DNA from: a virus
Direction: 5' to 3' (one strand)
DNA: 64,000 nucleotides
IMG/VR virus record: IMGVR_UViG_3300044695_006747
Span: 62,001-126,000 of that record
The position numbers and the translations under genes are program-made. Shown here piece after piece: positions 1-64,000 of the stretch; positions within the stretch are counted from its first letter, which is position 1, and each line of letters starts with the position of its first letter. A model generated the notes under the pieces. It did not search any database. It was not told where the DNA came from and saw only the letters and a program-made list of their open reading frames with translations.

Positions 1-1
1 C

Positions 2-3000
2 ATCGGAGGCAAACAACAAAGACTGTATCAGGTTAGAAATAAAAAATATGCTTCAAAACAAAGTTCTCTAAGATACAACTCATTTTTGGATAAATTTATT
101 AATGTACAGCAACAACATACAGAATTAAATGCGCAAGAAATCAGAGCCGCCAATCCGGTATCAACCAGAAATCCTGTTTTAAAATATAATAAAACTACAG
201 ATGCTGGTAGTAGATCCGGGAGAGTAAGGATTCCATTAATAGACGATTTTAATACTGCAGAAACTTTTGGTAAAACTATACAAAAAGGAAATTATTTTAC
301 TAAAAAAAGCTTAAATCCTATTGGAATAATACCAATGTTAAGTGATTTGGGTATGAGTCCACAAAGCAATTGGTTTGAAGTATCGTCTGGAGACACAATA
401 TGTCCATATTTTGGTAATAATTTAATTACTAATCTTGTTAGAAAAGTATATTATCATCAAACTGGTTTTATAGTAGAATTTAGCACACAAGAAATAGGAT
501 TAGCTATCGGACAAAATTTTGCTACGAATGATATTATTGGAGTTTCGGAAACAGAAATACGTGCTGCTATGTCTGGTTTTGATAGTTATTATGGTTTTAT
601 TTTCGGTGTTATGAGTGATGCTAAAACTATTGGTAAAAACAGAGGAGATCGCGGTAATAGCGCTCTACAAATTTATTCCAAAGTTATTATGCCTCTATTC
701 AATATTCCTGCCGCTCATGATATTAACACATATTTTGGATCTCTTAATCGAGGAGTTGCCGAAACCAATAATAAGATTAATAATTCTTTATCTGGATCTC
801 AAGCGGTGCCAATAGCTCCAGGCTCATCGTTTGCTTCGGATAAAACAGCTTATGATATTCTTAGTAAATTACATAAATTTTTTCAAGATATTGGAAACAC
901 ATATTATGGTAAACAATTTATGGTCAGTATTAATACTATGCAATATTTTAAAGATACCAATACTTTTATGTTTGATCCGACTGTTGGTATAAATTGCGAC
1001 AATAGTATTGTAATAGGTTTTACAGATAATAATAATCCTATATATTTATCTGATGGAACTAGTAAGATATATTATGAATTTGAGCCAGCAGATTTTGCGT
1101 GGGAAGAATATTTTAATTTTGTGGACGATATGTTAGTTGTTGGCAGTCCAGATATGGATAATTTAACAGCAGACAATGGCACAATATATCCAATATTAGG
1201 TTATTCTGCACATAAACAATATAATTATATTAAAGAATTTGATAAAAGGGTATGGGATCAAACGAGGAATTTTTCTGGTAATGCTAGTCAATTTTTTCAT
1301 TTTTGGAAATTTGATGCTTATAGAAATGCTGGTGCTAAGTTTTTAGATCCGTCTAATAATTTTTGGGAACCTTCTATATCTTTGCAGGATGATTCTGCGG
1401 TGACATTAGAGTATAACAAAAATATATATCAAAATCCAACATCACCACAAGGTCTATGCTCACCTGTTCGCACAACCAGAGTCAGCTCAGATACAGATGC
1501 TTTTGATACTATAATACCAGAAACCGAAAAATTTAAAACATATGTTAAAGCTGAGATAGACAAAGAAATTCAATCTTACTTTGCTTCTGCTCTTATAGGT
1601 GGTGGTAGAATTATTCCTAAATTAATTATTAAACATAATACTGGAGCATTTATTAATCCGTTGCACCCAGGGGCCTTGAGCGTAACATCTGCTGTTGTAG
1701 AATTTTTAGGAAATAATTATGGAGGATTGAATGCTGTGATAGGAAGAAAAATATTATCTGGTTCTTCTTTTTATAGTGTTCCTTTTCAGACAGCAGGATT
1801 TAATGCCGATAGTGCTAATAGTCAAAACAGAGACAATAACCAATATAATAATATGTCCATAAATCCAAAGGCTGCTATACCTATTTTTGCTGGCGTTCCG
1901 ATGATAATAAATAATGCTGTATATGGTCCTTGGGTTAGTGCTCCTGATGTTATTAAAAATGATATATTTGGAACACCATATACCGATCCAGCCACCGGAC
2001 AAACAGTTTATAATCCTAATGTTGATGTTAGATTAGAAAATCTAGTTGGAGGAACCAAAGTACAAGTTGATGGAGATCTAGTACCGTGGAACTATGGTGG
2101 TATGCGATTACTAGATGAGGCTGCTCTTATACAAGTGTCGCAAGATAATAATTATCAGCTTCAGTCAGAAACGGGACAGATTACGGTCTATGGAACTCCA
2201 GAAGTAAGTATAGGAGATGAATTGAAAGCTACATCATATGCATTTAGAGGACCAACTGTGACCAACGTTCAGGTACAGGTAGGAGAAAATGGTGGAGTAA
2301 CAACATATACTTTTAGAACATTTACTCGTAAATTTACTCTTTTTAATAAAGAAAGCGCAGATAGATTAAGAACAATAGGACAAAATGCTATAAAATCCCA
2401 AAAAGAATTTAGACAACAATTTAGAAAAATTAACGAAATGTTGATGACGGCCGCCGGAAGCTCATCTTCTGCTACTAATCCCTACGATTTGAGTGGCTCA
2501 AAATTAGGTCAATATAGTCCTATGACGGTTTTGGTAGGATATTCTCATCCATACACCAGTCCATTACGGGCCGGAAATATAGGATTCTACCCAAGACCAG
2601 GATCTCCTGCTCAATACTCTAAAGACTCTGTTAGACAACTAACAACAGTATCATTACAAGACGTAAGAGAATTACCACAAGAATTTGATCATCTATATAG
2701 TACCAAAGCTTTTATGAGTTTGGAAGGATTATTATCTCCAGTATCTTTTTATCCAACATTTAATAATTCCACTAATGCATATAAACCATATTTTACAGAT
2801 AATTGTCCAATATGTAATGGTACTAGACAATATAGTTTTGGAAATAAAACTTTATTTTGTATATTTTGTAATGATAAGGTTGCGGGACAAGATCCTGGGT
2901 TACCAGAAACAAATATTCAGATACCGCCATATATTCTATCTAGTGAATTAACAGATAGTGTTATAGATAATCCTAATGCTGTTGCGGAATTACTATGGAG

Positions 3001-4108
3001 ATCCGTTGGTAAAACTATCAATTATATTAATCTAAATCCTATTATTATGCCCGTAGGAGAGTTAAGAAATAGATATGCTCAAAGCACAGATTTCACCGCT
3101 CATCATATAGATATCGTAGGAAGAAGTTTGGTGCCAATGGCAGGATCATTGTCTATAACAGATAATACTTGTATAGATCAAGATCAAATTTTTGGTAATT
3201 TAAATCTTGCAGATCAAAATGGTAGTATTCAAAATGGAATTCCTCCATCAGATTTGGACTGGAATTCGTATGCTTTCGATTTGAATTCTGGCACACAATC
3301 TAATAGATTTTATCTAATGAATCAAAGATTTTTAGCTTTGAGAGGACCCCTAGTTTTATCTGGATGGGGTTTCGATACAGAGGGATATCCTGTACCAAAC
3401 TCTTCTGGAGAACCCCAACAGTTAGATGATGAAGGATTTCCGAAAAGAATACAAAATCCACAAGATCAAAACGGAGGATTTCAAAATTATGAAGGAACAA
3501 TCTTAGGGAAAAATCAAATATGGGATGAAGAAAAGCAAAGATGGAGTGATCCGTATAGAGAAGATACTTTTTATAAAGGGTGGGGACTCAGACCAGACAC
3601 ATGGCCAGTCGGTCCTGTTGATTTGAGGTGGGATCATAGAAGAAAAGTTTGGACAGCAGCTCCGGAAGTTATGTTTGCAGAAGTTCAGTTAGAGGATGAT
3701 TTATCTCCTCCAACCATAGCTAGGGGATTTCTAAATTATGCAGACGAGCAGGCTCCTCTTCCCAATAATCTCAAAAGAATGGTATTAGTTAAAGATTTTT
3801 CGGAAACTTTTGGCGCCCCTAGAGGAGCTAAATTATATTGTAAGTATGATAGTGTAACAGGATTTTATACTCCTGTTACTAGGCAAAATATTATAACATC
3901 AGGCTTGATCACCAGTCCTAATACTGCGATCATATATAATGGTTATGCTCAGGGCTATGGAGAGAACAATGTGCCACACCCACCACAAAAAATTCCCGTA
4001 CAATATTTAAACTTTTTAAATTTACCAATTAATAATTTCCCAAATCAAGCTGGATTATTTATTTATATAACTAATCAATGGATTTTAATGTCAACAAATT
4101 GTGATTAA
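2..4108 (+). CDS. Large virion structural protein, 5'-truncated by the window edge
   Basis: The frame is open to the left edge. A TTG at 86 is the first possible start, but in-frame codons continue upstream without a stop, so the gene begins outside the window. At least 1369 residues are visible. The composition is rich in Asn, Tyr, Gly and Pro, as in phage tail or baseplate proteins. About residue 907 counted from the TTG there is a zinc-ribbon-like pair of CxxC knuckles (CPIC ... CIFC). Downstream of a beta-rich part (GDELKATSYAFRG) lies a charged helical stretch near 2350-2450. Two bases separate it from the next giant gene, so the two are probably co-transcribed. No enzyme motif is seen. 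The virion role is inferred from size, composition and neighbours. Confidence 0.6.
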   Translation: MGGKQQRLYQVRNKKYASKQSSLRYNSFLDKFINVQQQHTELNAQEIRAANPVSTRNPVLKYNKTTDAGSRSGRVRIPLIDDFNTAETFGKTIQKGNYFTKKSLNPIGIIPMLSDLGMSPQSNWFEVSSGDTICPYFGNNLITNLVRKVYYHQTGFIVEFSTQEIGLAIGQNFATNDIIGVSETEIRAAMSGFDSYYGFIFGVMSDAKTIGKNRGDRGNSALQIYSKVIMPLFNIPAAHDINTYFGSLNRGVAETNNKINNSLSGSQAVPIAPGSSFASDKTAYDILSKLHKFFQDIGNTYYGKQFMVSINTMQYFKDTNTFMFDPTVGINCDNSIVIGFTDNNNPIYLSDGTSKIYYEFEPADFAWEEYFNFVDDMLVVGSPDMDNLTADNGTIYPILGYSAHKQYNYIKEFDKRVWDQTRNFSGNASQFFHFWKFDAYRNAGAKFLDPSNNFWEPSISLQDDSAVTLEYNKNIYQNPTSPQGLCSPVRTTRVSSDTDAFDTIIPETEKFKTYVKAEIDKEIQSYFASALIGGGRIIPKLIIKHNTGAFINPLHPGALSVTSAVVEFLGNNYGGLNAVIGRKILSGSSFYSVPFQTAGFNADSANSQNRDNNQYNNMSINPKAAIPIFAGVPMIINNAVYGPWVSAPDVIKNDIFGTPYTDPATGQTVYNPNVDVRLENLVGGTKVQVDGDLVPWNYGGMRLLDEAALIQVSQDNNYQLQSETGQITVYGTPEVSIGDELKATSYAFRGPTVTNVQVQVGENGGVTTYTFRTFTRKFTLFNKESADRLRTIGQNAIKSQKEFRQQFRKINEMLMTAAGSSSSATNPYDLSGSKLGQYSPMTVLVGYSHPYTSPLRAGNIGFYPRPGSPAQYSKDSVRQLTTVSLQDVRELPQEFDHLYSTKAFMSLEGLLSPVSFYPTFNNSTNAYKPYFTDNCPICNGTRQYSFGNKTLFCIFCNDKVAGQDPGLPETNIQIPPYILSSELTDSVIDNPNAVAELLWRSVGKTINYINLNPIIMPVGELRNRYAQSTDFTAHHIDIVGRSLVPMAGSLSITDNTCIDQDQIFGNLNLADQNGSIQNGIPPSDLDWNSYAFDLNSGTQSNRFYLMNQRFLALRGPLVLSGWGFDTEGYPVPNSSGEPQQLDDEGFPKRIQNPQDQNGGFQNYEGTILGKNQIWDEEKQRWSDPYREDTFYKGWGLRPDTWPVGPVDLRWDHRRKVWTAAPEVMFAEVQLEDDLSPPTIARGFLNYADEQAPLPNNLKRMVLVKDFSETFGAPRGAKLYCKYDSVTGFYTPVTRQNIITSGLITSPNTAIIYNGYAQGYGENNVPHPPQKIPVQYLNFLNLPINNFPNQAGLFIYITNQWILMSTNCD

Positions 4109-4110
4109 TT

Positions 4111-7100
4111 ATGTCTTGCAATAGCTGTAAATTAAAAAATACACACTGGTTAAACGATCTGATACCACCATCAGGTGATCAGATATCATTTGATCCAGAT
4201 TTATCATCTTTGATAGAGCCATTTGATGCACAATTTAGTGGTATTTGGAGACCATTAATAATAAATCAGAAAAGATTCGAGGAAAAACTATGGATACCTT
4301 TCTATTTGCCAGCAACTGGTTTGTTTGTGGACCGACACAAAGATTATGTTGGCTATGACAAATTTGTAAAAATTGAAAATCCAGAGTTTAAAAATTGGAA
4401 TATTGAAGGAAAATTAGATGTTTGTGTTGATGTTGGTCTATCTCATTTTAAAGCATTTCCTACGACAGGTGCTAATTCAATAAATTATAATGTACAGCAA
4501 ATTTCTAACGAAAAAACAAATAATTTTTCTATTCAAACTAATAATGTTATCAAAAATAAATTAAATGATGAAAAAGATAATACAGAAACTGGATCTGTTA
4601 ATGGAGTTATTCCTAGAATAGATCCTGAAAGCAATATAGTAACAATAGAAGTTATAGACAGAGGAAAAAATTTCGGTCTAAAGGCAACTAATGATGAATT
4701 ATTAAATTTATTTTCAGCTTCTATAGGACAAAATGGTTTAACTTGGCAATTTTCTCCTAATCAAGAATTTTTTAAATATTTATCAACTAATGAATATCTA
4801 TCGCTAGATTACACTGTCTTTACACAAAAAATGTTCCCAGGAGAAACAGTTCCACGAACAGGACAATACAGTATTAGAATTTCATTATTTGGCAGGAATG
4901 ATCTCGCTGAACCAAGAATTATTGCTGATACCGGATCATCAACCATAAATTTAATAGAAAAACCAGATCTTTACACAACAGGATATATCACGGTTAAAGA
5001 CGAAGATATGTCTCAAGAAATTTATGCTTTAGTCGATGATGTTTTTATTAGTGGTCAAACACAAGAATTACGATCTTCAAGGGACGATATAAAAAGAATG
5101 CTTAGTTTTGGTAGGGGTGTTTTGAGAGACACAACAACCAGAGAGTCAACCATAGAATGGTCTTTTTATAGTGGATCAGAAGACTTTCAATATTTAAAAC
5201 ACGGAGAATCACTAACTCTACAATATAATATTTATATATATGATAATCTTGGAAAATATAGTATATATAATAAAACTATAACTATAATTGGTAAAAATGA
5301 ATCTCCTGGCATTGGTTTGTATGATATATTAGACACGAATGGTGGAATATATGATCTAAATAATCCTAATAGTCTTCAAGGAACATTAAGTTATAGTGAT
5401 GTTGATTTTGGAGATAGTGTAACACCACAGGTGCTTTCTGTGAATGTTAACTATTCAAAATCAGGATTGGTTTCTTTTCATGAGTCTTTTAAAAATATGC
5501 TATCTGTTAGCGGAGGAGGAGGTAGAACAGGTAAAATAAATTGGGTTTTTCAACCAGATACTGAATTTTTACAGTATTTAGGTGTCGGTCAAATTGTAGA
5601 ACTAAATTATGTAATAGAAATTACAGACACAAATGGAGCTAAAGGATATGGCCTAGTTACAATTATTGTTATAGGTAAAAATGAGGATATCGAAACAGAT
5701 CAAACTACAATAAGTAAAACTTACACGCTTGAGCCACCACCACAAACCAAAGCTATAGTTGATAGCGAAACTATAACTGTTTCTGATAATAACAATAATG
5801 ATCTATGCAATATTATTATTAGTAATTATAAATATGAGTTTGAAAATTTTAATTATTCTAGTTTACTATCTTTATCTGATGATAGTCAGCTAAATATGGA
5901 GTTACTGGGTGAAAGTATGCGACATATGTTATACTTTGTTCCAGATTACGAGAGTGGTGGCGGTAAAACATATTATAATAAGATAGGCAAATATAAATGG
6001 ATTTTCAATTCTTTTCCTCATCATTTTAGATATCTAGTTAATGGAGAAGAAATATCTAGCTTAAAATTAACATATGAAGTTTTATTAGTAGATACGTATG
6101 GCTCTTATAAAAAAATAAAATTTATATTTACTATTAATGGCTATGAAGCACCAGAGACAGAAAGCACAAGTCCTCTGATAACAGATAATAAATATTATGA
6201 TTATATATTTGGATGGTATAGATATTATGATATCGAAAAATTAAATGATGATAGATATATACCAGGAGTTGATTTTTATTTTGGATCATTGGACACTTAT
6301 GTATACGGTGTTGATGGAATCAGTAGATTAGTCGTACCAGAATATAAAAAATTTGGTATTTATCCCAGACCCGAAATGCCTAGAGACTCTCTGCCAGTAG
6401 ATAATGTATTATTCGAAGATGGATATCTATACGACTATTCTGCTGAAATAGGTCTTATGCATTTAGGTCCAACTGGTTCATTATTGAGTCCAAGTGGCAC
6501 TCTCTATCAGTATATAACAAACCCTTATGAAAGACAAAAAGCTTTACATATTATAAATACCAGTCCTTATATTGATCAAATTACACATACTCTTACAGAT
6601 ATAGATGCTGTTGATTATACACGAGATTCTTATGGCAGAATTTTACCACTATTGAGCGGCATGTCTGCCAAATCTTTTAAGGATCTTTCTTTGAATAGGT
6701 TTGTTTCAAGAAAACAAGAAATATTTTATAGACTAGCACAAAAATATGGACTATCACTAATATTAGAAGAATCAGAAAAATTAAAATTAAAATCAAAATT
6801 TGTTTCAGATATTGGGGCAAATGTTAAAATTAATCAAAAAATGTTCATGGAACAAGATCCTGAGCAAACAGATAAATTATGTTTTATTGATACTACAATA
6901 AATATTGGTGATATAAAATATCATCGAGGATTATGTAAAAAAGATGAAACAGATATGCCTATAGTTTTGGATGTTAATAAAATGATTAATTCTCCAATAG
7001 TTATAGGCCCACCCCCACCGCATCTTTTGGCAAACTATATAGACACAATAGATGATTATTTTTTTCATATAATAGATTATAGACTTAATGAAAAATTAGT

Positions 7101-10100
7101 TAATCAACAATATGTATTTAATCTTAAAGATAAGGATTATTACTATAACGAATACAACACCCCTTTTATTCCACCATACTTTCCTAGTTACCCATATAGA
7201 GTTCCGAAGGGTATAGATGATCTAAATTTAATATTTCATGGTCATGGTGGAATTCAAGATTTATCTATAGTAATAGCAGAAGAGAGTCCACTAAGAGATA
7301 TAGAACATTTTGATTTAACTTACAAAGAATACGACCTTGAATCGATAGAGGGACCTCCTTCGCCTATTGAAATATCGTATTATAGTAATCATGGTTCTCG
7401 TGTCTATTTGGGAGATATAGAAATAGACTATTTACGTACTCCTTCAAGACCTAAATGCGAACCATTTATTTCTTATCGTAGTTACGGTCCACGTCCACGA
7501 CCACAAGCAATTGGGTATATTAGCGAGACATTCTATGATTTTATAGATGAAGATATAAAATTATTTTCATATCTACCTGCAATAACGTCATACTATTTAC
7601 CTTCTGGTAATTATTATGCTTCTTTAACAGAGGACCAAAGAAAATTATTCAATATAGATTTATATAATCATCCCAGTGGATCAACCCCTCTGCTAAAAAC
7701 TCATAATGTGCAAGAGCTAGATCCAGAGTATAGTTCCTTTAACTCTACTTCAATAGATACAGGAGCTGAAATACTCTTACTAAACGTAACACATAATGGC
7801 AATATATCATTTGATTATCCGGTTTCTGGGTTAAAATCTGGTTATTTTTGTTTAGAGGCAGTATCATCTAGCGGTATCTTTGATTTACAACTACTTCCCG
7901 ATGAAAATACAATATCATCTGCGGATAGTTTGGCTCATGGTTCTTATGCTTTATGTTTAGAAAATATAGCCAATCACCATACTCTAGCAAAAATCACAGT
8001 GTCTGTTTCTGATCCTTGTGATTATTGGGAATTAAAACTATCTCATTTACCTTTTGATACTATTAATCGTCCATTGATATCTAAAATAGATGTGAGTGGC
8101 ACTATAGGATTTTTTCATCCAAATTCTGGATGGATAAATGATAGTCAATATTATTTTAAGACACCAATGGCTCCGTATGTTCCTTTACCTTTAGATTCAA
8201 AAGGAGATTCAGAGGAAACATCCAAACAGCCAATAATTAAACATCATCACTATTTTTGGTATGATAATGAAAAAATGTATAATTCTGAATATTTGAGTGG
8301 ATTTAATTATATGGTAAATTTATCTGGATTAGATTCAAATATACAAAAACATATTCAAAATTCAAGATTTATAGGTGTTGATAAAGAAGACTATTACTTG
8401 ATGACTTCTGATTTTTATAAATTCTCATATAATGCAGAACAATCTCCTATTAAAAAATCTATTCGTATGTCTTATATTGATATGGATTATTCTTACGGAT
8501 ATCCTTTTAATAATTTTAGCTTTAAACCTGTTGATAATAATAAAATTATAGTATCCAGTAATTTTGGTAAAAAAAGACCATTAGCATATTTTGATGATCC
8601 AAGATTACGTCAAGAATATGTAGAGCTTACAAATTATGAAACTATTAATATTGATAGTAAACTACAAAATATTCTTTTAGTTATCAGCAATATAACAACT
8701 CTCTTAAATTCTATTAATAATCAAATACGATATTGGCAGCAGCAACTAATTTTAGTAGATATAAGAAATATTGATGAAAGAAATAGATTAAATAATATTA
8801 TTAATAATTTATTTACTTTAATATCTAATATAGAAGAAAATATACAAATATTAAGACAAAAATATAGTGAGCTATCTGATAAAAAAGATAATTTTTTTAC
8901 AGCTCAAGTAGTGTCGGCAAGCGGAAACAGTGACTATCTATTACTCGAACTAGATAGACCATTGATTGATGAGTTTTTATCTGGAGGATACATCAGAAAA
9001 GCTAAAAACGATGAAAATAAATCTCAATCCATATTATTATATAGATCTAATGTGAGTCGTAATGATTTTGATTTAAAGATAAATAAATGGGGCAATCTTT
9101 TTGTTGTAGACACAGATTTTGTTGGTTCTTTAATTGACAATTCAAAACTACGAGCAGTAGCGGCATGGAGGCAGCCATCTTTGTTTCTCAATCAAAACAA
9201 TAATGGCTCGATAGAAACCTCTGGATATTATGTGCCGTATAGTTTTAAAAATTTACAGACCAGTGACGATGGTAATCCATCTTATTTTCCGACACAAATT
9301 TCTGTGTCGGATTCTGGTCCTTTGAAAATATCATCAGTTAACACCAAAGCACCTTCTAGTATATATGTTGGTCCATACACAGGACAGGTTCATATAACAA
9401 CAGCCTCTAAAGTAATTCAAGGATCTTTTATAAAAGTTGCTGATGATAATAGAGTTTTTTTTAGTTTCGTAGATAATGATATTGGAGAAGATACTCATAA
9501 TAGATATATCCATAATTATAATAAAAACTATATGAATCTTAAATCTGGTGATGCTATTAAATTTATCATAGATAATGAAGACCATCCTGCTCTTAATTTT
9601 ATTGATCCAGAAAATGAATATTATATTATATATTACAATGAAGGTAGGTTTATAGTAGGAGAATCTACCGAACAGCCTTTGGTATACGACGAAAATATAG
9701 ATTCATCAATAGCTGATTATGGATGTTTTGCTATAATAGAAGACCCAAAATTTAATCATGATTCTCCTTGTATTGGGAATCTTCGTGTAAAGTATAATAA
9801 TGAGACAGTTGATAATAAGTTCTCTAAACCGGCATTACCAATTTTTGCTGATATAGAATATGAGCCGATTGATGAAAATGATTTTTCTAAATATATTGCA
9901 CATATTCTTTATAGGTATTATGATCCACCTTTCTCATCAAACAGCAGACCCAGTGGATTATTTCCTGATTATATTGCTATATATGATAAATATATGGGAA
10001 ATATTCATGGAGTATTTTATTCTTATATAGAAGATCCTTCAATTAGAGAACCAAGCGGAATATTGAGAGTTAATAGAAATAGTTTTTATGATCATAATGA

Positions 10101-13100
10101 AGATTTAAAAAATAATTATTACACTTATGCATATGGAACAAATGTTTCTCGTAATAATATTTATTACCAAAATAATAATACTAACGAAGAAATACCACTA
10201 GATAGCGGAAGTATACAGGCTCTATATAATGTAGCTCCACAAACAAATAATATTGTTATAGATAGTGTTATTAATAGTTTAAATCTACAAATAGAAACAT
10301 TACAGGAAGATATTGTCGTATTATCTAGCTTTTTGACAGATACAAGCAGATCTAACGATGAAAAAAATTCTTATAGAAATAATATTACAAATATTAATCA
10401 ACAAATAAATAATATAATTAATACAATTAATCAATTAGATACTTCTCGCGACTCTTTTGGTTTAACTATAGATGATTTTAACTATAAAAAAATACCATTA
10501 ACATATAATCTAAATATTCCTGAATATCTCAGTGGTTATGACACGCATAATCCTTTTTTGGATATGAATATTTTTTCTGAAGACTATAGATTCAAACCGA
10601 CATTATTAACCAATGATCAGCCCGCACAATCTGGTTATGTATATTTTGAAGGATTAGTCGAAAATGTACATAGTAGTTTTTATGATAAAATGCAAACACC
10701 ATACGATCCACATAAAATGTGGATAGATATACCAGACAATGCGGATATTTCTCTTATGACTAAATTTGGTAAAATTTTTTCCTCTAAAGTGGTATACAGC
10801 ATATTGCAAAAAGTAGATGTAGAATGCGATAGTGCTGTTTCTACCTGTGCGGAAATGGCGTCTAAATCATATTGTGATAATCCTGATCTTTTAGAAGGGG
10901 CCGCTGATCTTTTTGGTATTCTAAAATTACCTATGGAATTATTTAATTTTGAAGAAATAACACTGCCTATAGATTGTGATAAAATTAATTTATGTTGTTT
11001 AACTTTGGATAGTAGGGATGGTAGTGCTAGCATCGAAAATTATTATAGAAATTTTAATTTTTATCCCAACATAGGACCACAAGACTCATGGATCTATACC
11101 ACCTCAAACTATGATTATGCTCCATTATTGGTATCATCAGAAGCATTTAATAAAAAATCTTGCCAAACTTTAGAAAAAGATATAAAAGAAATATGTTCAA
11201 AAATCTTTCAAAACTCAGAGAGGGATGTTGGATGTATAGGTTATAGAAACAACTACGCTACGCCATATGCTTATGTTCCAGGAGCAATAGATAATTATAA
11301 TTTAAATTGTAATAATTATTTTACTAATTTGTCTCTTCAACCACCATATAAAATCAATAGTGACTATATTATAGATAATAGGTATTGCCAGAATGGACCA
11401 CCTACTGCTGGCAAACTAAGTATAAAATCTCAAAAAATGTTATTATTTAAACTGAAAAAAATTAAACTAAAAGACCATATACAAATACCATTAGAAAAAT
11501 TAACTTTTATATCGTTGGATGAAGAACGTAATATGGCTATGTATAGCTATACAGATGGCTATCCATCTCAGAGATACACAATATTTCCAGGATATAGATA
11601 TAATAGCCAATTAAATGGCTTTGGCGGATCAAAATTGACCTATTTGCCAACAATAGATACTTCATTAGCTGTAAGATATATATTTGATAGTAATCTTCAA
11701 ATGAATTATCCAACATATGATGTTGGTATAATTACGGTAGCTGAAGGTATTGCAAATGCTGATTATTTGAGTAACAACTTTTATGAATACCCTACCATAA
11801 AAGGAGTTGAAACAGATTATTTTAAACAGGCCAATCAAAACAATGGAGCAAAAATAGCATTAAAAGCTAATCATAATAATATGATATGGCGTAATGAAAT
11901 TATGTATAGATCATTTATTCCTCACAATAATAAAATTCATCCACCATTAAGTGAATATGATATAAATTCTTATGGAAATAATAATCGTAATGTAATAGAG
12001 CGTGTTACTATTGATTGCTTACATAATACTCCAATCTCATCTTTGCCCGGAGAAGAATCGACGATTAGTGAAGAAATAAGATCAACAATTAATAATGAAA
12101 AAAAGAAGTTTATATCGCTAGGACCCATGTATAAACTTACTATTACAGATAATGATATCGATTATACTATAACTGTTTCTTTGGTCTCTTGCGAGGGAAG
12201 TCTTTGTTACGAATATGATATGGATTTGGGCGATTATAAAACCAAAGCATTAATAGATGTTAGCGCTAACGAGTTCGATTATGATAACTACTATTCTGAT
12301 CAGGGGTGTTCAATATCAGAATTAGAACCAAATGAACCAGATCCTCCTTCTCCAGACACAAATTTTAATATACAGCAAATTTATTCTATCAATCCAATTA
12401 AAATTGGTATTTTTTGTAATGATCCGTGTCCAGAAAATTGGTTTTATTGCGAGGATGATTTTGTGGTGTATACAGAAAAACAGGGCGAAATAGAGATTTT
12501 TGGTAATGAGAGTCCTTTTCCTGTAACGATTACAAAGGTTACCAATAGAATGGTTACTATAGGCAGAAGCAGAGAATCTTGTTGCGAATGGAACGAAATT
12601 GCTGATTGTGCTCCTCCAGACCCATCGTCTGGATATAATGAAATTATAGGTTTTAGACATTCACCACATCCGGATAATTATCATACATCATCTTTGACAC
12701 ACAATGCTTATATGTATTATCCTTTTCGTTCTAAGCTAGCATTTCCTAACCAGCCTAAACAATCTAATCGTGCTAGTTTTGTTTCTTCTAGCGAAAAATT
12801 TCGTTTAGGTAGCAGTAGTGAAATAATATCTCCAGGAGGAACTAGAATAGATAATAATTTACAAGAAATAGATTGGTCAGATACAACAGATAGTGCCGTA
12901 AGAATAATGCGCCCATATCTAAATATAGAGATTTTTTCTAATTGTATGAATATAATGATACCAGCCTCAATCATAAGAGGATTCTCACAAAATATATTGG
13001 GTGTAATAGAGTCGTTTTTTTCTTCAGAAGAATTTGCAAATAATATTTTTACAATTGATAGAAATAATAATATTAATAGAATTTTACCATCTATGAAAAT

Positions 13101-13206
13101 AGAATCTTTGAATAAAGATTTATCTGTAAGTTGTTTTTTGGCTGGCGGCGGATTCATAGGAGATACTGTGTACGATCAATACGGAATACAAACTTATGGT
13201 GAATAA
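4111..13206 (+). CDS. Giant 3031-residue virion or adhesin-like protein with VCBS-like repeats
   Basis: Four related segments at about residues 160-262, 300-397, 420-527 and 580-680 share a pattern: W-x-F ... F-x-Y-L ... L-x-Y-x-hydrophobic ... and a closing I-x-G-x-N-[DE]. This resembles VCBS or cadherin-like beta-sandwich repeats of bacterial adhesins. Two likely coiled coils lie at about 1507-1593 (DERNRLNNIINNLF) and 2043-2115 (NQQINNIINTINQL). The C-terminal third is Cys-rich (about 2235-2310, again near 2770 and 2825). No signal peptide is seen. It starts 2 bases after the preceding structural gene and ends overlapping the next by 11 bases. A tail fibre, baseplate or surface-adhesion role is inferred, not shown. 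Confidence 0.6.
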   Translation: MSCNSCKLKNTHWLNDLIPPSGDQISFDPDLSSLIEPFDAQFSGIWRPLIINQKRFEEKLWIPFYLPATGLFVDRHKDYVGYDKFVKIENPEFKNWNIEGKLDVCVDVGLSHFKAFPTTGANSINYNVQQISNEKTNNFSIQTNNVIKNKLNDEKDNTETGSVNGVIPRIDPESNIVTIEVIDRGKNFGLKATNDELLNLFSASIGQNGLTWQFSPNQEFFKYLSTNEYLSLDYTVFTQKMFPGETVPRTGQYSIRISLFGRNDLAEPRIIADTGSSTINLIEKPDLYTTGYITVKDEDMSQEIYALVDDVFISGQTQELRSSRDDIKRMLSFGRGVLRDTTTRESTIEWSFYSGSEDFQYLKHGESLTLQYNIYIYDNLGKYSIYNKTITIIGKNESPGIGLYDILDTNGGIYDLNNPNSLQGTLSYSDVDFGDSVTPQVLSVNVNYSKSGLVSFHESFKNMLSVSGGGGRTGKINWVFQPDTEFLQYLGVGQIVELNYVIEITDTNGAKGYGLVTIIVIGKNEDIETDQTTISKTYTLEPPPQTKAIVDSETITVSDNNNNDLCNIIISNYKYEFENFNYSSLLSLSDDSQLNMELLGESMRHMLYFVPDYESGGGKTYYNKIGKYKWIFNSFPHHFRYLVNGEEISSLKLTYEVLLVDTYGSYKKIKFIFTINGYEAPETESTSPLITDNKYYDYIFGWYRYYDIEKLNDDRYIPGVDFYFGSLDTYVYGVDGISRLVVPEYKKFGIYPRPEMPRDSLPVDNVLFEDGYLYDYSAEIGLMHLGPTGSLLSPSGTLYQYITNPYERQKALHIINTSPYIDQITHTLTDIDAVDYTRDSYGRILPLLSGMSAKSFKDLSLNRFVSRKQEIFYRLAQKYGLSLILEESEKLKLKSKFVSDIGANVKINQKMFMEQDPEQTDKLCFIDTTINIGDIKYHRGLCKKDETDMPIVLDVNKMINSPIVIGPPPPHLLANYIDTIDDYFFHIIDYRLNEKLVNQQYVFNLKDKDYYYNEYNTPFIPPYFPSYPYRVPKGIDDLNLIFHGHGGIQDLSIVIAEESPLRDIEHFDLTYKEYDLESIEGPPSPIEISYYSNHGSRVYLGDIEIDYLRTPSRPKCEPFISYRSYGPRPRPQAIGYISETFYDFIDEDIKLFSYLPAITSYYLPSGNYYASLTEDQRKLFNIDLYNHPSGSTPLLKTHNVQELDPEYSSFNSTSIDTGAEILLLNVTHNGNISFDYPVSGLKSGYFCLEAVSSSGIFDLQLLPDENTISSADSLAHGSYALCLENIANHHTLAKITVSVSDPCDYWELKLSHLPFDTINRPLISKIDVSGTIGFFHPNSGWINDSQYYFKTPMAPYVPLPLDSKGDSEETSKQPIIKHHHYFWYDNEKMYNSEYLSGFNYMVNLSGLDSNIQKHIQNSRFIGVDKEDYYLMTSDFYKFSYNAEQSPIKKSIRMSYIDMDYSYGYPFNNFSFKPVDNNKIIVSSNFGKKRPLAYFDDPRLRQEYVELTNYETINIDSKLQNILLVISNITTLLNSINNQIRYWQQQLILVDIRNIDERNRLNNIINNLFTLISNIEENIQILRQKYSELSDKKDNFFTAQVVSASGNSDYLLLELDRPLIDEFLSGGYIRKAKNDENKSQSILLYRSNVSRNDFDLKINKWGNLFVVDTDFVGSLIDNSKLRAVAAWRQPSLFLNQNNNGSIETSGYYVPYSFKNLQTSDDGNPSYFPTQISVSDSGPLKISSVNTKAPSSIYVGPYTGQVHITTASKVIQGSFIKVADDNRVFFSFVDNDIGEDTHNRYIHNYNKNYMNLKSGDAIKFIIDNEDHPALNFIDPENEYYIIYYNEGRFIVGESTEQPLVYDENIDSSIADYGCFAIIEDPKFNHDSPCIGNLRVKYNNETVDNKFSKPALPIFADIEYEPIDENDFSKYIAHILYRYYDPPFSSNSRPSGLFPDYIAIYDKYMGNIHGVFYSYIEDPSIREPSGILRVNRNSFYDHNEDLKNNYYTYAYGTNVSRNNIYYQNNNTNEEIPLDSGSIQALYNVAPQTNNIVIDSVINSLNLQIETLQEDIVVLSSFLTDTSRSNDEKNSYRNNITNINQQINNIINTINQLDTSRDSFGLTIDDFNYKKIPLTYNLNIPEYLSGYDTHNPFLDMNIFSEDYRFKPTLLTNDQPAQSGYVYFEGLVENVHSSFYDKMQTPYDPHKMWIDIPDNADISLMTKFGKIFSSKVVYSILQKVDVECDSAVSTCAEMASKSYCDNPDLLEGAADLFGILKLPMELFNFEEITLPIDCDKINLCCLTLDSRDGSASIENYYRNFNFYPNIGPQDSWIYTTSNYDYAPLLVSSEAFNKKSCQTLEKDIKEICSKIFQNSERDVGCIGYRNNYATPYAYVPGAIDNYNLNCNNYFTNLSLQPPYKINSDYIIDNRYCQNGPPTAGKLSIKSQKMLLFKLKKIKLKDHIQIPLEKLTFISLDEERNMAMYSYTDGYPSQRYTIFPGYRYNSQLNGFGGSKLTYLPTIDTSLAVRYIFDSNLQMNYPTYDVGIITVAEGIANADYLSNNFYEYPTIKGVETDYFKQANQNNGAKIALKANHNNMIWRNEIMYRSFIPHNNKIHPPLSEYDINSYGNNNRNVIERVTIDCLHNTPISSLPGEESTISEEIRSTINNEKKKFISLGPMYKLTITDNDIDYTITVSLVSCEGSLCYEYDMDLGDYKTKALIDVSANEFDYDNYYSDQGCSISELEPNEPDPPSPDTNFNIQQIYSINPIKIGIFCNDPCPENWFYCEDDFVVYTEKQGEIEIFGNESPFPVTITKVTNRMVTIGRSRESCCEWNEIADCAPPDPSSGYNEIIGFRHSPHPDNYHTSSLTHNAYMYYPFRSKLAFPNQPKQSNRASFVSSSEKFRLGSSSEIISPGGTRIDNNLQEIDWSDTTDSAVRIMRPYLNIEIFSNCMNIMIPASIIRGFSQNILGVIESFFSSEEFANNIFTIDRNNNINRILPSMKIESLNKDLSVSCFLAGGGFIGDTVYDQYGIQTYGE

Positions 13207-14638
13207 ATTTTCAATTATTAACAGAATACCAACTCTTGCTTCTCATCATACGCTTCAATTTCAAAAATTGGACTATCGAAGCTGCACCGATATGTGTGAT
13301 GAAAAAACATATATAGGTTATGTTATAAAAGGGAATGATGATTTAGCATATTGTACATATGATGGGTATCCTGGACTCAACAACGCCCCCGTCTTCTTTC
13401 TTCATGAAAAATATCCCATACATCCAAGTAGAAGCTCTTGGACAAACTGTGATATACAAGGATGGTATTTTTTTGGGATTTTTGGATACAAATATCCATC
13501 AAGCGCTTCAAATGCTTATTATTTTGACTCTACCACTAGAGATAGTATTTGTCTTTCTAATTTTGGTTTTACTCCAACATATACTATAGATAACATAGAA
13601 TTATTAGGCAATTATGTATGTAAGAAACCAGACAATTTTGATTGTAAACCAACAACAATACGACGATCAGAAATTATACAAGACTATATTATAAGATTTC
13701 CTTTTGTTGAGGGCACCACAACAGGCACATATGTAGATGTCTCAACTACCGATGAAGTATACGATTTTGAGGGAATGCCAATTGGTATAGGAGATATATA
13801 TACTAGAAACTTATATCCATATAACTATAAATTATCATGTAACTATACAATCAGTTTAGAAAAAGATATTTATGAGGTAGATATAAATTTGATATCCGCA
13901 GCATATTTTACCTATGAAGATAATATACCTGGTACAGTCCCAAATGGTAGAATAGCCATTCAGTCGGATATGTCTTTTAGTGCTTTATCTCATTGTGAAG
14001 CTTTGCCATCATGCAGAGAAGCGAATGCCTATAAAAAAGCTATGACAGGATTCAGAACCGCGAGTATGTGTAGATCAATACCAAATCCAGGATCGGTATG
14101 CTTCGATGCCACAAAAACTATTGAACAAAATGAAGAATGCGAAATCGTTGATTTTGCTGGAGGACCATCGAGAAATTGGCTAGAATCACAGAATTGTTGT
14201 GTTCATAAATATAACAATAGTCCTATAATGGATAATTTTGAAAATTATTGTAATAATAAAAATTATAGTAAGATTACATCACAACTTTCATGTTCTGAAA
14301 TTAATGAAGAACAAAGATCTTTAAAAATAGTACGCGAGGGTAGAGTTATAAGTTCTGTTTCTCCTTTTGTGGGATTGGCGGACAGTGCTGATAATCATCC
14401 ATTTATTATAACATCTTTTATATTCGAATTTCCTGCAAGCATTTGTGTAGCAAAACATAAAACAAATAATATAGATGTTTCTGTTGGATCGGCTGGTGTC
14501 CAGTGTGGTTGCAACTACTTATATCCTGAAGAAGAGAGTATAATTATTAGTCCAACACTTGTAAAAAGATCAATAAAAGTTCCTAAAATTATTACTATAG
14601 AAGTATATTATTGTAAAAAAACATACTCGGAGTGTTAA
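13196..14638 (+). CDS. Cys-rich structural-type protein, 480 residues
   Basis: The ATG lies inside the last codons of the 3031-residue gene (11-base overlap), which suggests translational coupling. The protein has many Cys residues spread through its length (for example SCTDMCDE near residue 30, QNCCVHK near 340 and GVQCGCNY near 437), many Tyr and Asn, and no recognised catalytic motif. Composition resembles the C-terminal part of the giant protein upstream, so it may be a partner in the same virion structure. The Cys could bind metal or form disulfides once outside the cell. I do not recognise the family. Confidence 0.5.
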   Translation: MVNKFSIINRIPTLASHHTLQFQKLDYRSCTDMCDEKTYIGYVIKGNDDLAYCTYDGYPGLNNAPVFFLHEKYPIHPSRSSWTNCDIQGWYFFGIFGYKYPSSASNAYYFDSTTRDSICLSNFGFTPTYTIDNIELLGNYVCKKPDNFDCKPTTIRRSEIIQDYIIRFPFVEGTTTGTYVDVSTTDEVYDFEGMPIGIGDIYTRNLYPYNYKLSCNYTISLEKDIYEVDINLISAAYFTYEDNIPGTVPNGRIAIQSDMSFSALSHCEALPSCREANAYKKAMTGFRTASMCRSIPNPGSVCFDATKTIEQNEECEIVDFAGGPSRNWLESQNCCVHKYNNSPIMDNFENYCNNKNYSKITSQLSCSEINEEQRSLKIVREGRVISSVSPFVGLADSADNHPFIITSFIFEFPASICVAKHKTNNIDVSVGSAGVQCGCNYLYPEEESIIISPTLVKRSIKVPKIITIEVYYCKKTYSEC

Positions 14639-14639
14639 T

Positions 14640-15062
14640 ATGAATAATCTGTATTGTAATTTTGAATTAATGAAAAATAAAAAATTATTACAATGTACTA
14701 ATTGTGGATATGTTATACAATTAAAAGATAAGAATAAACAATACATATGTCATCGTAAGTTAATTAGCGCTTCAATAAATCAAAAAGACGGAGTCAAATT
14801 TATTAAAACAGAGACAGTTGATCTGAATTTGCAATCGAATAAAAAAGAAAACCAAGAAAATATTTCTGGAAATAAATGTTCTCAGTACCAAATAGACTCT
14901 AGATTAGAAATATGTAATGGATGCGAATTTTATCAAAATAATACCTGTTTAAAGTGCGGATGTTCACTATCTAGAGACAAGACTTTTATGAATAAACTTT
15001 ATTGGACAGACCAAAGCTGTCCTATTGGTAAATGGGGTCCGGTTCCGCCGGAAGAATCATAA
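14640..15062 (+). CDS. Zinc-ribbon protein, 140 residues
   Basis: Starts one base after the upstream stop. It has a short N-terminal CTNCGY motif near residue 19. The C-terminal module has the order CNGC ... CLKCGC ... K ... CPIGKWG, a compact Cys cluster that I have seen as a small domain in several phage proteins. Likely a structural zinc site; the molecular role is unknown. It is the last gene of the + strand block. Its final 64 bases overlap, tail to tail, the 3' end of the convergent membrane-protein gene. The conserved CPIGKWG lies within the overlap, so this frame is probably genuine. Confidence 0.6.
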   Translation: MNNLYCNFELMKNKKLLQCTNCGYVIQLKDKNKQYICHRKLISASINQKDGVKFIKTETVDLNLQSNKKENQENISGNKCSQYQIDSRLEICNGCEFYQNNTCLKCGCSLSRDKTFMNKLYWTDQSCPIGKWGPVPPEES

Positions 15063-15970
15063 CTTTTTAATTTGGTATTATCGTTCTTTTTATAAAAAGA
15101 GAATACTTTTTTGGTGCCTTCGTTACGAGATACTGTTATCATTTTTTCAGTGATCTTGTCTCCATGCTTAACCCTTAAAAAGACTGGCGTGGTGTCTGGC
15201 TTGTCCCATTGCCAATAATGTTGAACATAAACAGTGTATTTCCCTTCTGGAGCAAACCCAAACGGCCAAAAGATATTTTCAACAGCCCTATTAGTTGTGG
15301 GCTGAACATTACGATCAACATCTAGTGTTCCATTATTAGGACCTATTCTGTTCATCCAATTAATTACAAATCGCCCAGAAGGATTTTCTATAACAACCCA
15401 CAAATCTATATCATTATAATTATCCCAAGCTATTGATACTTGTATTTCTCCGGTTTGCGCTCCTGCTTCGGTTAGTCTTCTTACTGTTTCTTTTCCTCTG
15501 CCAGACGATTGTGAATCCGGGCCAGCAGATACAGAATTACTGTTACTTTTTGATACGGACTCAGATTTTATAGAGAATTCTTCCATAACATTTTGTTCCG
15601 TAACAACTATATCATCTCTAACTTGATCTGAAAATATTTCTGGAGTAGGAACCTCTATATTGTCTTCGGTATTGTAATTAGGCACAGCAACCATAATTTC
15701 CGTATCTTGTTCCGTTTCTCCAGATTCTGGCAAAACAGAATCCATCTCTAGAAAAACCTTGTCGTCATCTACCGGTTCTGGCTCGTGGTTAGCTATAGAT
15801 GCTGATATAATGATTGGTTTGTTTAGCTTTATAGTATGTCCGGCTATTAGCGCCAGAAACAACATTATAGTTGTGTTAACAATAAGGCTATGCAAAATAC
15901 CATTATTGTATAGATATTGTAGATATTCGTCAACAATGTTTATTGCTGATTTTCTGCGTTCTTTTGCCAC
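14999..15970 (-). CDS. Membrane-anchored protein with DUF2135-like beta domain
   Basis: Product of about 323 residues. After a basic N-terminal segment there is one hydrophobic helix (LIVNTTIMLFLALIAG), then a long acidic Ser-rich linker. A conserved-looking C-terminal domain follows: IQVSIAWDNYNDIDLWV, NGTLDVD, VENIFWPFGFAPEGKYTVYV. This pattern matches DUF2135-like domains, and I associate TM-linker-domain proteins of this style with Planctomycetes. An in-frame ATG at 16075 would add 35 residues that overlap the conserved end of the zinc-ribbon gene upstream, so I prefer the GTG at 15970, which has AAAGG nine bases upstream. Its last 64 bases overlap the convergent + strand gene. Function unknown; envelope location inferred. 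Confidence 0.55.
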   Translation of the reverse strand: MAKERRKSAINIVDEYLQYLYNNGILHSLIVNTTIMLFLALIAGHTIKLNKPIIISASIANHEPEPVDDDKVFLEMDSVLPESGETEQDTEIMVAVPNYNTEDNIEVPTPEIFSDQVRDDIVVTEQNVMEEFSIKSESVSKSNSNSVSAGPDSQSSGRGKETVRRLTEAGAQTGEIQVSIAWDNYNDIDLWVVIENPSGRFVINWMNRIGPNNGTLDVDRNVQPTTNRAVENIFWPFGFAPEGKYTVYVQHYWQWDKPDTTPVFLRVKHGDKITEKMITVSRNEGTKKVFSFYKKNDNTKLKSYDSSGGTGPHLPIGQLWSVQ

Positions 15971-16272
15971 TTGTGCCAACCTTTGTTTGGTAACCAATTG
16001 TTTTGATCGTCTTTGCGTTTTGGAAATAGTGTGCCACCTTTTTTGTGCTGTCCGAAAGCTAGTATTGCTCCACAATCAACACATCGTAGTTCAAAGAAAT
16101 CATTACCGTCCACATTTCTAACCACAAACTTTATATTAGTGCTTCCGCATATTCCGCACTTTTCTTCTCCAAAAATTTCTTGAATAGATGCTAGTTCCTT
16201 AAAAATCTCTTTTTGTCCTTCGCCTTCTAATTCAAATTCTAGTTTAGAGTTTACTTTGTATCTTAGCTTCAT
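15940..16272 (-). CDS. Small zinc-ribbon phage protein
   Basis: Product of about 110 residues with one zinc ribbon: CGICGS ... LRCVDCGA, followed by AFGQHKKGGTLFPKRK and LPNKGWHKW. This layout (helical N-terminus, zinc ribbon, GQHKKGG, C-terminal Trp patch) is one I recognise as a recurring small phage family of unknown role, often beside recombination genes. An upstream in-frame ATG exists at 16284, but the bases GGAGG lie between it and the ATG at 16272 at good spacing. The 16272 ATG also forms an ATGA overlap with the upstream stop, so I chose it. It probably works with DNA or RNA metabolism, which is a guess from context. Confidence 0.65.
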   Translation of the reverse strand: MKLRYKVNSKLEFELEGEGQKEIFKELASIQEIFGEEKCGICGSTNIKFVVRNVDGNDFFELRCVDCGAILAFGQHKKGGTLFPKRKDDQNNWLPNKGWHKWQKNAENQQ

Positions 16273-16991
16273 GGCGACCTCCATCCGGCATCATATCCTT
16301 TTGTGGACTCCGGAATATTATCTAAATTTTGTTGGTATTTTGACAATTCTCTTATGATCAACACAGCGTTGTCATGAGACACGTTATTTATAATAGTTGG
16401 AAAATTCAATTCAGCAAGCAATTTTTCAACATTAATATCTAGTCTTCGAGCCATCTGATCCACAAAACTAATCTGATTATTACTTATTTTACCAATACTA
16501 TCACCGTCAACATTGTCTTCTATATTTGAGGCCAATTCTTCAGCGGCCACAACTTTTCGTAACTTTAATCCTCGACGCAAGGCTCGTCCCTCTGCTCGTG
16601 TTTCTGCCACGGCCACAGGATGGTTTCTATAAATCTTGTCACAGTTGCCCCAGTAAACGTCTGCTGCGCCGCTGACGGTCTTATGTTTAAAAGGTGATGA
16701 GTCATCTACCCCATTTAAAACATAGGTCAATGTGTGTACTGCTGTGGCTCTTTTTTCATTATTTATGTCCGGAGTTTGAACCACTTCCGTCTCTGCTGAA
16801 ATAACCACACAATCAAGAGCTATTTCAAATATACGCCTTAGTCCATCTGTTGTGGGATTGCCCTCTATTTTTTCATCGTCGGACAACAATCCTAGAACAT
16901 AGTCATTCCATCCTAAATCATTAGGTGTAACAGCTTCTTTTGTCTCAATAGTCTCTGTTTCGGTCGTGGTTTCTTTTTTGGGTCTAGCCAT
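16269..16991 (-). CDS. Putative single-strand annealing protein (Rad52/ERF-like)
   Basis: About 240 residues. The core has a beta-rich region, then a motif around ADVYWGNCDKIYRNHPV and AVAETRAEGRALRRGLKLR, which recalls the AETRAKGRALR helix of phage annealing proteins. The C-terminus (ISFVDQMARRLDINVEKL ... AVLIIRELSKYQQ) looks like the small helical domain that follows the core in several such proteins. The likely role is annealing of single strands during recombination-dependent replication, complementing RecA and SSB elsewhere in the window. The start ATG at 16991 has GGAG seven bases upstream; an ATG at 17009 is less likely. One base separates it from the upstream stop. Family assignment is by motif memory only. 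Confidence 0.45.
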   Translation of the reverse strand: MARPKKETTTETETIETKEAVTPNDLGWNDYVLGLLSDDEKIEGNPTTDGLRRIFEIALDCVVISAETEVVQTPDINNEKRATAVHTLTYVLNGVDDSSPFKHKTVSGAADVYWGNCDKIYRNHPVAVAETRAEGRALRRGLKLRKVVAAEELASNIEDNVDGDSIGKISNNQISFVDQMARRLDINVEKLLAELNFPTIINNVSHDNAVLIIRELSKYQQNLDNIPESTKGYDAGWRSP

Positions 16992-16992
16992 T

Positions 16993-17775
16993 TTATTCTC
17001 CAATCTCAATGTATTTTGATGTTGTGTTGTTTTGATTATTTAATAGTTCTTTAAGTTGATTATATACAATTGATGCTCTGCTTTTTGAAAAGTCTTTTGT
17101 TTGTTTTATCCTAATCAAAGTTAAACCCTTACCAAGTATTATTCCGTTTTTCTTAGTATCGTATTTTTTATTTTTTTGCAAAGCATCGTCTCCCCACACT
17201 GGCTCAAAGTGAGATGGTCCGTCAATTTCTATAGCCACACCCATTGTAGGTAGAAAGAGGTCAATTTGCAACTTTGTATTTACTAGCATTTGTTCTTTAT
17301 GAAAATCTACTTTGTATCCGTCGGCTAATAGTTTTTCTAAGATATACAGTTCCATTTTTGATCCTAAACTACTAGATTGTCTAACAGCAGAGTTTGCCTT
17401 TTTAAGTATTTGCTGCTGTTCATCTGGACTTAATTTTTCCCAATTGTCTCTTGCTATTTTTTTTCTTCTTTCAAGTTCTTTATCGGATAGTTTGTCCCAT
17501 GATTCCATCACACCAAGACCAATCTTTTGTTTTTCTTCTTCTGATCTTTTTTTCCCCATGGTTGGGTGAGAATGTCTTCCTTCTTTTAAAGCCACCTTTT
17601 GAGCTTCACTTTTATTTCTTATTGGTATATTAAACTTCAACGCATCTCTTCTCAACTTATTAGCATATGTATCATAAGAAGAAGCTATTTCTGCAAAACT
17701 ATACAAATTATTTACATACTCTTTTTCTAATATAGTCTTTTTTTGTTGATCAGACATTTTATTATATTGTTTCAT
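16993..17775 (-). CDS. NUMOD3-containing Vsr/EDxHD-like putative homing endonuclease
   Basis: 260 residues. N-terminal HTH-like region, then a NUMOD3-like DNA-binding patch (HPTMGKKRSEEEKQKIG, about residues 69-85). A C-terminal nuclease-like core follows: QIDLFLP ... VAIEIDGPSHF ... KYDTKK ... GLTLIRIKQ. The D ... E-x-D-G-x-x-H arrangement fits the Vsr-like very-short-patch/EDxHD nuclease fold. Free-standing genes with this architecture are usually homing endonucleases. It overlaps the end of the upstream gene by 14 bases and is followed by the annealing-protein gene. Its first 20 bases are identical to the start of the DnaQ-like gene at 27120. Confidence 0.6.
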   Translation of the reverse strand: MKQYNKMSDQQKKTILEKEYVNNLYSFAEIASSYDTYANKLRRDALKFNIPIRNKSEAQKVALKEGRHSHPTMGKKRSEEEKQKIGLGVMESWDKLSDKELERRKKIARDNWEKLSPDEQQQILKKANSAVRQSSSLGSKMELYILEKLLADGYKVDFHKEQMLVNTKLQIDLFLPTMGVAIEIDGPSHFEPVWGDDALQKNKKYDTKKNGIILGKGLTLIRIKQTKDFSKSRASIVYNQLKELLNNQNNTTSKYIEIGE

Positions 17776-18220
17776 AAATAACCTTGGTGTTTATGGATTC
17801 TATAAAATTTCCAGTATTCCATGTTAATTTAAAAATATCATAAATATTTTTTTCTGATATTAAGATTTTTAATTTAGGATTTGTAAATAATTTTTCCCAT
17901 GTTTTATAACTTATATTGGTATTATCTCTCCAGGGAATAGTATTATTATGAATACAAATTACTTCAGATAAATTGGGAAATCCTAGCGCTAAATCTAGTG
18001 TGATCAAATCCCAAACAATTGCTTTACCATAAAAATATTTTGCTTCGTAGATTGGTAATATGCCGAATTTTTTATCCGGAACCAAAATGTTCATCGATGT
18101 GGTATAAATGTTACCATTTACATCTTTATAGGTTTGTAAAAGATCATTTAATAGCATGATGATTTTTTGATCATAACTATTTCCAATAAACGTATTTATA
18201 ATAGCTATATTTTTATTCAT
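17762..18220 (-). CDS. Unknown protein in glycosyltransferase block, 152 residues
   Basis: Small alpha/beta-looking protein (NIAIINTFIGNSYD start; VWDLITLDLALGFPNLSEV in the middle; LKILISEKNIYDIFKLTW near the end). I do not recognise it. It is joined to the upstream gene by an ATGA overlap and is the last member of the - strand glycosyltransferase block, so it may be a small GT-B-like or accessory protein. No catalytic motif is evident. Confidence 0.5.
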   Translation of the reverse strand: MNKNIAIINTFIGNSYDQKIIMLLNDLLQTYKDVNGNIYTTSMNILVPDKKFGILPIYEAKYFYGKAIVWDLITLDLALGFPNLSEVICIHNNTIPWRDNTNISYKTWEKLFTNPKLKILISEKNIYDIFKLTWNTGNFIESINTKVIYETI

Positions 18221-18954
18221 TTTAATTTATACTTAATAATGTTGGATATTTTATATTGTTGTAATTCAGTTGTGTGTGTTTCATCAAATGTAAGATTAGC
18301 AATATCAGACATATTTAATGATTTAGATACTGGTAAAATTTTATTATTCACAGTTGTAAGAGCTGGTTTTTTCATATTAATAGCATCGTATATATAATTA
18401 TCAGTTAGACCTATATATGCTGAGCATTTGGATATTAATCTAAGCATATCATAATCATTAACAACACCAAGATTTTGAGGATGGTCAAATCTAGGACAAT
18501 TAACTAATTTTACTGGGATTTGTGTGTTTTCAGGATAAATTATATTATCTAGTATAGAATTTTTTTTCTGACTAATACAATTTAATTCACACAGTATATA
18601 TCCATCGTTTTGGACATCAAACTTAGTATATTCATTATAATGATAGAATGTATCATATGGTATCGATATTATATCTTTATGCTTGATGACCAAGTCATTG
18701 TTTTTGAATAAAAAAATAATCTTATTTTTCTTTGTAGATAAACTATTTTTTGTTAAATCTTGTACAAATTTTGATATAAATAAATCATTAGAGTCATCTT
18801 CTGATAATACAATATAATCATTATTACTAGAAAGATAGATATCATATATATTTATTGGATCAAATATTTCTATGCTTCCGTATAATTCATTTGCTATTGA
18901 ATTAGCTACAAGCATTTCTTTTCTAGAATGTAAATTGGTTAAAAAAATTTTCAT
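18217..18954 (-). CDS. Putative glycosyltransferase-like protein, 245 residues
   Basis: Alternating strand and helix pattern (IFLTNLHSRKEMLV at the N-terminus). The C-terminal part, YDMLRLISKCSAYIGLTDNYIYDAINMKKPAL, resembles the donor-binding half of GT-B enzymes, where a residue run on the last Rossmann helix precedes a small loop. No full E-x7-E motif is present. ATGA overlaps join it to both neighbours. Assigned by fold resemblance and by the block of glycosyltransferases around it; substrate unknown. Confidence 0.4.
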   Translation of the reverse strand: MKIFLTNLHSRKEMLVANSIANELYGSIEIFDPINIYDIYLSSNNDYIVLSEDDSNDLFISKFVQDLTKNSLSTKKNKIIFLFKNNDLVIKHKDIISIPYDTFYHYNEYTKFDVQNDGYILCELNCISQKKNSILDNIIYPENTQIPVKLVNCPRFDHPQNLGVVNDYDMLRLISKCSAYIGLTDNYIYDAINMKKPALTTVNNKILPVSKSLNMSDIANLTFDETHTTELQQYKISNIIKYKLK

Positions 18955-19634
18955 ATTTTAGTTTTGTGGTTTGTAACCTTTGATATATTTTTGGAAGATA
19001 TTAGTTCTGTTTCAAAAACTATATTATTGTCTATTAAAATATTGATAAATTCAAATAAAAATTTTTGTTTTATATTTTGTTCCATTAGTACGGTTTTTAT
19101 TTTTTGTATATCTGAGTGATTTATATATAATATTTCTGACCAAGTGTTTGGCAAATCATAGAATACATACTCTACTTTTTTATTAGTTATAGTTAACCCT
19201 ATAGTGAACGATTCGTCTTTTTTTTTATCTTTAAGGATCGGCAATATCGACTTGTTTAAAGTTTTTGGATAATAATCTGTTAAAATACCATTTTGTATAA
19301 TTAGAGTGTTTCCAGATTCTATCGAATTTAGAGCTAGTGAAACACCGTAGGCACTGTTTGAAAGTTCATAATTTTTATTGTATATTTTTATAATGTTAGG
19401 ATATTGATCGTTTGGATAAAATTGATCTAGGATTTTTAAAAATTTATCATGCTCAAATCCTATTACTATATATATGTCTGTATTTTTAGTATATCTTTGT
19501 ATGATATTATCTATCTGTTTTATTACAAGTGGTTTTTGTTTATGTTTATTTCCAACAGGAACAAAAGCTTTAGGTCCATATGATTTCATCCCTTTTGTTA
19601 TTTCTGAGCACAACAAGATAACATTATTAATCAT
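18951..19634 (-). CDS. Nucleotidyltransferase-like (sugar-phosphate NTP transferase) protein
   Basis: 227 residues. The N-terminus has the order hydrophobic strand (NNVILLCSE), KSYGPKAFVPVGN, then KPLVIKQIDNIIQRY. This mimics the nucleotide-binding loop and the GPKALVPV-type signature of sugar-phosphate nucleotidyltransferases (GT-A fold). Later SAYGVSLALNSIESGNTLIIQNG matches the region around the metal-binding Asp, but here an Asn-Gly replaces the expected Asp. It may therefore be inactive or act on an unusual substrate. It lies in the second glycosylation block, two bases after the previous gene. Confidence 0.5.
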   Translation of the reverse strand: MINNVILLCSEITKGMKSYGPKAFVPVGNKHKQKPLVIKQIDNIIQRYTKNTDIYIVIGFEHDKFLKILDQFYPNDQYPNIIKIYNKNYELSNSAYGVSLALNSIESGNTLIIQNGILTDYYPKTLNKSILPILKDKKKDESFTIGLTITNKKVEYVFYDLPNTWSEILYINHSDIQKIKTVLMEQNIKQKFLFEFINILIDNNIVFETELISSKNISKVTNHKTKI

Positions 19635-19636
19635 TT

Positions 19637-20398
19637 TTATAGTATTTTTATTTTATGTGTTTCTTCGTCATTTATAACATAATCGTATACTAAACCTATT
19701 TGTTTATTCATATTTATATACAAAGATTTATCAACAACAAAACCATCTAAAAAATTATCTGTAAACAAAATAACTTTTTTTCCGATGCAGTGATTTATAA
19801 TTTCGTTCGTTCTTTTCATTGTATCTTTTTTGTATACAGTATCGGCATACTTTATAAATATAAAACTAGACTGCGTATTAGATAAGTTTGTATCAAGACA
19901 CATATCAATCATTTCACTTATAGTAAATTCGTTATCGGTTATATAATGAACTTTCCATTTTGGTAAATTATATTGCTCTAAAAGTTTTATACATTCTTTT
20001 GGTTTATACGAGGATTTGTCTGTTAAAATAAACGATATAAATGTTGGCCAATAATTTTGATTATTTGATAAATCTTCTAATATATCATCAAGATCGTCCG
20101 AATTATTATTTAATATAATCACTACATAGTAGGGGATCACACTATCTGTAATAACTTTATTCAACGGATCTTCATTTGTTAAATTTTTTAGTGTTTCAAG
20201 CCACTGATGTGTTCTAGCATATGTGCATTTGAAATTTTTTAATATCCATGAATCTTGTGATTTATCTATATTATTAGAATCGTATAGGCCAGGATAATTT
20301 TGACTTATTATTTTATCTATTTCGAGTTTGCATCCTGTTTGCTTAGAATTTTCAGAAATTTTAAAAATACATTTATCGCACTTTGTATTTGTTATCAT
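19637..20398 (-). CDS. GT-A-like protein with N-terminal Cys cluster, 253 residues
   Basis: Begins with CDKCIF and TGCKL, a small possible metal site, followed by a segment that reads like a GT-A fold (PYYVVIILNNNSDDLDDILE; FIKYADTVYKKDTM). The usual DxD is replaced by YADTVY, so sugar-nucleotide chemistry is uncertain. It sits between the nucleotidyltransferase-like and methyltransferase-like genes. Role inferred from context only. Confidence 0.4.
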   Translation of the reverse strand: MITNTKCDKCIFKISENSKQTGCKLEIDKIISQNYPGLYDSNNIDKSQDSWILKNFKCTYARTHQWLETLKNLTNEDPLNKVITDSVIPYYVVIILNNNSDDLDDILEDLSNNQNYWPTFISFILTDKSSYKPKECIKLLEQYNLPKWKVHYITDNEFTISEMIDMCLDTNLSNTQSSFIFIKYADTVYKKDTMKRTNEIINHCIGKKVILFTDNFLDGFVVDKSLYINMNKQIGLVYDYVINDEETHKIKIL

Positions 20399-20403
20399 AT
20401 TGA

Positions 20404-20823
20404 TTACCGTATTCTTTTGATTACCACAGTAGTATGAAGAACGCTGATATCTATTTTTTCCACAATGTAATTAGAATTTTGAAAAATCCATTCGTCTAAA
20501 TATTTCTGATCTATCACAGATAAAGTACTTTGTAATATACTATTAAGATCGTCCAAAGCCATATCTCCTTTAATAATAGCTTTTGATAGTAATAATACAT
20601 TGAGCATTTTTATATGTATGGATCCTCCTATCATAATTTTTTTGAGTATATCATTTTGAATTAATATTCTTTTTGATATTTCTAGTGTGTCTAAAATATC
20701 GCAATATATATTTTCTAATGAACCATTTGGAACAGTATTTAATTCATTGACACTAATCTTAGAATTAAATTCTACATTTGTAGTTTTATAACTAGGATTA
20801 TATATCTGTGTCATATTCATCAT
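20404..20823 (-). CDS. Methyltransferase-fold-like small protein, 139 residues
   Basis: After an Asn- and Thr-rich start, the part reading NGSLENIYCDILDTLEI ... LKKIMIGGSIHIKMLNVLLL resembles the C-terminal half of class I methyltransferases (the loop after motif II, then the L-x-x-G-G-x-L strand). The S-adenosylmethionine-binding GxGxG half is missing, so it is probably a degenerate or partner protein. Two start ATGs lie in tandem (20823 and 20820), overlapping the upstream stop. It sits inside the glycosyltransferase block. Confidence 0.4.
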   Translation of the reverse strand: MMNMTQIYNPSYKTTNVEFNSKISVNELNTVPNGSLENIYCDILDTLEISKRILIQNDILKKIMIGGSIHIKMLNVLLLSKAIIKGDMALDDLNSILQSTLSVIDQKYLDEWIFQNSNYIVEKIDISVLHTTVVIKRIR

Positions 20824-21665
20824 AATATCATTCCTTTTCTTTTTATTTTTTGTATAAATGGTAGTAGTTGATCTTTAAAAATATTTTGCTTTGATAGATT
20901 ATTTTTATACGAAACATTACTCGCTAGTAATCTATTAAAAAGATCCAATAGTCCATCAAGATTTTGTTCCATAAAAAATACTCCATCATAAATTTTTGTA
21001 TATTTATTTGTCATTTCATTTGATATTGTTATATACGGTAAATTATTTGTAGCGCAAAATAACATTTTATAAATGCTTTGTGGATATAGATCTATACAAA
21101 TTTTATGTTTATTTAAAATCTCTAACATAGCATTTTGATTAATCTTTTGTTCATCAATAATAGATAAATTTTTTATTTTTGAACTTAAAACTTGTATTAA
21201 GTTTCCATAGTCATTATTATTATTTATAAATAAACATATATTGTTATCTTTATTTATAACGTTTTTATTGATTGTTGGAGTTATGGCTAACAACTTTTCC
21301 TGTTCTGATTGACCATGATGTTCAACTATATAGTAAATATTTTTTTGGTCTGGTATTTTTGAATCGTCGTATGATCCGTATCTAAGATATGTTATTATTG
21401 GAATATGAAGTTTATTAGAAATATCCAAAATGGCACTAGTTATATTGTAGCATATGATAAAATCATACTCAAATAGAGACGCATCATTTATATAGGCTAC
21501 ATTATTTTTATTAATTTTATTATTCATCAAATCTATATAGATAAAAAAATTAGCATCCCAGTCTGTTATAATATCATCTATAAGATCGTTAGCAGGGTAG
21601 TATAATACATTGATATTGTCAACAGCATGTTTGTGAACAATATTCCTTATGCCGTAGGTAAACAT
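20820..21665 (-). CDS. GT-B-like glycosyltransferase family protein, 281 residues
   Basis: The N-terminal half alternates strands and helices and ends in IPIITYLRYGSYDD. The C-terminal half has NKHKICIDLYPQSIYKMLFCATNNLPYITI, which fits the donor-side domain of GT-B enzymes, but the typical E-x7-E is absent. It overlaps the preceding GT4 gene by 19 bases, suggesting coupled translation. The substrate cannot be told. Confidence 0.45.
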   Translation of the reverse strand: MFTYGIRNIVHKHAVDNINVLYYPANDLIDDIITDWDANFFIYIDLMNNKINKNNVAYINDASLFEYDFIICYNITSAILDISNKLHIPIITYLRYGSYDDSKIPDQKNIYYIVEHHGQSEQEKLLAITPTINKNVINKDNNICLFINNNNDYGNLIQVLSSKIKNLSIIDEQKINQNAMLEILNKHKICIDLYPQSIYKMLFCATNNLPYITISNEMTNKYTKIYDGVFFMEQNLDGLLDLFNRLLASNVSYKNNLSKQNIFKDQLLPFIQKIKRKGMIL

Positions 21666-22738
21666 ATTTTTTGTCCTATATTTTTGTATGAAAACTCTTT
21701 GGTATAAAAATCGCTATTTTTATTTTTCTTTCTGTTTTCAAATGCCGATCTCATTTTTTTTCTTAAATCAAGAATATTAGGCATATACCAAATTTCGTTA
21801 CCGTTATAAATATCTAGGTGCGCCATAGTCTCCGGATTATCTAAAATTACTGGACTAGGATAACAGTCTACTACATTCATATCTTCTTCTTTAACATAAT
21901 CTAGTATGCCGATATTAGATGATGATATTAAATAATTCCCATGACATAAAGCCTCGGCTGCTGGTCTGCAAAAAGCTTCACCATATGATGTGATCACAAA
22001 ACAATCGCAACTGTTATGTAAACTGCTCATTTGATCTTCTGCAAGCCTATTAGTGATTAATATCTCATTATGAAAATATTTTTTGGTTCTTAATCTAAAT
22101 TTTATATTTTGAAGATTTTTTTGCACTGTTTCATGGAAATTATCTCCAGATCCAGACAGTTTAAGAACAAGACTAACTGGTTCTGTGATATCAAACTCTA
22201 AATGAAATGCTATAACAAGATCTTTTATGTTTTTTCTTTGTATATATTCACCAATAAAATAAAATTTATAATAATCATCAATAGCATCTGAAAAAATAGT
22301 TTTCTTATTTTTTTGTATTTCTAAAGCATGACCAATAATTTTTATTGGAACATTTACTCCACCATCTACTAAACTTTGTTTTTCTATACTAGAACTTACC
22401 CAGATTTCATCCATCAGGTTTAGATTATGTATAGATGTTGATGAGAAGTTTTGATTTTCAACAAATAGTAATCCTATATTATATAAATGAGTTTTGGTCA
22501 TCATCATTGGTAAAACATTTTGTATAACAATATCATATTGTGATAATTGATTATTTTCTAGATGTTTTATTTTTGTGTCTATATCAGTATCAATACTATT
22601 AGACATATATATTGGTTGACAATGAATATTATTCTTTGTTTCATTAATAGATAATATATAGTCTTTAGCTGCTTGTCCCCAACCATCATTTTGTCTGTAT
22701 GGACCTATGTAAAGTATATTTTTATTTTCTATTAGCAT
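21647..22738 (-). CDS. GT4-family glycosyltransferase
   Basis: 363 residues with a GT-B layout. N-terminal acceptor domain begins ILYIGPYRQNDGWGQAAKDY. The central donor-domain strand reads YKFYFIGEYIQRKNIKDLV, with GEY-x-x-RKN at the usual start of the GT4 C-domain. The signature SYGEAFCRPAAEALCHGN carries the E-x7-E element of GT4 enzymes (E...E spacing as expected). It should transfer a sugar from a nucleotide donor. It overlaps neighbours by 17 and 19 bases. Part of the 17762-24383 block; acceptor unknown. Confidence 0.75.
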   Translation of the reverse strand: MLIENKNILYIGPYRQNDGWGQAAKDYILSINETKNNIHCQPIYMSNSIDTDIDTKIKHLENNQLSQYDIVIQNVLPMMMTKTHLYNIGLLFVENQNFSSTSIHNLNLMDEIWVSSSIEKQSLVDGGVNVPIKIIGHALEIQKNKKTIFSDAIDDYYKFYFIGEYIQRKNIKDLVIAFHLEFDITEPVSLVLKLSGSGDNFHETVQKNLQNIKFRLRTKKYFHNEILITNRLAEDQMSSLHNSCDCFVITSYGEAFCRPAAEALCHGNYLISSSNIGILDYVKEEDMNVVDCYPSPVILDNPETMAHLDIYNGNEIWYMPNILDLRKKMRSAFENRKKNKNSDFYTKEFSYKNIGQKICLPTA

Positions 22739-24383
22739 AATCTATGTAATCTTCTGATTTTAAAATATTAGGATTTGTTCTGGCTGTTTCAGCATTATTA
22801 TGATTATTAATCATAGTATTAAGATTTTGGATTAAATCGTTAAGACTGTATGGTTTTATTTCTGGACCAGCCGTAAAATGACCGTCCTGCGCCATTTGTA
22901 TTTGTCTTAAAAGCCAATAGTCATTCATTGAAAGTCCAAGTTTACTTAGATACTGTTCTTGAAGCATGTATATTGTAGCATAAACATTATTGGTTGCTGG
23001 TAATGAATTTATATCTAGTAATGGAATAATTTCGGCTTTTGATTCCCATTTTTTTTGATATTTTTTGTAATCTATGCTATCTATATATTTGATCCATTTT
23101 TCTACAGTATGTTGCCAACTATATTTTTGTTTAACTATTTCACTACTATAAAAACCTTTTCTTTGTCTCAGTTGATTCGGCATATTCAGTAAAGAGATAA
23201 CCTTAGCAGCAGTATCTTTGTGGTCTGGATATGTTCTTATTGCTGAGGTTTCTAATTCTTTAAAATAAGTTCCTATATTAATAGGCTCGGCATTTATATT
23301 ATTAATTATGTCTGTCATGGCGCTATAGTTCATGGTTAAAATAGGAACACCACAAGCAGCAGCTTCAATTTGAGGCATACCGAATCCTTCGCAGATAGAG
23401 TATTGAATGTATAAATCAAAAATATTCATTATTTTTGATAATACACTAGTATTAATACCGTTGCTTACATTAGGAATTGTAGCAGATTTTGTTCCACAAG
23501 AACTACATTGCTGAACCACTCCGCTAAAATTTGAAGCAAATACTTTACCACATTTTTTGCAATTATATGTAAAGAATATTCTATTGCTAACTTTAGAATT
23601 TTTGATCAGATTAGGGATGTCCCATCCAGCATCCGGATAGCTCGTATGTAAATATAATATTAGATTATCTTTGAAAACATAATTATTTTTTATAGATTCT
23701 TCTACTATATTTTCAAATGTTTGTATGAGTTCTGGAAATAATTTTCTTTTTTGATTTCTCATCACCGTTCCCAAAACTACAGCGTTGACATCTAGACCAA
23801 GCGCTTGTTTAATAGAATCTTTATTAGGATCATATTTAAACATAGATAGATCAGCACATGGAGAGGCAACATCAATGAAATTAATATTTTTAGATGTCTG
23901 ATCTAATAAAACATCTCTACCCCAATCAGAATATGTGAAAATAGCGTCCGCATTAATGTATGTGTCAAGCCATTCGTCTTGTTGAGGAGAAGAGTCTATT
24001 GTTGGCATCAGTATCCAGTGAAAATATTTTCTTAATGGAGACTTTTGTTGATAAGCACTCATCCAATAGTCTCTGACATCTATTACTATATCAGGCTGAA
24101 AGTCTAATACTACTCTATCAAATCTCCATTTACCAAAATGATTTTCTTGGCTTTGTGCAAATTGGTTTTGTCTAGGATCTCCATTCTGTATACCGTTAGG
24201 ATAATATTTCCAAGGAATATTAAATCTTTCTTTGTCTCCTATTAGTCCATATGAAGCAAATTCTGCTACTTCGTAGTTTCCAGTATTATATAGGCCCTCT
24301 AAAAGATATTTATTATATACTCCGAAACCGGAGGATACTTTGGAAGATTCAGAACAAACTAGTATTTTAGGTTTTTGATGCAT
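22722..24383 (-). CDS. GT4-family glycosyltransferase with an inserted zinc ribbon
   Basis: About 553 residues. N-terminal Rossmann start (PKILVCSESSKVSSGFG), donor-domain start (VVLGTVMRNQKRKLFPELI), then the GT4 signature SICEGFGMPQIEAAACGVP with E-x7-E. Between the donor-domain start and the signature sits CKKCGKVF ... QCSSCGTK, a zinc ribbon inserted in the GT-B fold. A C-terminal helical extension of about 110 residues follows. The longest frame begins at a TTG (24404) directly behind the SSB terminator hairpin. The ATG at 24383 leaves the conserved PKILVC strand intact and is preferred, although no clear ribosome-binding site precedes either. Confidence 0.75.
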   Translation of the reverse strand: MHQKPKILVCSESSKVSSGFGVYNKYLLEGLYNTGNYEVAEFASYGLIGDKERFNIPWKYYPNGIQNGDPRQNQFAQSQENHFGKWRFDRVVLDFQPDIVIDVRDYWMSAYQQKSPLRKYFHWILMPTIDSSPQQDEWLDTYINADAIFTYSDWGRDVLLDQTSKNINFIDVASPCADLSMFKYDPNKDSIKQALGLDVNAVVLGTVMRNQKRKLFPELIQTFENIVEESIKNNYVFKDNLILYLHTSYPDAGWDIPNLIKNSKVSNRIFFTYNCKKCGKVFASNFSGVVQQCSSCGTKSATIPNVSNGINTSVLSKIMNIFDLYIQYSICEGFGMPQIEAAACGVPILTMNYSAMTDIINNINAEPINIGTYFKELETSAIRTYPDHKDTAAKVISLLNMPNQLRQRKGFYSSEIVKQKYSWQHTVEKWIKYIDSIDYKKYQKKWESKAEIIPLLDINSLPATNNVYATIYMLQEQYLSKLGLSMNDYWLLRQIQMAQDGHFTAGPEIKPYSLNDLIQNLNTMINNHNNAETARTNPNILKSEDYIDYANRK

Positions 24384-24410
24384 ATTGTGTGATTGGTGTG
24401 ACAAAAGAAT

Positions 24411-24431
24411 CAGGGGACCTTAGATCCCCTG
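24411..24431 (-). terminator. Probable intrinsic terminator after ssb
   Basis: A perfect 7-base-pair stem, CAGGGGA (24411-24417) with TCCCCTG (24425-24431), encloses a 7-base loop. Read on the - strand it follows the SSB stop by about 25 bases and is followed by ATTCTTTTGT. It separates ssb from the downstream glycosyltransferase gene. The uridine tract is short, so partial read-through is possible. Confidence 0.65.
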
Positions 24432-24456
24432 TTCTTTCGCCTTTAACGTTATGTTA

Positions 24457-24822
24457 TCAGAATGCCACGGGTTCCTTTTCCGAAGACTTCTTTGATAACT
24501 TTGTAATCTTGGAGAAATTATTAACTCGCACACGAAGAGTGCTGTGTTTAACTCCATCTTTTTCCCAGCTATCATTTCTTAATGATCCCTCGACCATGAC
24601 TAAATCACCCTTCTTAAATGATTCGGCTATAATCTCAGCACCAGAATCCCATGCTTCACAATTGATAAATGTTGTTACCTTGTCCTTTTCGCCAGAAGCT
24701 TTGGTATACTCTCTAGAAACAGCAACTGTAAAATTAACAACAGAAACTTTTTTGTCTCCATTCTCTAACTTCCTTAGCTCTGGATCCCTAGTTAAATTAC
24801 CACGCAATAACGTAATATTCAT
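24457..24822 (-). CDS. ssb: Single-stranded DNA-binding protein
   Basis: 121 residues with a bacterial-type OB fold: MNITLLRGNLTRDPELRK, VNFTVAVSREYT, FINCEAWDSGAEIIAES, GDLVMVEGSLRNDSW, LRVRVNNF. It lacks the long acidic-tipped C-terminal tail of cellular SSB and ends in KEPVAF, so partner recruitment may differ. It coats single-stranded DNA at the fork. It appears to be its own transcription unit, with a strong sigma70-type promoter 45-72 bases upstream of the ATG, an AAAGGAG ribosome-binding site and a terminator hairpin after the stop. Confidence 0.92.
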   Translation of the reverse strand: MNITLLRGNLTRDPELRKLENGDKKVSVVNFTVAVSREYTKASGEKDKVTTFINCEAWDSGAEIIAESFKKGDLVMVEGSLRNDSWEKDGVKHSTLRVRVNNFSKITKLSKKSSEKEPVAF

Positions 24823-24866
24823 ATCATCTCCTTTAAATAAAAGTAAATAACCAAACTCAACACACT

Positions 24867-24894
24867 ATTATAAGATTTGTTTCCACACGGTCAA
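24867..24894 (-). promoter_or_regulatory. Sigma70-type promoter for ssb
   Basis: On the - strand: TTGACC (24894-24889), a 16-base spacer, then TATAAT (24872-24867, perfect -10). The -35 box contains the TGA stop of the polymerase C-terminal gene. The expected start lies near 24860, giving a leader of roughly 38 bases before the ssb ATG. Confidence 0.7.
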
Positions 24895-26435
24895 GGTTTT
24901 GGAATATAAGTCTTTTCAGCAACCAAACCATCTTTGTTTTTTGACTTTGATCCTTTTATAATCAAAATATTACCAACGAATAATTGATTTCTATATTGTT
25001 TATATGTTTCTGGAAAGTAAACAATCGAATCAACTACTGCCGTACCATCGTTAACAGAAACAAACGCCATTTCTGCTCCAACATCTTTTCCTTTTTTAGT
25101 TTTTACTACCCTGATATTTTCTACTTCTCCAGCAAGCATAATATTATTAGCTGAATAGCCATTTTTAAAATCTTTGCAAGAACACGTAACCATACTAATA
25201 TCATACATATCAATTTTAGAACAGCTAATAGAATAACCCAAAAGCATATTTTCTGTATCTGCTATCCATTCTATAGAATCATCTAATGAGTATGGTGGAT
25301 GTAGTAAACTATAAGACAACTGTTCTACGACACTTTTGCGTTTCGCTGTAATCTTACCCACTAGTACAACTGCTAAATTTTTAATTAATGGAGATTTAGT
25401 ATTATAAGATTTTTGTAATGTTTCGCACTCTTTATTAGTCAATTGTGTTAATATGTTATATTCAAATAACATCTGATTTCTTGTTAAGCCAAGATGATCT
25501 AGTGAGCCTGATTGTATAAGTGCTTTGCTCGCTGTAGAATTTATCTTATTCAAAACAAATAATAAATCCATCCATGAATAATCTTTTATATTTAGAGAAC
25601 TATTTTTTAGTATAGATATTAGTTTTTCGTATGCAGATTTCCCAAAACCCTTAACATCAGTTAGACCAAAAAATATCTTATTATTTTTTAATTCTACATA
25701 TTCATTCAATAGTCTTATGTCTGGTTTGCATACTTCAATATTCATTTCTATAGCATTTTGTACAAGTTCTTTTATTTCCGCTTGTGGATCTACTTTATCT
25801 TTTGCAAATCTTAAATATGAAGCAAAAAATACTCTTGGAAAATGTGCTTTTGCATATGCAGATAAATAACAATTCATAGCGTAGCTTACAGCATGGCTTT
25901 TATTAAAAGAATATCTTTGACTTTTTTCTATCCAATTAAATATTTCTTCTGCTTCTTTAGATTTTAAAATAGCCATTTTTTCACATCCGTTAACAAATGT
26001 CTTTTTGAGTTTGGCCATTTCTTCTGGTTTTTTCTTACCAATAGCCTTTCTTAACATGTCTGCTTCTTGAAGATTAAATCCAGCAACAACTCTGGCTATT
26101 TCCATAGCTTGTTCTTGATATACCATTTCCCCATAAGTTGTTTTTAAGATTGGCTCTAAACTTTCATGAAAATAATCTACAGCTTCTTCGCCATTCTTTT
26201 TGTCTATATAATGGTTACTAACACTTTTACCATCTCTAATAGCCTCCAAACATCCTGGCCTCATAATACTGATTAATGCGGCTAATTCCTCTATATTCGA
26301 TGGCTTAAGTTTTTTTGCCATCGATCTGCCTAGTCTAGATTCTAGCTGAAAGCACCCCTTAGTATTACCGCTAGAGATTAATGCCCAGGTTTTTGGACAA
26401 TCAAGATCCATTGAGGCTATGTTAGCATCAAACAT
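24891..26435 (-). CDS. dnaE: DNA polymerase III alpha subunit, C-terminal half (split gene)
   Basis: 514 residues matching the second half of family C polymerases. LISSGNTKGCFQLESRLGR opens it, then LAALISIMRPG and TTYGEMVYQEQAM with AGFNLQEADMLRKAIGKKK (fingers). YSFNKSHAVSYA follows, then the helix-hairpin-helix region (GFGKSAYEKL) and an OB fold (IMLAGEVENIRVVKTKKG) close to the C-terminus. The tau-binding domain after the OB fold seems absent. It lacks the PHP and catalytic-Asp regions, which are in the separate gene at 27293-29179. Its ATG overlaps the exonuclease stop by 8 bases. The two halves must assemble to form an active enzyme (inference). Confidence 0.88.
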   Translation of the reverse strand: MFDANIASMDLDCPKTWALISSGNTKGCFQLESRLGRSMAKKLKPSNIEELAALISIMRPGCLEAIRDGKSVSNHYIDKKNGEEAVDYFHESLEPILKTTYGEMVYQEQAMEIARVVAGFNLQEADMLRKAIGKKKPEEMAKLKKTFVNGCEKMAILKSKEAEEIFNWIEKSQRYSFNKSHAVSYAMNCYLSAYAKAHFPRVFFASYLRFAKDKVDPQAEIKELVQNAIEMNIEVCKPDIRLLNEYVELKNNKIFFGLTDVKGFGKSAYEKLISILKNSSLNIKDYSWMDLLFVLNKINSTASKALIQSGSLDHLGLTRNQMLFEYNILTQLTNKECETLQKSYNTKSPLIKNLAVVLVGKITAKRKSVVEQLSYSLLHPPYSLDDSIEWIADTENMLLGYSISCSKIDMYDISMVTCSCKDFKNGYSANNIMLAGEVENIRVVKTKKGKDVGAEMAFVSVNDGTAVVDSIVYFPETYKQYRNQLFVGNILIIKGSKSKNKDGLVAEKTYIPKP

Positions 26436-27120
26436 TCAAAAAAGCATCCTTGAATTTTATTTTATTGCACAAATTTTTATGTAGTTTAAGAAATCTTAAT
26501 AAGATAGAAGCACAATCTTTAACATCTTTTAAAGCGTCATGAGCATTATCTTTTGATATTCCAAGATAATCTCTAACATTGTCTAGAGATAAACTTTTAA
26601 TATCCTCTAAATCAAAAAACCAATAGTACACAAGATTCATTATATCTAATACATCTCTTGGAAAGAATACATTTGATTCACTCTCTTTATTAACATTACC
26701 ATACTTATTGCTAAGTCTGTTGATAATTTTAAGATCAAATCTATATATATTATATCCAGCTGCTATTGGTGCGGAAAATTGTGATTTTTTTGTTGTTCTA
26801 CAATGATATTTATCCAGGTACTCATTAAACATAGTCCAAGCCTGTTTTTGTGGCATTGATTTATGCCAAGAATCCAAAATATCTTCTTGAGAACATCCAC
26901 GAACTTTGGAATGAAATCCAAGAATATCGCTATCATACTTGAAGTCTGGGTCGTTGTCAAGTTTATCTGGCTTGACCATAATATTAAATTCTGAATTAGG
27001 AACAATATCCATTTTTGACGGATCTATCATAATAGCAGCTATTTGAACCGGACTACATATCGACGGATCCGCACCGTCTGTTTCAAAATCAAAAACGCAA
27101 ATTTTATTATATTGTTTCAT
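26428..27120 (-). CDS. DnaQ-like 3'-5' exonuclease (DEDDh)
   Basis: 230 residues with all three exonuclease motifs: FDFETDG (D11, E13), AGYNIYRFDL (D129) and HDALKDV (H194, D199), the DEDDh class of polymerase epsilon subunits. It lies between the two halves of the polymerase III alpha gene and overlaps the C-terminal half by 8 bases, so proofreading for that polymerase is the obvious role. It is co-transcribed with both halves. No clamp-binding motif is evident. Confidence 0.85.
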   Translation of the reverse strand: MKQYNKICVFDFETDGADPSICSPVQIAAIMIDPSKMDIVPNSEFNIMVKPDKLDNDPDFKYDSDILGFHSKVRGCSQEDILDSWHKSMPQKQAWTMFNEYLDKYHCRTTKKSQFSAPIAAGYNIYRFDLKIINRLSNKYGNVNKESESNVFFPRDVLDIMNLVYYWFFDLEDIKSLSLDNVRDYLGISKDNAHDALKDVKDCASILLRFLKLHKNLCNKIKFKDAFLNV

Positions 27121-27122
27121 TA

Positions 27123-27296
27123 TCAGTTAACTTGAACCTCTTGAAGTGGTGTTATCATAACTTTTTCATTATTGCTTTCTTTTAAAGCATTTAATACTTT
27201 GCAACAACTAACGCGCTCATCTTCTGCTTTAATATAAGTTTCATTATTATAAACAAATTTTTCTCCAACATTTAAATCTTTAAATAATTTATTCAT
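27123..27296 (-). CDS. Small 57-residue protein between the polymerase N-half and exonuclease
   Basis: Start ATG (27296) overlaps the stop of the polymerase N-terminal half as ATGA, with AAGGAG just upstream. The protein begins MNKLFKDLNVGEKFVYNNET, continues YIKAEDERVSCCKV, and ends TPLQEVQVN. A short beta protein of the type F-x-D-L-x-x-G-x-x-F is common among small phage proteins of unknown role. It is collinear with the replication operon. Confidence 0.6.
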   Translation of the reverse strand: MNKLFKDLNVGEKFVYNNETYIKAEDERVSCCKVLNALKESNNEKVMITPLQEVQVN

Positions 27297-29179
27297 ATTT
27301 TATTCTCCTTTAATAAATCTTGAATTGTCATAATTTTATCTAACATAGCAATACCAAGAATATCGAATTTAATAATACCTAAACTTTCCAAATCTTGCAT
27401 TTCCATACCGGCTATGGTCTGGTCATTCTTACTATCATAAACCATGGGACACACTTCTCCAAGAGGAGTAGGACTTATAGCAATACCAGCGGCGTGTTTA
27501 GATTGATTAGTTTTTGTTCCCTCAAGTCTTATTGCTTGTTCAAATCTTTTGGCCAATGGACCGGCTAAATTATCGTTATCATCAATATAGCACCATTCTG
27601 ATAGTTCTTTTGATTTATTTTCTAATGCCCATCTAATTATAGAAGATTCTCCATATTCTTCTTTCATATCTTGTAATTCATCTGCTATCTTGGCTTCGTC
27701 TGGTATATGCTTTGTAATATTGTTCATTTCTTCAAATGTAATATTACCATAAGCCCTAAGAACATCTTTTAATGCTCCTCGTCCTTTCATGGTATTAAAT
27801 GTTATCATCTGAGAAACCTTATCGTGTCCATAATTTTCTTTGATATAGTTAATAACATCTTCTCGTTTGTTAATTGGTACGTCTACGTCTATATCTGGCA
27901 TTGATATATGATCAGCAGTATTTCTACCAGAATTATAAAATCTATCAAAAATTAGCCCGTATTTTATGGGATCTATCGCTGTTATGCCAACCAAATACGA
28001 AACCATACAACCAGCAGCAGAACCTCGACCTGGGCCGGGTAACCACCCATTAGATCGAACATATTGAAGTATATCTTGAATTATTAAAAAGTAGCTGGAT
28101 AGTCCAGCGGTTTGTAAAACAGAGAGTTCGTACTTTATACGATCAACATATTCTGTAGTCATTTCTGTATTATTACTAACTTTATTAGCTATTTTATCTC
28201 TCCAGCCGTCTCTACATAGTTGTCTTAGATATTCTGCTTCTGATAGACCGTCTGGACATTTAAAACTAGGAAGTGTTGGTTTTGATGTTATATCATAGTT
28301 TTCACACAAAGAATTCACATAATTTGTGTTTTCGATTTCTTCTTCTGTGTGCAGAGCATTTATTTCTTCATGATCCAAAATATGATAGTTATCAGATATA
28401 AAGAATGTCTCCATACCAACTTCTTCGTTATTTAATATCTTGTTTGTAACATCAGTAAGCGTTGTTTTTAAATTATTACATAATAGTATTCTTTGATCAA
28501 CAGCATCTTCCTTTTCTGCATAATGAGCATCTGGAGTACATATTACTTTTAAACCAGTATCTCGTGCTATATCTCTTATGCATTCAGTAACTTTAGATTG
28601 CATAGGATTATTAATCTGATCCATCAATTGAGCTTCTAGAAAAAAATTATCAGATCCACCAAAAATATCTTTAAGATACGAAGCTTTTTCTATGAGAATA
28701 TTTTTCCAGTCAGGATCAATGCTCTTATAGTCTGTTATACTGTTTGCTAATACTGACCCTAAGTGACCAGCAAACCCTATAATATTTCCATCTAGCATTT
28801 CGCCAAGTCTTTTAAGATCTATTCTAGGTTTATAGTAATAAAATTCTGGCTTATTAGTTTCTGATATGATTTTAATTAAAGTTTTCCATCCAGAATAATT
28901 TTTAGCCAATATTACTAAATGACTAAGTTTTTTATTATCATTATTTTTAATTGTCGCATCATCACTGGAAATATATAATTCACAACCTAGAATTGGTTTA
29001 ATACCATTCTTTTTCATGCAAGAATGGAACTTTACCGAACCAGCTATATTACCGTGATCTGTTAATGCACACGCACCAATATTTGTATTAATACATCTTT
29101 TAGCTATCTGTTCTGGTTTTGATAATCCGTCTAAAATAGAAAAATGGCTGTGAACATGCAAAGGAGTATACAATTTCAT
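27293..29179 (-). CDS. dnaE: DNA polymerase III alpha subunit, N-terminal half with PHP and catalytic palm (split gene)
   Basis: 628 residues. PHP domain at the start (LHVHSHFSILDG, then ALTDHGN, and CTPDAHYAEKED), with the metal-binding His/Asp set largely present. The palm follows: GPGRGSAAGCMVSYLVGI (about 382-400), MPDIDVDVP with two catalytic Asp (about 428-435), and KFDILGI with the third (about 604). It stops soon after (LLKENKI), at the point where cellular DnaE continues to the segment that begins the separate gene at 26435. The halves are complementary with little or no sequence lost. Confidence 0.9.
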   Translation of the reverse strand: MKLYTPLHVHSHFSILDGLSKPEQIAKRCINTNIGACALTDHGNIAGSVKFHSCMKKNGIKPILGCELYISSDDATIKNNDNKKLSHLVILAKNYSGWKTLIKIISETNKPEFYYYKPRIDLKRLGEMLDGNIIGFAGHLGSVLANSITDYKSIDPDWKNILIEKASYLKDIFGGSDNFFLEAQLMDQINNPMQSKVTECIRDIARDTGLKVICTPDAHYAEKEDAVDQRILLCNNLKTTLTDVTNKILNNEEVGMETFFISDNYHILDHEEINALHTEEEIENTNYVNSLCENYDITSKPTLPSFKCPDGLSEAEYLRQLCRDGWRDKIANKVSNNTEMTTEYVDRIKYELSVLQTAGLSSYFLIIQDILQYVRSNGWLPGPGRGSAAGCMVSYLVGITAIDPIKYGLIFDRFYNSGRNTADHISMPDIDVDVPINKREDVINYIKENYGHDKVSQMITFNTMKGRGALKDVLRAYGNITFEEMNNITKHIPDEAKIADELQDMKEEYGESSIIRWALENKSKELSEWCYIDDNDNLAGPLAKRFEQAIRLEGTKTNQSKHAAGIAISPTPLGEVCPMVYDSKNDQTIAGMEMQDLESLGIIKFDILGIAMLDKIMTIQDLLKENKI

Positions 29180-30222
29180 TGTTTAATTTCGCCAGGGGCT
29201 TGGTAATGTCCAAATGAGTGATTGTTTTGTTTGTACAGACTTGTAACGTTGTCTATACCCAATATGTCTATGTCGTGTTTTACTTGTTCACATTTTGTCA
29301 TAAAAGAATCTTTTTTACACACTTGATTATCTCTATATTCAACATGAGGAACAACATGAGAATCTTCAAAAGTAGTTTTGCCGAAGTGACATAGTTTACT
29401 ACACATCCAGGTTTTTCGCAAGTTGGGTCTTCTGCTTTTTTTTATAATTTCAAACTTATCTTTAAGCATTAATTCTGTTGTGATCAGATCTTTTTTACCG
29501 AAACATATAGAAAAAGGCCCACCATCGTTTATAAAATTAATAGATACCATTATATTTTCTACATCTGGATATAGATGGCTTACAGCATAGTGATATATTC
29601 TTAATTGAGGATCATTTTCTAAACACTCTTGTGTTTTTTCTTTGCCTGTCGCCCAATTTAATCTTTTACCTGTTTTCCAATCTATAATTTCATAGAAGCT
29701 ATCATCCACTTTTGTTATAAGATCTATTGTGCCTTTTATAGCTAGGTATCCTTCCAAAATGCCTTCATCTGTTTGATATTTGTACTTTGCCCAAGGTTTT
29801 TTGATCGTGATATCAAAGTGTTGTTCTGGACAAACAATATTTCTATTTCTAGGATCAAACATTCCATTATTATGTGTTATTGTTTTTATTACCCAATCAT
29901 AACAGTCTTTCTTGTCTTTGGCTAACCATTCGTGATGAGCATTGTTGGTGGTATAATATTCATATACTTTATCAAATAATTTATCGATAGCATAATTTTT
30001 AATTTTTATTTGACCAACAATATCATCGGATATCGATTCTATTTTATCTTGTTCGGCTTTTTTTATCATGGCCAATAGTTCTAAAACTTTATGTACTATT
30101 GTGCCTTTGTCTGCCTTTTTATTAGAAGGTCCTCTCCATCCCAGCACATACTCTAAATAGTATTGTTGTTCGCACATAGAGTGTGCGTTATATGAAGAGC
30201 TTCTAAAATATGTAATTATAAT
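29176..30222 (-). CDS. RecB/Cas4-like PD-(D/E)xK nuclease, probable non-AUG start
   Basis: About 348 residues. Nuclease core: KADKGTIVHKVLE (His), then GTIDLITKVDDSFYEIIDWKTGK (D ... D-x-K) and QLRIYHYA (QxxxY). Several Cys follow (CSKLCHF, VCKKD, TKCEQ) that could hold a cluster or zinc. The first ATG (30177) begins inside a conserved-looking block. In-frame codons upstream read ITYFRSSSYNAHS before MCEQQYYLEYVLGW, matching the N-terminus I know from this phage family, with no stop until past 30222. The likely start is ATT at 30222 (AAGGA eight bases upstream), alternatives 30219 or 30216. Probable DNA-end processing or recombination role. Confidence 0.75.
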   Translation of the reverse strand: MIITYFRSSSYNAHSMCEQQYYLEYVLGWRGPSNKKADKGTIVHKVLELLAMIKKAEQDKIESISDDIVGQIKIKNYAIDKLFDKVYEYYTTNNAHHEWLAKDKKDCYDWVIKTITHNNGMFDPRNRNIVCPEQHFDITIKKPWAKYKYQTDEGILEGYLAIKGTIDLITKVDDSFYEIIDWKTGKRLNWATGKEKTQECLENDPQLRIYHYAVSHLYPDVENIMVSINFINDGGPFSICFGKKDLITTELMLKDKFEIIKKSRRPNLRKTWMCSKLCHFGKTTFEDSHVVPHVEYRDNQVCKKDSFMTKCEQVKHDIDILGIDNVTSLYKQNNHSFGHYQAPGEIKQ

Positions 30223-30794
30223 GGTAGTATTCCTTTATTTTTAAGAAATTGATCTAGTATTAGATTTTGTTCTTGTATTGTCAAGTTTTTGTTATCTAGT
30301 AGTAAATCAAAGTTCGATTGATCATATCTGTTAATATCTAATGCTGTTTCGCTGTCGTGCTGAGAATCAAAAGGATTTCTGGTTAATTTGATGACAGTTC
30401 CACCAACATTTTTGATGACCCTAACTTCATTGGGAAATCTGCAATCAGCCACAATTGCTAAATCAGGTTTTTCTTTTATAATCTTAGTAATAGTAGCATC
30501 AGCCCATACATTTTGTTGCATGGTTCTAAATATGTCTGTTCCAACGAATTGCATAACCTCTCTTGCTGTTAATCGTTTATTTTGCCATACGCAATTGACC
30601 AATTCATTTTTTTGGTCATCTGTGCCGTAGCATTGTTCATAAGTTAATCCTAATATATTCATACAAATATCCTTTTTAAGAGGATCAGCAAAATTATATA
30701 CTTTAACATTACCAATAAATTTATTGGCTATAAATTCTGAGCAAGTAGTTTTTCCTGATTGTTTTCGTCCAGCAAACGCTATTATTTTTGTCAT
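30216..30794 (-). CDS. Deoxynucleoside monophosphate kinase
   Basis: 192 residues with Walker A GRKQSGKT (residues 9-16) followed by CSEFIANKF. KVYNFADPLKKDI, ARE-VMQFVGTDIFR and VADCRFPNEV match the T4 gp1-like dNMP kinase family. It phosphorylates dNMPs to dNDPs, feeding the dNTP pool for replication together with the reductase and dCMP deaminase. It overlaps the primase stop (ATGA) and its own stop is embedded in the non-AUG start region of the nuclease. Confidence 0.85.
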   Translation of the reverse strand: MTKIIAFAGRKQSGKTTCSEFIANKFIGNVKVYNFADPLKKDICMNILGLTYEQCYGTDDQKNELVNCVWQNKRLTAREVMQFVGTDIFRTMQQNVWADATITKIIKEKPDLAIVADCRFPNEVRVIKNVGGTVIKLTRNPFDSQHDSETALDINRYDQSNFDLLLDNKNLTIQEQNLILDQFLKNKGILPL

Positions 30795-31903
30795 AAGGTT
30801 ATCTTTGATGTTATTTGTTCTTTAATCTCTGCGTCAGATAATTCTGCTATATCATTTTTAGATATATATATGTGTTGTATATTATATATCTTTTTACATT
30901 TATTTTCTATTTGTGTTCTAGCCTTTATGCCAGCATCGTCAGAATCTGTAATAATCACTAATGTCATAGCGCCACTAGTATCCAATAACATTTTCTGCTT
31001 ATCATTTAAATTGGACCCAAAGATAGCTACAGCATTATGAATACCATTGCTCTCCAACTTCCAAACATTACCAGGACTCTCTACAATTATAGCTGTTCTA
31101 GTTTCTTTGATGTATTTTTTGGCAAACCAAAAATTATACAAACAATTTTCTGCTGAGAAACCCTTGTTATGTTTCCATTTTGGTTTTAGGTTGTCATTAG
31201 TAGAGCGACCGCTACATCCTATCATGTAGTTATACTCTGAATCATAAATAGGAACTACGGCTCTGTCAGACATTTCTTTATTCGGTGTTTCACAATCACC
31301 AACATCATATTTGTCTAATATTTTAGGATCAAAACCCCTGGATATAAAATAAGGACTAGGAATTTTTAATAATTTTCTAACCTGATTTCTATTAGGATAA
31401 TTTGTGCCAGTTACCTGTTTCGTATTTAGTATTGTCAAGCTATTGACAAAATTATTTTTTTCTTTTTCTTTATTTGATACTTTGAGATCTTTGAGATTAA
31501 TCTTTCCAAAATCTGTCAAAAACTTCAGAGTTTCAGAAAAGCTAACAGTATCGTCTCCATCACAAGACCAGTTATGTTTTTTATGAGAAAGTATGCCTCT
31601 CACAAAACCTATAATGGATCCTTTAAAATGTTTTTCACATTGATGAGTTCTGCATTTCCAGTTACCTCTATATGACTCTCCAACATAATATAAATTTATA
31701 GCGGATTCGTTGTCTCCTCCGTGTATTGGACAAGACATACTAATAAACTTACTATTCTGTTTGTACTCTAAATTAAAGTACTCTAACAGATCAGTTATAT
31801 TATCGCATAAATGATCACACAAAATTTTGAGTTTTTGCTGATCAATCGAATGGAATGTTTTCTTCATCTTTGACTTCAAACCCGTCGTCATCGTCCTTTC
31901 CAT
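30791..31903 (-). CDS. DnaG-like DNA primase
   Basis: 370 residues. CHC2-like zinc site: CPIHGG ... WKCRTHQCEKHF (C58, H61, C84, C89 from the first ATG). The TOPRIM domain has AIIVESPG (about 269-276) and VIITDSDDAG (about 313-322) with the metal-binding acidic residues. It makes RNA primers and pairs with the helicase encoded just upstream. The first ATG overlaps the helicase 3' end by 62 bases; ATGs 4 and 12 codons later are possible, and the conserved part starts after them. No helicase-binding C-terminal domain is visible. Confidence 0.85.
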   Translation of the reverse strand: MERTMTTGLKSKMKKTFHSIDQQKLKILCDHLCDNITDLLEYFNLEYKQNSKFISMSCPIHGGDNESAINLYYVGESYRGNWKCRTHQCEKHFKGSIIGFVRGILSHKKHNWSCDGDDTVSFSETLKFLTDFGKINLKDLKVSNKEKEKNNFVNSLTILNTKQVTGTNYPNRNQVRKLLKIPSPYFISRGFDPKILDKYDVGDCETPNKEMSDRAVVPIYDSEYNYMIGCSGRSTNDNLKPKWKHNKGFSAENCLYNFWFAKKYIKETRTAIIVESPGNVWKLESNGIHNAVAIFGSNLNDKQKMLLDTSGAMTLVIITDSDDAGIKARTQIENKCKKIYNIQHIYISKNDIAELSDAEIKEQITSKITL

Positions 31904-33293
31904 TTACAATCTCCAATCTAGTGTTTCCTTCTGTAATTTTAGCACACCAACCCTTCATATGACAATTAATATAATCGTTATCATCTAGGCCAGCGCCGTG
32001 TCTACTGATTAATGGGATTAATTTTCTATTACCGTTTGTTGGCCCGTCTTCTGCTATTTCTTCGTCGCTTTTTCTTTTGAAAATAGAGAAATTACTACAC
32101 AACCATATGATTCTATCAGATCCGCTAGCGGTATCGGTACTTTCTTTTGTAATACCATCTCTATTTAATTGCACAAAGGCTACTATTGGAAGCTGATATT
32201 TACACGCAAAATTATGAAGTGTTGTCATCATAAAACCAAGAACTTGATATTCTTTCATATCTTGACTAATACCGGCGCTATCCATAAGCTTAAGATAGTC
32301 ATAAAAAATAACACACGGTTTTGCTGTGCCGTCTGAGTTCAGTCCTACTTCTTTTATAATCCATCTTCTCATTATAGATAATTGTTCATCAAAAGATTTA
32401 CCGGCAATAGATTTATGAAATAGTGGAGTTTCTTTTAGATCATTAACAGCGTCCTCTATTTTTTTCTTTAGTGATGGTGTTTGTGCGAATTTTCCACTCT
32501 CAATTTTATTTATTTCTATTTCTGTCATCATAGCCAGTATACGATGAATATGATCATCTTTGGTCATTTCAGTATCCATATTTAATACTGGTATTTTTAA
32601 TTTATTTGCTATATAAAAGCCCATATTGTCCGATAATAGTGTTTTACCAGTTTTTGGTCTTGCTGCTATAACATTTATCGTACTTTTTCTTAGTCCTCCG
32701 CCTATAGCAAAATCATAAGCAGGAAATCCTGTTGATATACCAACCTGATCTATTGGATTGGCAATAAGATCCTCGATATACTCCTCTAGATTCTGACTAA
32801 TCTGTACAGGACTACTATCTTGATCTTCCATAGATGTGCTAAAATTTAGTATTGGCTCCTCGACCAAACTCATTATATGAGATATTGGTTCCGAACCAGT
32901 TATATTGAGCACATTATTTTTGATATCGTCTAATTTTTTATGTAATTTTCTTGCTATTTCTAGTTTTTTGATTTTTGCCGCAAACTGTAAAAGATTATCA
33001 AAGTTAGCTGGAAACTCTAAAATTGCTTTTAGGTGCTGAGTTTCTTCTTTTTTCTGTAAAACATAATCAAGATCAAGCTCTTTTGCAGCGGAGAAGATTG
33101 ATGCTATATCTATTGATTGACAATTATGATCTACAAATATTTTCTTCAAACATTTGTATATTATAATATTGCTATCTATGGTAAAACTATTTTCATTTAT
33201 TATGTCTGCAACTTCAAGGTATGCTTTTTCACCATATTGGCATAATATAGATAGTACTGCTCTTTCAGCAGACGGATCAAATAAAATATTCAT
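31842..33293 (-). CDS. dnaB: DnaB-like replicative helicase
   Basis: 483 residues, close to the usual DnaB length. N-terminal helical domain (AERAVLSILCQYGEKAYL), linker helix, then RecA-type motor: STGFPAYDFAIGGGLRKS, Walker A ARPKTGKT (211-218), NMDTEM (motif 1a), Walker B VIFYDYL (328-334) and QLNRDG. A long charged C-terminal tail follows. It unwinds the fork ahead of the polymerase and recruits the primase encoded immediately downstream. Four bases separate it from the upstream zinc-ribbon gene. Confidence 0.9.
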   Translation of the reverse strand: MNILFDPSAERAVLSILCQYGEKAYLEVADIINENSFTIDSNIIIYKCLKKIFVDHNCQSIDIASIFSAAKELDLDYVLQKKEETQHLKAILEFPANFDNLLQFAAKIKKLEIARKLHKKLDDIKNNVLNITGSEPISHIMSLVEEPILNFSTSMEDQDSSPVQISQNLEEYIEDLIANPIDQVGISTGFPAYDFAIGGGLRKSTINVIAARPKTGKTLLSDNMGFYIANKLKIPVLNMDTEMTKDDHIHRILAMMTEIEINKIESGKFAQTPSLKKKIEDAVNDLKETPLFHKSIAGKSFDEQLSIMRRWIIKEVGLNSDGTAKPCVIFYDYLKLMDSAGISQDMKEYQVLGFMMTTLHNFACKYQLPIVAFVQLNRDGITKESTDTASGSDRIIWLCSNFSIFKRKSDEEIAEDGPTNGNRKLIPLISRHGAGLDDNDYINCHMKGWCAKITEGNTRLEIVNGKDDDDGFEVKDEENIPFD

Positions 33294-33297
33294 TGTT

Positions 33298-33675
33298 TCA
33301 TCCAGCAGTCGTTGAACACTTATTGCACTTGTATCTATTTTTATCTAGCACTAGTGCTGGATTACATTTCTCTTTTCTGCCACAGCATCTGCATACCAAT
33401 TCTATGTAAGAAAACTCTCTATTTCTTTCAGTTGGTGGTGTTTTAGATAATTTTTGATCTATTGCAACATCATCTTTATGAAGATTTTTTTCTGACATTT
33501 TATCAAAAAGATTTATATTACTACCTCTTGCTTTTGATTTATTAGTTTTGATATTACTATTTAATTTAGGACTATCACTTACTTCATCATTTTTACTTTC
33601 TGGTAATAATGAAGACAATAATTCTATTAATCCTTTTATTTGTTCTGGATTATTTTTTAAATTTTCAAGATCCAT
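33298..33675 (-). CDS. Zinc-ribbon hypothetical upstream of the helicase
   Basis: 125 residues. A helical start (IKGLIELLSSLLPES), a low-complexity charged linker rich in Ser and Asn, and a C-terminal four-Cys zinc ribbon (CRCCGRKEKC ... YKCNKC). The position before helicase and primase suggests a replisome accessory protein or DNA-binding factor, but no loader motif is visible. Overlaps the upstream gene by 11 bases. Confidence 0.5.
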   Translation of the reverse strand: MDLENLKNNPEQIKGLIELLSSLLPESKNDEVSDSPKLNSNIKTNKSKARGSNINLFDKMSEKNLHKDDVAIDQKLSKTPPTERNREFSYIELVCRCCGRKEKCNPALVLDKNRYKCNKCSTTAG

Positions 33676-34159
33676 TCTTCACCTTATTTCTTTGAATAGA
33701 TAATATAATATCCGATAAATTTTTAATGCTATTTGCCAAATATGAGAGTCTGTCACTACGCTGTTTTGCATACTTTTTGATATTGTTTAATGAAGTGGCC
33801 TTGTCGTTGTGTTTTATTGCCTGACCAGCCTTTTCTGCATATCCATAGCCTTTATAGTTATTTATTTCATCGGCTATAGTCTCCTTTATTGTTTCATCTG
33901 ACCAATTATACCGAGCTATCTCCCTGTTGATTGTTCTCTGAATAAAGAAAGCATACTGTCCTAATCTATATGCTATGTTCCCACAATCTTCTGGAGAAAG
34001 TTTTTCTAAGGATTCTCTGTTCATAGATAAATATTCTTGCAGTTCAGATTCTGTTAAATAAGAATTTTGTGCAACATACTTACCTAAGCCTAGAGAATTT
34101 TCATAATCATCTAGAATAGAGTCCCAATGTTGCATTTCTTCTTTAGATGTTTTTGACAT
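33665..34159 (-). CDS. Conserved-type phage protein of unknown function, all-helical
   Basis: 164 residues, mostly helical (LGQYAFFIQRTINREIARY; ETIADEINNYKGYGYAEKAG; LSYLANSIKNLSDIIL). I recognise the general pattern from recombination regions of large phages but know no function. It overlaps the upstream nuclease-like gene by 17 bases and the downstream gene by 11, so it probably belongs to the RecA-helicase operon. Confidence 0.5.
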   Translation of the reverse strand: MSKTSKEEMQHWDSILDDYENSLGLGKYVAQNSYLTESELQEYLSMNRESLEKLSPEDCGNIAYRLGQYAFFIQRTINREIARYNWSDETIKETIADEINNYKGYGYAEKAGQAIKHNDKATSLNNIKKYAKQRSDRLSYLANSIKNLSDIILSIQRNKVKNGS

Positions 34160-34547
34160 ATTCGGTCCACTCTTCTGTTTTATTGTATGGTAATTCTACG
34201 TATTTAATATTATTTATTTCACACCACTCTTTCTTTTCTTGATCTCTTTTTTTTGCTTTAGCAAATGCCAATATATTGGTGTGATAAAACGGGGTAAATT
34301 TGTAGTGTTGTTCGCCATGAACCTCAATACATAGTTTAACGAGAGGGATGAAAAAGTCAAGATACGCTATTTGATTTTTTCTAATATGCACTGTTACTTC
34401 TTCTAAGCTTTGCATAGTTGGAAAAATATCTTTTATAATTTGTCTAGTAAGCAAATGTAGACTAGATTTATTAAAAGAATTACTTGTTGAGCCATTTTTA
34501 TGAAAAGACCAATTGCTTACATTCCCGTCCAAGTCCATAACTTGCAT
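34143..34547 (-). CDS. Vsr-like/PD-(D/E)xK endonuclease
   Basis: 134 residues. The core reads IAYLDFFIPLVKLCIEVHGEQHYKF ... KKRDQEKKEWCEINNI ... YVELPY. The D ... E-x-H-G-E-Q-H pattern with a following K-R-D is that of Vsr/EDxHD-type endonucleases. It sits directly after recA (TAATG overlap), so a recombination or repair nicking role is plausible; a small free-standing endonuclease is the alternative. Confidence 0.6.
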   Translation of the reverse strand: MQVMDLDGNVSNWSFHKNGSTSNSFNKSSLHLLTRQIIKDIFPTMQSLEEVTVHIRKNQIAYLDFFIPLVKLCIEVHGEQHYKFTPFYHTNILAFAKAKKRDQEKKEWCEINNIKYVELPYNKTEEWTEYVKNI

Positions 34548-35563
34548 TACTTATTTCCTATAATATTTCTTACTTCATTGTATAGCTTTTCGTAGGATTC
34601 TGGGTTTTGCAATAAGTATGCTCGGATTTTTTCCGTTCCCTGAAATTTAGTTTTTTCTCCTTCCAAGAAAGGAAGAGTATACCATGCTCCAGATTTATTG
34701 ATCAAACCAAGATCGCACCCTATGGTAATCAATTCCGTGTGTCTATCAATACCTTCTCCGTATCTTATATAACTAGTAATTTGTCCTCCTGGAGGCCCAA
34801 GAGCAGAACACATAGTCTGCCATTCTACTTCTTGTCCTATTTGTGTGTTATCGGTTCCTAAAAGCCAAGGCTTAAAGGATTTTGCACGAATTTTTATATC
34901 TGTTTGATATGCAATAGCCTGACCGCTTTTTTCCTTAAACTCTGCCCCATATCCTGTTGGATTGCCCATTAAATGTGTGATACCTATTACAATATTTTTA
35001 TTTACAGGAATAACATTTGCTACTTTGCGACAAAATTTAGCTAGTAATTTTGCTCCGTCTGCTCGTTGCATTTTATCCATATCACTAGTTATTTCTGCTT
35101 CTGTGCATAATGCAGAATACGAGTCGATAATGACAACCGATCCTGGTTCTTGGTTTATGATTCTTTCTGCAATTTGAAGATATTCTTCTGCTCTTAATAT
35201 TTTGCCAGTTTGAGACCCTATAACATCAAATTTTTCTAGGTTTAAACCAGGTATACCTTCCAGATCTCTTTTTTTAAGTCGGCCTTCTATGTTCAAATAG
35301 TAAACCATACGACCATCCTTATAGGATCCTGTGCCGTACTCCGGTCTTTGTGCCGTAGCAGCAAAATCCAAAGATGTCGTGGTTTTTCCACATTTTGGTT
35401 GACCAGTTAAAACAACAAAACTTCCTTCTGGAATACCTCCTCCCAAAATCATGTCTAATGCTGGGCTTACTGGTATAACGATTGATTCTTTATCAACAAC
35501 AGAAGATGCTGACAATATAATCTCATCACCAAAATCTTTTTTTACGCTATCTTTAATGCTCAT
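34547..35563 (-). CDS. recA: RecA/UvsX-like recombinase
   Basis: 338 residues. Walker A GQPKCGKT (54-61), YLNIEGRLKKR, Walker B VVIIDSYSALC, GITHLMGNPTG and AYQTDIKIRAKS in the order of RecA core motifs. LGPPGG and SYIRYGEGID follow. It lacks the cellular RecA C-terminal domain. It should form filaments on single strands for strand exchange and probably supports recombination-dependent replication with the annealing protein and nucleases in this window. Confidence 0.9.
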   Translation of the reverse strand: MSIKDSVKKDFGDEIILSASSVVDKESIVIPVSPALDMILGGGIPEGSFVVLTGQPKCGKTTTSLDFAATAQRPEYGTGSYKDGRMVYYLNIEGRLKKRDLEGIPGLNLEKFDVIGSQTGKILRAEEYLQIAERIINQEPGSVVIIDSYSALCTEAEITSDMDKMQRADGAKLLAKFCRKVANVIPVNKNIVIGITHLMGNPTGYGAEFKEKSGQAIAYQTDIKIRAKSFKPWLLGTDNTQIGQEVEWQTMCSALGPPGGQITSYIRYGEGIDRHTELITIGCDLGLINKSGAWYTLPFLEGEKTKFQGTEKIRAYLLQNPESYEKLYNEVRNIIGNK

Positions 35564-35996
35564 TATCTATATCCTTTAGTCTATCAAAAATATTTGTTTT
35601 TTTAGTATTTGAGACGCCTTTACTGACGGTATTTCTTTCTATAAGAACGTTTTGTTCATTATTTTTTGTTTGAAGAATGTTTTCTTGTCTAACTATAATA
35701 TCCACCAGATGAGGAGCCCTCAATGAATAAATTTTTTGACCTTCTGGTGTTTTGAGAGCAGCTATAATAGCTTTATCGCTATATTTGCTTAATAGTTTAT
35801 TAGCAGAAAAAATTTGTGATTTATAAAATTTTTCCCACTCTTTATTGATCCAAAATCTATAATGAAGATCTTTTTTATTTTTTATTGCTAAGTGTTCGCA
35901 TATAATTTCTGTTATATATTGCGATGCAGAAACAGTTTTACCGTTAGAATACTTTGATAAATATTTATTCGTTTGTATTTTCTTCTGGTTTGTCAT
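35553..35996 (-). CDS. Conserved-type phage protein next to recA, 147 residues
   Basis: Recognisable signature YLSKYSNGKTVSASQYITEIICEH, then KDLHYRFWINKEWEKFYKSQI, ANKLLSKYSDKAI and YSLRAPHLVDIIV. I know this pattern as a phage protein often beside recA, with no assigned function. A recombination accessory role is inferred from context. It overlaps recA by 11 bases and the upstream gene by 32. Confidence 0.6.
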   Translation of the reverse strand: MTNQKKIQTNKYLSKYSNGKTVSASQYITEIICEHLAIKNKKDLHYRFWINKEWEKFYKSQIFSANKLLSKYSDKAIIAALKTPEGQKIYSLRAPHLVDIIVRQENILQTKNNEQNVLIERNTVSKGVSNTKKTNIFDRLKDIDNEH

Positions 35997-36390
35997 TAGA
36001 TTTATATAGATCTTTACAGGTTTTGGTCAATGATTCTTGTAGATTAACAAAAAAAGTTTCTATAAAAGCTTTGTAGTCAGATACTATAAAATCTATATAA
36101 AATTTCTTATTTTCATGATAAACAGTTTCTGGTGCTGTTGTTACATCGTTTCCTTTTTTAAATACCTTACAATTAGTATCAAGTTCTATTATATATGGTA
36201 TTGGTTTATCTGAATTTGAATTTTCCTTGTCTTCTGCTTCCTCTTCTGTAGAATTATTTAGTGATTCTAAAAAAAATTGTGCTTCTTGTACTTTTGGCAA
36301 TAATTTATAAAATAGCTCTATCTCTTCTTCGGAGATTATATCAGATACTAGCTTCTGTTTTTCTTCAACTTGTTCTGTTATTTCTTCCAT
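35965..36390 (-). CDS. Hypothetical acidic protein, 141 residues
   Basis: Begins with acidic helices (MEEITEQVEEKQKLVSDII; EEIELFYKLLPKVQEAQFFL), has a Glu/Ser-rich linker, then a short conserved-looking beta segment (IPYIIELDTNCKVFKKG) and a helix. No motif is recognised. TAATG coupling to the upstream HTH-like gene. Collinear with the recA operon. Confidence 0.45.
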   Translation of the reverse strand: MEEITEQVEEKQKLVSDIISEEEIELFYKLLPKVQEAQFFLESLNNSTEEEAEDKENSNSDKPIPYIIELDTNCKVFKKGNDVTTAPETVYHENKKFYIDFIVSDYKAFIETFFVNLQESLTKTCKDLYKSNDKPEENTNE

Positions 36391-36725
36391 TAACTCCTCG
36401 GCTTAAAAATATTTTTGTTAGTGTTTTTATCAGAAACCTTTTTTCTGTTTTCATCCCCTTGTGCAGAAGCGTCCTTTGTCATAATTGCAACAGATTTATT
36501 TCTCTTAACAGATGTTTCCATAATCATGAGATTTTTCTTTTTGTCACCAACAACAGATGATGATGTTTTTATATTTGGGTTTTCTGATGCCTGTGTTTGT
36601 TTTTCCAAAACACCGTTAACTTGTTTAACGTCTATTGACAATTCCTCGGCAATCTGTTCCGGGGAGTTCTCTTTATAATTTAACCATAATATTGCGTAAT
36701 TATTTGCTTTACTTAATTTAGCCAT
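36390..36725 (-). CDS. HTH-like small protein, 111 residues
   Basis: The N-terminal 40 residues (NYAILWLNYKENSPEQIAEELSI ... VKQVNGVLEK) read as a helix-turn-helix of the type where SPEQIAEEL is the first helix and DVKQVNGVL the recognition helix. The rest is basic, Asn/Lys/Ser-rich and probably disordered (VKRNKSVAIMTK and NKNIFKPRS at the end). A DNA-binding or transcription-linked role is possible. Coupled to both neighbours by one-base overlaps. Confidence 0.45.
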   Translation of the reverse strand: MAKLSKANNYAILWLNYKENSPEQIAEELSIDVKQVNGVLEKQTQASENPNIKTSSSVVGDKKKNLMIMETSVKRNKSVAIMTKDASAQGDENRKKVSDKNTNKNIFKPRS

Positions 36726-37102
36726 TATGAAGCCTCTCTTTCAGCGTTGTTTAACCATGCTATGTTTTTTGTTTTTAAAAAATTTGTATATAGGTCAAAT
36801 ACCTTATAGCTTACATTTCTAAACTTATCAGAAGATCTACAAATTCTATCTAGAAAAGTTTGATTTTTATTGTCTTGATAAATAGCCACAGGATTATGTA
36901 ATTTTCCATTAGTATTCAATTTAATACTATATCTTATTGATCCATCGTCCCTGGTTATTTTTTTGGCAAATGTGTTATCATTTGCGTCTTTTTGTCTTGG
37001 TAGACGGTTTGTATCTAAAAAGTCTTCCATGCCTATTAGTGTATAATATTCTTCACTTATTTCTGGTTTATTTATCGTTTGAGAAAATATATATTCTTCC
37101 AT
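36725..37102 (-). CDS. Conserved-type phage protein, 125 residues
   Basis: Signature LPRQKDANDNTFAKKITRDDG, then YSIKLNTNGKLHNPVAIY and a C-terminal helix with FLKTKNIAWLNNAERE. This end motif recurs in phage proteins of unknown function that I recognise by pattern. It may act in a complex with the neighbouring operon products. Ten bases separate it from the upstream zinc-ribbon gene. Confidence 0.5.
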   Translation of the reverse strand: MEEYIFSQTINKPEISEEYYTLIGMEDFLDTNRLPRQKDANDNTFAKKITRDDGSIRYSIKLNTNGKLHNPVAIYQDNKNQTFLDRICRSSDKFRNVSYKVFDLYTNFLKTKNIAWLNNAEREAS

Positions 37103-37112
37103 ATATCACCTT

Positions 37113-37466
37113 TCATGTCCATGTGGGTTTATTCTTTGGTTTAGGAGTATAACTCATACCTTTTGGTAACGGCTTGGTTTGTTCTTTATTGTCTTTGTAT
37201 GAATTATGTTTTGCATGTAATGACTGCTTTTGATCTTCACTTAATCTATCTCTATTTCTTAGTGCAAGATCTCCTATTGTCTTTAGTTCCGAGTCGCTTT
37301 TTTTAACAGACGTGGCTTGTGATGAAACATCTGATATATAATCTCTTACTACATATTTATTGGAGTTGCAATTTGTACATTTTGGACTATCTATATAATC
37401 TCTTATAGAAAAAAATAGTTCAAAGTTCGTTTCACATTTTTCGCAAGTATAACTATAACTAGGCAT
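37113..37466 (-). CDS. FmdB-type zinc-ribbon protein
   Basis: 117 residues. The N-terminal ribbon MPSYSYTCEKCETNFE ... CTNCNSNKY (C8, C11, C30, C33) matches the FmdB regulator-type zinc ribbon family. The rest is polar and ends KPKNKPTWT. Regulatory or nucleic-acid-binding role unproved. It overlaps the HNH gene by 8 bases. Confidence 0.7.
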   Translation of the reverse strand: MPSYSYTCEKCETNFELFFSIRDYIDSPKCTNCNSNKYVVRDYISDVSSQATSVKKSDSELKTIGDLALRNRDRLSEDQKQSLHAKHNSYKDNKEQTKPLPKGMSYTPKPKNKPTWT

Positions 37467-38040
37467 AAGATTCTGGTAAGTATACTAACCATTCCTCAGG
37501 TATCTCGTCTTTTATTTTAAACAGATGGTGTGCTATGGGCAAGTACTTTTGTGTTTTTTGCGGTTTTATTGGTAGATTTATCAGTGGCATATTAGCCTGT
37601 TTTGGTGTTCTACTACCCTTTTTTCTATTGCAATTAACACAAGCCGTAACAATGTTTGTCCATGATGTTGGAGATCCTGCGTCATAGTTCCATTGTGATT
37701 TTGGAATTACATGATCATAAGTTAAATTATTAATAGAAAATTTGTTACCACAATATTGACATGTATGATTATCTCTAACAAAAATATTTTTTCTAGAAAA
37801 TGTTACTGTATAGCTTGTTGATCTAAAAAATCTTTTGGTTTTTGCTATGCATGGTATTGGATATTTTTTATTATTAACACCATTGATATAATCATTTTTA
37901 TAGAAATCAATAATTTCGATCCCATATTTAGGGTTATTTATATATCTCATATGCCATATAATTGCTTTTCCCCAGCCGATAATAGAAAGAGGAGTATAAT
38001 CAGCATTTAATACTAAGCATTTATTGTTATGTAATTCCAT
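37459..38040 (-). CDS. HNH endonuclease
   Basis: 193 residues. A starter segment (LVLNADYTPLSIIGWGKAIIW) typical of chromosomal-type HNH nucleases, then the HNH fold: CQYCG (C94, C97), YDHVIPKSQW (D109, H110), NIVTACVNCNRKKG (N129, C134, C137). It resembles the bacterial HNH family rather than intron-linked homing enzymes. It may cut host or competing DNA, or act in packaging or repair. Overlaps phoH by 14 bases. Confidence 0.8.
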   Translation of the reverse strand: MELHNNKCLVLNADYTPLSIIGWGKAIIWHMRYINNPKYGIEIIDFYKNDYINGVNNKKYPIPCIAKTKRFFRSTSYTVTFSRKNIFVRDNHTCQYCGNKFSINNLTYDHVIPKSQWNYDAGSPTSWTNIVTACVNCNRKKGSRTPKQANMPLINLPIKPQKTQKYLPIAHHLFKIKDEIPEEWLVYLPESYA

Positions 38041-38755
38041 TTTCGTAAGATTCTAATCTAGAAAGAATTTTTCCTATAATAGGATTTCTAACAATATCTT
38101 GATTAAATAATTGAGCTACGCCTATTTGATCAACGCCGCTCAAAGCATTTATCAAGTCAATAAATCCTCCTCTCATACTTCTGTGAAGATCTGATTGACT
38201 GATATCTCCTGTTAATACCATTTTACTATCATTTCCAAGGCGTGTCAACAACATTTTTAATTGATCATACGAAGCATTTTGACACTCATCTGCTACTATG
38301 AAAGCATTATGAAAATTACGTCCTCTCATTAGTCCTAATGGAACTATTTCGATTCTATTGTTTAGTTTTAGACTAGCATAATGGCCCATAGGAATAAAAT
38401 GACAGACCTCATCTAATATTGGTAATAGATATGGGTGTAATTTTTCTTCTGCTGTACCAGGTAAATATCCTATTTTTTCTCCGCTTTCAACTACTGGTCG
38501 AGTAATGATAATTTTTTTAACTTTATCTTCTAATAAGTATTCTAATGCCATACCAACAGCTATATGCGTCTTACCACTACCAGCAACGCCTTGACAGAAT
38601 GTAATAGTATTTTCTGCAATAGTTCTGATATATTCTTTTTGATTTTCTGTTCTTGGCTTTAGTCTATTTCTATAGATCATACCTGTTGGTTGAACATTGT
38701 TGGTAAGATCTATGACTTTGGACTTTTTCTTATTGTTTTTAGTATTTTTTCTCAA
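38027..38755 (-). CDS. phoH: PhoH-like ATPase
   Basis: 242 residues. Walker A GVAGSGKT (56-63), then TRPVVESGEKIGYLPG, Walker B FIVADECQN (152-160), and LTGDISQSDL. This is the canonical phage PhoH core. The start is a TTG with GGAG seven bases upstream; no ATG lies before residue 26. Phage PhoH proteins are common, but their exact role (RNA-linked ATPase or helicase) remains unclear. Confidence 0.88.
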   Translation of the reverse strand: MRKNTKNNKKKSKVIDLTNNVQPTGMIYRNRLKPRTENQKEYIRTIAENTITFCQGVAGSGKTHIAVGMALEYLLEDKVKKIIITRPVVESGEKIGYLPGTAEEKLHPYLLPILDEVCHFIPMGHYASLKLNNRIEIVPLGLMRGRNFHNAFIVADECQNASYDQLKMLLTRLGNDSKMVLTGDISQSDLHRSMRGGFIDLINALSGVDQIGVAQLFNQDIVRNPIIGKILSRLESYENGIT

Positions 38756-38777
38756 TGGTTATCTCCACTGGTGATAG

Positions 38778-40970
38778 TTAAATTAGACAAGCTCCGCCAG
38801 CACAACTAATTTCTTCTATTCCAGCAGTATTGTCCTCTGTTTCCAACAGTTGTGTATAATCTACCTTTTTATACGTATCATACAAATCACAATATATTTT
38901 CCAATTATATACATCTTTCATGCAGTATGTGAGTCTCTTTAGGTCTCCGTCAAAATATTTTCCTGCAAAGTTTTTCATCTTAGTTATAAACAATAGTTTT
39001 TCTTTTGAGTCCGTTTCTTTTGCTTGGTTCATGCTTACATAATCACAAGCAGCCCAAAGATTATTATCAAAAGCATTTAATGCTAACTCAATAAGCCCAG
39101 AGCACCACAGGGCTGCATCTCCGTATTCTTTGACTATTTCTCTACTAGTATAAACGGTAGTAAATGGTGCTTGAGGATAGTCTTTATCTCCACTTTGAGG
39201 AATAAGACTAATACCAGCAAAATATTTACGATTGTTATAAATATATTTGGTTACATCGTCCCATTCGTCTGGTTTAACGGTAACAGTATTACTAACATTA
39301 TGACTTAAATATTCCTGAGTACATAGACCTTTATTTTTTCCAGAAAATACCCAATTCTTTTGAGTATCTTTAACGATGCCCAACATATCTACTGCTGGTA
39401 GTTGATTCTTTAATTTTGCTCCGTCTGGTACTTCTATTGGAAATTTTATGACTTCATCAGTATTATTAGCCGACCACCTTGATTTTTCACACGCTTGCGG
39501 GTTATAATTTTTGAAGTGTTGGTATGGAGCCTCTAAAATATTGGCCTGTACGTGTCTGATATAGCGTTTAGCATGGTGCGGGTGAATGCCGGAACTAGTT
39601 CCAAGCATACTTGAAGATGTTCCTTCTGGTTTTAAGCAAGTAACACGAGCGGCCTGATTAATACCAATCTTTTTGGCCATTTCTTTATTTGTATCAACTG
39701 CTATCTTGGCTCCTGCTTTTAATACCTTCTCTGATAGTACTAAATCGTGTTTTTCCATGATACCAGTTAGAGAAACACCAAGCAGAGCTTCTCTTTGAAA
39801 GATTTTGCAACTAATTTCTCCTAGATAATCTAATTTAGTAAAACCAGCCTGTAGTGTTCCTATAATTGCTGCGGCTTTGCAACGATCATAAAAATCATTT
39901 TCGTCCTCAATAGACGAGCAGTTGATGGTAGATAAGTTACAACCCTGCCAACCGCTCTTGCCTGTTGCTTCATCAACGGGCCACATACCTACCTCAACAC
40001 AGGGATTAAAAGTCATTTCTGTTGAATCACTCCAAATAAATCCAGGCTCACCAAACTCTTTTACACTTTCCATCAACGTTTGAAATTGCTCAAGTGTTGT
40101 TTCATCTTTTAGTAATAGAGCAGAATTATTGCTTCTTGCTCTTTGAGGATTATCCATATACCAATTGCCTGTCTTAGCTTTTGCCATTTCTTCATCATCA
40201 GCACTAAACAATGCCAAACTAGCTGATCGTCTTACACCACCACTTAAAACAGCGTCACTACTATGCATGATAATATCATAAGCATCAATTGGTCTTAATT
40301 TTTTCTGACCATTAGCTATACAACGGTCTAATAGAGTTCTTATTTTTTCTAGACCATTTGCTAGTGGTTCAAATCCTGGTGCTTTACCAACACCAGAACT
40401 AAGATCAGAGCCTTTGGGTCTAATATTACTATAGTCGAATACAACGTATGTGTTTTTATACATTTTGAATTCTTCTATAGGTTTACTAAAATAGCTACTA
40501 AGAAGAACGCCTAATGCATCGGCCCATCCTTCTATACTGTCTTCGATAACATATTTTGTTCCTTCTCCATTTTCAATTTCGTGTTCTAGTGATGGAAGTT
40601 TAGCAACGTGGTGTTTTTGAACACTAAATCCTGTGCCACTACCACATAGTAACAACCAAAAACACTCTTGAAAAAAACGTAGTCTATCACAATAGGAACT
40701 TGTGCAATTATAAATTTTTGCATGACGCTTTAGGATAGGATCTCCTCCAAACTGGAGTCCTCTTTGACTTCCTAGTATTTTCTTTTTATACATCATATCG
40801 TATGCCCAGTTAATCTCATCAGAGATTCCTTTATCGGCATACATTGTATGCATCATATTTTTAACGCGCTCAACCGCTTCTTTCCATGTTTCTCTTCTGT
40901 TTTTTTCTGGTATCCAACGAGCATATTTACTAACAAACGTATAATTTTGAAGCTCCTGAAGCGCGGACAT
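38778..40970 (-). CDS. nrdJ: Adenosylcobalamin-dependent ribonucleotide reductase (class II)
   Basis: 730 residues, the usual length of monomeric class II enzymes. GSQRGLQFGG and WLLLCGSGTGFSV lie near the specificity and active-site strands. VLSGGVRRSA, NPCVEVGM (C324, E326 at the catalytic position) and LKPEGTSSSMLGTSSG follow. The C-terminal redox pair is CAGGACLI (C723, C728). It makes deoxynucleotides without a separate small subunit, using vitamin B12 from the host. Its ribosome-binding site AGGAGA lies inside the end of the small upstream gene. Confidence 0.9.
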   Translation of the reverse strand: MSALQELQNYTFVSKYARWIPEKNRRETWKEAVERVKNMMHTMYADKGISDEINWAYDMMYKKKILGSQRGLQFGGDPILKRHAKIYNCTSSYCDRLRFFQECFWLLLCGSGTGFSVQKHHVAKLPSLEHEIENGEGTKYVIEDSIEGWADALGVLLSSYFSKPIEEFKMYKNTYVVFDYSNIRPKGSDLSSGVGKAPGFEPLANGLEKIRTLLDRCIANGQKKLRPIDAYDIIMHSSDAVLSGGVRRSASLALFSADDEEMAKAKTGNWYMDNPQRARSNNSALLLKDETTLEQFQTLMESVKEFGEPGFIWSDSTEMTFNPCVEVGMWPVDEATGKSGWQGCNLSTINCSSIEDENDFYDRCKAAAIIGTLQAGFTKLDYLGEISCKIFQREALLGVSLTGIMEKHDLVLSEKVLKAGAKIAVDTNKEMAKKIGINQAARVTCLKPEGTSSSMLGTSSGIHPHHAKRYIRHVQANILEAPYQHFKNYNPQACEKSRWSANNTDEVIKFPIEVPDGAKLKNQLPAVDMLGIVKDTQKNWVFSGKNKGLCTQEYLSHNVSNTVTVKPDEWDDVTKYIYNNRKYFAGISLIPQSGDKDYPQAPFTTVYTSREIVKEYGDAALWCSGLIELALNAFDNNLWAACDYVSMNQAKETDSKEKLLFITKMKNFAGKYFDGDLKRLTYCMKDVYNWKIYCDLYDTYKKVDYTQLLETEDNTAGIEEISCAGGACLI

Positions 40971-40971
40971 A

Positions 40972-41109
40972 TTATCTCCTATCTAAAATGTTGAATAATG
41001 CTAGTATCACCAATGCTTGAAAAGATTTCTGTTGCATTTCTATATTTCCGGCAATACTATTGTAGAAATAAACTAATAACATTAAATATAATACAATCTT
41101 GTATATCAT
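40972..41109 (-). CDS. Small 45-residue membrane protein
   Basis: ATG (41109) overlaps the dCMP deaminase stop as ATGA; the stop lies one base before the reductase ATG. The protein has two hydrophobic runs (IVLYLMLLVYFY and ALVILALFNIL) with a polar turn between them, so a small hairpin membrane protein is plausible. I do not recognise it. Coupling to both neighbours and the ribosome-binding site for nrdJ within its end support it being real. Confidence 0.5.
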   Translation of the reverse strand: MIYKIVLYLMLLVYFYNSIAGNIEMQQKSFQALVILALFNILDRR

Positions 41110-41576
41110 AATACACCACACAGTTGTTTCAGCCAAGAAAGATTTGCTTCTACATATTGAACATTAATTCCACTCATAGAAACAAATGTATCAAATCTTT
41201 TTTGTGCATCTGCGTCAAAAAGATGAGTTCCATGATTTTTTGACATTACAACTGTGGATATTCCTTCTTGCCACAAAGCCATTATACAGTCATTGCAGCA
41301 TTGACCGGTAACATAGGCGACACCGTTTTCTGGTCTGATAATACAATTAGAAAGAGCGTTTCTTTCTGCGTGTATCATCCAAGGATATTTTTCTGGTCTT
41401 GTGTTTGGCAATATTGTATCATCAAGACCCCTTGGAAAACCATTGTATCCTAAGCCTAAAATACGATTATTTTGATCTGTAATTACACAACCGTGCTGTG
41501 TTTGAATATCGTGGCTACGTTGAGAAACAACCTTAGCCAATCCTAAAAAGTAATCTGTCCACGATGGTCTGCTCAT
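41106..41576 (-). CDS. dCMP deaminase
   Basis: 156 residues. Zinc and catalytic motif HAERNAL (H69, E71), then GQCCNDCIMALWQEGI (C94, C97) at the usual P-C-x-x-C site, with Cys instead of Pro before the first ligand. It converts dCMP to dUMP and helps feed dTTP for an AT-rich genome. It is encoded just before ribonucleotide reductase. A promoter-like TTGACC ... TATCAT directly precedes it. Confidence 0.88.
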   Translation of the reverse strand: MSRPSWTDYFLGLAKVVSQRSHDIQTQHGCVITDQNNRILGLGYNGFPRGLDDTILPNTRPEKYPWMIHAERNALSNCIIRPENGVAYVTGQCCNDCIMALWQEGISTVVMSKNHGTHLFDADAQKRFDTFVSMSGINVQYVEANLSWLKQLCGVL

Positions 41577-41582
41577 ACCCTT

Positions 41583-41610
41583 ATGATACAGTATCGTGGC
41601 TTATGGTCAA
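41583..41610 (-). promoter_or_regulatory. Putative sigma70-type promoter before the dCMP deaminase gene
   Basis: On the - strand: TTGACC (41610-41605), 16-base spacer, TATCAT (41588-41583). As at ssb, the -35 box contains the TGA stop of the upstream gene. The expected start point falls at or within a few bases of the deaminase ATG (41576), which would make the message nearly leaderless. If the real start is elsewhere, the promoter call is wrong. Confidence 0.45.
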
Positions 41611-41861
41611 GGGTTGTTTTTTGTAAGTTTGTTATAGACAACAAGACTTAATATACCGCCAGCAACTCCCATAAATATTCCTGCTGGACTCAAACTTTCG
41701 TATTGTCCAATAAGATATAGTATTGCGCCACCAGCATAAGACCCAGCGACTCCTAGAGCAACTGTTTTAACAAAACCGAAATTTTCCTCTCCGGGGACAA
41801 TAGCCTTTGAAATACTGCCGACTAGAAGACCGTATACTAACCATGTTAATAAACTAAGCAT
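41607..41861 (-). CDS. GlsB/YeaQ/YmgE-type small membrane protein
   Basis: 84 residues with three hydrophobic helices: LLTWLVYGLLVGSISK, VALGVAGSYAGGAILYLIG and GIFMGVAGGILSLVVYN. PGEENFGF lies after the first helix, as in the transglycosylase-associated GlsB family. The family name does not prove enzyme activity. It may act in envelope stress or lysis. It is the last gene of the membrane-protein block and overlaps its upstream neighbour by 8 bases. Confidence 0.7.
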   Translation of the reverse strand: MLSLLTWLVYGLLVGSISKAIVPGEENFGFVKTVALGVAGSYAGGAILYLIGQYESLSPAGIFMGVAGGILSLVVYNKLTKNNP

Positions 41862-42249
41862 TTGATGCCTCCATTAAAGTATATACTTCATCCTCCGTGA
41901 GATTAATTCCAGTTCCCATTATACTGTATTGTAAAGCCTTGCCATAAGCTTTGTATTGTTCTTTTGTAAGATGTTGTTTAATAATTCTTTGTAGTCTCCA
42001 TCTATTGAGTAAAGAATCTTTTAGTATAACATCTTGTATATCTTTTTTCATTAAAGAAACAGATTCGTTTTTATCTTTTAGTAATTCTCTATTTTTTCTA
42101 CATTCTTGAATTACTCGGATTAAATTTAATATAACTCCGATTACGATAATAATGGTTAAAGGATCTATTCCATAGTCTTGTTCTTTCGGTAATTGCATAT
42201 TTGTTAAAACTTTTTTTGCAATTTTTTCTACCGCAGCATTATTATTCAT
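41854..42249 (-). CDS. Single-pass membrane protein, 131 residues
   Basis: After a helical, charged start there is one membrane helix (PLTIIIVIGVILNLIRVI, about 30-47), a basic segment (RKNRELLKDKNESV), and a soluble helical tail (LLNRWRLQRIIKQHL; LTEDEVYTLMEAS). No known family. It lies between the Cys-rich secreted protein and the GlsB-type protein; holin or membrane-scaffold roles are possible. Confidence 0.45.
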   Translation of the reverse strand: MNNNAAVEKIAKKVLTNMQLPKEQDYGIDPLTIIIVIGVILNLIRVIQECRKNRELLKDKNESVSLMKKDIQDVILKDSLLNRWRLQRIIKQHLTKEQYKAYGKALQYSIMGTGINLTEDEVYTLMEASNA

Positions 42250-42252
42250 ATA

Positions 42253-42615
42253 TTATCTTTCTACTGATGGTACGCATCCACAATTTTTACATTTACAACT
42301 TTTGCATTTACAATTTGGGTTCGTACATTTATCAGATTCGCCATATAATTTAATTTCTGGATGGGTTACAGAATCTTTTGATTCTGGCTCACAGTATCCG
42401 CAATCAACCATCTTTATACCATCTCCGCTAAGATACTTTCCCGTTCCTTTACAAACAGGACAATCTTTTCTTGGATATTTTTTTTCTTTGTCTATATGTT
42501 TTGCTTTTATAATACCTCCAACAAGAGTAACAGGCGCTGTTGTGGATCCATTATATCCATAACCAGAATATAGCAAGACAGAGCCTATCAAACACAGACC
42601 GATGATTTTATTCAT
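42253..42615 (-). CDS. Secreted Cys-rich metal-binding-like protein, 120 residues
   Basis: N-terminal hydrophobic signal (KIIGLCLIGSVLLYSGYG). A central CPVCKGTGKYLSGDG ... CGYCEP resembles one DnaJ-type zinc knuckle pair. The end is CTNPNCKCKSCKCKNCGC, a dense Cys/Lys cluster. Likely exported and able to bind metal; no enzyme motif. It overlaps the small upstream gene by 8 bases (ATGAATAA). Confidence 0.5.
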   Translation of the reverse strand: MNKIIGLCLIGSVLLYSGYGYNGSTTAPVTLVGGIIKAKHIDKEKKYPRKDCPVCKGTGKYLSGDGIKMVDCGYCEPESKDSVTHPEIKLYGESDKCTNPNCKCKSCKCKNCGCVPSVER

Positions 42616-42766
42616 CTGTTTTTCTCCAAGGCAAAATTTTTCTTTTTGGTTTAGGAGTGTCTATTTCTTCAACACTTTTTGGTGATAATATTTTAATTAC
42701 CCCCAATATAAAACTGGCAAGTATACTCAGTAGTCTGTTTAGTGCTATCTTATCTAATAATTTCAT
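42608..42766 (-). CDS. Small 52-residue membrane protein
   Basis: ATG (42766) forms an ATGA overlap with the stop of the papain-like gene; the stop overlaps the next ATG by 8 bases. One hydrophobic stretch (LLSILASFILGVIKIL) is followed by a basic tail (KPKRKILPWRKTDE). An inner-membrane anchor with cytoplasmic tail is plausible. Unknown function. Confidence 0.5.
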   Translation of the reverse strand: MKLLDKIALNRLLSILASFILGVIKILSPKSVEEIDTPKPKRKILPWRKTDE

Positions 42767-43689
42767 AAATAATCCTCAAAACCATATGAAGGAAGTTTTT
42801 GAACAGGAAAACCGTCGAACTGACTAAATGCGTAAGCCCCATTTTGACTTAACATCCCTGCTGCAACATCTGCTTGAATTAAAAACGATCCGTCTGGTAT
42901 TTTACCCCAAGATGGATGACCACCATCATTCCACTTACCCCAACTATTTTGTACTAAAAATGCTGGCTCGCTACCAGTATCATCGCAAGCGATCCAGGCC
43001 ATAGCATGAGCCCAACTACCACTAACTCTTGCAAATCCTTTACTATCTCTTTTATTACTAAATCCATAGCTAGAACATACCGCTAAACCATATCCATTGG
43101 CTAAAGCGTCTCGTGCTTCTTCTATTGTTTTTACTAAACTTACGGTTTTAATTTGATGATCGTTAGCAAGATCAATAACCGGATCTGGCAATCCTCTACT
43201 ACCCCAGCCAGCACCAAGACTACCGTTATATTTGCTAAAGTCTGCTATGCCTTTATAGTTTTTTCTAACAATGACACCACCACTTTGACTAACAAATGTC
43301 GCCGCTCTGGAGCAACTCATTCCTTGACCACCATGACCACGAGCACCATAAATTGCTTCTGTGGCTCCTCTTGAAATCCAAGATTCTTTATCTCTATGAA
43401 CATCAATTTCTACTGCTCTACTTACATCTACGGCATTACGAGTTGCATGACTAACACAATCTCCAGTGGTTTGTCGTTCATTGTAAGGATTGCCATCAAA
43501 TTTTAACACACTTTTAAATGGTGTGCTAAGCTTACCTTTGCCACTATTTTTAATTCTTTTCGCTCCATCACCAAAGTATGCGTATTTTGAATTTTCTAGC
43601 AGTTCATTAAATACGTGCTCTTCCCAAAGGCATCCTTGAAAACCTTTTCTATATTCATTATATAGATCATTAGGAGATAATCTTGCCAT
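42763..43689 (-). CDS. Papain-like (C1) cysteine peptidase
   Basis: 308 residues. The papain triad pattern is present: RQTTGDCVSHATRNAVDV (oxyanion Gln73, nucleophile Cys78), GSWAHAMAWIACDD (His228) and LVQNSWGKWN (Asn248), with the NSWG box. No signal peptide. Such peptidases are rare in phages. It is embedded among small membrane proteins, so roles in lysis, virion maturation or cleavage of a host envelope protein can all be imagined. Expression is coupled: ATG next to the upstream stop, stop in the next ATG. Confidence 0.75.
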   Translation of the reverse strand: MARLSPNDLYNEYRKGFQGCLWEEHVFNELLENSKYAYFGDGAKRIKNSGKGKLSTPFKSVLKFDGNPYNERQTTGDCVSHATRNAVDVSRAVEIDVHRDKESWISRGATEAIYGARGHGGQGMSCSRAATFVSQSGGVIVRKNYKGIADFSKYNGSLGAGWGSRGLPDPVIDLANDHQIKTVSLVKTIEEARDALANGYGLAVCSSYGFSNKRDSKGFARVSGSWAHAMAWIACDDTGSEPAFLVQNSWGKWNDGGHPSWGKIPDGSFLIQADVAAGMLSQNGAYAFSQFDGFPVQKLPSYGFEDYL

Positions 43690-44180
43690 TATTTGCTTCC
43701 TTCATTACAGGCCCATGCTAATGCTCTAAATGCTTCGGCAGATTTTTTCCTTAGATCAGCATCTAAAGGAACAATATCGTCTCCTGTTTGCATCATAATT
43801 ACAGATTGTGCGGCTTCTGCTAGTCCCGGATATTTCCCCTTTATATTCATTCTTAACATAGCCCCACAAAGACTGTTTGCCTGACGAACTTCTTCTGTGG
43901 TTTTTACAACTTCATCTTCGCCATCAAGTTCTATTAGTGTTGCCAAATCCATATACAAATCAGACAGTCTAGCAGCATCCTTTTTCCTATCTATTGAACC
44001 ATTTGACAGAGCATCTGTAACTAGTTGACATTTATCTCTTAGTTCTTTTTCTTGCGGTGGTGTTACCACAACGATTGTGTTGTTATTATTTGGATTAACT
44101 ATAGGAAAATTAAAATTTGGTTTAAATAATCCTAACAATAATAATCCAATCCCAACAATTAATAATACTTTATTATTCAT
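43689..44180 (-). CDS. Single-pass membrane protein, 163 residues
   Basis: N-terminal membrane helix (VLLIVGIGLLLLGLF) then a Pro/Asn-rich linker (NFPIVNPNNNNTIVVVTPP) and a soluble helical domain (RDKCQLVTDALSNGSIDRK; LSDLYMDLATLIEL; KSAEAFRALAWACNE). Periplasmic or extracellular orientation is likely. No family recognised. It is joined to the peptidase gene by a one-base overlap, suggesting linked function. Confidence 0.5.
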   Translation of the reverse strand: MNNKVLLIVGIGLLLLGLFKPNFNFPIVNPNNNNTIVVVTPPQEKELRDKCQLVTDALSNGSIDRKKDAARLSDLYMDLATLIELDGEDEVVKTTEEVRQANSLCGAMLRMNIKGKYPGLAEAAQSVIMMQTGDDIVPLDADLRKKSAEAFRALAWACNEGSK

Positions 44181-44554
44181 ACTTTTTCCTCATTGCAAAC
44201 TACTGGACTCAGATAAGGAAACATTTGATCAGCAACCTTGATGGCTTCTGTGCATTGTGCTTTAACTGCCAAGTCTCTTGTTTTTTTCCAACTAGTTACT
44301 AGTTCAAAAAATACATCCTCTTTTGTTTCAACGCCAACGCTATTATTAGTTGCCGCTGGAACAGGTTTTGCAACACCTTGCTTTGAACTAAGCAATCCAT
44401 AAACCTTGTCTACTAATTGTTTAATCACTAAAGAAACAGGATTTAATCTATCCTTAAATAAAACCCATGCTATAATTGCTACTCCAGCATATAGGGCTAA
44501 GTCCGTTGGCCCCAGAGAAGATGCGAACTCGTCAAAACTCTGAGCGTAATTCAT
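44177..44554 (-). CDS. Single-pass membrane protein, 125 residues
   Basis: One hydrophobic helix (ALYAGVAIIAWVLFK, about 20-34) then a soluble tail with two helices (KKTRDLAVKAQCTEAIKVA near the C-terminus). Coupled by ATGA overlaps to both neighbours. Unknown function; part of the membrane-protein block. Confidence 0.45.
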   Translation of the reverse strand: MNYAQSFDEFASSLGPTDLALYAGVAIIAWVLFKDRLNPVSLVIKQLVDKVYGLLSSKQGVAKPVPAATNNSVGVETKEDVFFELVTSWKKTRDLAVKAQCTEAIKVADQMFPYLSPVVCNEEKV

Positions 44555-44937
44555 ACTTGACCTTTCTGTAGAAAAATTCCTGTTTGTCTAAAAATCGAAA
44601 CTGTTGCGTCTATGCTAGATGAAACTAGAATCATAAGTACTTTTTTCACATAGCTATGTATGATAGGTTCCAAAAGATTAGGAACAAGAGGAATGTCTAT
44701 TATAGTGAAAGTGGTATCATAAAAAGTATTGATATACTCTATAGCTATAGCTTTCTTATCTTTACCTTCTAAATCTTTTGCTATTGCTTCTATGATTTGT
44801 ACTGTGCTAGCAACTACTAATTGTAGTGCTTTCCACGCCTCACTTAGGGCTACGCTTTTTAGGTTTTTTAGCGACTGTTTTAGTTCTGCTGTTGTTTTTT
44901 CTGCTTGTTCTAGTACTAGTTCTTTTACTGTCATCAT
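44551..44937 (-). CDS. Amphipathic helical protein in the membrane block, 128 residues
   Basis: Helical N-terminal half (ELVLEQAEKTTAELKQSLKN), then AIEYINTFYDTTFTIIDIPL and VPNLLEPIIHSYVKKVLM followed by LVSSSIDATVSIFRQTGIF. I recall this end pattern from other phages but no function. Its ribosome-binding site AAAGGAG and start lie within the overlapping upstream gene; the two overlap by 98 bases in different frames. Confidence 0.45.
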   Translation of the reverse strand: MMTVKELVLEQAEKTTAELKQSLKNLKSVALSEAWKALQLVVASTVQIIEAIAKDLEGKDKKAIAIEYINTFYDTTFTIIDIPLVPNLLEPIIHSYVKKVLMILVSSSIDATVSIFRQTGIFLQKGQV

Positions 44938-45208
44938 TATTCTCCTTTTGTTCGGATGGTGCTGTAGATACTAATTTTTCTGTTTCAACTATTTTTTTAA
45001 CTTCATTACGACCTTTAATATATTTAGCTAATATCCATACTTGTCCACTAATCAGTATTATACTTTCAACAGCATGAGATACTACGGATATTAATTCTTC
45101 TTTTTGTTCATTTTCTGTTAATAGTCCTGTTAAATATAGTCCGCTAAATACGAAGCTAACTAATGTGAACCAAAATTCGCTAGTTTTATACCCAGCTTTT
45201 ATTGTCAT
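44840..45208 (-). CDS. Holin-like two-helix membrane protein, 122 residues
   Basis: Two hydrophobic helices (FWFTLVSFVFSGLYLTGLL and SHAVESIILISGQVWILAKY) and a long Lys/Arg-rich tail (SKRTSTRTSRKNNSRTK, ending KKPKKRSPK). This is the shape of small phage holins, with a charged C-terminal domain. No sequence proof. The C-terminal third overlaps the next gene by 98 bases. Confidence 0.5.
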   Translation of the reverse strand: MTIKAGYKTSEFWFTLVSFVFSGLYLTGLLTENEQKEELISVVSHAVESIILISGQVWILAKYIKGRNEVKKIVETEKLVSTAPSEQKENNDDSKRTSTRTSRKNNSRTKTVAKKPKKRSPK

Positions 45209-45402
45209 GAAGCACTATCTCCAGCATAGTAGCGTGGTTCATCAAATCTAGCATCATATTTGCTTTCGATATCAGTAATTGTAGGAGAGTTTTTAACATA
45301 AGTTTCTATGGTCGAATATTCACCAGTGCGAGTACACGACACTAGTGCTGTTCCGTTTTTGACTGGTTCGCCACTAACCGCTGCTTGAATATCATTGGCC
45401 AT
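45205..45402 (-). CDS. Small protein of unknown function, 65 residues
   Basis: Soluble, with no membrane segment: MANDIQAAVSGEPVKNGTAL ... FDEPRYYAGDSAS. The ATG has AAGGA upstream and a 57-base gap before it. Its stop overlaps the holin-like gene start. No motif recognised. It may be a small virion or head-tail protein, since it follows the fibre gene. Confidence 0.45.
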   Translation of the reverse strand: MANDIQAAVSGEPVKNGTALVSCTRTGEYSTIETYVKNSPTITDIESKYDARFDEPRYYAGDSAS

Positions 45403-45459
45403 ATTAAGATTCCTTTATTAATAAATATTAAAGATATTATCTATATACACCGAATCTAA

Positions 45460-47760
45460 TTAGTTACTACTACTACTACTGCTGCTGCTGCTTGATTGAG
45501 TACTACTACCAGAGGAACTACTGCTAGACGGAGGTGCTGACGGACATACAGACGTCACGCCCATATCATAGGTATCTCCTCCTGGGCCAGAACCGCCAAC
45601 TTGTGTCCAATCATTTTGCACGTAATCCGTAGCGCTATATAAAGCCGATCCACCAACAGATGTTGATATGACATATTCTGTTCCGGTCCAGAATAAATAA
45701 TACGTGTTACTATATTGATAGTATTCTCTATTATTATAGAATCCACCACTAATAAATGAACCATTCATGGGTTCGATAAATCCACAGGTTAGTATAGATA
45801 TTGGACCTTGAATCGGAACACTAACTTGAACAACTTCAACACTAGCGACCCAATAGACATCTTCTGATGCGCTGTTATATGAACACGCAATATTTAAGTA
45901 AGGATCGTTGGATAATTGTTCGATGCTAATATTACAATCCCATCCAGCATCGTCTTCATGAATAACGGTTTTAGTAGAAGCTGCGTCTGGCAATATAAAG
46001 CAGTTGCTAAAACCATCATTAGCTCTATTTTCTATTCCTCCTTCAAATTTATAAACGGCTGTTTCGCTAGGAAAATTAGAAGTAGAACCACTTCCCCACC
46101 CGCCATTACGTCTACCAACAACCTTTATTGTAAAATACCAACTGGTCCATGGAGGAACATATAAGTACTGAGATCCTGACATATTTCCATCCAATTTTAG
46201 ATTCACTGTGGTGGATGTATTATCTCTTCCTCTTAAAATAAATTTTCTAGTTTCAGCGTCTCCAGCATCATTAAATGAGCCAGCAGAATAGGTTTGTTCA
46301 CAGTGTAGAGAAGCAACACCAGAAATACCTCCAACTGTAACACCACTTGTATAGGTTGTAATATAGTTATCTAAACCACCTAAAATTGTACAATAATTTG
46401 AGTATGTGGATATATAATTACCGCTTCCTCCAACAATAGAGGTGTATGGAGAATATGATGATATTGTATTTGCTCTTCCTCCACCTATAAAACCATAATC
46501 TCCATAGACTTGATTATTTAGTCCACCTAATACAGAGCTGTAGTATACAGAAGAATAGTTTGATTGTCCACCTACAATAGTTGCATACTGTCCATTTGCT
46601 ACGTTTTGATAGCCTCCAACTATAACGCTTTGCGGGCCAACCAAATTTGATTGACCTCCAACAACTACGCTCTCATGACTATTGGATAGTGTCTGATTAT
46701 TATTTCCGCCACCAATAAAACTATAATTTGATTGTATTCTATTATTTGATCCACCGCACATTACACTGTAGTTACCTTCAGTAACTTGATTGATAGAACT
46801 TCTTGATCTTTGTAAATCTATAGAATATTGTCCTCTAATATTTCCAGCAATATCTGCTTGTAAAGATCCAGTACCAGTAGGCACGATATATAAAGATCCA
46901 TTACTATTTGTAGCAAAAATAGTATTACCATCTATTCTTATATTGTCTATAGTTAGCAACGCTCCGCTTATACTACTAGAGAATAGTCCGCTACCAGTAA
47001 CATTTAATAAAGATCCATTAAAAGTTAAATTACTTTCACCATTGATACCATTGACGGAACCAGTACTGGTGAGTATTCTATTGTCTCCACTATTGGCTAT
47101 AGTTGGTAGTACACCACTAACACCACTATTGAAGTCTGTGATGTTCGATACCGTATGAGTGTGACCAACAACGCTATAATTGCCACTTGGCTGTAGTCCT
47201 GTCACTTCTATAGTATGCGTTCCTGCATTGTTGCTTATGACAACATAACCAGATCCGATTATATTTTTAACTGGTAATAATCCACTCACGCCGCTAGCAA
47301 AATTCGTAATATCGCTAACAATATGAGAATGTCCCACCAAACTTAGTCCTGTGGTCGAAACAACAAAAGAATTAGAGATATCATTGTATGATAAAAGTAT
47401 TCCAGTTCCACCAACAAACAATCCGCTTCCTACTCTATCGTCAACCGCTTCATTGAAATCAGAGATATAAGAACTATCTAGTCCGCTAACATTTATTGTT
47501 AAAGTATTAGAATTATCGTCATGAACAATGCTAACGCCACTGCCTTGTTGCACAAATGTTGCAACTAAATCTCTGATAACTTCATCATCAGCACCAACAT
47601 ACGGCAATAATGCCCAAGGAGTAGATCCATTCCCTATTTTTAATTTACCAGTATCTTTTTCAAATCCCGGTTCTCCTAACGATAACACAGCACCGGATGG
47701 AAAAGCAGAATTATTCCACTCTGATGCTGTTCCTCTTTTAAATTTTATATTGAATGGCAT
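45460..47760 (-). CDS. Tail fibre with tropism-determinant-type N-terminus and poly-Ser tail
   Basis: 766 residues. The N-terminus (FKRGTASEWNNSAFPSGAVL ... GEPGFEKDTGKLKIGNG) matches the virion-attachment domain seen in many fibres and in the major tropism determinant N-terminus. Repeats of the form S-x-V-x-G-G-x-x-N fill about residues 327-474 and look like a trimeric left-handed beta-roll. A lectin-like beta-rich part follows. The C-terminus is low-complexity poly-Ser (SSGSSTQ then ten Ser, Asn). It should bind the host surface. The next gene upstream (118 residues) ends six bases before. Confidence 0.75.
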   Translation of the reverse strand: MPFNIKFKRGTASEWNNSAFPSGAVLSLGEPGFEKDTGKLKIGNGSTPWALLPYVGADDEVIRDLVATFVQQGSGVSIVHDDNSNTLTINVSGLDSSYISDFNEAVDDRVGSGLFVGGTGILLSYNDISNSFVVSTTGLSLVGHSHIVSDITNFASGVSGLLPVKNIIGSGYVVISNNAGTHTIEVTGLQPSGNYSVVGHTHTVSNITDFNSGVSGVLPTIANSGDNRILTSTGSVNGINGESNLTFNGSLLNVTGSGLFSSSISGALLTIDNIRIDGNTIFATNSNGSLYIVPTGTGSLQADIAGNIRGQYSIDLQRSRSSINQVTEGNYSVMCGGSNNRIQSNYSFIGGGNNNQTLSNSHESVVVGGQSNLVGPQSVIVGGYQNVANGQYATIVGGQSNYSSVYYSSVLGGLNNQVYGDYGFIGGGRANTISSYSPYTSIVGGSGNYISTYSNYCTILGGLDNYITTYTSGVTVGGISGVASLHCEQTYSAGSFNDAGDAETRKFILRGRDNTSTTVNLKLDGNMSGSQYLYVPPWTSWYFTIKVVGRRNGGWGSGSTSNFPSETAVYKFEGGIENRANDGFSNCFILPDAASTKTVIHEDDAGWDCNISIEQLSNDPYLNIACSYNSASEDVYWVASVEVVQVSVPIQGPISILTCGFIEPMNGSFISGGFYNNREYYQYSNTYYLFWTGTEYVISTSVGGSALYSATDYVQNDWTQVGGSGPGGDTYDMGVTSVCPSAPPSSSSSSGSSTQSSSSSSSSSSN
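45466..45492 (-). repeat. (ACT)5(GCT)4 triplet repeat encoding nine Ser
   Basis: A pure triplet tract of five ACT then four GCT on the + strand, read on the - strand as AGC then AGT Ser codons at the very end of the fibre gene. Copy number could change by slippage without shifting the frame. Confidence 0.85.
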
Positions 47761-47766
47761 AATATA

Positions 47767-48087
47767 TTAGGTTCTTTCTATTCTTTCCTCCAAAGCTTCC
47801 AATGTTTTTCCAAGAGTGGCTATTTGGACTTTGAGTTCGTTTAGTACTTCTGTGTTTCTTTGTAAAGCATTAGCAAAAGCAGATTGAATCTCTTTATTGC
47901 TATTTAATCGTTCCATAATAAACTGTCTATCTTGTAAATATGGACTTTTGCTTTCTACCATCTCAGCAACCTCTGCTTTAGTTGCCATATTTTTACCAAT
48001 AGCAAACCAAAAACCTATAAGAGTTATAATAATTCCAATACAAGTGGTGGCTATGCTTTCCCAAAAATGAACAATTGATTCTGACAT
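47767..48087 (-). CDS. Membrane-anchored coiled-coil protein, 106 residues
   Basis: ATG at 48087 with AAGGG nine bases upstream; a GTG at 48123 would add 12 residues and is less likely because it lies within the inverted-repeat element. One membrane helix (CIGIIITLIGFWFAIG) follows a short polar start. Then comes a charged coiled-coil tail (ERLNSNKEIQSAFANALQ; VLNELKVQIATLGKTLEAL). Small membrane proteins with coiled-coil tails occur in phage lysis regions, but the function is unknown. Confidence 0.5.
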   Translation of the reverse strand: MSESIVHFWESIATTCIGIIITLIGFWFAIGKNMATKAEVAEMVESKSPYLQDRQFIMERLNSNKEIQSAFANALQRNTEVLNELKVQIATLGKTLEALEERIERT

Positions 48088-48107
48088 ATTATAAACCCTT
48101 ATTATGA

Positions 48108-48153
48108 AATAAGCCAACGACACATCATAGTATCATTGGCTTATTATGTGTCG
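48108..48153 (-). promoter_or_regulatory. Interleaved double inverted repeat in an intergenic gap
   Basis: On the + strand: AATAAGCCAA (48108-48117), CGACACAT (48118-48125), 10-base spacer, TTGGCTTATT (48136-48145), ATGTGTCG (48146-48153). The 10-mer pairs with its complement and the 8-mer with its own complement, in interleaved order. The RNA can form two mutually exclusive hairpins or a pseudoknot-type tangle. It lies between the abundant-protein gene and the coiled-coil gene, so it may be a terminator, attenuator or processing signal. Confidence 0.6.
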
Positions 48154-48170
48154 AATTGTAAATTAAATTA

Positions 48171-48767
48171 TCAGCCTGTTTTGCTCTTATAATCATCTAG
48201 CACTGGAGCTAGCTTACCCGTCTTGTAAACAAGTTCGCCAGGAACAGAGCGAGTGGGACTTGCTGCTTGATCTGTAGATGTTGCTGATGTTGTGTTACCA
48301 GCATTGTTCCAGAAAGCATCAACAGCAGTTGTTGGAGTTGTTGTCCAAGAGCCTGAATAGATATTCCAGTAACCAGCACGAATAGCTGTTGTGGTTCTGG
48401 TGCTTCTAACTTTTTCTTGACGATGAATACTTCTAATTAATCCTGGTTGATCAGCAGCACTACGAAGAACAGTGTTACTAACACCGGCTAATGATGTTGT
48501 GACCTTTTTGGCTACTGGCGACTGATTGTTATAGGCAAAAGTACCAGCGCTAACAGCCTTATCCGAAACATCATCATTTAATACTGTTGAAGCAAATACT
48601 TCTTTATTGTATCGTGATACTCCAACATTATCTAATTTTGTACTTGATGTTCCCACTCTTGCGGCTGCTCCACCATTACCACCAGCGCCGCTACCTTTAG
48701 CATTTGGAGGAACCGAATCATAGTCTGTTCCATTAACTTTAGCAGCATATACTTGAGTTAGTGACAT
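48171..48767 (-). CDS. Probable abundant virion-associated protein, 198 residues
   Basis: Rich in Ala, Thr, Ser and Gly (GSGAGGNGGAAARVGTSST; TTAIRAGYWNIYSGSWTTT), with lower AT content in its codons than neighbouring genes. No enzymatic motif. A strong-looking extended -10 promoter, a GGAGAG-type ribosome-binding site near the ATG and an RNA-structure element after the stop fit high expression, such as a decoration or tail protein. The virion role is inferred, not recognised. Confidence 0.5.
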   Translation of the reverse strand: MSLTQVYAAKVNGTDYDSVPPNAKGSGAGGNGGAAARVGTSSTKLDNVGVSRYNKEVFASTVLNDDVSDKAVSAGTFAYNNQSPVAKKVTTSLAGVSNTVLRSAADQPGLIRSIHRQEKVRSTRTTTAIRAGYWNIYSGSWTTTPTTAVDAFWNNAGNTTSATSTDQAASPTRSVPGELVYKTGKLAPVLDDYKSKTG

Positions 48768-48819
48768 TTTATCTCTCCATATGGTTTGTGATAGACTAAA
48801 TTATCTATACCCCAAATTT

Positions 48820-48828
48820 ATTATAACA
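48820..48828 (-). promoter_or_regulatory. Extended -10 promoter for the 198-residue gene
   Basis: On the - strand TGTTATAAT, a perfect TGnTATAAT extended -10 (48828-48820). The -35 region is poor. The expected start is near 48813, leaving a leader of about 45 bases before the ATG at 48767. Confidence 0.55.
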
Positions 48829-48839
48829 CAACAAAATTA

Positions 48840-49508
48840 CTAGTTTAATTTTTGACCACAAATGTTAGCCATTTTTTTAAGACTATTAATAGTGTGACAT
48901 TTTATACCAAAAACGCTAGATGTTTTTTGTATTAGATCAATATGAGAATCGTTCCATACGTTACCATTAGAAATAAGCTGTATTTTATCAACCTTTTTGC
49001 TAATTAAACCGCAAGCTAGTATATTATCAGATAAATTATCTAATAAATATCCTGTAGAGGGATATATAGTTTTAATATCATGTCCTATCAAAATTTGTGC
49101 GGCTTTATACATTAATTCTAGGGTGAATACTCTATATTCCAGGATATATCTTATTTCAATTCCTTGTGGATCACACAATTCTTTGACCTTAGTAATATCT
49201 TCTCTAAATTTATCATATTTTCTGTTACATAAAAAATATGAAGGACTAACTATTTCAATAATATCGCATCCTGATCTAATGCAATTCTCAACAGATATTA
49301 ATCTAGACTTTTGGTCCATGACGCCCAATGGATAGTCTATAACGCAAGCTAACTTTATAGATAGTGGTAATAAAGATTTAGCTAGTTTAACTGATGTTGG
49401 TAAAACAGATATCGAATTTGGTCTAAGATTTATAGCATCTGTTATCAGATTTTTTGTTTCTGTTTCATTACTAGCGATATCATAATGAGCGTATTCTATA
49501 TATTTCAT
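48840..49508 (-). CDS. DeoC-like aldolase-fold protein lacking catalytic residues
   Basis: 222 residues with a recognisable DeoC barrel outline: KLACVIDYPLGVMDQKSR, CDIIEIVSPSYFL, IRYILEYRVFTLELMYKAA, IKTIYPSTGYLLDNL and KIQLISNGNVW. Aligned by eye with E. coli DeoC, the general acid Asp102 is Glu, the Schiff-base Lys167 (in F-I-K-T-S-T-G) is Tyr, and the second Lys201 is Ile. It is therefore unlikely to cleave deoxyribose phosphate and may have become a binding or structural protein. It directly follows the ClpP-like gene by a one-base overlap. Confidence 0.6.
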   Translation of the reverse strand: MKYIEYAHYDIASNETETKNLITDAINLRPNSISVLPTSVKLAKSLLPLSIKLACVIDYPLGVMDQKSRLISVENCIRSGCDIIEIVSPSYFLCNRKYDKFREDITKVKELCDPQGIEIRYILEYRVFTLELMYKAAQILIGHDIKTIYPSTGYLLDNLSDNILACGLISKKVDKIQLISNGNVWNDSHIDLIQKTSSVFGIKCHTINSLKKMANICGQKLN

Positions 49509-50203
49509 TATATTTTTTTTGCATAAGTTTTGAGATAGTCTATATTAGGAAATTTTTTTGTACCCAATACTCCGTCAGCAAAACCATATTCTACCGCTTC
49601 GTCGGCGGTTAGAATCCAATCTCTTTTTGTTGCCAATTGTGTTACTATGTGTTTACGAGCCATTAATCGTTTCCAATTTTTGTCTCTACATATCTTACTA
49701 TTCATACACCTATCCGTAAATATATCTATCATCTTCTCGCTCTCTTTTTCACTCCATTGAATCATACTTAAAGCCGCTTTATGTTCGTTGTCAACACTGA
49801 TAGAGCCGTAATGAACTAAAAAATTTACATTTGGCATCAATACTCTGAGACTAGCTCCCTGTAACAAAACAGTACTACTGGACTCAACTTTTGAATATGC
49901 TAAAATTATAGTTCTTGCTTTGGAATGTTTCAGAGTATCGTATATTCCCAAGCAATCCTGCCAGTCTCCTCCTGGCATATGCATATGAATAAGAATTGGT
50001 TCCAATGATAAAGAATTTAAATATCTGAGATTCTTTTCAAAGATTACAGCAGATCTATAGTCCACTCCAGGTTCGTCATCACTATCACAAAAATATGAGT
50101 GTAAATACATTTCTCTATTATCAACATCTATGTTGTAATTATGTAAATTATTCAACCTATATTCTGTATAATTTTTTTCTTCAGTATTGTTGTGTTTGTT
50201 CAT
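49508..50203 (-). CDS. ClpP-like serine protease
   Basis: 231 residues. The ClpP fold is recognisable: HMHMPGGDWQDCLGIYDTL, VESSSTVLLQGASLRVLMP with S108 in the catalytic Ser position, NFLVHYGS with H131, and KRDWILTADEAVEYGFADG with D195 as the Asp. This triad is intact by eye. Phage ClpP-like proteins often mature prohead proteins; this one sits in a head-associated neighbourhood. Overlaps the upstream gene by 23 bases. Confidence 0.75.
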   Translation of the reverse strand: MNKHNNTEEKNYTEYRLNNLHNYNIDVDNREMYLHSYFCDSDDEPGVDYRSAVIFEKNLRYLNSLSLEPILIHMHMPGGDWQDCLGIYDTLKHSKARTIILAYSKVESSSTVLLQGASLRVLMPNVNFLVHYGSISVDNEHKAALSMIQWSEKESEKMIDIFTDRCMNSKICRDKNWKRLMARKHIVTQLATKRDWILTADEAVEYGFADGVLGTKKFPNIDYLKTYAKKI

Positions 50204-50615
50204 GTTGTTTGACGTTATTCTCTATATTTTTCATTACATCTCTATCTTCAAATACCTTGCCTATGCCAATTCTAAATCTATATCTTGTAAAAATATCTAA
50301 AGTTTCCACACCATCTGTTTTTTCGATTATATTCGCTATTTTTTTGGATAGATTAAAATTTGTGTGGCCAATCCAAAAATTAAATATTTTACTGCTCGCT
50401 GTATATTCATTATAAGGAATTAGACCCATAGGAGTAGCTATAACTCTTATGTGTTTTCCTGGTTGCTGTAATTTGTTTACAGATTCTTTATCCTCTGATA
50501 TACTATCGCTATCTTCTTCATCGAAAAAATTGTTTACATCACTATCGACATCTATTTCATTTTCATCGTATCCTAAAAATGGATCTCTCCATTTTTCCCA
50601 TACAATATAATTCAT
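50181..50615 (-). CDS. Conserved-type phage protein of unknown function, 144 residues
   Basis: Begins MNYIVWEKWRDPFLGYDEN, has an acidic low-complexity middle, then a core TPMGLIPYNEYTASSKIFNF, FWIGHTNFNLSKKIANII and LDIFTRYRFRIGIGKVF. The core pattern with FTRYRFR is one I recognise from large-phage proteins of unknown role. ATGA junction with the upstream gene; overlaps the ClpP-like gene. Confidence 0.55.
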   Translation of the reverse strand: MNYIVWEKWRDPFLGYDENEIDVDSDVNNFFDEEDSDSISEDKESVNKLQQPGKHIRVIATPMGLIPYNEYTASSKIFNFWIGHTNFNLSKKIANIIEKTDGVETLDIFTRYRFRIGIGKVFEDRDVMKNIENNVKQHEQTQQY

Positions 50616-51055
50616 GTTTTTTCTTCCATAACATATGTTTTAAATGCTTTTGATGGTTTAATTAATGGATCATTAGTATAAGATGATATTGTTTTTTTAA
50701 GAGATAAATATTGTTTCAAAAAAAATAGTATATTATCATAAAATAGCAGATGCTGATTAGATATTTGTTTTTGTTCTTCCATATTATGATATAATAAATC
50801 TATCAAATATTTGTTATTATCACAAATTAATGATAAGAAATATGCAATTTTTTCACATTTAGATATACTAGAACTATTAGACAAGATATCCTCAACATCT
50901 GTATTAACTTTACAAAATATCTGTTCTGTTTCTATATTAGCAGATAAAGTTACTGTAACGTCTGTTGGTTCAATATCACTTGATAATTTTGTATCTGAAT
51001 CTATTATTTTTGGTTTTATAAAAATCGATATTAGTTTTTTTATCAAAGCATACAT
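50612..51055 (-). CDS. Hypothetical protein, 147 residues
   Basis: Short basic hydrophobic start (YALIKKLISIFIKPK), a beta-like segment (TDVTVTLSANIETEQIFCKV), then helices (KYLIDLLYHNMEEQ; ILFFLKQYLSLKKTISSY). No motif recognised. Overlaps both neighbours. Confidence 0.4.
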   Translation of the reverse strand: MYALIKKLISIFIKPKIIDSDTKLSSDIEPTDVTVTLSANIETEQIFCKVNTDVEDILSNSSSISKCEKIAYFLSLICDNNKYLIDLLYHNMEEQKQISNQHLLFYDNILFFLKQYLSLKKTISSYTNDPLIKPSKAFKTYVMEEKT

Positions 51056-51429
51056 ACTAATTTTCTTAGAGTATCATAGTGTGCAACATATGGTTTTATA
51101 TCAATCCAATAACTATTATTTAGTGAAGTATTGTTTGGTATAAAAATACCATAAAATATTGCTGTAATTAATGTGTTCGATTCTTCATCATACGATAGTT
51201 CAATGTTCAATAGTTTTGGTCTAGACCATTCGAAACTTATATTAACAGATTTTTCAAATAATAATTTTAATATACTATCTAAATTTAGATTATGTTTTTT
51301 AGGATTTAATGTGGATATATCTATTTGAGGAAAAGATAATGAATCCTTATCATTAGATACAATATTGATAGTATCATTATTGAGACCAGCAGTATATAGT
51401 ATACCAATAACTATAGTTTTATTATTCAT
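51043..51429 (-). CDS. Hypothetical protein, 128 residues
   Basis: Alternating strands with no known signature: TIVIGILYTAGL, ISFEWSRPKLLNIELSYDEE and TLITAIFYGIFIPNN. A beta-rich small protein downstream of the sigma gene by a one-base overlap. Function unknown. Confidence 0.4.
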   Translation of the reverse strand: MNNKTIVIGILYTAGLNNDTINIVSNDKDSLSFPQIDISTLNPKKHNLNLDSILKLLFEKSVNISFEWSRPKLLNIELSYDEESNTLITAIFYGIFIPNNTSLNNSYWIDIKPYVAHYDTLRKLVCML

Positions 51430-52001
51430 TATTGATTAATTGATTCTCTAATAGTATTTAGGGCCTTCTGAATATTTTGTCTAACAGCTTCTCTGGTAAC
51501 AGAAAATTCTCTTCCTATATCTGCGAGTGTTTTGTTGTCGTAGTAATACATTATAAGCTGCTGTCTTTGTTTTTCAGAAATCGGGGCGCTATCTATTAGG
51601 TTCTTCATATCATTGCTTAAAACTTCTCTTGATTCTTCTTCTTCTACAATATCTGCTGGATTTGCTGCTGTGTTTTCTGTATAATGCATAGCATAGTGAT
51701 CATTATATTTAGCTTGTTTTTTATTCTTTTTAAATTTTGATGTAATATATGTTTTAATCGCCCATATAGCACATTGATTTCTGTATGAGTACATACTCTT
51801 ACCTAATCCCGTAGTTTTTCCTTTTCTGTTTTTATCCCAATTCCAATCGGCCATCATAATAGCTCCAGCTATTTCGGCCACAGTTTCATCATTGCTTAAC
51901 ATTTCCTTGGATAAGCCAGGATAAAATTTAGAAGCAAATTTAGATATGGTTTTTTTAGCTATATTGGTATAGTTCTCTAACGTATCAAATTCCGAAATCA
52001 T
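51429..52001 (-). CDS. Sigma70-like RNA polymerase sigma factor
   Basis: 190 residues. An N-terminal region-2-like helical part (DETVAEIAGAIMMADWNWDK; YRNQCAIWAIKTYITSKFK) is followed by a C-terminal region 4: ISEKQRQQLIMYYYDNKTL, ADIGREFSVTREAVRQNI, QKALNTIRES. The helix-turn-helix of region 4 is clear. Region 3 is missing, so it looks like a small phage late sigma factor that redirects host RNA polymerase. The ribosome-binding region shows a duplicated AGGACTTAA just upstream of the ATG. Confidence 0.8.
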   Translation of the reverse strand: MISEFDTLENYTNIAKKTISKFASKFYPGLSKEMLSNDETVAEIAGAIMMADWNWDKNRKGKTTGLGKSMYSYRNQCAIWAIKTYITSKFKKNKKQAKYNDHYAMHYTENTAANPADIVEEEESREVLSNDMKNLIDSAPISEKQRQQLIMYYYDNKTLADIGREFSVTREAVRQNIQKALNTIRESINQ

Positions 52002-52037
52002 TATTAAGTCCTCTTGTTAAGTCCTAGAAACAAAAAT

Positions 52038-52919
52038 TTATTTGGTCAATCTTTTCCATTGATCAGAGTCTGGTCTGTCTTTATCTCCTGGTTTGGCTGG
52101 TTTATAGTTTTTGCCCATTTTTTCTCTTTTTTTGCGAATATTCTCCCATAGGCCCGGACGATTCTCTGCTGCTTCTGTATCGGTTTCCGATGGTCCGAAC
52201 ATTACAAAATTATGAATTGTGATCATATAGTCTTCTGTCACAGCGATTTTACCTTGTAACCAGCTTTCTGTCAAGTTTTCTTTTACGGAAGGTTGTTCTA
52301 GAGCATTTATTATATTTTGAGCGTGTGTCATGATGGATTTGATAGATCCAACACTCATCTCAAAGAAATCATTTTTGTACTCCATCATCTCTTGTTCAAC
52401 AGACTCTTTTTCCATCTTATCTACTTGTGTAAAGTCTTGTCCTTTGGATTTTTTAATTTCCATTAGTTTTTGTTTGAGAATCTCTAATTCTATTTCTTTT
52501 TCTAATTTTTCTATCTCCATTTCCATTGGATCGTCTTCTTCTTCAGTATCATCTTCGCTTTCATCTTCATAATCGTAATCGTTCATAGTATCAACCATTT
52601 CACAAGCCTGACCTGTTTTAACTCCTAATTTTTCTTTTGTTGCTTCTGGTAAAGCGGCAACAAATTCTGGTCCTTTACGTTTAGCCATGTTATATAATTT
52701 CTTTAGAAAAGTATCATAACTCATCTTACCTTTCATACGACCAAAATTACTAATAGCGTCAGGTATATCCTGTGGAGATACTATTGGAAAAGATCTTGTT
52801 TCAGGAAATAGGAAATCGCTGTCTTTTAGTTCGCTACGCTTTTGGCCTTTATAGGTTTTTTGAGCCGCACTGGCAAGAGTTTCATTTACGGAATTAAGAA
52901 TATCATTATATCTTGTCAT
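52038..52919 (-). CDS. Putative head-associated (scaffold or core) protein, 293 residues
   Basis: The N-terminal motif SDFLFPETRSFPIVSPQDIP and YDTFLKKLYNMAKRKGPEFV resembles a recurring phage domain that I associate with prohead cores. A long acidic and coiled-coil segment follows (MEMEIEKLEKEIELEILKQK), then a C-terminal LTESWLQGKIAVTEDYMITI, another motif I have seen in head-region proteins. Scaffold or prohead-core role inferred from layout. Confidence 0.5.
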   Translation of the reverse strand: MTRYNDILNSVNETLASAAQKTYKGQKRSELKDSDFLFPETRSFPIVSPQDIPDAISNFGRMKGKMSYDTFLKKLYNMAKRKGPEFVAALPEATKEKLGVKTGQACEMVDTMNDYDYEDESEDDTEEEDDPMEMEIEKLEKEIELEILKQKLMEIKKSKGQDFTQVDKMEKESVEQEMMEYKNDFFEMSVGSIKSIMTHAQNIINALEQPSVKENLTESWLQGKIAVTEDYMITIHNFVMFGPSETDTEAAENRPGLWENIRKKREKMGKNYKPAKPGDKDRPDSDQWKRLTK

Positions 52920-52963
52920 TGTGATACCTTTCTGCTTTGTAATTTAGCGAATAATTATTATAT

Positions 52964-53503
52964 TTAAACTTGTAAAGTTAAGAAATTATCAACGCCCATT
53001 TGTTCTATCAATTTTAGATAGCTCTCATATAAAGCTATACCATCTTCGCTTCCTTGCAAGAGTGGTATCATAATATTTGCAGTAATTTCATCTCCAATAG
53101 ATCTAGCAGCAACAATTGTTTCTCTCTCTACTTTAGAAGCTTTACGAACACTATCCAAATTATATTGGATTAGGGCTACCATATCATGTCTAGTCCATAC
53201 TGGTTGATTTATAGATAGTGGTTGATAATTAACATCAAAAAACTCTAGTCTCTTTACATTTTCTGCGGCGTGTTGGTGTTCTTGTTCCGCATCTTGTTTT
53301 ATAATATTAGCAAGTTTTTTATATCCCCATCTTTCTAGATGCACGGCCTGTGCTGTTAATGCTGTACATTGTTCCCAATGAATATTTAATGATTGTTTTA
53401 ACAGATCAATGACTGTTGAGGAACTATATCCTTCTACTGTTTGGGCCTGTGAGGAATTTTCTTGTTGAGATAAAAGTTCCTGAATAGTTTTTTCATCGCT
53501 CAT
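52964..53503 (-). CDS. Bacterioferritin-like four-helix protein
   Basis: 179 residues. After an acidic tail, helix B reads RWGYKKLANIIKQDAEQEHQ with the E-x-x-H diiron motif. The end (IALYESYLKLIEQMG then VDNFLTLQV) matches the bacterioferritin C-terminus (LIQKMGLQNYL). Other diiron ligands look lost: the helix D E-x-x-H is S-E-D-G, and the heme-ligand Met of helix B is His. A ferritin-fold protein that may bind iron weakly or serve a structural role. It lies between the scaffold-like and MPIPSPK-type genes. Confidence 0.65.
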   Translation of the reverse strand: MSDEKTIQELLSQQENSSQAQTVEGYSSSTVIDLLKQSLNIHWEQCTALTAQAVHLERWGYKKLANIIKQDAEQEHQHAAENVKRLEFFDVNYQPLSINQPVWTRHDMVALIQYNLDSVRKASKVERETIVAARSIGDEITANIMIPLLQGSEDGIALYESYLKLIEQMGVDNFLTLQV

Positions 53504-53516
53504 TATTATTCCTTTA

Positions 53517-54056
53517 TTAAACTAGGTCTGAAACGTTGGGATTTGACCAAAACTTGCAACTCCAATATCGAGCCTTCCATTTTGGACCGGCATTATCGCA
53601 ATTGTGTCTTGCTCGAAAATTTTTACGCCTATCTGGATCGTCTCTTTTGATTTCCATATTTGGATCACCAAAATTAACTTTTACCACATTTCCTTTTTCA
53701 TTTTTAACATAAACACTAAACTTTTTAGGACCGCTTGGAGTTCTAAATGGTTTATTTAACTTAACTTTTTTATTTGATTTTTCTGCTGATATGACTTTAT
53801 CATCTTCATCGTATATTTCAGCGCATTCGGACTCCCATACAAATTCATTCCATTCGTCATCCCATTCACAATTACTAGCTAATAGATTATCACAAACATC
53901 TTCTAATAACGATGACTTGCTTTTTTTAGTTTGTCCTAAGCAAATAGCAATTCTCTGTTGAACATTGGGATAATCCTTTTTCATTGTTTCGTTGCCCATG
54001 CAGCGACCAACAAATTTTTGTTTATCCTCATTCGGTTTTGGTGATGGTATTGGCAT
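53517..54056 (-). CDS. Phage protein with MPIPSPK-type and basic C-terminal domain
   Basis: 179 residues. The N-terminal PSPKPNEDKQKFVGRCMG ... YPNVQQRIAICLGQ is a short domain I recognise from phage head-region proteins. The C-terminal PFRTPSGPKKFSVYVKNEKG, KVNFGDPNMEIKRDDPDRR and FRARHNCDN ... ARYWSCKFWS form a second conserved-looking module. Prohead or maturation role is suggested by domain company only. Confidence 0.55.
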   Translation of the reverse strand: MPIPSPKPNEDKQKFVGRCMGNETMKKDYPNVQQRIAICLGQTKKSKSSLLEDVCDNLLASNCEWDDEWNEFVWESECAEIYDEDDKVISAEKSNKKVKLNKPFRTPSGPKKFSVYVKNEKGNVVKVNFGDPNMEIKRDDPDRRKNFRARHNCDNAGPKWKARYWSCKFWSNPNVSDLV

Positions 54057-54074
54057 ATAGTATCTCCTGTTATA

Positions 54075-55166
54075 CTATGATATACACTGAATTAATTGTT
54101 TGGCCGCATGTTGCCAAGAATATTTTTGACCAGTTTTTACTCCATTTATATTAGTTCTAATATTATTTTTATATACATATCTCATATATTCTATTGTTTG
54201 ATCTATTTGTGTCTGGCCAATTTTAGCCCAATTACCGTTACCCAAGAACCATTTTCCATCAAACGCCGTTTCTGTATCAGTAATATCAATTAAAAATGCG
54301 TTATCTTTATCGCAAAATTCTGTATGTGCAGAGTAGTTTGTGGTGATAACCGGTTTATTCATTGACATGACTTCTAATAATTCTAGATTCCATCCTTCTG
54401 CTCGTGAAACAAATAGTCCGCAATCTGCTCGTGATATTAAATTAGCAACATCATTTTGAGTTTTAACCCTAGGAATAATTCTTATTTTTGATGCTAATGG
54501 TCCAGACGAATAAAAACTATGCCATTCGTCCATTTCTTTTTGAGAAAAACACGTTGGATCCGACGAGCCCATTAACCACAATTCGACATTATCATTGACA
54601 GAAAATGCTGAATTAAATAAATTCAATAAAATATCATATCCTTTTCTTACTTCCCATTTTCCTATCATGATAAAAACATAGGGGTCGTCGTCCTTTTTTG
54701 CGTTTTTATCTGATAATGTGTGATCAAAAATAGTACTATCTATACCTAAATGTACAATATTAATATTTTGAGTCATCCCATTATCTATTAATACATTTTT
54801 AGCCCATTGTGATGATACGATAAGTTCATCTGGAACTTTTAAATGTTTCTTCTCTAGATCATTAAACCTGTCTAACTCAAAAAATGGAAAACCAAAATAC
54901 TTACCAGTACCTACTCTTAGTTCCAAATCAAATTGATGCCATATCTTTACGCATGGGGATTTTGGGTCATACTCATTATTTATAATACTACCAAGCAACT
55001 CATCATCTTCTTGAGTATCTAGAGGAGGAATATATCCTGGTTGCACAGTAATCGGATGAACGTGAATATCGCAGCCGAGATGTTTAGCGTTTTTAGCTAA
55101 GTTCCATCCCACAACTCCATATCCCGTATAGCCCATAGGGCTCATTAAAATCATTTTATTGTTCAT
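54075..55166 (-). CDS. GT4-family glycosyltransferase
   Basis: 363 residues. GT-B layout: KMILMSPMGYTGYGVVGWNL, donor-domain start PYVFIMIGKWEVRKGYDILL, then the signature GLFVSRAEGWNLELLEVMSM with E-x7-E. Last gene of the sugar cassette, joined to the GMP reductase gene by an ATGA overlap. Acceptor and donor unknown. Confidence 0.75.
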   Translation of the reverse strand: MNNKMILMSPMGYTGYGVVGWNLAKNAKHLGCDIHVHPITVQPGYIPPLDTQEDDELLGSIINNEYDPKSPCVKIWHQFDLELRVGTGKYFGFPFFELDRFNDLEKKHLKVPDELIVSSQWAKNVLIDNGMTQNINIVHLGIDSTIFDHTLSDKNAKKDDDPYVFIMIGKWEVRKGYDILLNLFNSAFSVNDNVELWLMGSSDPTCFSQKEMDEWHSFYSSGPLASKIRIIPRVKTQNDVANLISRADCGLFVSRAEGWNLELLEVMSMNKPVITTNYSAHTEFCDKDNAFLIDITDTETAFDGKWFLGNGNWAKIGQTQIDQTIEYMRYVYKNNIRTNINGVKTGQKYSWQHAAKQLIQCIS

Positions 55167-56266
55167 TTTTCATATACTCTGTTGTGTGTGTTATTTACTT
55201 GAATGAATGTTGTTTTTTTGCCAAAGTCTTTAATTTTTGTAGCTCCAATATATGTACATGCGCTTCTTAATCCTCCATAAATATCTTGAAGAATTTCGAC
55301 AGCTTTACCTTTATACGGAACGGTGACACATTTTCCTTCTGCTGTTCTGTATGTCGCCACCCCATCATGATGCTTGTCCATAGCATTTTTGCTACTCATG
55401 CCATAGTATTGTAATGATACTTTGCGTTTTTCAACATCAGGAGATTTTGGATCGAAAGGTTGCCATCCTCCGCTTCTCATTTTCCATTCATATTTCCATT
55501 CTCCTTCACATTCATCAGCACCAGCAAACATACTGCCAAGCATTACAAAATCACTATTACCACCAAAAGCTTTGCAAATATCTCCAACTACTTTGCACCC
55601 ACCATCAGAACAAATATGACCACCAAGACCATGAGCAGCGTCAGCACATTCCATTATGGCGCTCAGTTGTGGGTATCCTACGCCAGTTTTTAAACGAGTG
55701 GTACAAACACTACCCGACCCTATACCAACCTTGACTATATCAACTTTTCCATGAATGATTAGTTCTTCTGTCATCTCTGGAGTAACCACATTTCCGGCCA
55801 TTAAAATAATTTCAGGAAATAATTTACGAATATGAGCAGCAGTTTTTACAAATTGTTCTGTATATCCATTTGCAACATCAAGACAAATATTTGGAAAATA
55901 CCCATTACTACTTTTTATAGTGTTAAAAACTCTCTCCAGTTTTTCTATATCTTTTTTAGATGTTCCAGTAGAATACCATATGAGTTCTGTTGGTTCAATA
56001 AATAAATTTACTAAAACATCTTCATCATAATGTTTATGTAAACAGGTAATTGAGCCAAGAGGAGATAATGATCTACCCATAGAAGATGTTCCAACCGTGT
56101 CCATATTGGCAACCATGATAGGAACACAACTAAGTTCTCTAGGACTGTGAGCAAATCTAAAACTTCGTGCTAAATCAACTTCTGATCTACTTTTTAGTGT
56201 TGATCTTTTTGGACGAATAAGAACATCATCAAAATCTAGTTTAGTTTCATTAATTATTTTTTGCAT
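55163..56266 (-). CDS. guaC: GMP reductase
   Basis: 367 residues. [16 protein letters not shown] starts the barrel; the catalytic loop is [13 protein letters not shown] (Cys188, Thr190). [27 protein letters not shown] and the flap [10 protein letters not shown] ... [15 protein letters not shown] follow in GMP reductase order. No CBS domains, so it is not IMP dehydrogenase. It converts GMP to IMP using NADPH. About 20 extra residues precede the flap compared with the family. It is in the sugar cassette. Confidence 0.85.
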
Positions 56267-56267
56267 A

Positions 56268-57173
56268 TTATTTTCTTAATAAGTTATAGTTTTTTATAAA
56301 ATATTCTATTGTAGAATTTAATCCATCCTCTATTGAGGTAAAATTGAAATCTGGAAATAATTTATTTATTGTTGTATCATGACTTGATCTAATCATCATA
56401 CCTTCTGGTTTGGATTTGTCAAAAACAATATTACCATGAAAACCCATAATTTTTGCTATATTAGTAACGATTTCTTCTATAGAATAACAAATGCCTGTGG
56501 ATATGATTATTTGTTCCGGAATTTCATTATCGAGCATTATTTTTAAAAGATCAGCAACGTCCTGAGCAAAAACAAATTCTCTTTGTGCTTTTCCAGAACC
56601 CCACACCTCCAGATTTGTATTATTTAATTTTGCTAAATAGGTTTTATGAATTAATCCCGGTATCACATGGCTATCATTTAGATTATAATTATCATTTAAT
56701 CCATACATATTGCTTGGAATAATGCACGATGTCTTTATGTTGAATTGTGTTTTTAAGCATTTCGATCCTATACTTAGTATCCTTTTTCCGTGAGCATATC
56801 CATAATTGGATGGGTGTGGTTCTCCTTGTAGAAGATATTCATTTATTAGTGGATTATTTGCATCTTTGGGAAAGATACATCCAGATAGCATAAATATAGA
56901 ATTATTGAGACTATATTTTTGACATGCTTTTAAAATATTAAGATTAATTTGTAAATTATCTATTAAAAAATCATATGGGTACTGCGAATTAGCACTTACC
57001 CCACCCACTTTTGCTGCTAAATGCACAAGTTTTGATACGTTATTATTTTCTATAAAATGACATAGTTGATCAAAATTATAAAGATCGAGTTGAGATCTTG
57101 TTGGTTTTATTCCAAAATCTATACAATGACCCAACAATCCATTTCCACCAGTAACAAGTATATTACTGCTCAT
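56268..57173 (-). CDS. NAD(P)-dependent epimerase of the GDP-fucose synthase type
   Basis: 301 residues. Rossmann TGGNGLLG (8-15), HLAAKVGGVSAN, catalytic SGCIFP (S97) and YGYAHGKR (Y126, K130). LEVWGSGKAQREFVFAQDVA and GMMIRSSHD are typical of GDP-L-fucose/colitose synthase-type enzymes. Probably an epimerase-reductase acting on a GDP-4-keto-6-deoxy sugar. If the ColD-type dehydratase at 61341 supplies a 3-deoxy intermediate, this gene may finish GDP-colitose (inference). Confidence 0.7.
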   Translation of the reverse strand: MSSNILVTGGNGLLGHCIDFGIKPTRSQLDLYNFDQLCHFIENNNVSKLVHLAAKVGGVSANSQYPYDFLIDNLQINLNILKACQKYSLNNSIFMLSGCIFPKDANNPLINEYLLQGEPHPSNYGYAHGKRILSIGSKCLKTQFNIKTSCIIPSNMYGLNDNYNLNDSHVIPGLIHKTYLAKLNNTNLEVWGSGKAQREFVFAQDVADLLKIMLDNEIPEQIIISTGICYSIEEIVTNIAKIMGFHGNIVFDKSKPEGMMIRSSHDTTINKLFPDFNFTSIEDGLNSTIEYFIKNYNLLRK

Positions 57174-58024
57174 ACAAACTCCAGATTTTCATTCATTAGT
57201 CCCCAAAAATTATCATTAGCATTAAAAAATTGTGGCATTATTCCATATGGATTCATTATTGATCTATAGTCTTTTCCAGCATCATGATGATCTAGATGAA
57301 AAAATATTATTTGATTGTCCTCAAGATCTCCTCCAAATTTATATTTTTGTGATAATCTAATATGTAATTCTATATCCTGCCATCCCCAGTATGGCAGTTC
57401 TTCCCACCAACAGGTGCTATCCTGACCTATTTTTCTAGACATTAAAAGAGACATGGCTCTACCGTCAAAATTTGTAATATTAATTTTATCATGACGAAAT
57501 GATGATAAATTACTATTAGAAATAAATTGATCTGTATCTAAAAAAGATTGAGCATCGTTATAAGATGGTCTGGGTAGGTGGTATCTTGATCCCCAAAAAA
57601 ATGTATCGTGATTATTTTGTATAGATAAATTTTGAGTAAAATCTACTAGCCTAGCAAAATTTTCGTAGGTTATGAAACAATCAGAGTCCCAAAAAATAAC
57701 ATATTCACCAGAACTTCTTTGAAATGAAACATTATAGGCATGGGCTATAGAATAGTCTGACTGTTTGCTATATTTTTTTCCAATATTCTGTGGAACATAA
57801 ACACATTTAAAATTTGTATGTCTATTTTCTAGAATAGAATCAACTATTTTAGTATCGCTACCCCAGTCACATAATATAACTTCAATTTTAGGATTATTTA
57901 ATCTGTGTAAATTATCGCAAAGTTTATTTAGACTTATTTTTAATCTTTGATCAACTCCACCTCGCCCATTAACATCACATCCATACTTATCATTTTTGCC
58001 TTGTAATAAAATAGATAATAACAT
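57170..58024 (-). CDS. GT2-like (GT-A) glycosyltransferase
   Basis: 284 residues. N-terminal nucleotide-binding half (IEVILCDWGSDTKI) and metal-binding DSD (FWDSDCF, D113-D115). EELPYWGWQDIELHIRLSQ is a late acceptor-domain signature that carries the catalytic-base-like acidic pair (W-Q-D-I-E). ATGA overlap with the epimerase. Donor unknown. Confidence 0.7.
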   Translation of the reverse strand: MLLSILLQGKNDKYGCDVNGRGGVDQRLKISLNKLCDNLHRLNNPKIEVILCDWGSDTKIVDSILENRHTNFKCVYVPQNIGKKYSKQSDYSIAHAYNVSFQRSSGEYVIFWDSDCFITYENFARLVDFTQNLSIQNNHDTFFWGSRYHLPRPSYNDAQSFLDTDQFISNSNLSSFRHDKINITNFDGRAMSLLMSRKIGQDSTCWWEELPYWGWQDIELHIRLSQKYKFGGDLEDNQIIFFHLDHHDAGKDYRSIMNPYGIMPQFFNANDNFWGLMNENLEFV

Positions 58025-58025
58025 A

Positions 58026-59051
58026 TCATTGTGTCCTTAAAAATTCATACCATTTTAATGTTGATAAAATACCATTTTCTGTATTTATAAAATTTTTAGT
58101 GCCAAACTCTTTTTCATATTTCTCTATACTAATACTAACTTTATTTGGGTTTCCAACCATAGTATTATTTTTATCTCCATACGAGATTGTACTATTTGTA
58201 TGTTTGGCGATAGTTTCTGCTATTTCTTTTATAGACGTTTGTTTTTTGCCCGTAAGATTATATACAGTCGAGGATCCTTTGCAGATAATATCTAAAATCA
58301 TTTGAACCATATCGCTAATATAGCATAGTGTTCTGGTTGCGGATCCATCGTCGATAAGATTTATTTGATTTGATTCTAGAGCTTTGTTAATTAGATCATT
58401 AATTACTCTAGAATCATTTAATTTGCATCCAGGTCCATAGGTTGTGCTGATTCTTCCTATTTTTATATTTGCTAAATTGGACATACTTAAGCATATTGTT
58501 TCGCCACATCTTTTTGATTCTATATAGCATGATCTAGGGTGGTCTGTTGATGTTGTACCTATGTCTTGTTCCGATATTGCTTCTTTATTCAATCCGCTAT
58601 ATATCTCGCTGCTACTGCAATAAAAGAACGTGCCACCTTTATTTAGAAGTCTAAAAAGATTCATTGTGACAGAAGTATTAAGTTTTATAGTTGATAATTT
58701 ATTATCTAAAAACTTATTGGGTTGAGCATATCCAGCTGAGTGAATAATAATGTCCGCCCCATTCAGATTTTCTGCAAAATAATTTTCTATAAAATTTATT
58801 AGAGGATCCTCTGTTAAATCTCCAACTATTGTTGTAGAACTTTCAAAAAGATATTTAAGATAATCCGGAACACTGCTATTTATGCAACATATAGTGTTGA
58901 TAGCGTATGTTTTTTTAAGTTGATTTAATAGTGCTAACAAATTAAGTCCAATTAGACCAGAAGCTCCTGTTATGAGTATGGTTTTATTATTGAGGAATTG
59001 ATATTTTGTAATATCTATATTTTCGTAGGATTCTGATATTAATTTATGCAT
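58026..59051 (-). CDS. NAD-dependent epimerase/dehydratase
   Basis: 341 residues. Rossmann TGASGLIG, SAGYAQPNKF, CSSSEIYSG and YIESK (Y176, K180). ISTTYGPGCKLNDSRVINDL matches the UDP-glucuronate decarboxylase/sugar epimerase type. It overlaps the transketolase C-half gene by 13 bases. Sugar substrate unknown. Confidence 0.7.
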   Translation of the reverse strand: MHKLISESYENIDITKYQFLNNKTILITGASGLIGLNLLALLNQLKKTYAINTICCINSSVPDYLKYLFESSTTIVGDLTEDPLINFIENYFAENLNGADIIIHSAGYAQPNKFLDNKLSTIKLNTSVTMNLFRLLNKGGTFFYCSSSEIYSGLNKEAISEQDIGTTSTDHPRSCYIESKRCGETICLSMSNLANIKIGRISTTYGPGCKLNDSRVINDLINKALESNQINLIDDGSATRTLCYISDMVQMILDIICKGSSTVYNLTGKKQTSIKEIAETIAKHTNSTISYGDKNNTMVGNPNKVSISIEKYEKEFGTKNFINTENGILSTLKWYEFLRTQ

Positions 59052-59914
59052 TCTATGATCTTTTTTTGTATTCCTGATATATCTAAATTAAGTTCTTTGT
59101 CGTGTTGTTCTTTAGATCCATAATTATACAAAAACTTTCTTGGTATACCTATATTAGTTATATTATATAATCTATTATCTAGAGTATTTGTGACAATATA
59201 GTTTGTGGTTCCTTTATAGAAAGGTTCACATATAATAATTTTTGAATTGAAGTGTTCAAGTAAAACTTTTTCATCAAATGGCCATATTGTATTATAATAC
59301 AGTAGTGTTACATCTAAATTTTGTGTTGCTTCAAAAACTTGTTGTAGCATAGGTCCGTAGCATATAATTGTAGCTTTTGATCCTGTTTTAACTATATTAG
59401 CTTTTCCATATTCGATATCAAAATCTAAAGAGTGTTCGGTTTCGCTAAGTCTAAAATATTTTGGATTATTATTTGTATATGTTGCTATCAATAATTTGTC
59501 TAATTCTTTAGAATTCCCTGGAATCATGATGCTCATATCTTCGATTGTTAACATCAAAGATATATCTCCTGGACAATGATGAGTACAACCAAGTCCAGCA
59601 TAATCATATGATGATCCAACACTAATAAAATTTCCATTTAATTTTTGATAGCCAAAATCTATTTTTATTTGTTCAAAAGCTCTTTCTACAAGAAATGGAG
59701 CAATTGTATGTACGAAAGGAATAAGTTTATTTTTAGATAAACCAGCAGCTAAACTTACTGTGCTTTGTTCTAGTATTCCTATATTATATACCCTGTCTTG
59801 TAATACTGTAAGTTCTTCATTAAAAGCAAAAACACCTATATCTCCTAGAAGTAAGACAGTATCTTGGTCTCTATAAAGAATATTTTTTAATGTTTTAGCA
59901 AATTGTTTTCTCAT
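59039..59914 (-). CDS. Transketolase-like C-terminal subunit
   Basis: About 291 residues. The pyrimidine-binding half of transketolases: LLLGDIGVFAFNEEL, YNIGILEQSTVSLAAGLSK (the E of the ThDP-activating Glu), TIAPFLVERAFEQIK, PGDISLMLTIEDM, RLSETEHSLDF. The start ATG at 59914 forms ATGA with the upstream stop; an earlier ATG at 59956 lies within the FkbM gene. It should pair with the N-half at 60607-61341 as a two-subunit transketolase. Confidence 0.75.
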   Translation of the reverse strand: MRKQFAKTLKNILYRDQDTVLLLGDIGVFAFNEELTVLQDRVYNIGILEQSTVSLAAGLSKNKLIPFVHTIAPFLVERAFEQIKIDFGYQKLNGNFISVGSSYDYAGLGCTHHCPGDISLMLTIEDMSIMIPGNSKELDKLLIATYTNNNPKYFRLSETEHSLDFDIEYGKANIVKTGSKATIICYGPMLQQVFEATQNLDVTLLYYNTIWPFDEKVLLEHFNSKIIICEPFYKGTTNYIVTNTLDNRLYNITNIGIPRKFLYNYGSKEQHDKELNLDISGIQKKIIECIN

Positions 59915-60603
59915 ATTTTTTTTACAAAAATAGCATCTCCGTGAAAATCTTGCCATAAATTTATTTTTTCTACAAGTTCAAAATTATAACTTGTCAATAG
60001 ATCAATAATATCTTGTAGTTTTTTTTGTCCAATATATAATTCTTTAGTTGACCATTCTGTCATTATTGCCTTAACGTTGTCTAAAATATTTTTTGCTCCA
60101 TCTAATATTTCCCATTCTGATCCTTGAGTATCTATTAAGAGTATATCTGGCTGGACTTTGTTATGAGTACAATATTGGTACAATGTTGTTACATCTACAT
60201 CTATTTCTTTTTCTAGGATTGTTTGACTTAACATTGAACTATGATCACTAGAATTATATCTTAGAGATTGAATAGTTTTATGCCATAGACTTCTTTGTGA
60301 CTGATCAGAAATATTTGGATCAAAACATTTTATAAATTTTGTTGTTCCTATATGATTTGATAAAGCAATATTATTGCATATTATTTTTTCATTTTTATAT
60401 AATACATTTAATTTTGAAAAACATTCTGGATCTGGTTCAAACGCATGTACTTCACAGTTATTACCAAAAAGTTCTTTTATCTCATCTATATCAACACCGT
60501 CATAGGCTCCAATTTCAAATATTATATTACAGTTGTCAAAAATGTATGATTTTATTTTTGCCATATTTGATGAGCATATCGGTTTTTCGTGTTTATTGTT
60601 CAT
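59911..60603 (-). CDS. FkbM-family methyltransferase
   Basis: 230 residues. SAM motif I FEIGAYDGVD (29-38), VHAFEPDPECF (motif II), and LLIDTQGSEWEILDGA (the FkbM-type post-motif). A sugar-linked O-methyltransferase is the usual role for this family in surface-polysaccharide clusters. It lies between the two transketolase halves. Confidence 0.8.
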   Translation of the reverse strand: MNNKHEKPICSSNMAKIKSYIFDNCNIIFEIGAYDGVDIDEIKELFGNNCEVHAFEPDPECFSKLNVLYKNEKIICNNIALSNHIGTTKFIKCFDPNISDQSQRSLWHKTIQSLRYNSSDHSSMLSQTILEKEIDVDVTTLYQYCTHNKVQPDILLIDTQGSEWEILDGAKNILDNVKAIMTEWSTKELYIGQKKLQDIIDLLTSYNFELVEKINLWQDFHGDAIFVKKI

Positions 60604-60606
60604 GAT

Positions 60607-61341
60607 TTATAATCTTTCTATTGTAAAAAGTAATTCTTTATCTTTTGGTATTTTATGATGCCACTCAGGATTATTTTCCATTATTGGAATACCATAGCCT
60701 TTGATTGTATTGCATATGGCAATATTTGGTTTTGGATTATTCTTATTATTACAAATAAAAAGCTGTAATTGATTATGATCATGACCATTTATATTGGAGG
60801 TATTCCAGTTAAAAGAAACAAATTTGTCCTCTATATTATCTAATTTAACGGCCCTATCACCAGAACGATTGTAGTCCAGAAAACAGTATAAGTTATCTAG
60901 GTTATGATGAGATGCCAATAATGCGGATTCCCATATTGTTCCTTCATTACACTCTCCGTCTCCAATAACAACATATATTTTACCTTCTTCTTTTTTAATT
61001 TTTTTTGCTAGAGCCATGCCAACAGCAATTGGAAATCCATGTCCTAAAGAACCAGTTGATGCTTCTATAACAGAAATATTAGAACAAGGATGACCTCCAA
61101 AGTGGGAGTCAAATGAACAAAAGTTATTCAATAAAACTGGATCTATTTTTTTGAAATGTTCTAATATAACATATAATCCAAGGGCGGCGTGTCCTTTCGA
61201 TAATATAAATCTATCTTTTGGCTGTATAATAGAATAGATATTATATAGTATATCTAAAATAGATAAAGAACTAGGAATGTGTCCTTCTTTATTAATTTGA
61301 GCTAGTTCTAATATTCTATTGATAAGAAATTTTTTATTCAT
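60607..61341 (-). CDS. Transketolase-like N-terminal subunit
   Basis: 244 residues. Thiamine-diphosphate-binding half: GHIPSSLSILDILYN (H21), LSKGHAALGLY (H51), TGSLGHGFPIAVGMAL and GDGECNEG with N158 completing the Mg/ThDP motif. It ends before the pyrimidine domain, which is encoded separately at 59039. Split transketolases occur in sugar gene clusters and make two-carbon transfers possible. Confidence 0.8.
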   Translation of the reverse strand: MNKKFLINRILELAQINKEGHIPSSLSILDILYNIYSIIQPKDRFILSKGHAALGLYVILEHFKKIDPVLLNNFCSFDSHFGGHPCSNISVIEASTGSLGHGFPIAVGMALAKKIKKEEGKIYVVIGDGECNEGTIWESALLASHHNLDNLYCFLDYNRSGDRAVKLDNIEDKFVSFNWNTSNINGHDHNQLQLFICNNKNNPKPNIAICNTIKGYGIPIMENNPEWHHKIPKDKELLFTIERL

Positions 61342-62492
61342 TATAGGCTATCATTAACTATATTACAAATTTTATTAATATCGTTCTCAGATAAAGAAGG
61401 ATGATTTGGGAGATACATACCATATTTGTGAACTAAATCTCCAAAGGCATATTGTTTTTGTCCATATAATTTGGTATAGAATGGTTGTTTCGAAATACTA
61501 CCGCATACAAGAGGACGACATTCAATATTATTTGCTATCAAATTTTTAACCATATCGTTTCTATTTGGATGTATAATAGGATAAGCAAAATTACTTACAA
61601 AATTTTGAGATTTAATTTGCCAAAAATTATTTACTATCATACTGTCATACTGTAAAAAATTTTGATATCTTTTTTTATTTCTACTATCAATAGTTTTTAA
61701 TTGTTGTATCCCCAAAAAAGACTGTATTTCTGTTGCTCTAACATTAAAGCCAGGATAATAGAATGTATATAAACTATCGAAACTATCAATATTATGTTTA
61801 TTTCTTAAGAGTTGAGCAGTTTCATCCGATAAGTCTCTATCCCATCCATGTGATCTAATGGATAGTAATATTTCATATAGCTCAAAATCATCTGTGGATA
61901 TAATTCCACCTTCAATCGTAGAAAAATGGTGTCCAAAATATGTCGAAAAAGTTGACATTAATCCAAAGCATCCAGTCTTAGTGTCATTGTACAATGATCC
62001 AACACTCTCACAAGAGTCTTCAAGCAAAATAACATCATATTTATTACATAATTGTTGTATTTCATCAAAACTATTTGGAAATCCAAGAATATTAGCAACC
62101 ATTAAACACGAAGGTTTTTCTTGCTCTAGTAATCTTTCAAGATGATTTGTATCAATTCCTAAATTATTTTTGTCACTATCACATAGTAATATTTCAAAAT
62201 CAAACTGTATTGCTGGACTTATAGTTGTTGACCAGCCCAAACAAGGTAGCACAATTTTTTTATTTTTAAGCCTACCAGATAATTTAAGAGCATATAACAT
62301 TAATAAATTAGCTGATGATCCTGAGTTTACAAACACAGAGTATTTTCTACCTAACCACTCTGACCATTTATTTTCGAATTGTTTTGTTAATTTATCTTTT
62401 GTTAATCTGGGATATGTAGACAACCAAGCGCATAGATTATCTATGTCTTTGTTTGTTATTGTATCATAAGCTAGTTTAATTGGTATTGACAT
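61341..62492 (-). CDS. DegT/DnrJ/EryC1-fold PLP enzyme, ColD-like dehydratase
   Basis: 383 residues. VFVNSGSSANLLMLYAL, VLPCLGWSTTISPAI, ILLEDSCESVGS and IRSHGWDRDLS are family motifs. At the Schiff-base position the sequence is STYFGHHFSTIEGG, giving His188 where aminotransferases have Lys. His there is the mark of ColD-type GDP-4-keto-6-deoxymannose 3-dehydratases, not transaminases. So it probably removes O3 to make a 3,6-dideoxy sugar. Confidence 0.8.
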   Translation of the reverse strand: MSIPIKLAYDTITNKDIDNLCAWLSTYPRLTKDKLTKQFENKWSEWLGRKYSVFVNSGSSANLLMLYALKLSGRLKNKKIVLPCLGWSTTISPAIQFDFEILLCDSDKNNLGIDTNHLERLLEQEKPSCLMVANILGFPNSFDEIQQLCNKYDVILLEDSCESVGSLYNDTKTGCFGLMSTFSTYFGHHFSTIEGGIISTDDFELYEILLSIRSHGWDRDLSDETAQLLRNKHNIDSFDSLYTFYYPGFNVRATEIQSFLGIQQLKTIDSRNKKRYQNFLQYDSMIVNNFWQIKSQNFVSNFAYPIIHPNRNDMVKNLIANNIECRPLVCGSISKQPFYTKLYGQKQYAFGDLVHKYGMYLPNHPSLSENDINKICNIVNDSL

Positions 62493-62495
62493 ATT

Positions 62496-63368
62496 TTATC
62501 TCAATGGTAATAGACTTGTTTTATGTTCTGCTAACAATGATCCATATTTTACAGTGCTGGCTATATTTTCATTTCCTATAAAATCTAATAAAATATTAGC
62601 TATTATTTCTTCTGGAGGCCCGAACAGATTATTATCAAATTCTTTTATCATTCTTATGATAGCATTCGAATATTTGTTCATTATATGAGACCCACCGTAT
62701 GCAATTTTATCATTATGAAGTTCTGGTATATATATTTTATTATTGTCCAACATATCCAATTTAATAACTCTTCTGCATTCTTCGATATCAAAGCGCATAT
62801 CTGGCCTCAATCTAAATACCCAGTCATATTTTTTATTATTTTTATATTCGCTCTGTAATTTAAGTAAATTTGCTTTATATATCAAATAAAACATCTTACA
62901 CGATCCTATAACTCCGTTGTGTATTCCTCTTCCATCCCAATTATATTTACATTTTGTTAAAATATTCCATTGAAGAGGAGAAAACTCAGATGCATAAAAA
63001 GCATAATCGTTAACTTCTATTTCTTTAGCTTCAAAATTTTGTATAATATCTTCGACATTAATATCTATATTGTGACTACCTGGTTCTGATAATCCGTGAG
63101 CACTAGACCAGCAATTTGCACTATTTTGTTTATTCCATGTGGCAATAAAAACATCAATATCTCCATATTGACTTATCAAATTTTTAAATTCTAAATAATT
63201 TTTGTGTAAACGTTTATAGTCTCTAATATGGCCAGATATACAGAAGGCTATAGATAGCTTATCGTCTGTTTTATATTTTATGTCTAGATGTTCAGATATA
63301 ATATTTTCAGCTTCAATTAGTTGTTTATAGCGTTTTCTAAAAAATATTTTTTGAATAGTTTTCCACAT
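62496..63368 (-). CDS. Putative glycosyltransferase, 290 residues
   Basis: Alternating strands with LSIAFCISGHIRDYKRL, DVFIATWNKQNSANCWSS and a WVFRLRPDMRFDIEECRR motif (R-L-R-P-D), which recalls a group of capsule/LPS-type transferases. HNGVIGSCKMFYLIYKANL and PPEEIIANILLDFIG follow. No DxD in classic form. In the sugar cassette, three bases before the PLP gene. Function by context and R-P-D motif. Confidence 0.5.
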   Translation of the reverse strand: MWKTIQKIFFRKRYKQLIEAENIISEHLDIKYKTDDKLSIAFCISGHIRDYKRLHKNYLEFKNLISQYGDIDVFIATWNKQNSANCWSSAHGLSEPGSHNIDINVEDIIQNFEAKEIEVNDYAFYASEFSPLQWNILTKCKYNWDGRGIHNGVIGSCKMFYLIYKANLLKLQSEYKNNKKYDWVFRLRPDMRFDIEECRRVIKLDMLDNNKIYIPELHNDKIAYGGSHIMNKYSNAIIRMIKEFDNNLFGPPEEIIANILLDFIGNENIASTVKYGSLLAEHKTSLLPLR

Positions 63369-63378
63369 AATTATAATA

Positions 63379-63999
63379 TTATTGATTAATTTTTAAGAAA
63401 ATTTCTAAATCTTCTGGTGTTCCTAAACCATACATGTTTTTAATATGATAAGTTCTAATCTTTTTATTATCCTGTATAGCTTCATTAAATACGGGACAAA
63501 CATAGAATTCATTATTTATACGAATATTTTTCTCTATCATTTGTTGTGCGTAGCGAACGAAATCTTTTCCTTTATTCCAATAATATATGCCAACAGTAGC
63601 TATATTAGATATTGGTTTTTTTTCTGCTACTTCGTTTACAAGATTATGTTCATCTAGTTTAACGAAAGACCATTTAGGGTGTGTTGATTCAAAAGTTAAT
63701 ATGCAACCATCCAGACTAGAATTTTCCATAGTATACATAAAATCATTACTATTCCAATCTATATATTGATCAGAATTAGCTATTAGTAGAGGATCATTTG
63801 TATTTATTAAATCTTTTGTCAGTAATACTGTGCAGGCAGCGCCTTCTGTGATGTGATCAACACAGATAATTTTGCAGTTGGGCGCAATAAGATTGAGTAA
63901 GTATTTTAAATTAAAGTCTTCATAATGTTTTTGTTGAACAATAAAAATATAGTTAGCATCTATATTGATATTATCAACAATTCTTTTTATCATTGGTTC
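63379..63999 (-). CDS. Sugar nucleotidyltransferase, 5'-truncated by the window edge
   Basis: At least 207 residues. In-frame EP upstream of the first ATG (63993) shows the gene runs past the edge; EPMIKRIVDNI fits the K/E-P-M-I loop of NTP transferases. EGAACTVLLTKDLI and LLIANSDQYIDW (metal-binding Asp) follow, then CILTFESTHPKWSFVKLDE. It makes a nucleotide-sugar for the cassette; the sugar cannot be told. Confidence 0.7.
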   Translation of the reverse strand, partial: EPMIKRIVDNINIDANYIFIVQQKHYEDFNLKYLLNLIAPNCKIICVDHITEGAACTVLLTKDLINTNDPLLIANSDQYIDWNSNDFMYTMENSSLDGCILTFESTHPKWSFVKLDEHNLVNEVAEKKPISNIATVGIYYWNKGKDFVRYAQQMIEKNIRINNEFYVCPVFNEAIQDNKKIRTYHIKNMYGLGTPEDLEIFLKINQ

Positions 64000-64000
64000 G

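What the first reader, a model, noticed from the sequence alone, without database searches (positions are those of the whole stretch)
24891..29179. DNA polymerase III alpha split into two genes around its own proofreading exonuclease
The N-half (27293-29179) ends after the third catalytic Asp region (KFDILGI). The C-half (24891-26435) resumes just before the GxFQLES segment. A 57-residue ORF and a DnaQ-like exonuclease lie between them in the same operon. No conserved motif appears to be missing. The break is not at the cyanobacterial split-intein site (FNKSHAVSYA is intact here), and I see no intein motifs at either end. Polymerase and proofreader may therefore form a three-chain complex, and the gene order (N-half, exonuclease, C-half) could aid assembly.
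Basis: partly seen in the sequence, partly recalled or inferred. Interest (0 to 1): 0.7.

Follow-up and report, generated by a model that had tools for sequence, protein, structure and literature searches.

The report
Phage DNA polymerase split around proofreader
A large uncultured group of phages makes its main DNA-copying enzyme from two separate genes with a probable proofreading nuclease gene always between them; the break falls in a harmless surface loop, is old and kept by selection, and is not mended by any visible splicing element, which suggests this enzyme can work when assembled from parts.

Summary
The N-half (27293-29179) carries the PHP domain, palm and thumb. The C-half (24891-26435) carries fingers, helix-hairpin-helix and OB fold. 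Together they cover a DnaE-type Pol III alpha model (TIGR00594) at positions 1-575 and 580-1022 of 1022. Only a surface loop is lost, about E. coli residues 574-585. A 57-aa ORF and a DEDDh exonuclease with intact motifs lie between. It is not an assembly error: in all 130 recovered loci holding both sides of the break, the exonuclease gene is between the halves. dN/dS is 0.06-0.12 on the halves, 0.02 on the exonuclease.

No intein sits at this joint in any relative, no Rfam intron is found, and the record holds no second alpha, PolA or PolB. Relatives carry inteins at three other sites, one a split intein that cuts the N-half again.

The clade is monophyletic. Rossellomorea phage phiT1 is split at the same loop without the exonuclease; the tree places it elsewhere (AU p=0.016), so the loop was probably broken at least twice. 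Phage DnaE is also split at other sites.

Most likely the halves reassemble non-covalently and the exonuclease proofreads. Complex formation is untested. New variant of a known kind.

The parts
27293..29179 (-). DnaE N-half, 628 aa: PHP domain, palm, thumb; all three catalytic Asp (D429, D431, D606)
   Evidence: nine PHP metal-ligand positions (H8 H10 D17 H42 E67 H87 H139 D217 H219) invariant in 30 aligned N-halves
27123..27296 (-). 57-aa ORF; small beta-barrel-like protein, phrog_2183, function unknown; overlaps the N-half by 4 nt
   Evidence: not found in deep branches
26428..27120 (-). DnaQ-like (DEDDh) 3'-5' exonuclease, 230 aa; D11, E13, D129, H194, D199 invariant in 27 aligned sequences
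24891..26435 (-). DnaE C-half, 514 aa: fingers, helix-hairpin-helix, OB fold; its ATG overlaps the exonuclease stop by 8 nt
24457..24822 (-). single-strand DNA-binding protein, next gene in the same run; conserved next to the C-half in most relatives
29176..30177 (-). PD-(D/E)XK (Cas4/RecB-like) nuclease, overlaps the N-half start by 4 nt; conserved upstream neighbour
30791..33293 (-). TOPRIM primase (30791-31903) and DnaB-like helicase (31842-33293): upstream part of the replication gene run

Best explanation
This is a naturally divided DnaE-type DNA polymerase III alpha of a large uncultured phage lineage. The chain is cut in the loop joining palm and fingers. One protein carries PHP, palm and thumb with the whole catalytic Asp triad; the other carries the fingers, which in intact DnaE help to hold the incoming nucleotide and template, with the DNA-binding HhH and OB parts. 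Shown: both halves are open, conserved, under purifying selection, always in the same order, with an exonuclease gene of intact active-site motifs between them, and no intein at the joint. Inferred: the halves fold separately and dock through the palm-fingers interface of the intact enzyme to build one active site, and the exonuclease joins them as the 3'-5' proofreader in the role of epsilon. Overlapping start and stop codons in the window suggest coupled translation, which may balance the chains but is not essential, since other genes lie between the parts in some relatives. Rejoining by splicing is not needed and not seen.
For: Model coverage 1-575 plus 580-1022 of 1022. E. coli alignment puts the break in the loop K574-D585. 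Catalytic residues and PHP ligands invariant in 30 N-halves. Exonuclease DEDDh motifs invariant in 27 sequences. 130 of 130 loci keep N, exonuclease, C in order. dN/dS about 0.06 (N) and 0.12 (C), exonuclease about 0.02 (dS near saturation). No intein segment at the joint in 89 distinct junctions. No second alpha, PolA or PolB in the record. The split clade is one group with 100/100 support. phiT1 is cut in the same loop with nothing lost and a joint clade with it is rejected (AU p=0.016), so the loop tolerates a break. AlphaFold2 of the C-half alone: mean pLDDT 85.5, matching DnaE structures over its length.
Against: No complex was modelled or measured; only single chains could be folded. The exonuclease as proofreader rests on motifs and gene neighbourhood; its match to solved DnaQ proteins is weak, and ExoI, PolC-exo and oligoribonuclease-type enzymes score similarly. 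The PHP site is intact and might proofread instead. No bacterial beta clamp is encoded, and by eye no clamp-binding motif is conserved in the C-half. The phage record may be incomplete.
Confidence: 0.8

Rival explanations
1. The halves are rejoined covalently: by protein trans-splicing with unrecognised intein ends, or by an RNA intron that removes the 57-aa ORF and the exonuclease.
For: Relatives do carry inteins in these very genes, including a split intein in the N-half, so the lineage probably uses trans-splicing.
Against: N-half tails run only about 20-35 residues past KFDILG and C-halves start with 0-30 extra residues, too short for intein halves and without intein motifs. No intron family match. 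The 4- and 8-nt overlaps leave little room for intron ends, and the tails differ in length and sequence.
Confidence: 0.04
2. The exonuclease is only a passenger (once an invading gene that broke dnaE) and the polymerase proofreads through its PHP domain, as reported for some bacterial DnaE enzymes (from general knowledge).
For: All PHP metal-ligand positions are invariant. phiT1 has the same break without an exonuclease between. Exonuclease similarity to epsilon is weak.
Against: The exonuclease is kept in 130 of 130 loci with invariant active-site motifs down to 28% identity and the lowest dN/dS of the measured set.
Confidence: 0.18
3. The split alpha is decayed or a repair enzyme, and the host replicase copies the phage genome.
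For: No bacterial beta clamp in the record; the record may be incomplete.
Against: Strong purifying selection and intact motifs; it sits in a run of helicase, primase, SSB and nuclease genes; the record has no PolA or PolB and encodes a clamp-loader-like ATPase.
Confidence: 0.06
4. Artefact: sequencing or assembly error in one gene.
For: None in the data.
Against: Two whole genes lie between the halves, and the arrangement recurs in 130 loci.
Confidence: 0.005

Closest known systems
Cyanobacterial DnaE (split alpha rejoined by the DnaE split intein)
   Same: DnaE alpha encoded in two genes
   Different: Here the break is at the palm-fingers loop, not at the FNKSH site, and no intein is present at the joint; the genes are neighbours flanking an exonuclease
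Split minimal Pol III alpha of group 2.2 jumbo phages (PMC7824862)
   Same: Phage Pol III alpha in two separate proteins, no intein mentioned in the passage read
   Different: That form is described as minimal, its genes lie far apart, and it accompanies a PolB; here the genes are clustered around an exonuclease and no PolB or PolA is found in the record
Rossellomorea phage phiT1 gp20/gp18 (PV767480)
   Same: Split in the same loop with nothing lost; a small ORF (49 aa) between
   Different: No exonuclease between; separate place in the tree (AU p=0.016); both genes merely annotated as alpha subunit
Other split phage DnaE genes (Bacillus phage Jayan, Cellulophaga phage phiST, Microbacterium phage Tedro, Bacillus phage vB_BpsS-140)
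   Same: DnaE divided into two neighbouring genes
   Different: Broken at other places: before the catalytic DxD, or between PHP and palm
Fractured genes with split inteins (Dassa et al. 2009, known here only through citing papers and memory)
   Same: Relatives L021, L030, L035 have this arrangement in the N-half: IntN stop, free endonuclease, IntC
   Different: The N/C joint studied here has no intein, and the gene between is a DEDDh exonuclease, not a homing endonuclease
Bacterial epsilon (DnaQ) proofreading subunit
   Same: DEDDh exonuclease motifs, encoded with alpha
   Different: Only weak sequence similarity; short C-terminal tail; placed inside the divided alpha locus

Membership tests
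DnaE-type Pol III alpha | PHP, palm/thumb, fingers, HhH, OB in order with catalytic Asp triad | tested here: met
   (two chains taken together)
DnaE-type Pol III alpha | DnaE rather than PolC layout | tested here: met
   E 1e-144 and 4e-89 to TIGR00594 against 1e-28 and 5e-6 to PolC; no exonuclease inserted in PHP
DnaE-type Pol III alpha | single polypeptide with C-terminal tau-binding domain (as in E. coli) | tested here: not met
   two genes; C-half ends at model position 1052 of 1146
DnaE-type Pol III alpha | DNA polymerase activity | not testable with these tools
   -
Cyanobacterial split-intein DnaE | break at the FNKSH site | tested here: not met
   FNKSHAVSYA intact
Cyanobacterial split-intein DnaE | IntN and IntC at the two ends | tested here: not met
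DnaQ/epsilon DEDDh exonuclease | DxE, D, HxAxxD motifs | tested here: met
   D11 E13 D129 H194 D199 invariant
DnaQ/epsilon DEDDh exonuclease | binds alpha and the clamp | not testable with these tools
   no clear clamp-binding motif seen by eye
Fractured gene with split intein | split intein halves at the break | tested here: not met
   met only at another site in L021, L030, L035, L072
Jumbo-phage split Pol III alpha | unlinked genes, minimal domains, accompanied by PolB | tested here: not met
Intron-interrupted gene | group I or II intron between coding parts | tested here: not met
   overlapping ORFs

The most novel reading that the evidence does not exclude
A replicative polymerase whose active site is built across two separately encoded chains, palm on one and fingers on the other, with the proofreading exonuclease as an obligatory third subunit that locks the halves together, so that only a proofreading-competent enzyme can assemble. 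In some relatives the N-half is itself in two genes joined by protein trans-splicing, giving an alpha made from three genes.
Probability: 0.25. Interest if true: 0.75.

Novelty: new variant of a known kind. Interest (0 to 1): 0.52.

Why it matters
DnaE is normally one long chain whose palm and fingers must move together in every cycle. A large natural clade, and separately phiT1, cut it at the same loop, which marks that loop as a safe break point and gives a natural two-part replicase for studying palm-fingers coupling. The same genes collect inteins at three other sites but never, in the relatives seen, at this joint, which helps to separate breaks that need repair from breaks that do not. 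phiT1 offers an isolated phage in which the question can be tested.

Tried and rejected
Sequencing or assembly error: rejected by 130 loci with the same order. Intein at the joint: no extra segment of intein length or motif in 89 distinct junctions. Intron: nothing from Rfam. Hidden full-length alpha or another polymerase in the record: none. Same origin as the phiT1 split: joint clade rejected, AU p=0.016, though with long branches. Fused intermediate: distant scans from L110, L161 and phiT1 gave only split relatives or nothing; the nearest single-chain DnaE are fecal phage contigs at 34% identity. The 57-aa ORF as a fixed part: dropped, absent in deep branches; its fold is a small barrel with only weak EF-P/eIF5A likeness. 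Close phage relatives by terminase: none in the phage collection. Dassa et al. 2009 could not be read.

Full report
OBSERVATION. The N-half has PHP and a complete PF07733; the C-half has the finger domain from position 20 of 166, HHH_6 and a weak OB fold; the 230-aa ORF is an RNase_T-class exonuclease; the 57-aa ORF has only a phage family of unknown function. Against TIGR00594 the N-half covers 1-575 and the C-half 580-1022 of 1022. Against E. coli alpha the break falls between the helix after D555 and the DIAAIPLDD segment, i.e. loop K574-D585. Nothing conserved is lost at the break. About 100 C-terminal residues of E. coli alpha have no counterpart.

REST OF THE RECORD. The window is part of a 186,823-base IMG/VR virus record, completeness unknown. 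It has one PF07733 match and one PF17657 match, both these genes, no PolA or PolB, no bacterial beta clamp, and a clamp-loader-like ATPase, ligase and rIIB. Its terminase has only distant relatives among 50,697 phage records, so the lineage looks essentially uncultured. Two relatives sit on short contigs binned with Bacteroidota MAGs, a weak host hint.

CONSERVATION. Three scans of viral contigs, from the C-half, the N-half and a distant C-half, gave about 150 loci. In all 130 that hold the end of the N-half and the start of the C-half, a copy of the exonuclease lies between; some contigs overlap, so these are not 130 independent genomes. Identity falls to 44-52% for the halves and 27-39% for the exonuclease in the deeper branches. 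The 57-aa ORF is not found in deep branches. The parts need not touch: 3.7 kb separate exonuclease and C-half in L059, 3.1 kb of other genes lie between N-half and exonuclease in L159, 1.8 kb between exonuclease and C-half in L161. dN/dS is about 0.06 for the N-half, 0.12 for the C-half and 0.02 for the exonuclease, with dS near saturation.

ACTIVE SITES. In 30 N-halves the positions matching the catalytic Asp (D429, D431, D606) and nine PHP metal ligands are invariant. In 27 exonucleases D11, E13, D129, H194 and D199 are invariant. So the enzyme may carry two nuclease sites, PHP and exonuclease; which one proofreads is open.

THE JOINT. In 89 distinct junctions the N-half ends about 20-35 residues after the start of KFDILG. 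C-halves begin either directly (window and near relatives) or with a segment of about 20-30 residues holding a CGC motif (most others). Neither is an intein. No intron family matches, and the ORFs overlap by 4 and 8 nt, which fits coupled translation.

INTEINS ELSEWHERE IN THE SAME GENES. Two close relatives (L002, L018) have a cis intein with an HNH-like part in the C-half at RPG|C. L021, L030 and L035 have a split intein at GRG|S in the N-half with a free-standing endonuclease ORF between the intein halves; L072 has the same split intein without it. L161 has a small intein at FNK|S in the C-half. Intein models support them, some under the curated cut-off. Splicing is inferred, not tested. 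In the split-intein relatives alpha is spread over three genes, with one joint apparently mended by trans-splicing and the other not.

ORIGIN. The N-exonuclease-C lineage is one clade, support 100/100. The nearest single-chain DnaE are fecal phage contigs, 34% identity. Rossellomorea phage phiT1 has N (573 aa), a 49-aa ORF and C (469 aa) cut in the same loop. It groups with the single-chain Brevibacillus phage Sundance (98/95), and a joint clade with the exonuclease lineage is rejected with p-AU 0.016. Long branches are present, so two origins are likely rather than proven. Other phage DnaE genes are cut elsewhere. phiT1 had no relative in a viral-contig scan by short patterns.

MECHANISM. Most likely the two chains dock through the palm-fingers interface and the exonuclease acts as proofreader. 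The C-half alone is predicted to fold (mean pLDDT 85.5) and matches DnaE structures over its length. The complex could not be modelled here, so the docking is inference.

PLACE AMONG KNOWN SYSTEMS. It is DnaE by domains and motifs, but in two chains. It is not the cyanobacterial type and not the jumbo-phage type of PMC7824862. Searches of the open paper library found no description of this arrangement; many papers are not held there, so earlier mention cannot be excluded. Verdict: new variant of a known kind, real and well conserved, with the decisive biochemistry still to be done.

Noticed in passing
L021:2978-6054, L030:2993-6082, L035:3014-6074, L072:3829-6120: N-half fractured again at GPGRG|S by a split intein; in L021, L030, L035 a free-standing PD-(D/E)xK-like endonuclease ORF lies between the intein halves, in L072 it is absent.
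   Followed up: partly
L002:7001-9265, L018:7001-9283: Near relatives of the window carry an HNH-type intein in the C-half at RPG|C; the site is empty in the window.
   Followed up: partly
L161:6902-9007: Small intein at FNK|SHAVS in the C-half, close to the cyanobacterial DnaE split-intein site, in one of the deepest relatives.
   Followed up: partly
C-half N-termini of most relatives, e.g. L009:6926, L159:6941: Extra N-terminal segment of about 20-30 residues with a conserved CGC motif, absent in the window's own close group; role unknown.
   Followed up: partly
L164 (Rossellomorea phage phiT1), 2986-6268: Isolated phage with DnaE split in the same loop and a 49-aa ORF between; a handy test system.
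   Followed up: yes
L179 (Alicyclobacillus phage MMB025), 3992-8354: DnaE interrupted in the fingers region with an annotated endonuclease gene between the parts; possible intron or fractured gene.
   Followed up: no
whole record G000: No bacterial beta clamp found although a clamp-loader-like ATPase is encoded; the processivity factor is unidentified.
   Followed up: partly
window 55163-56266; L159:5185-6264: Phage-encoded IMP dehydrogenase (by eye); in L159 the similar gene lies between N-half and exonuclease.
   Followed up: no
L083/L018, PDDEXK and N genes: Each of these two genes appears in two frames in this contig, possibly assembly errors.
   Followed up: no
L184, L185: Relatives on contigs binned with Chitinophagia and Flavobacteriales MAGs; weak hint of Bacteroidota hosts.
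   Followed up: partly
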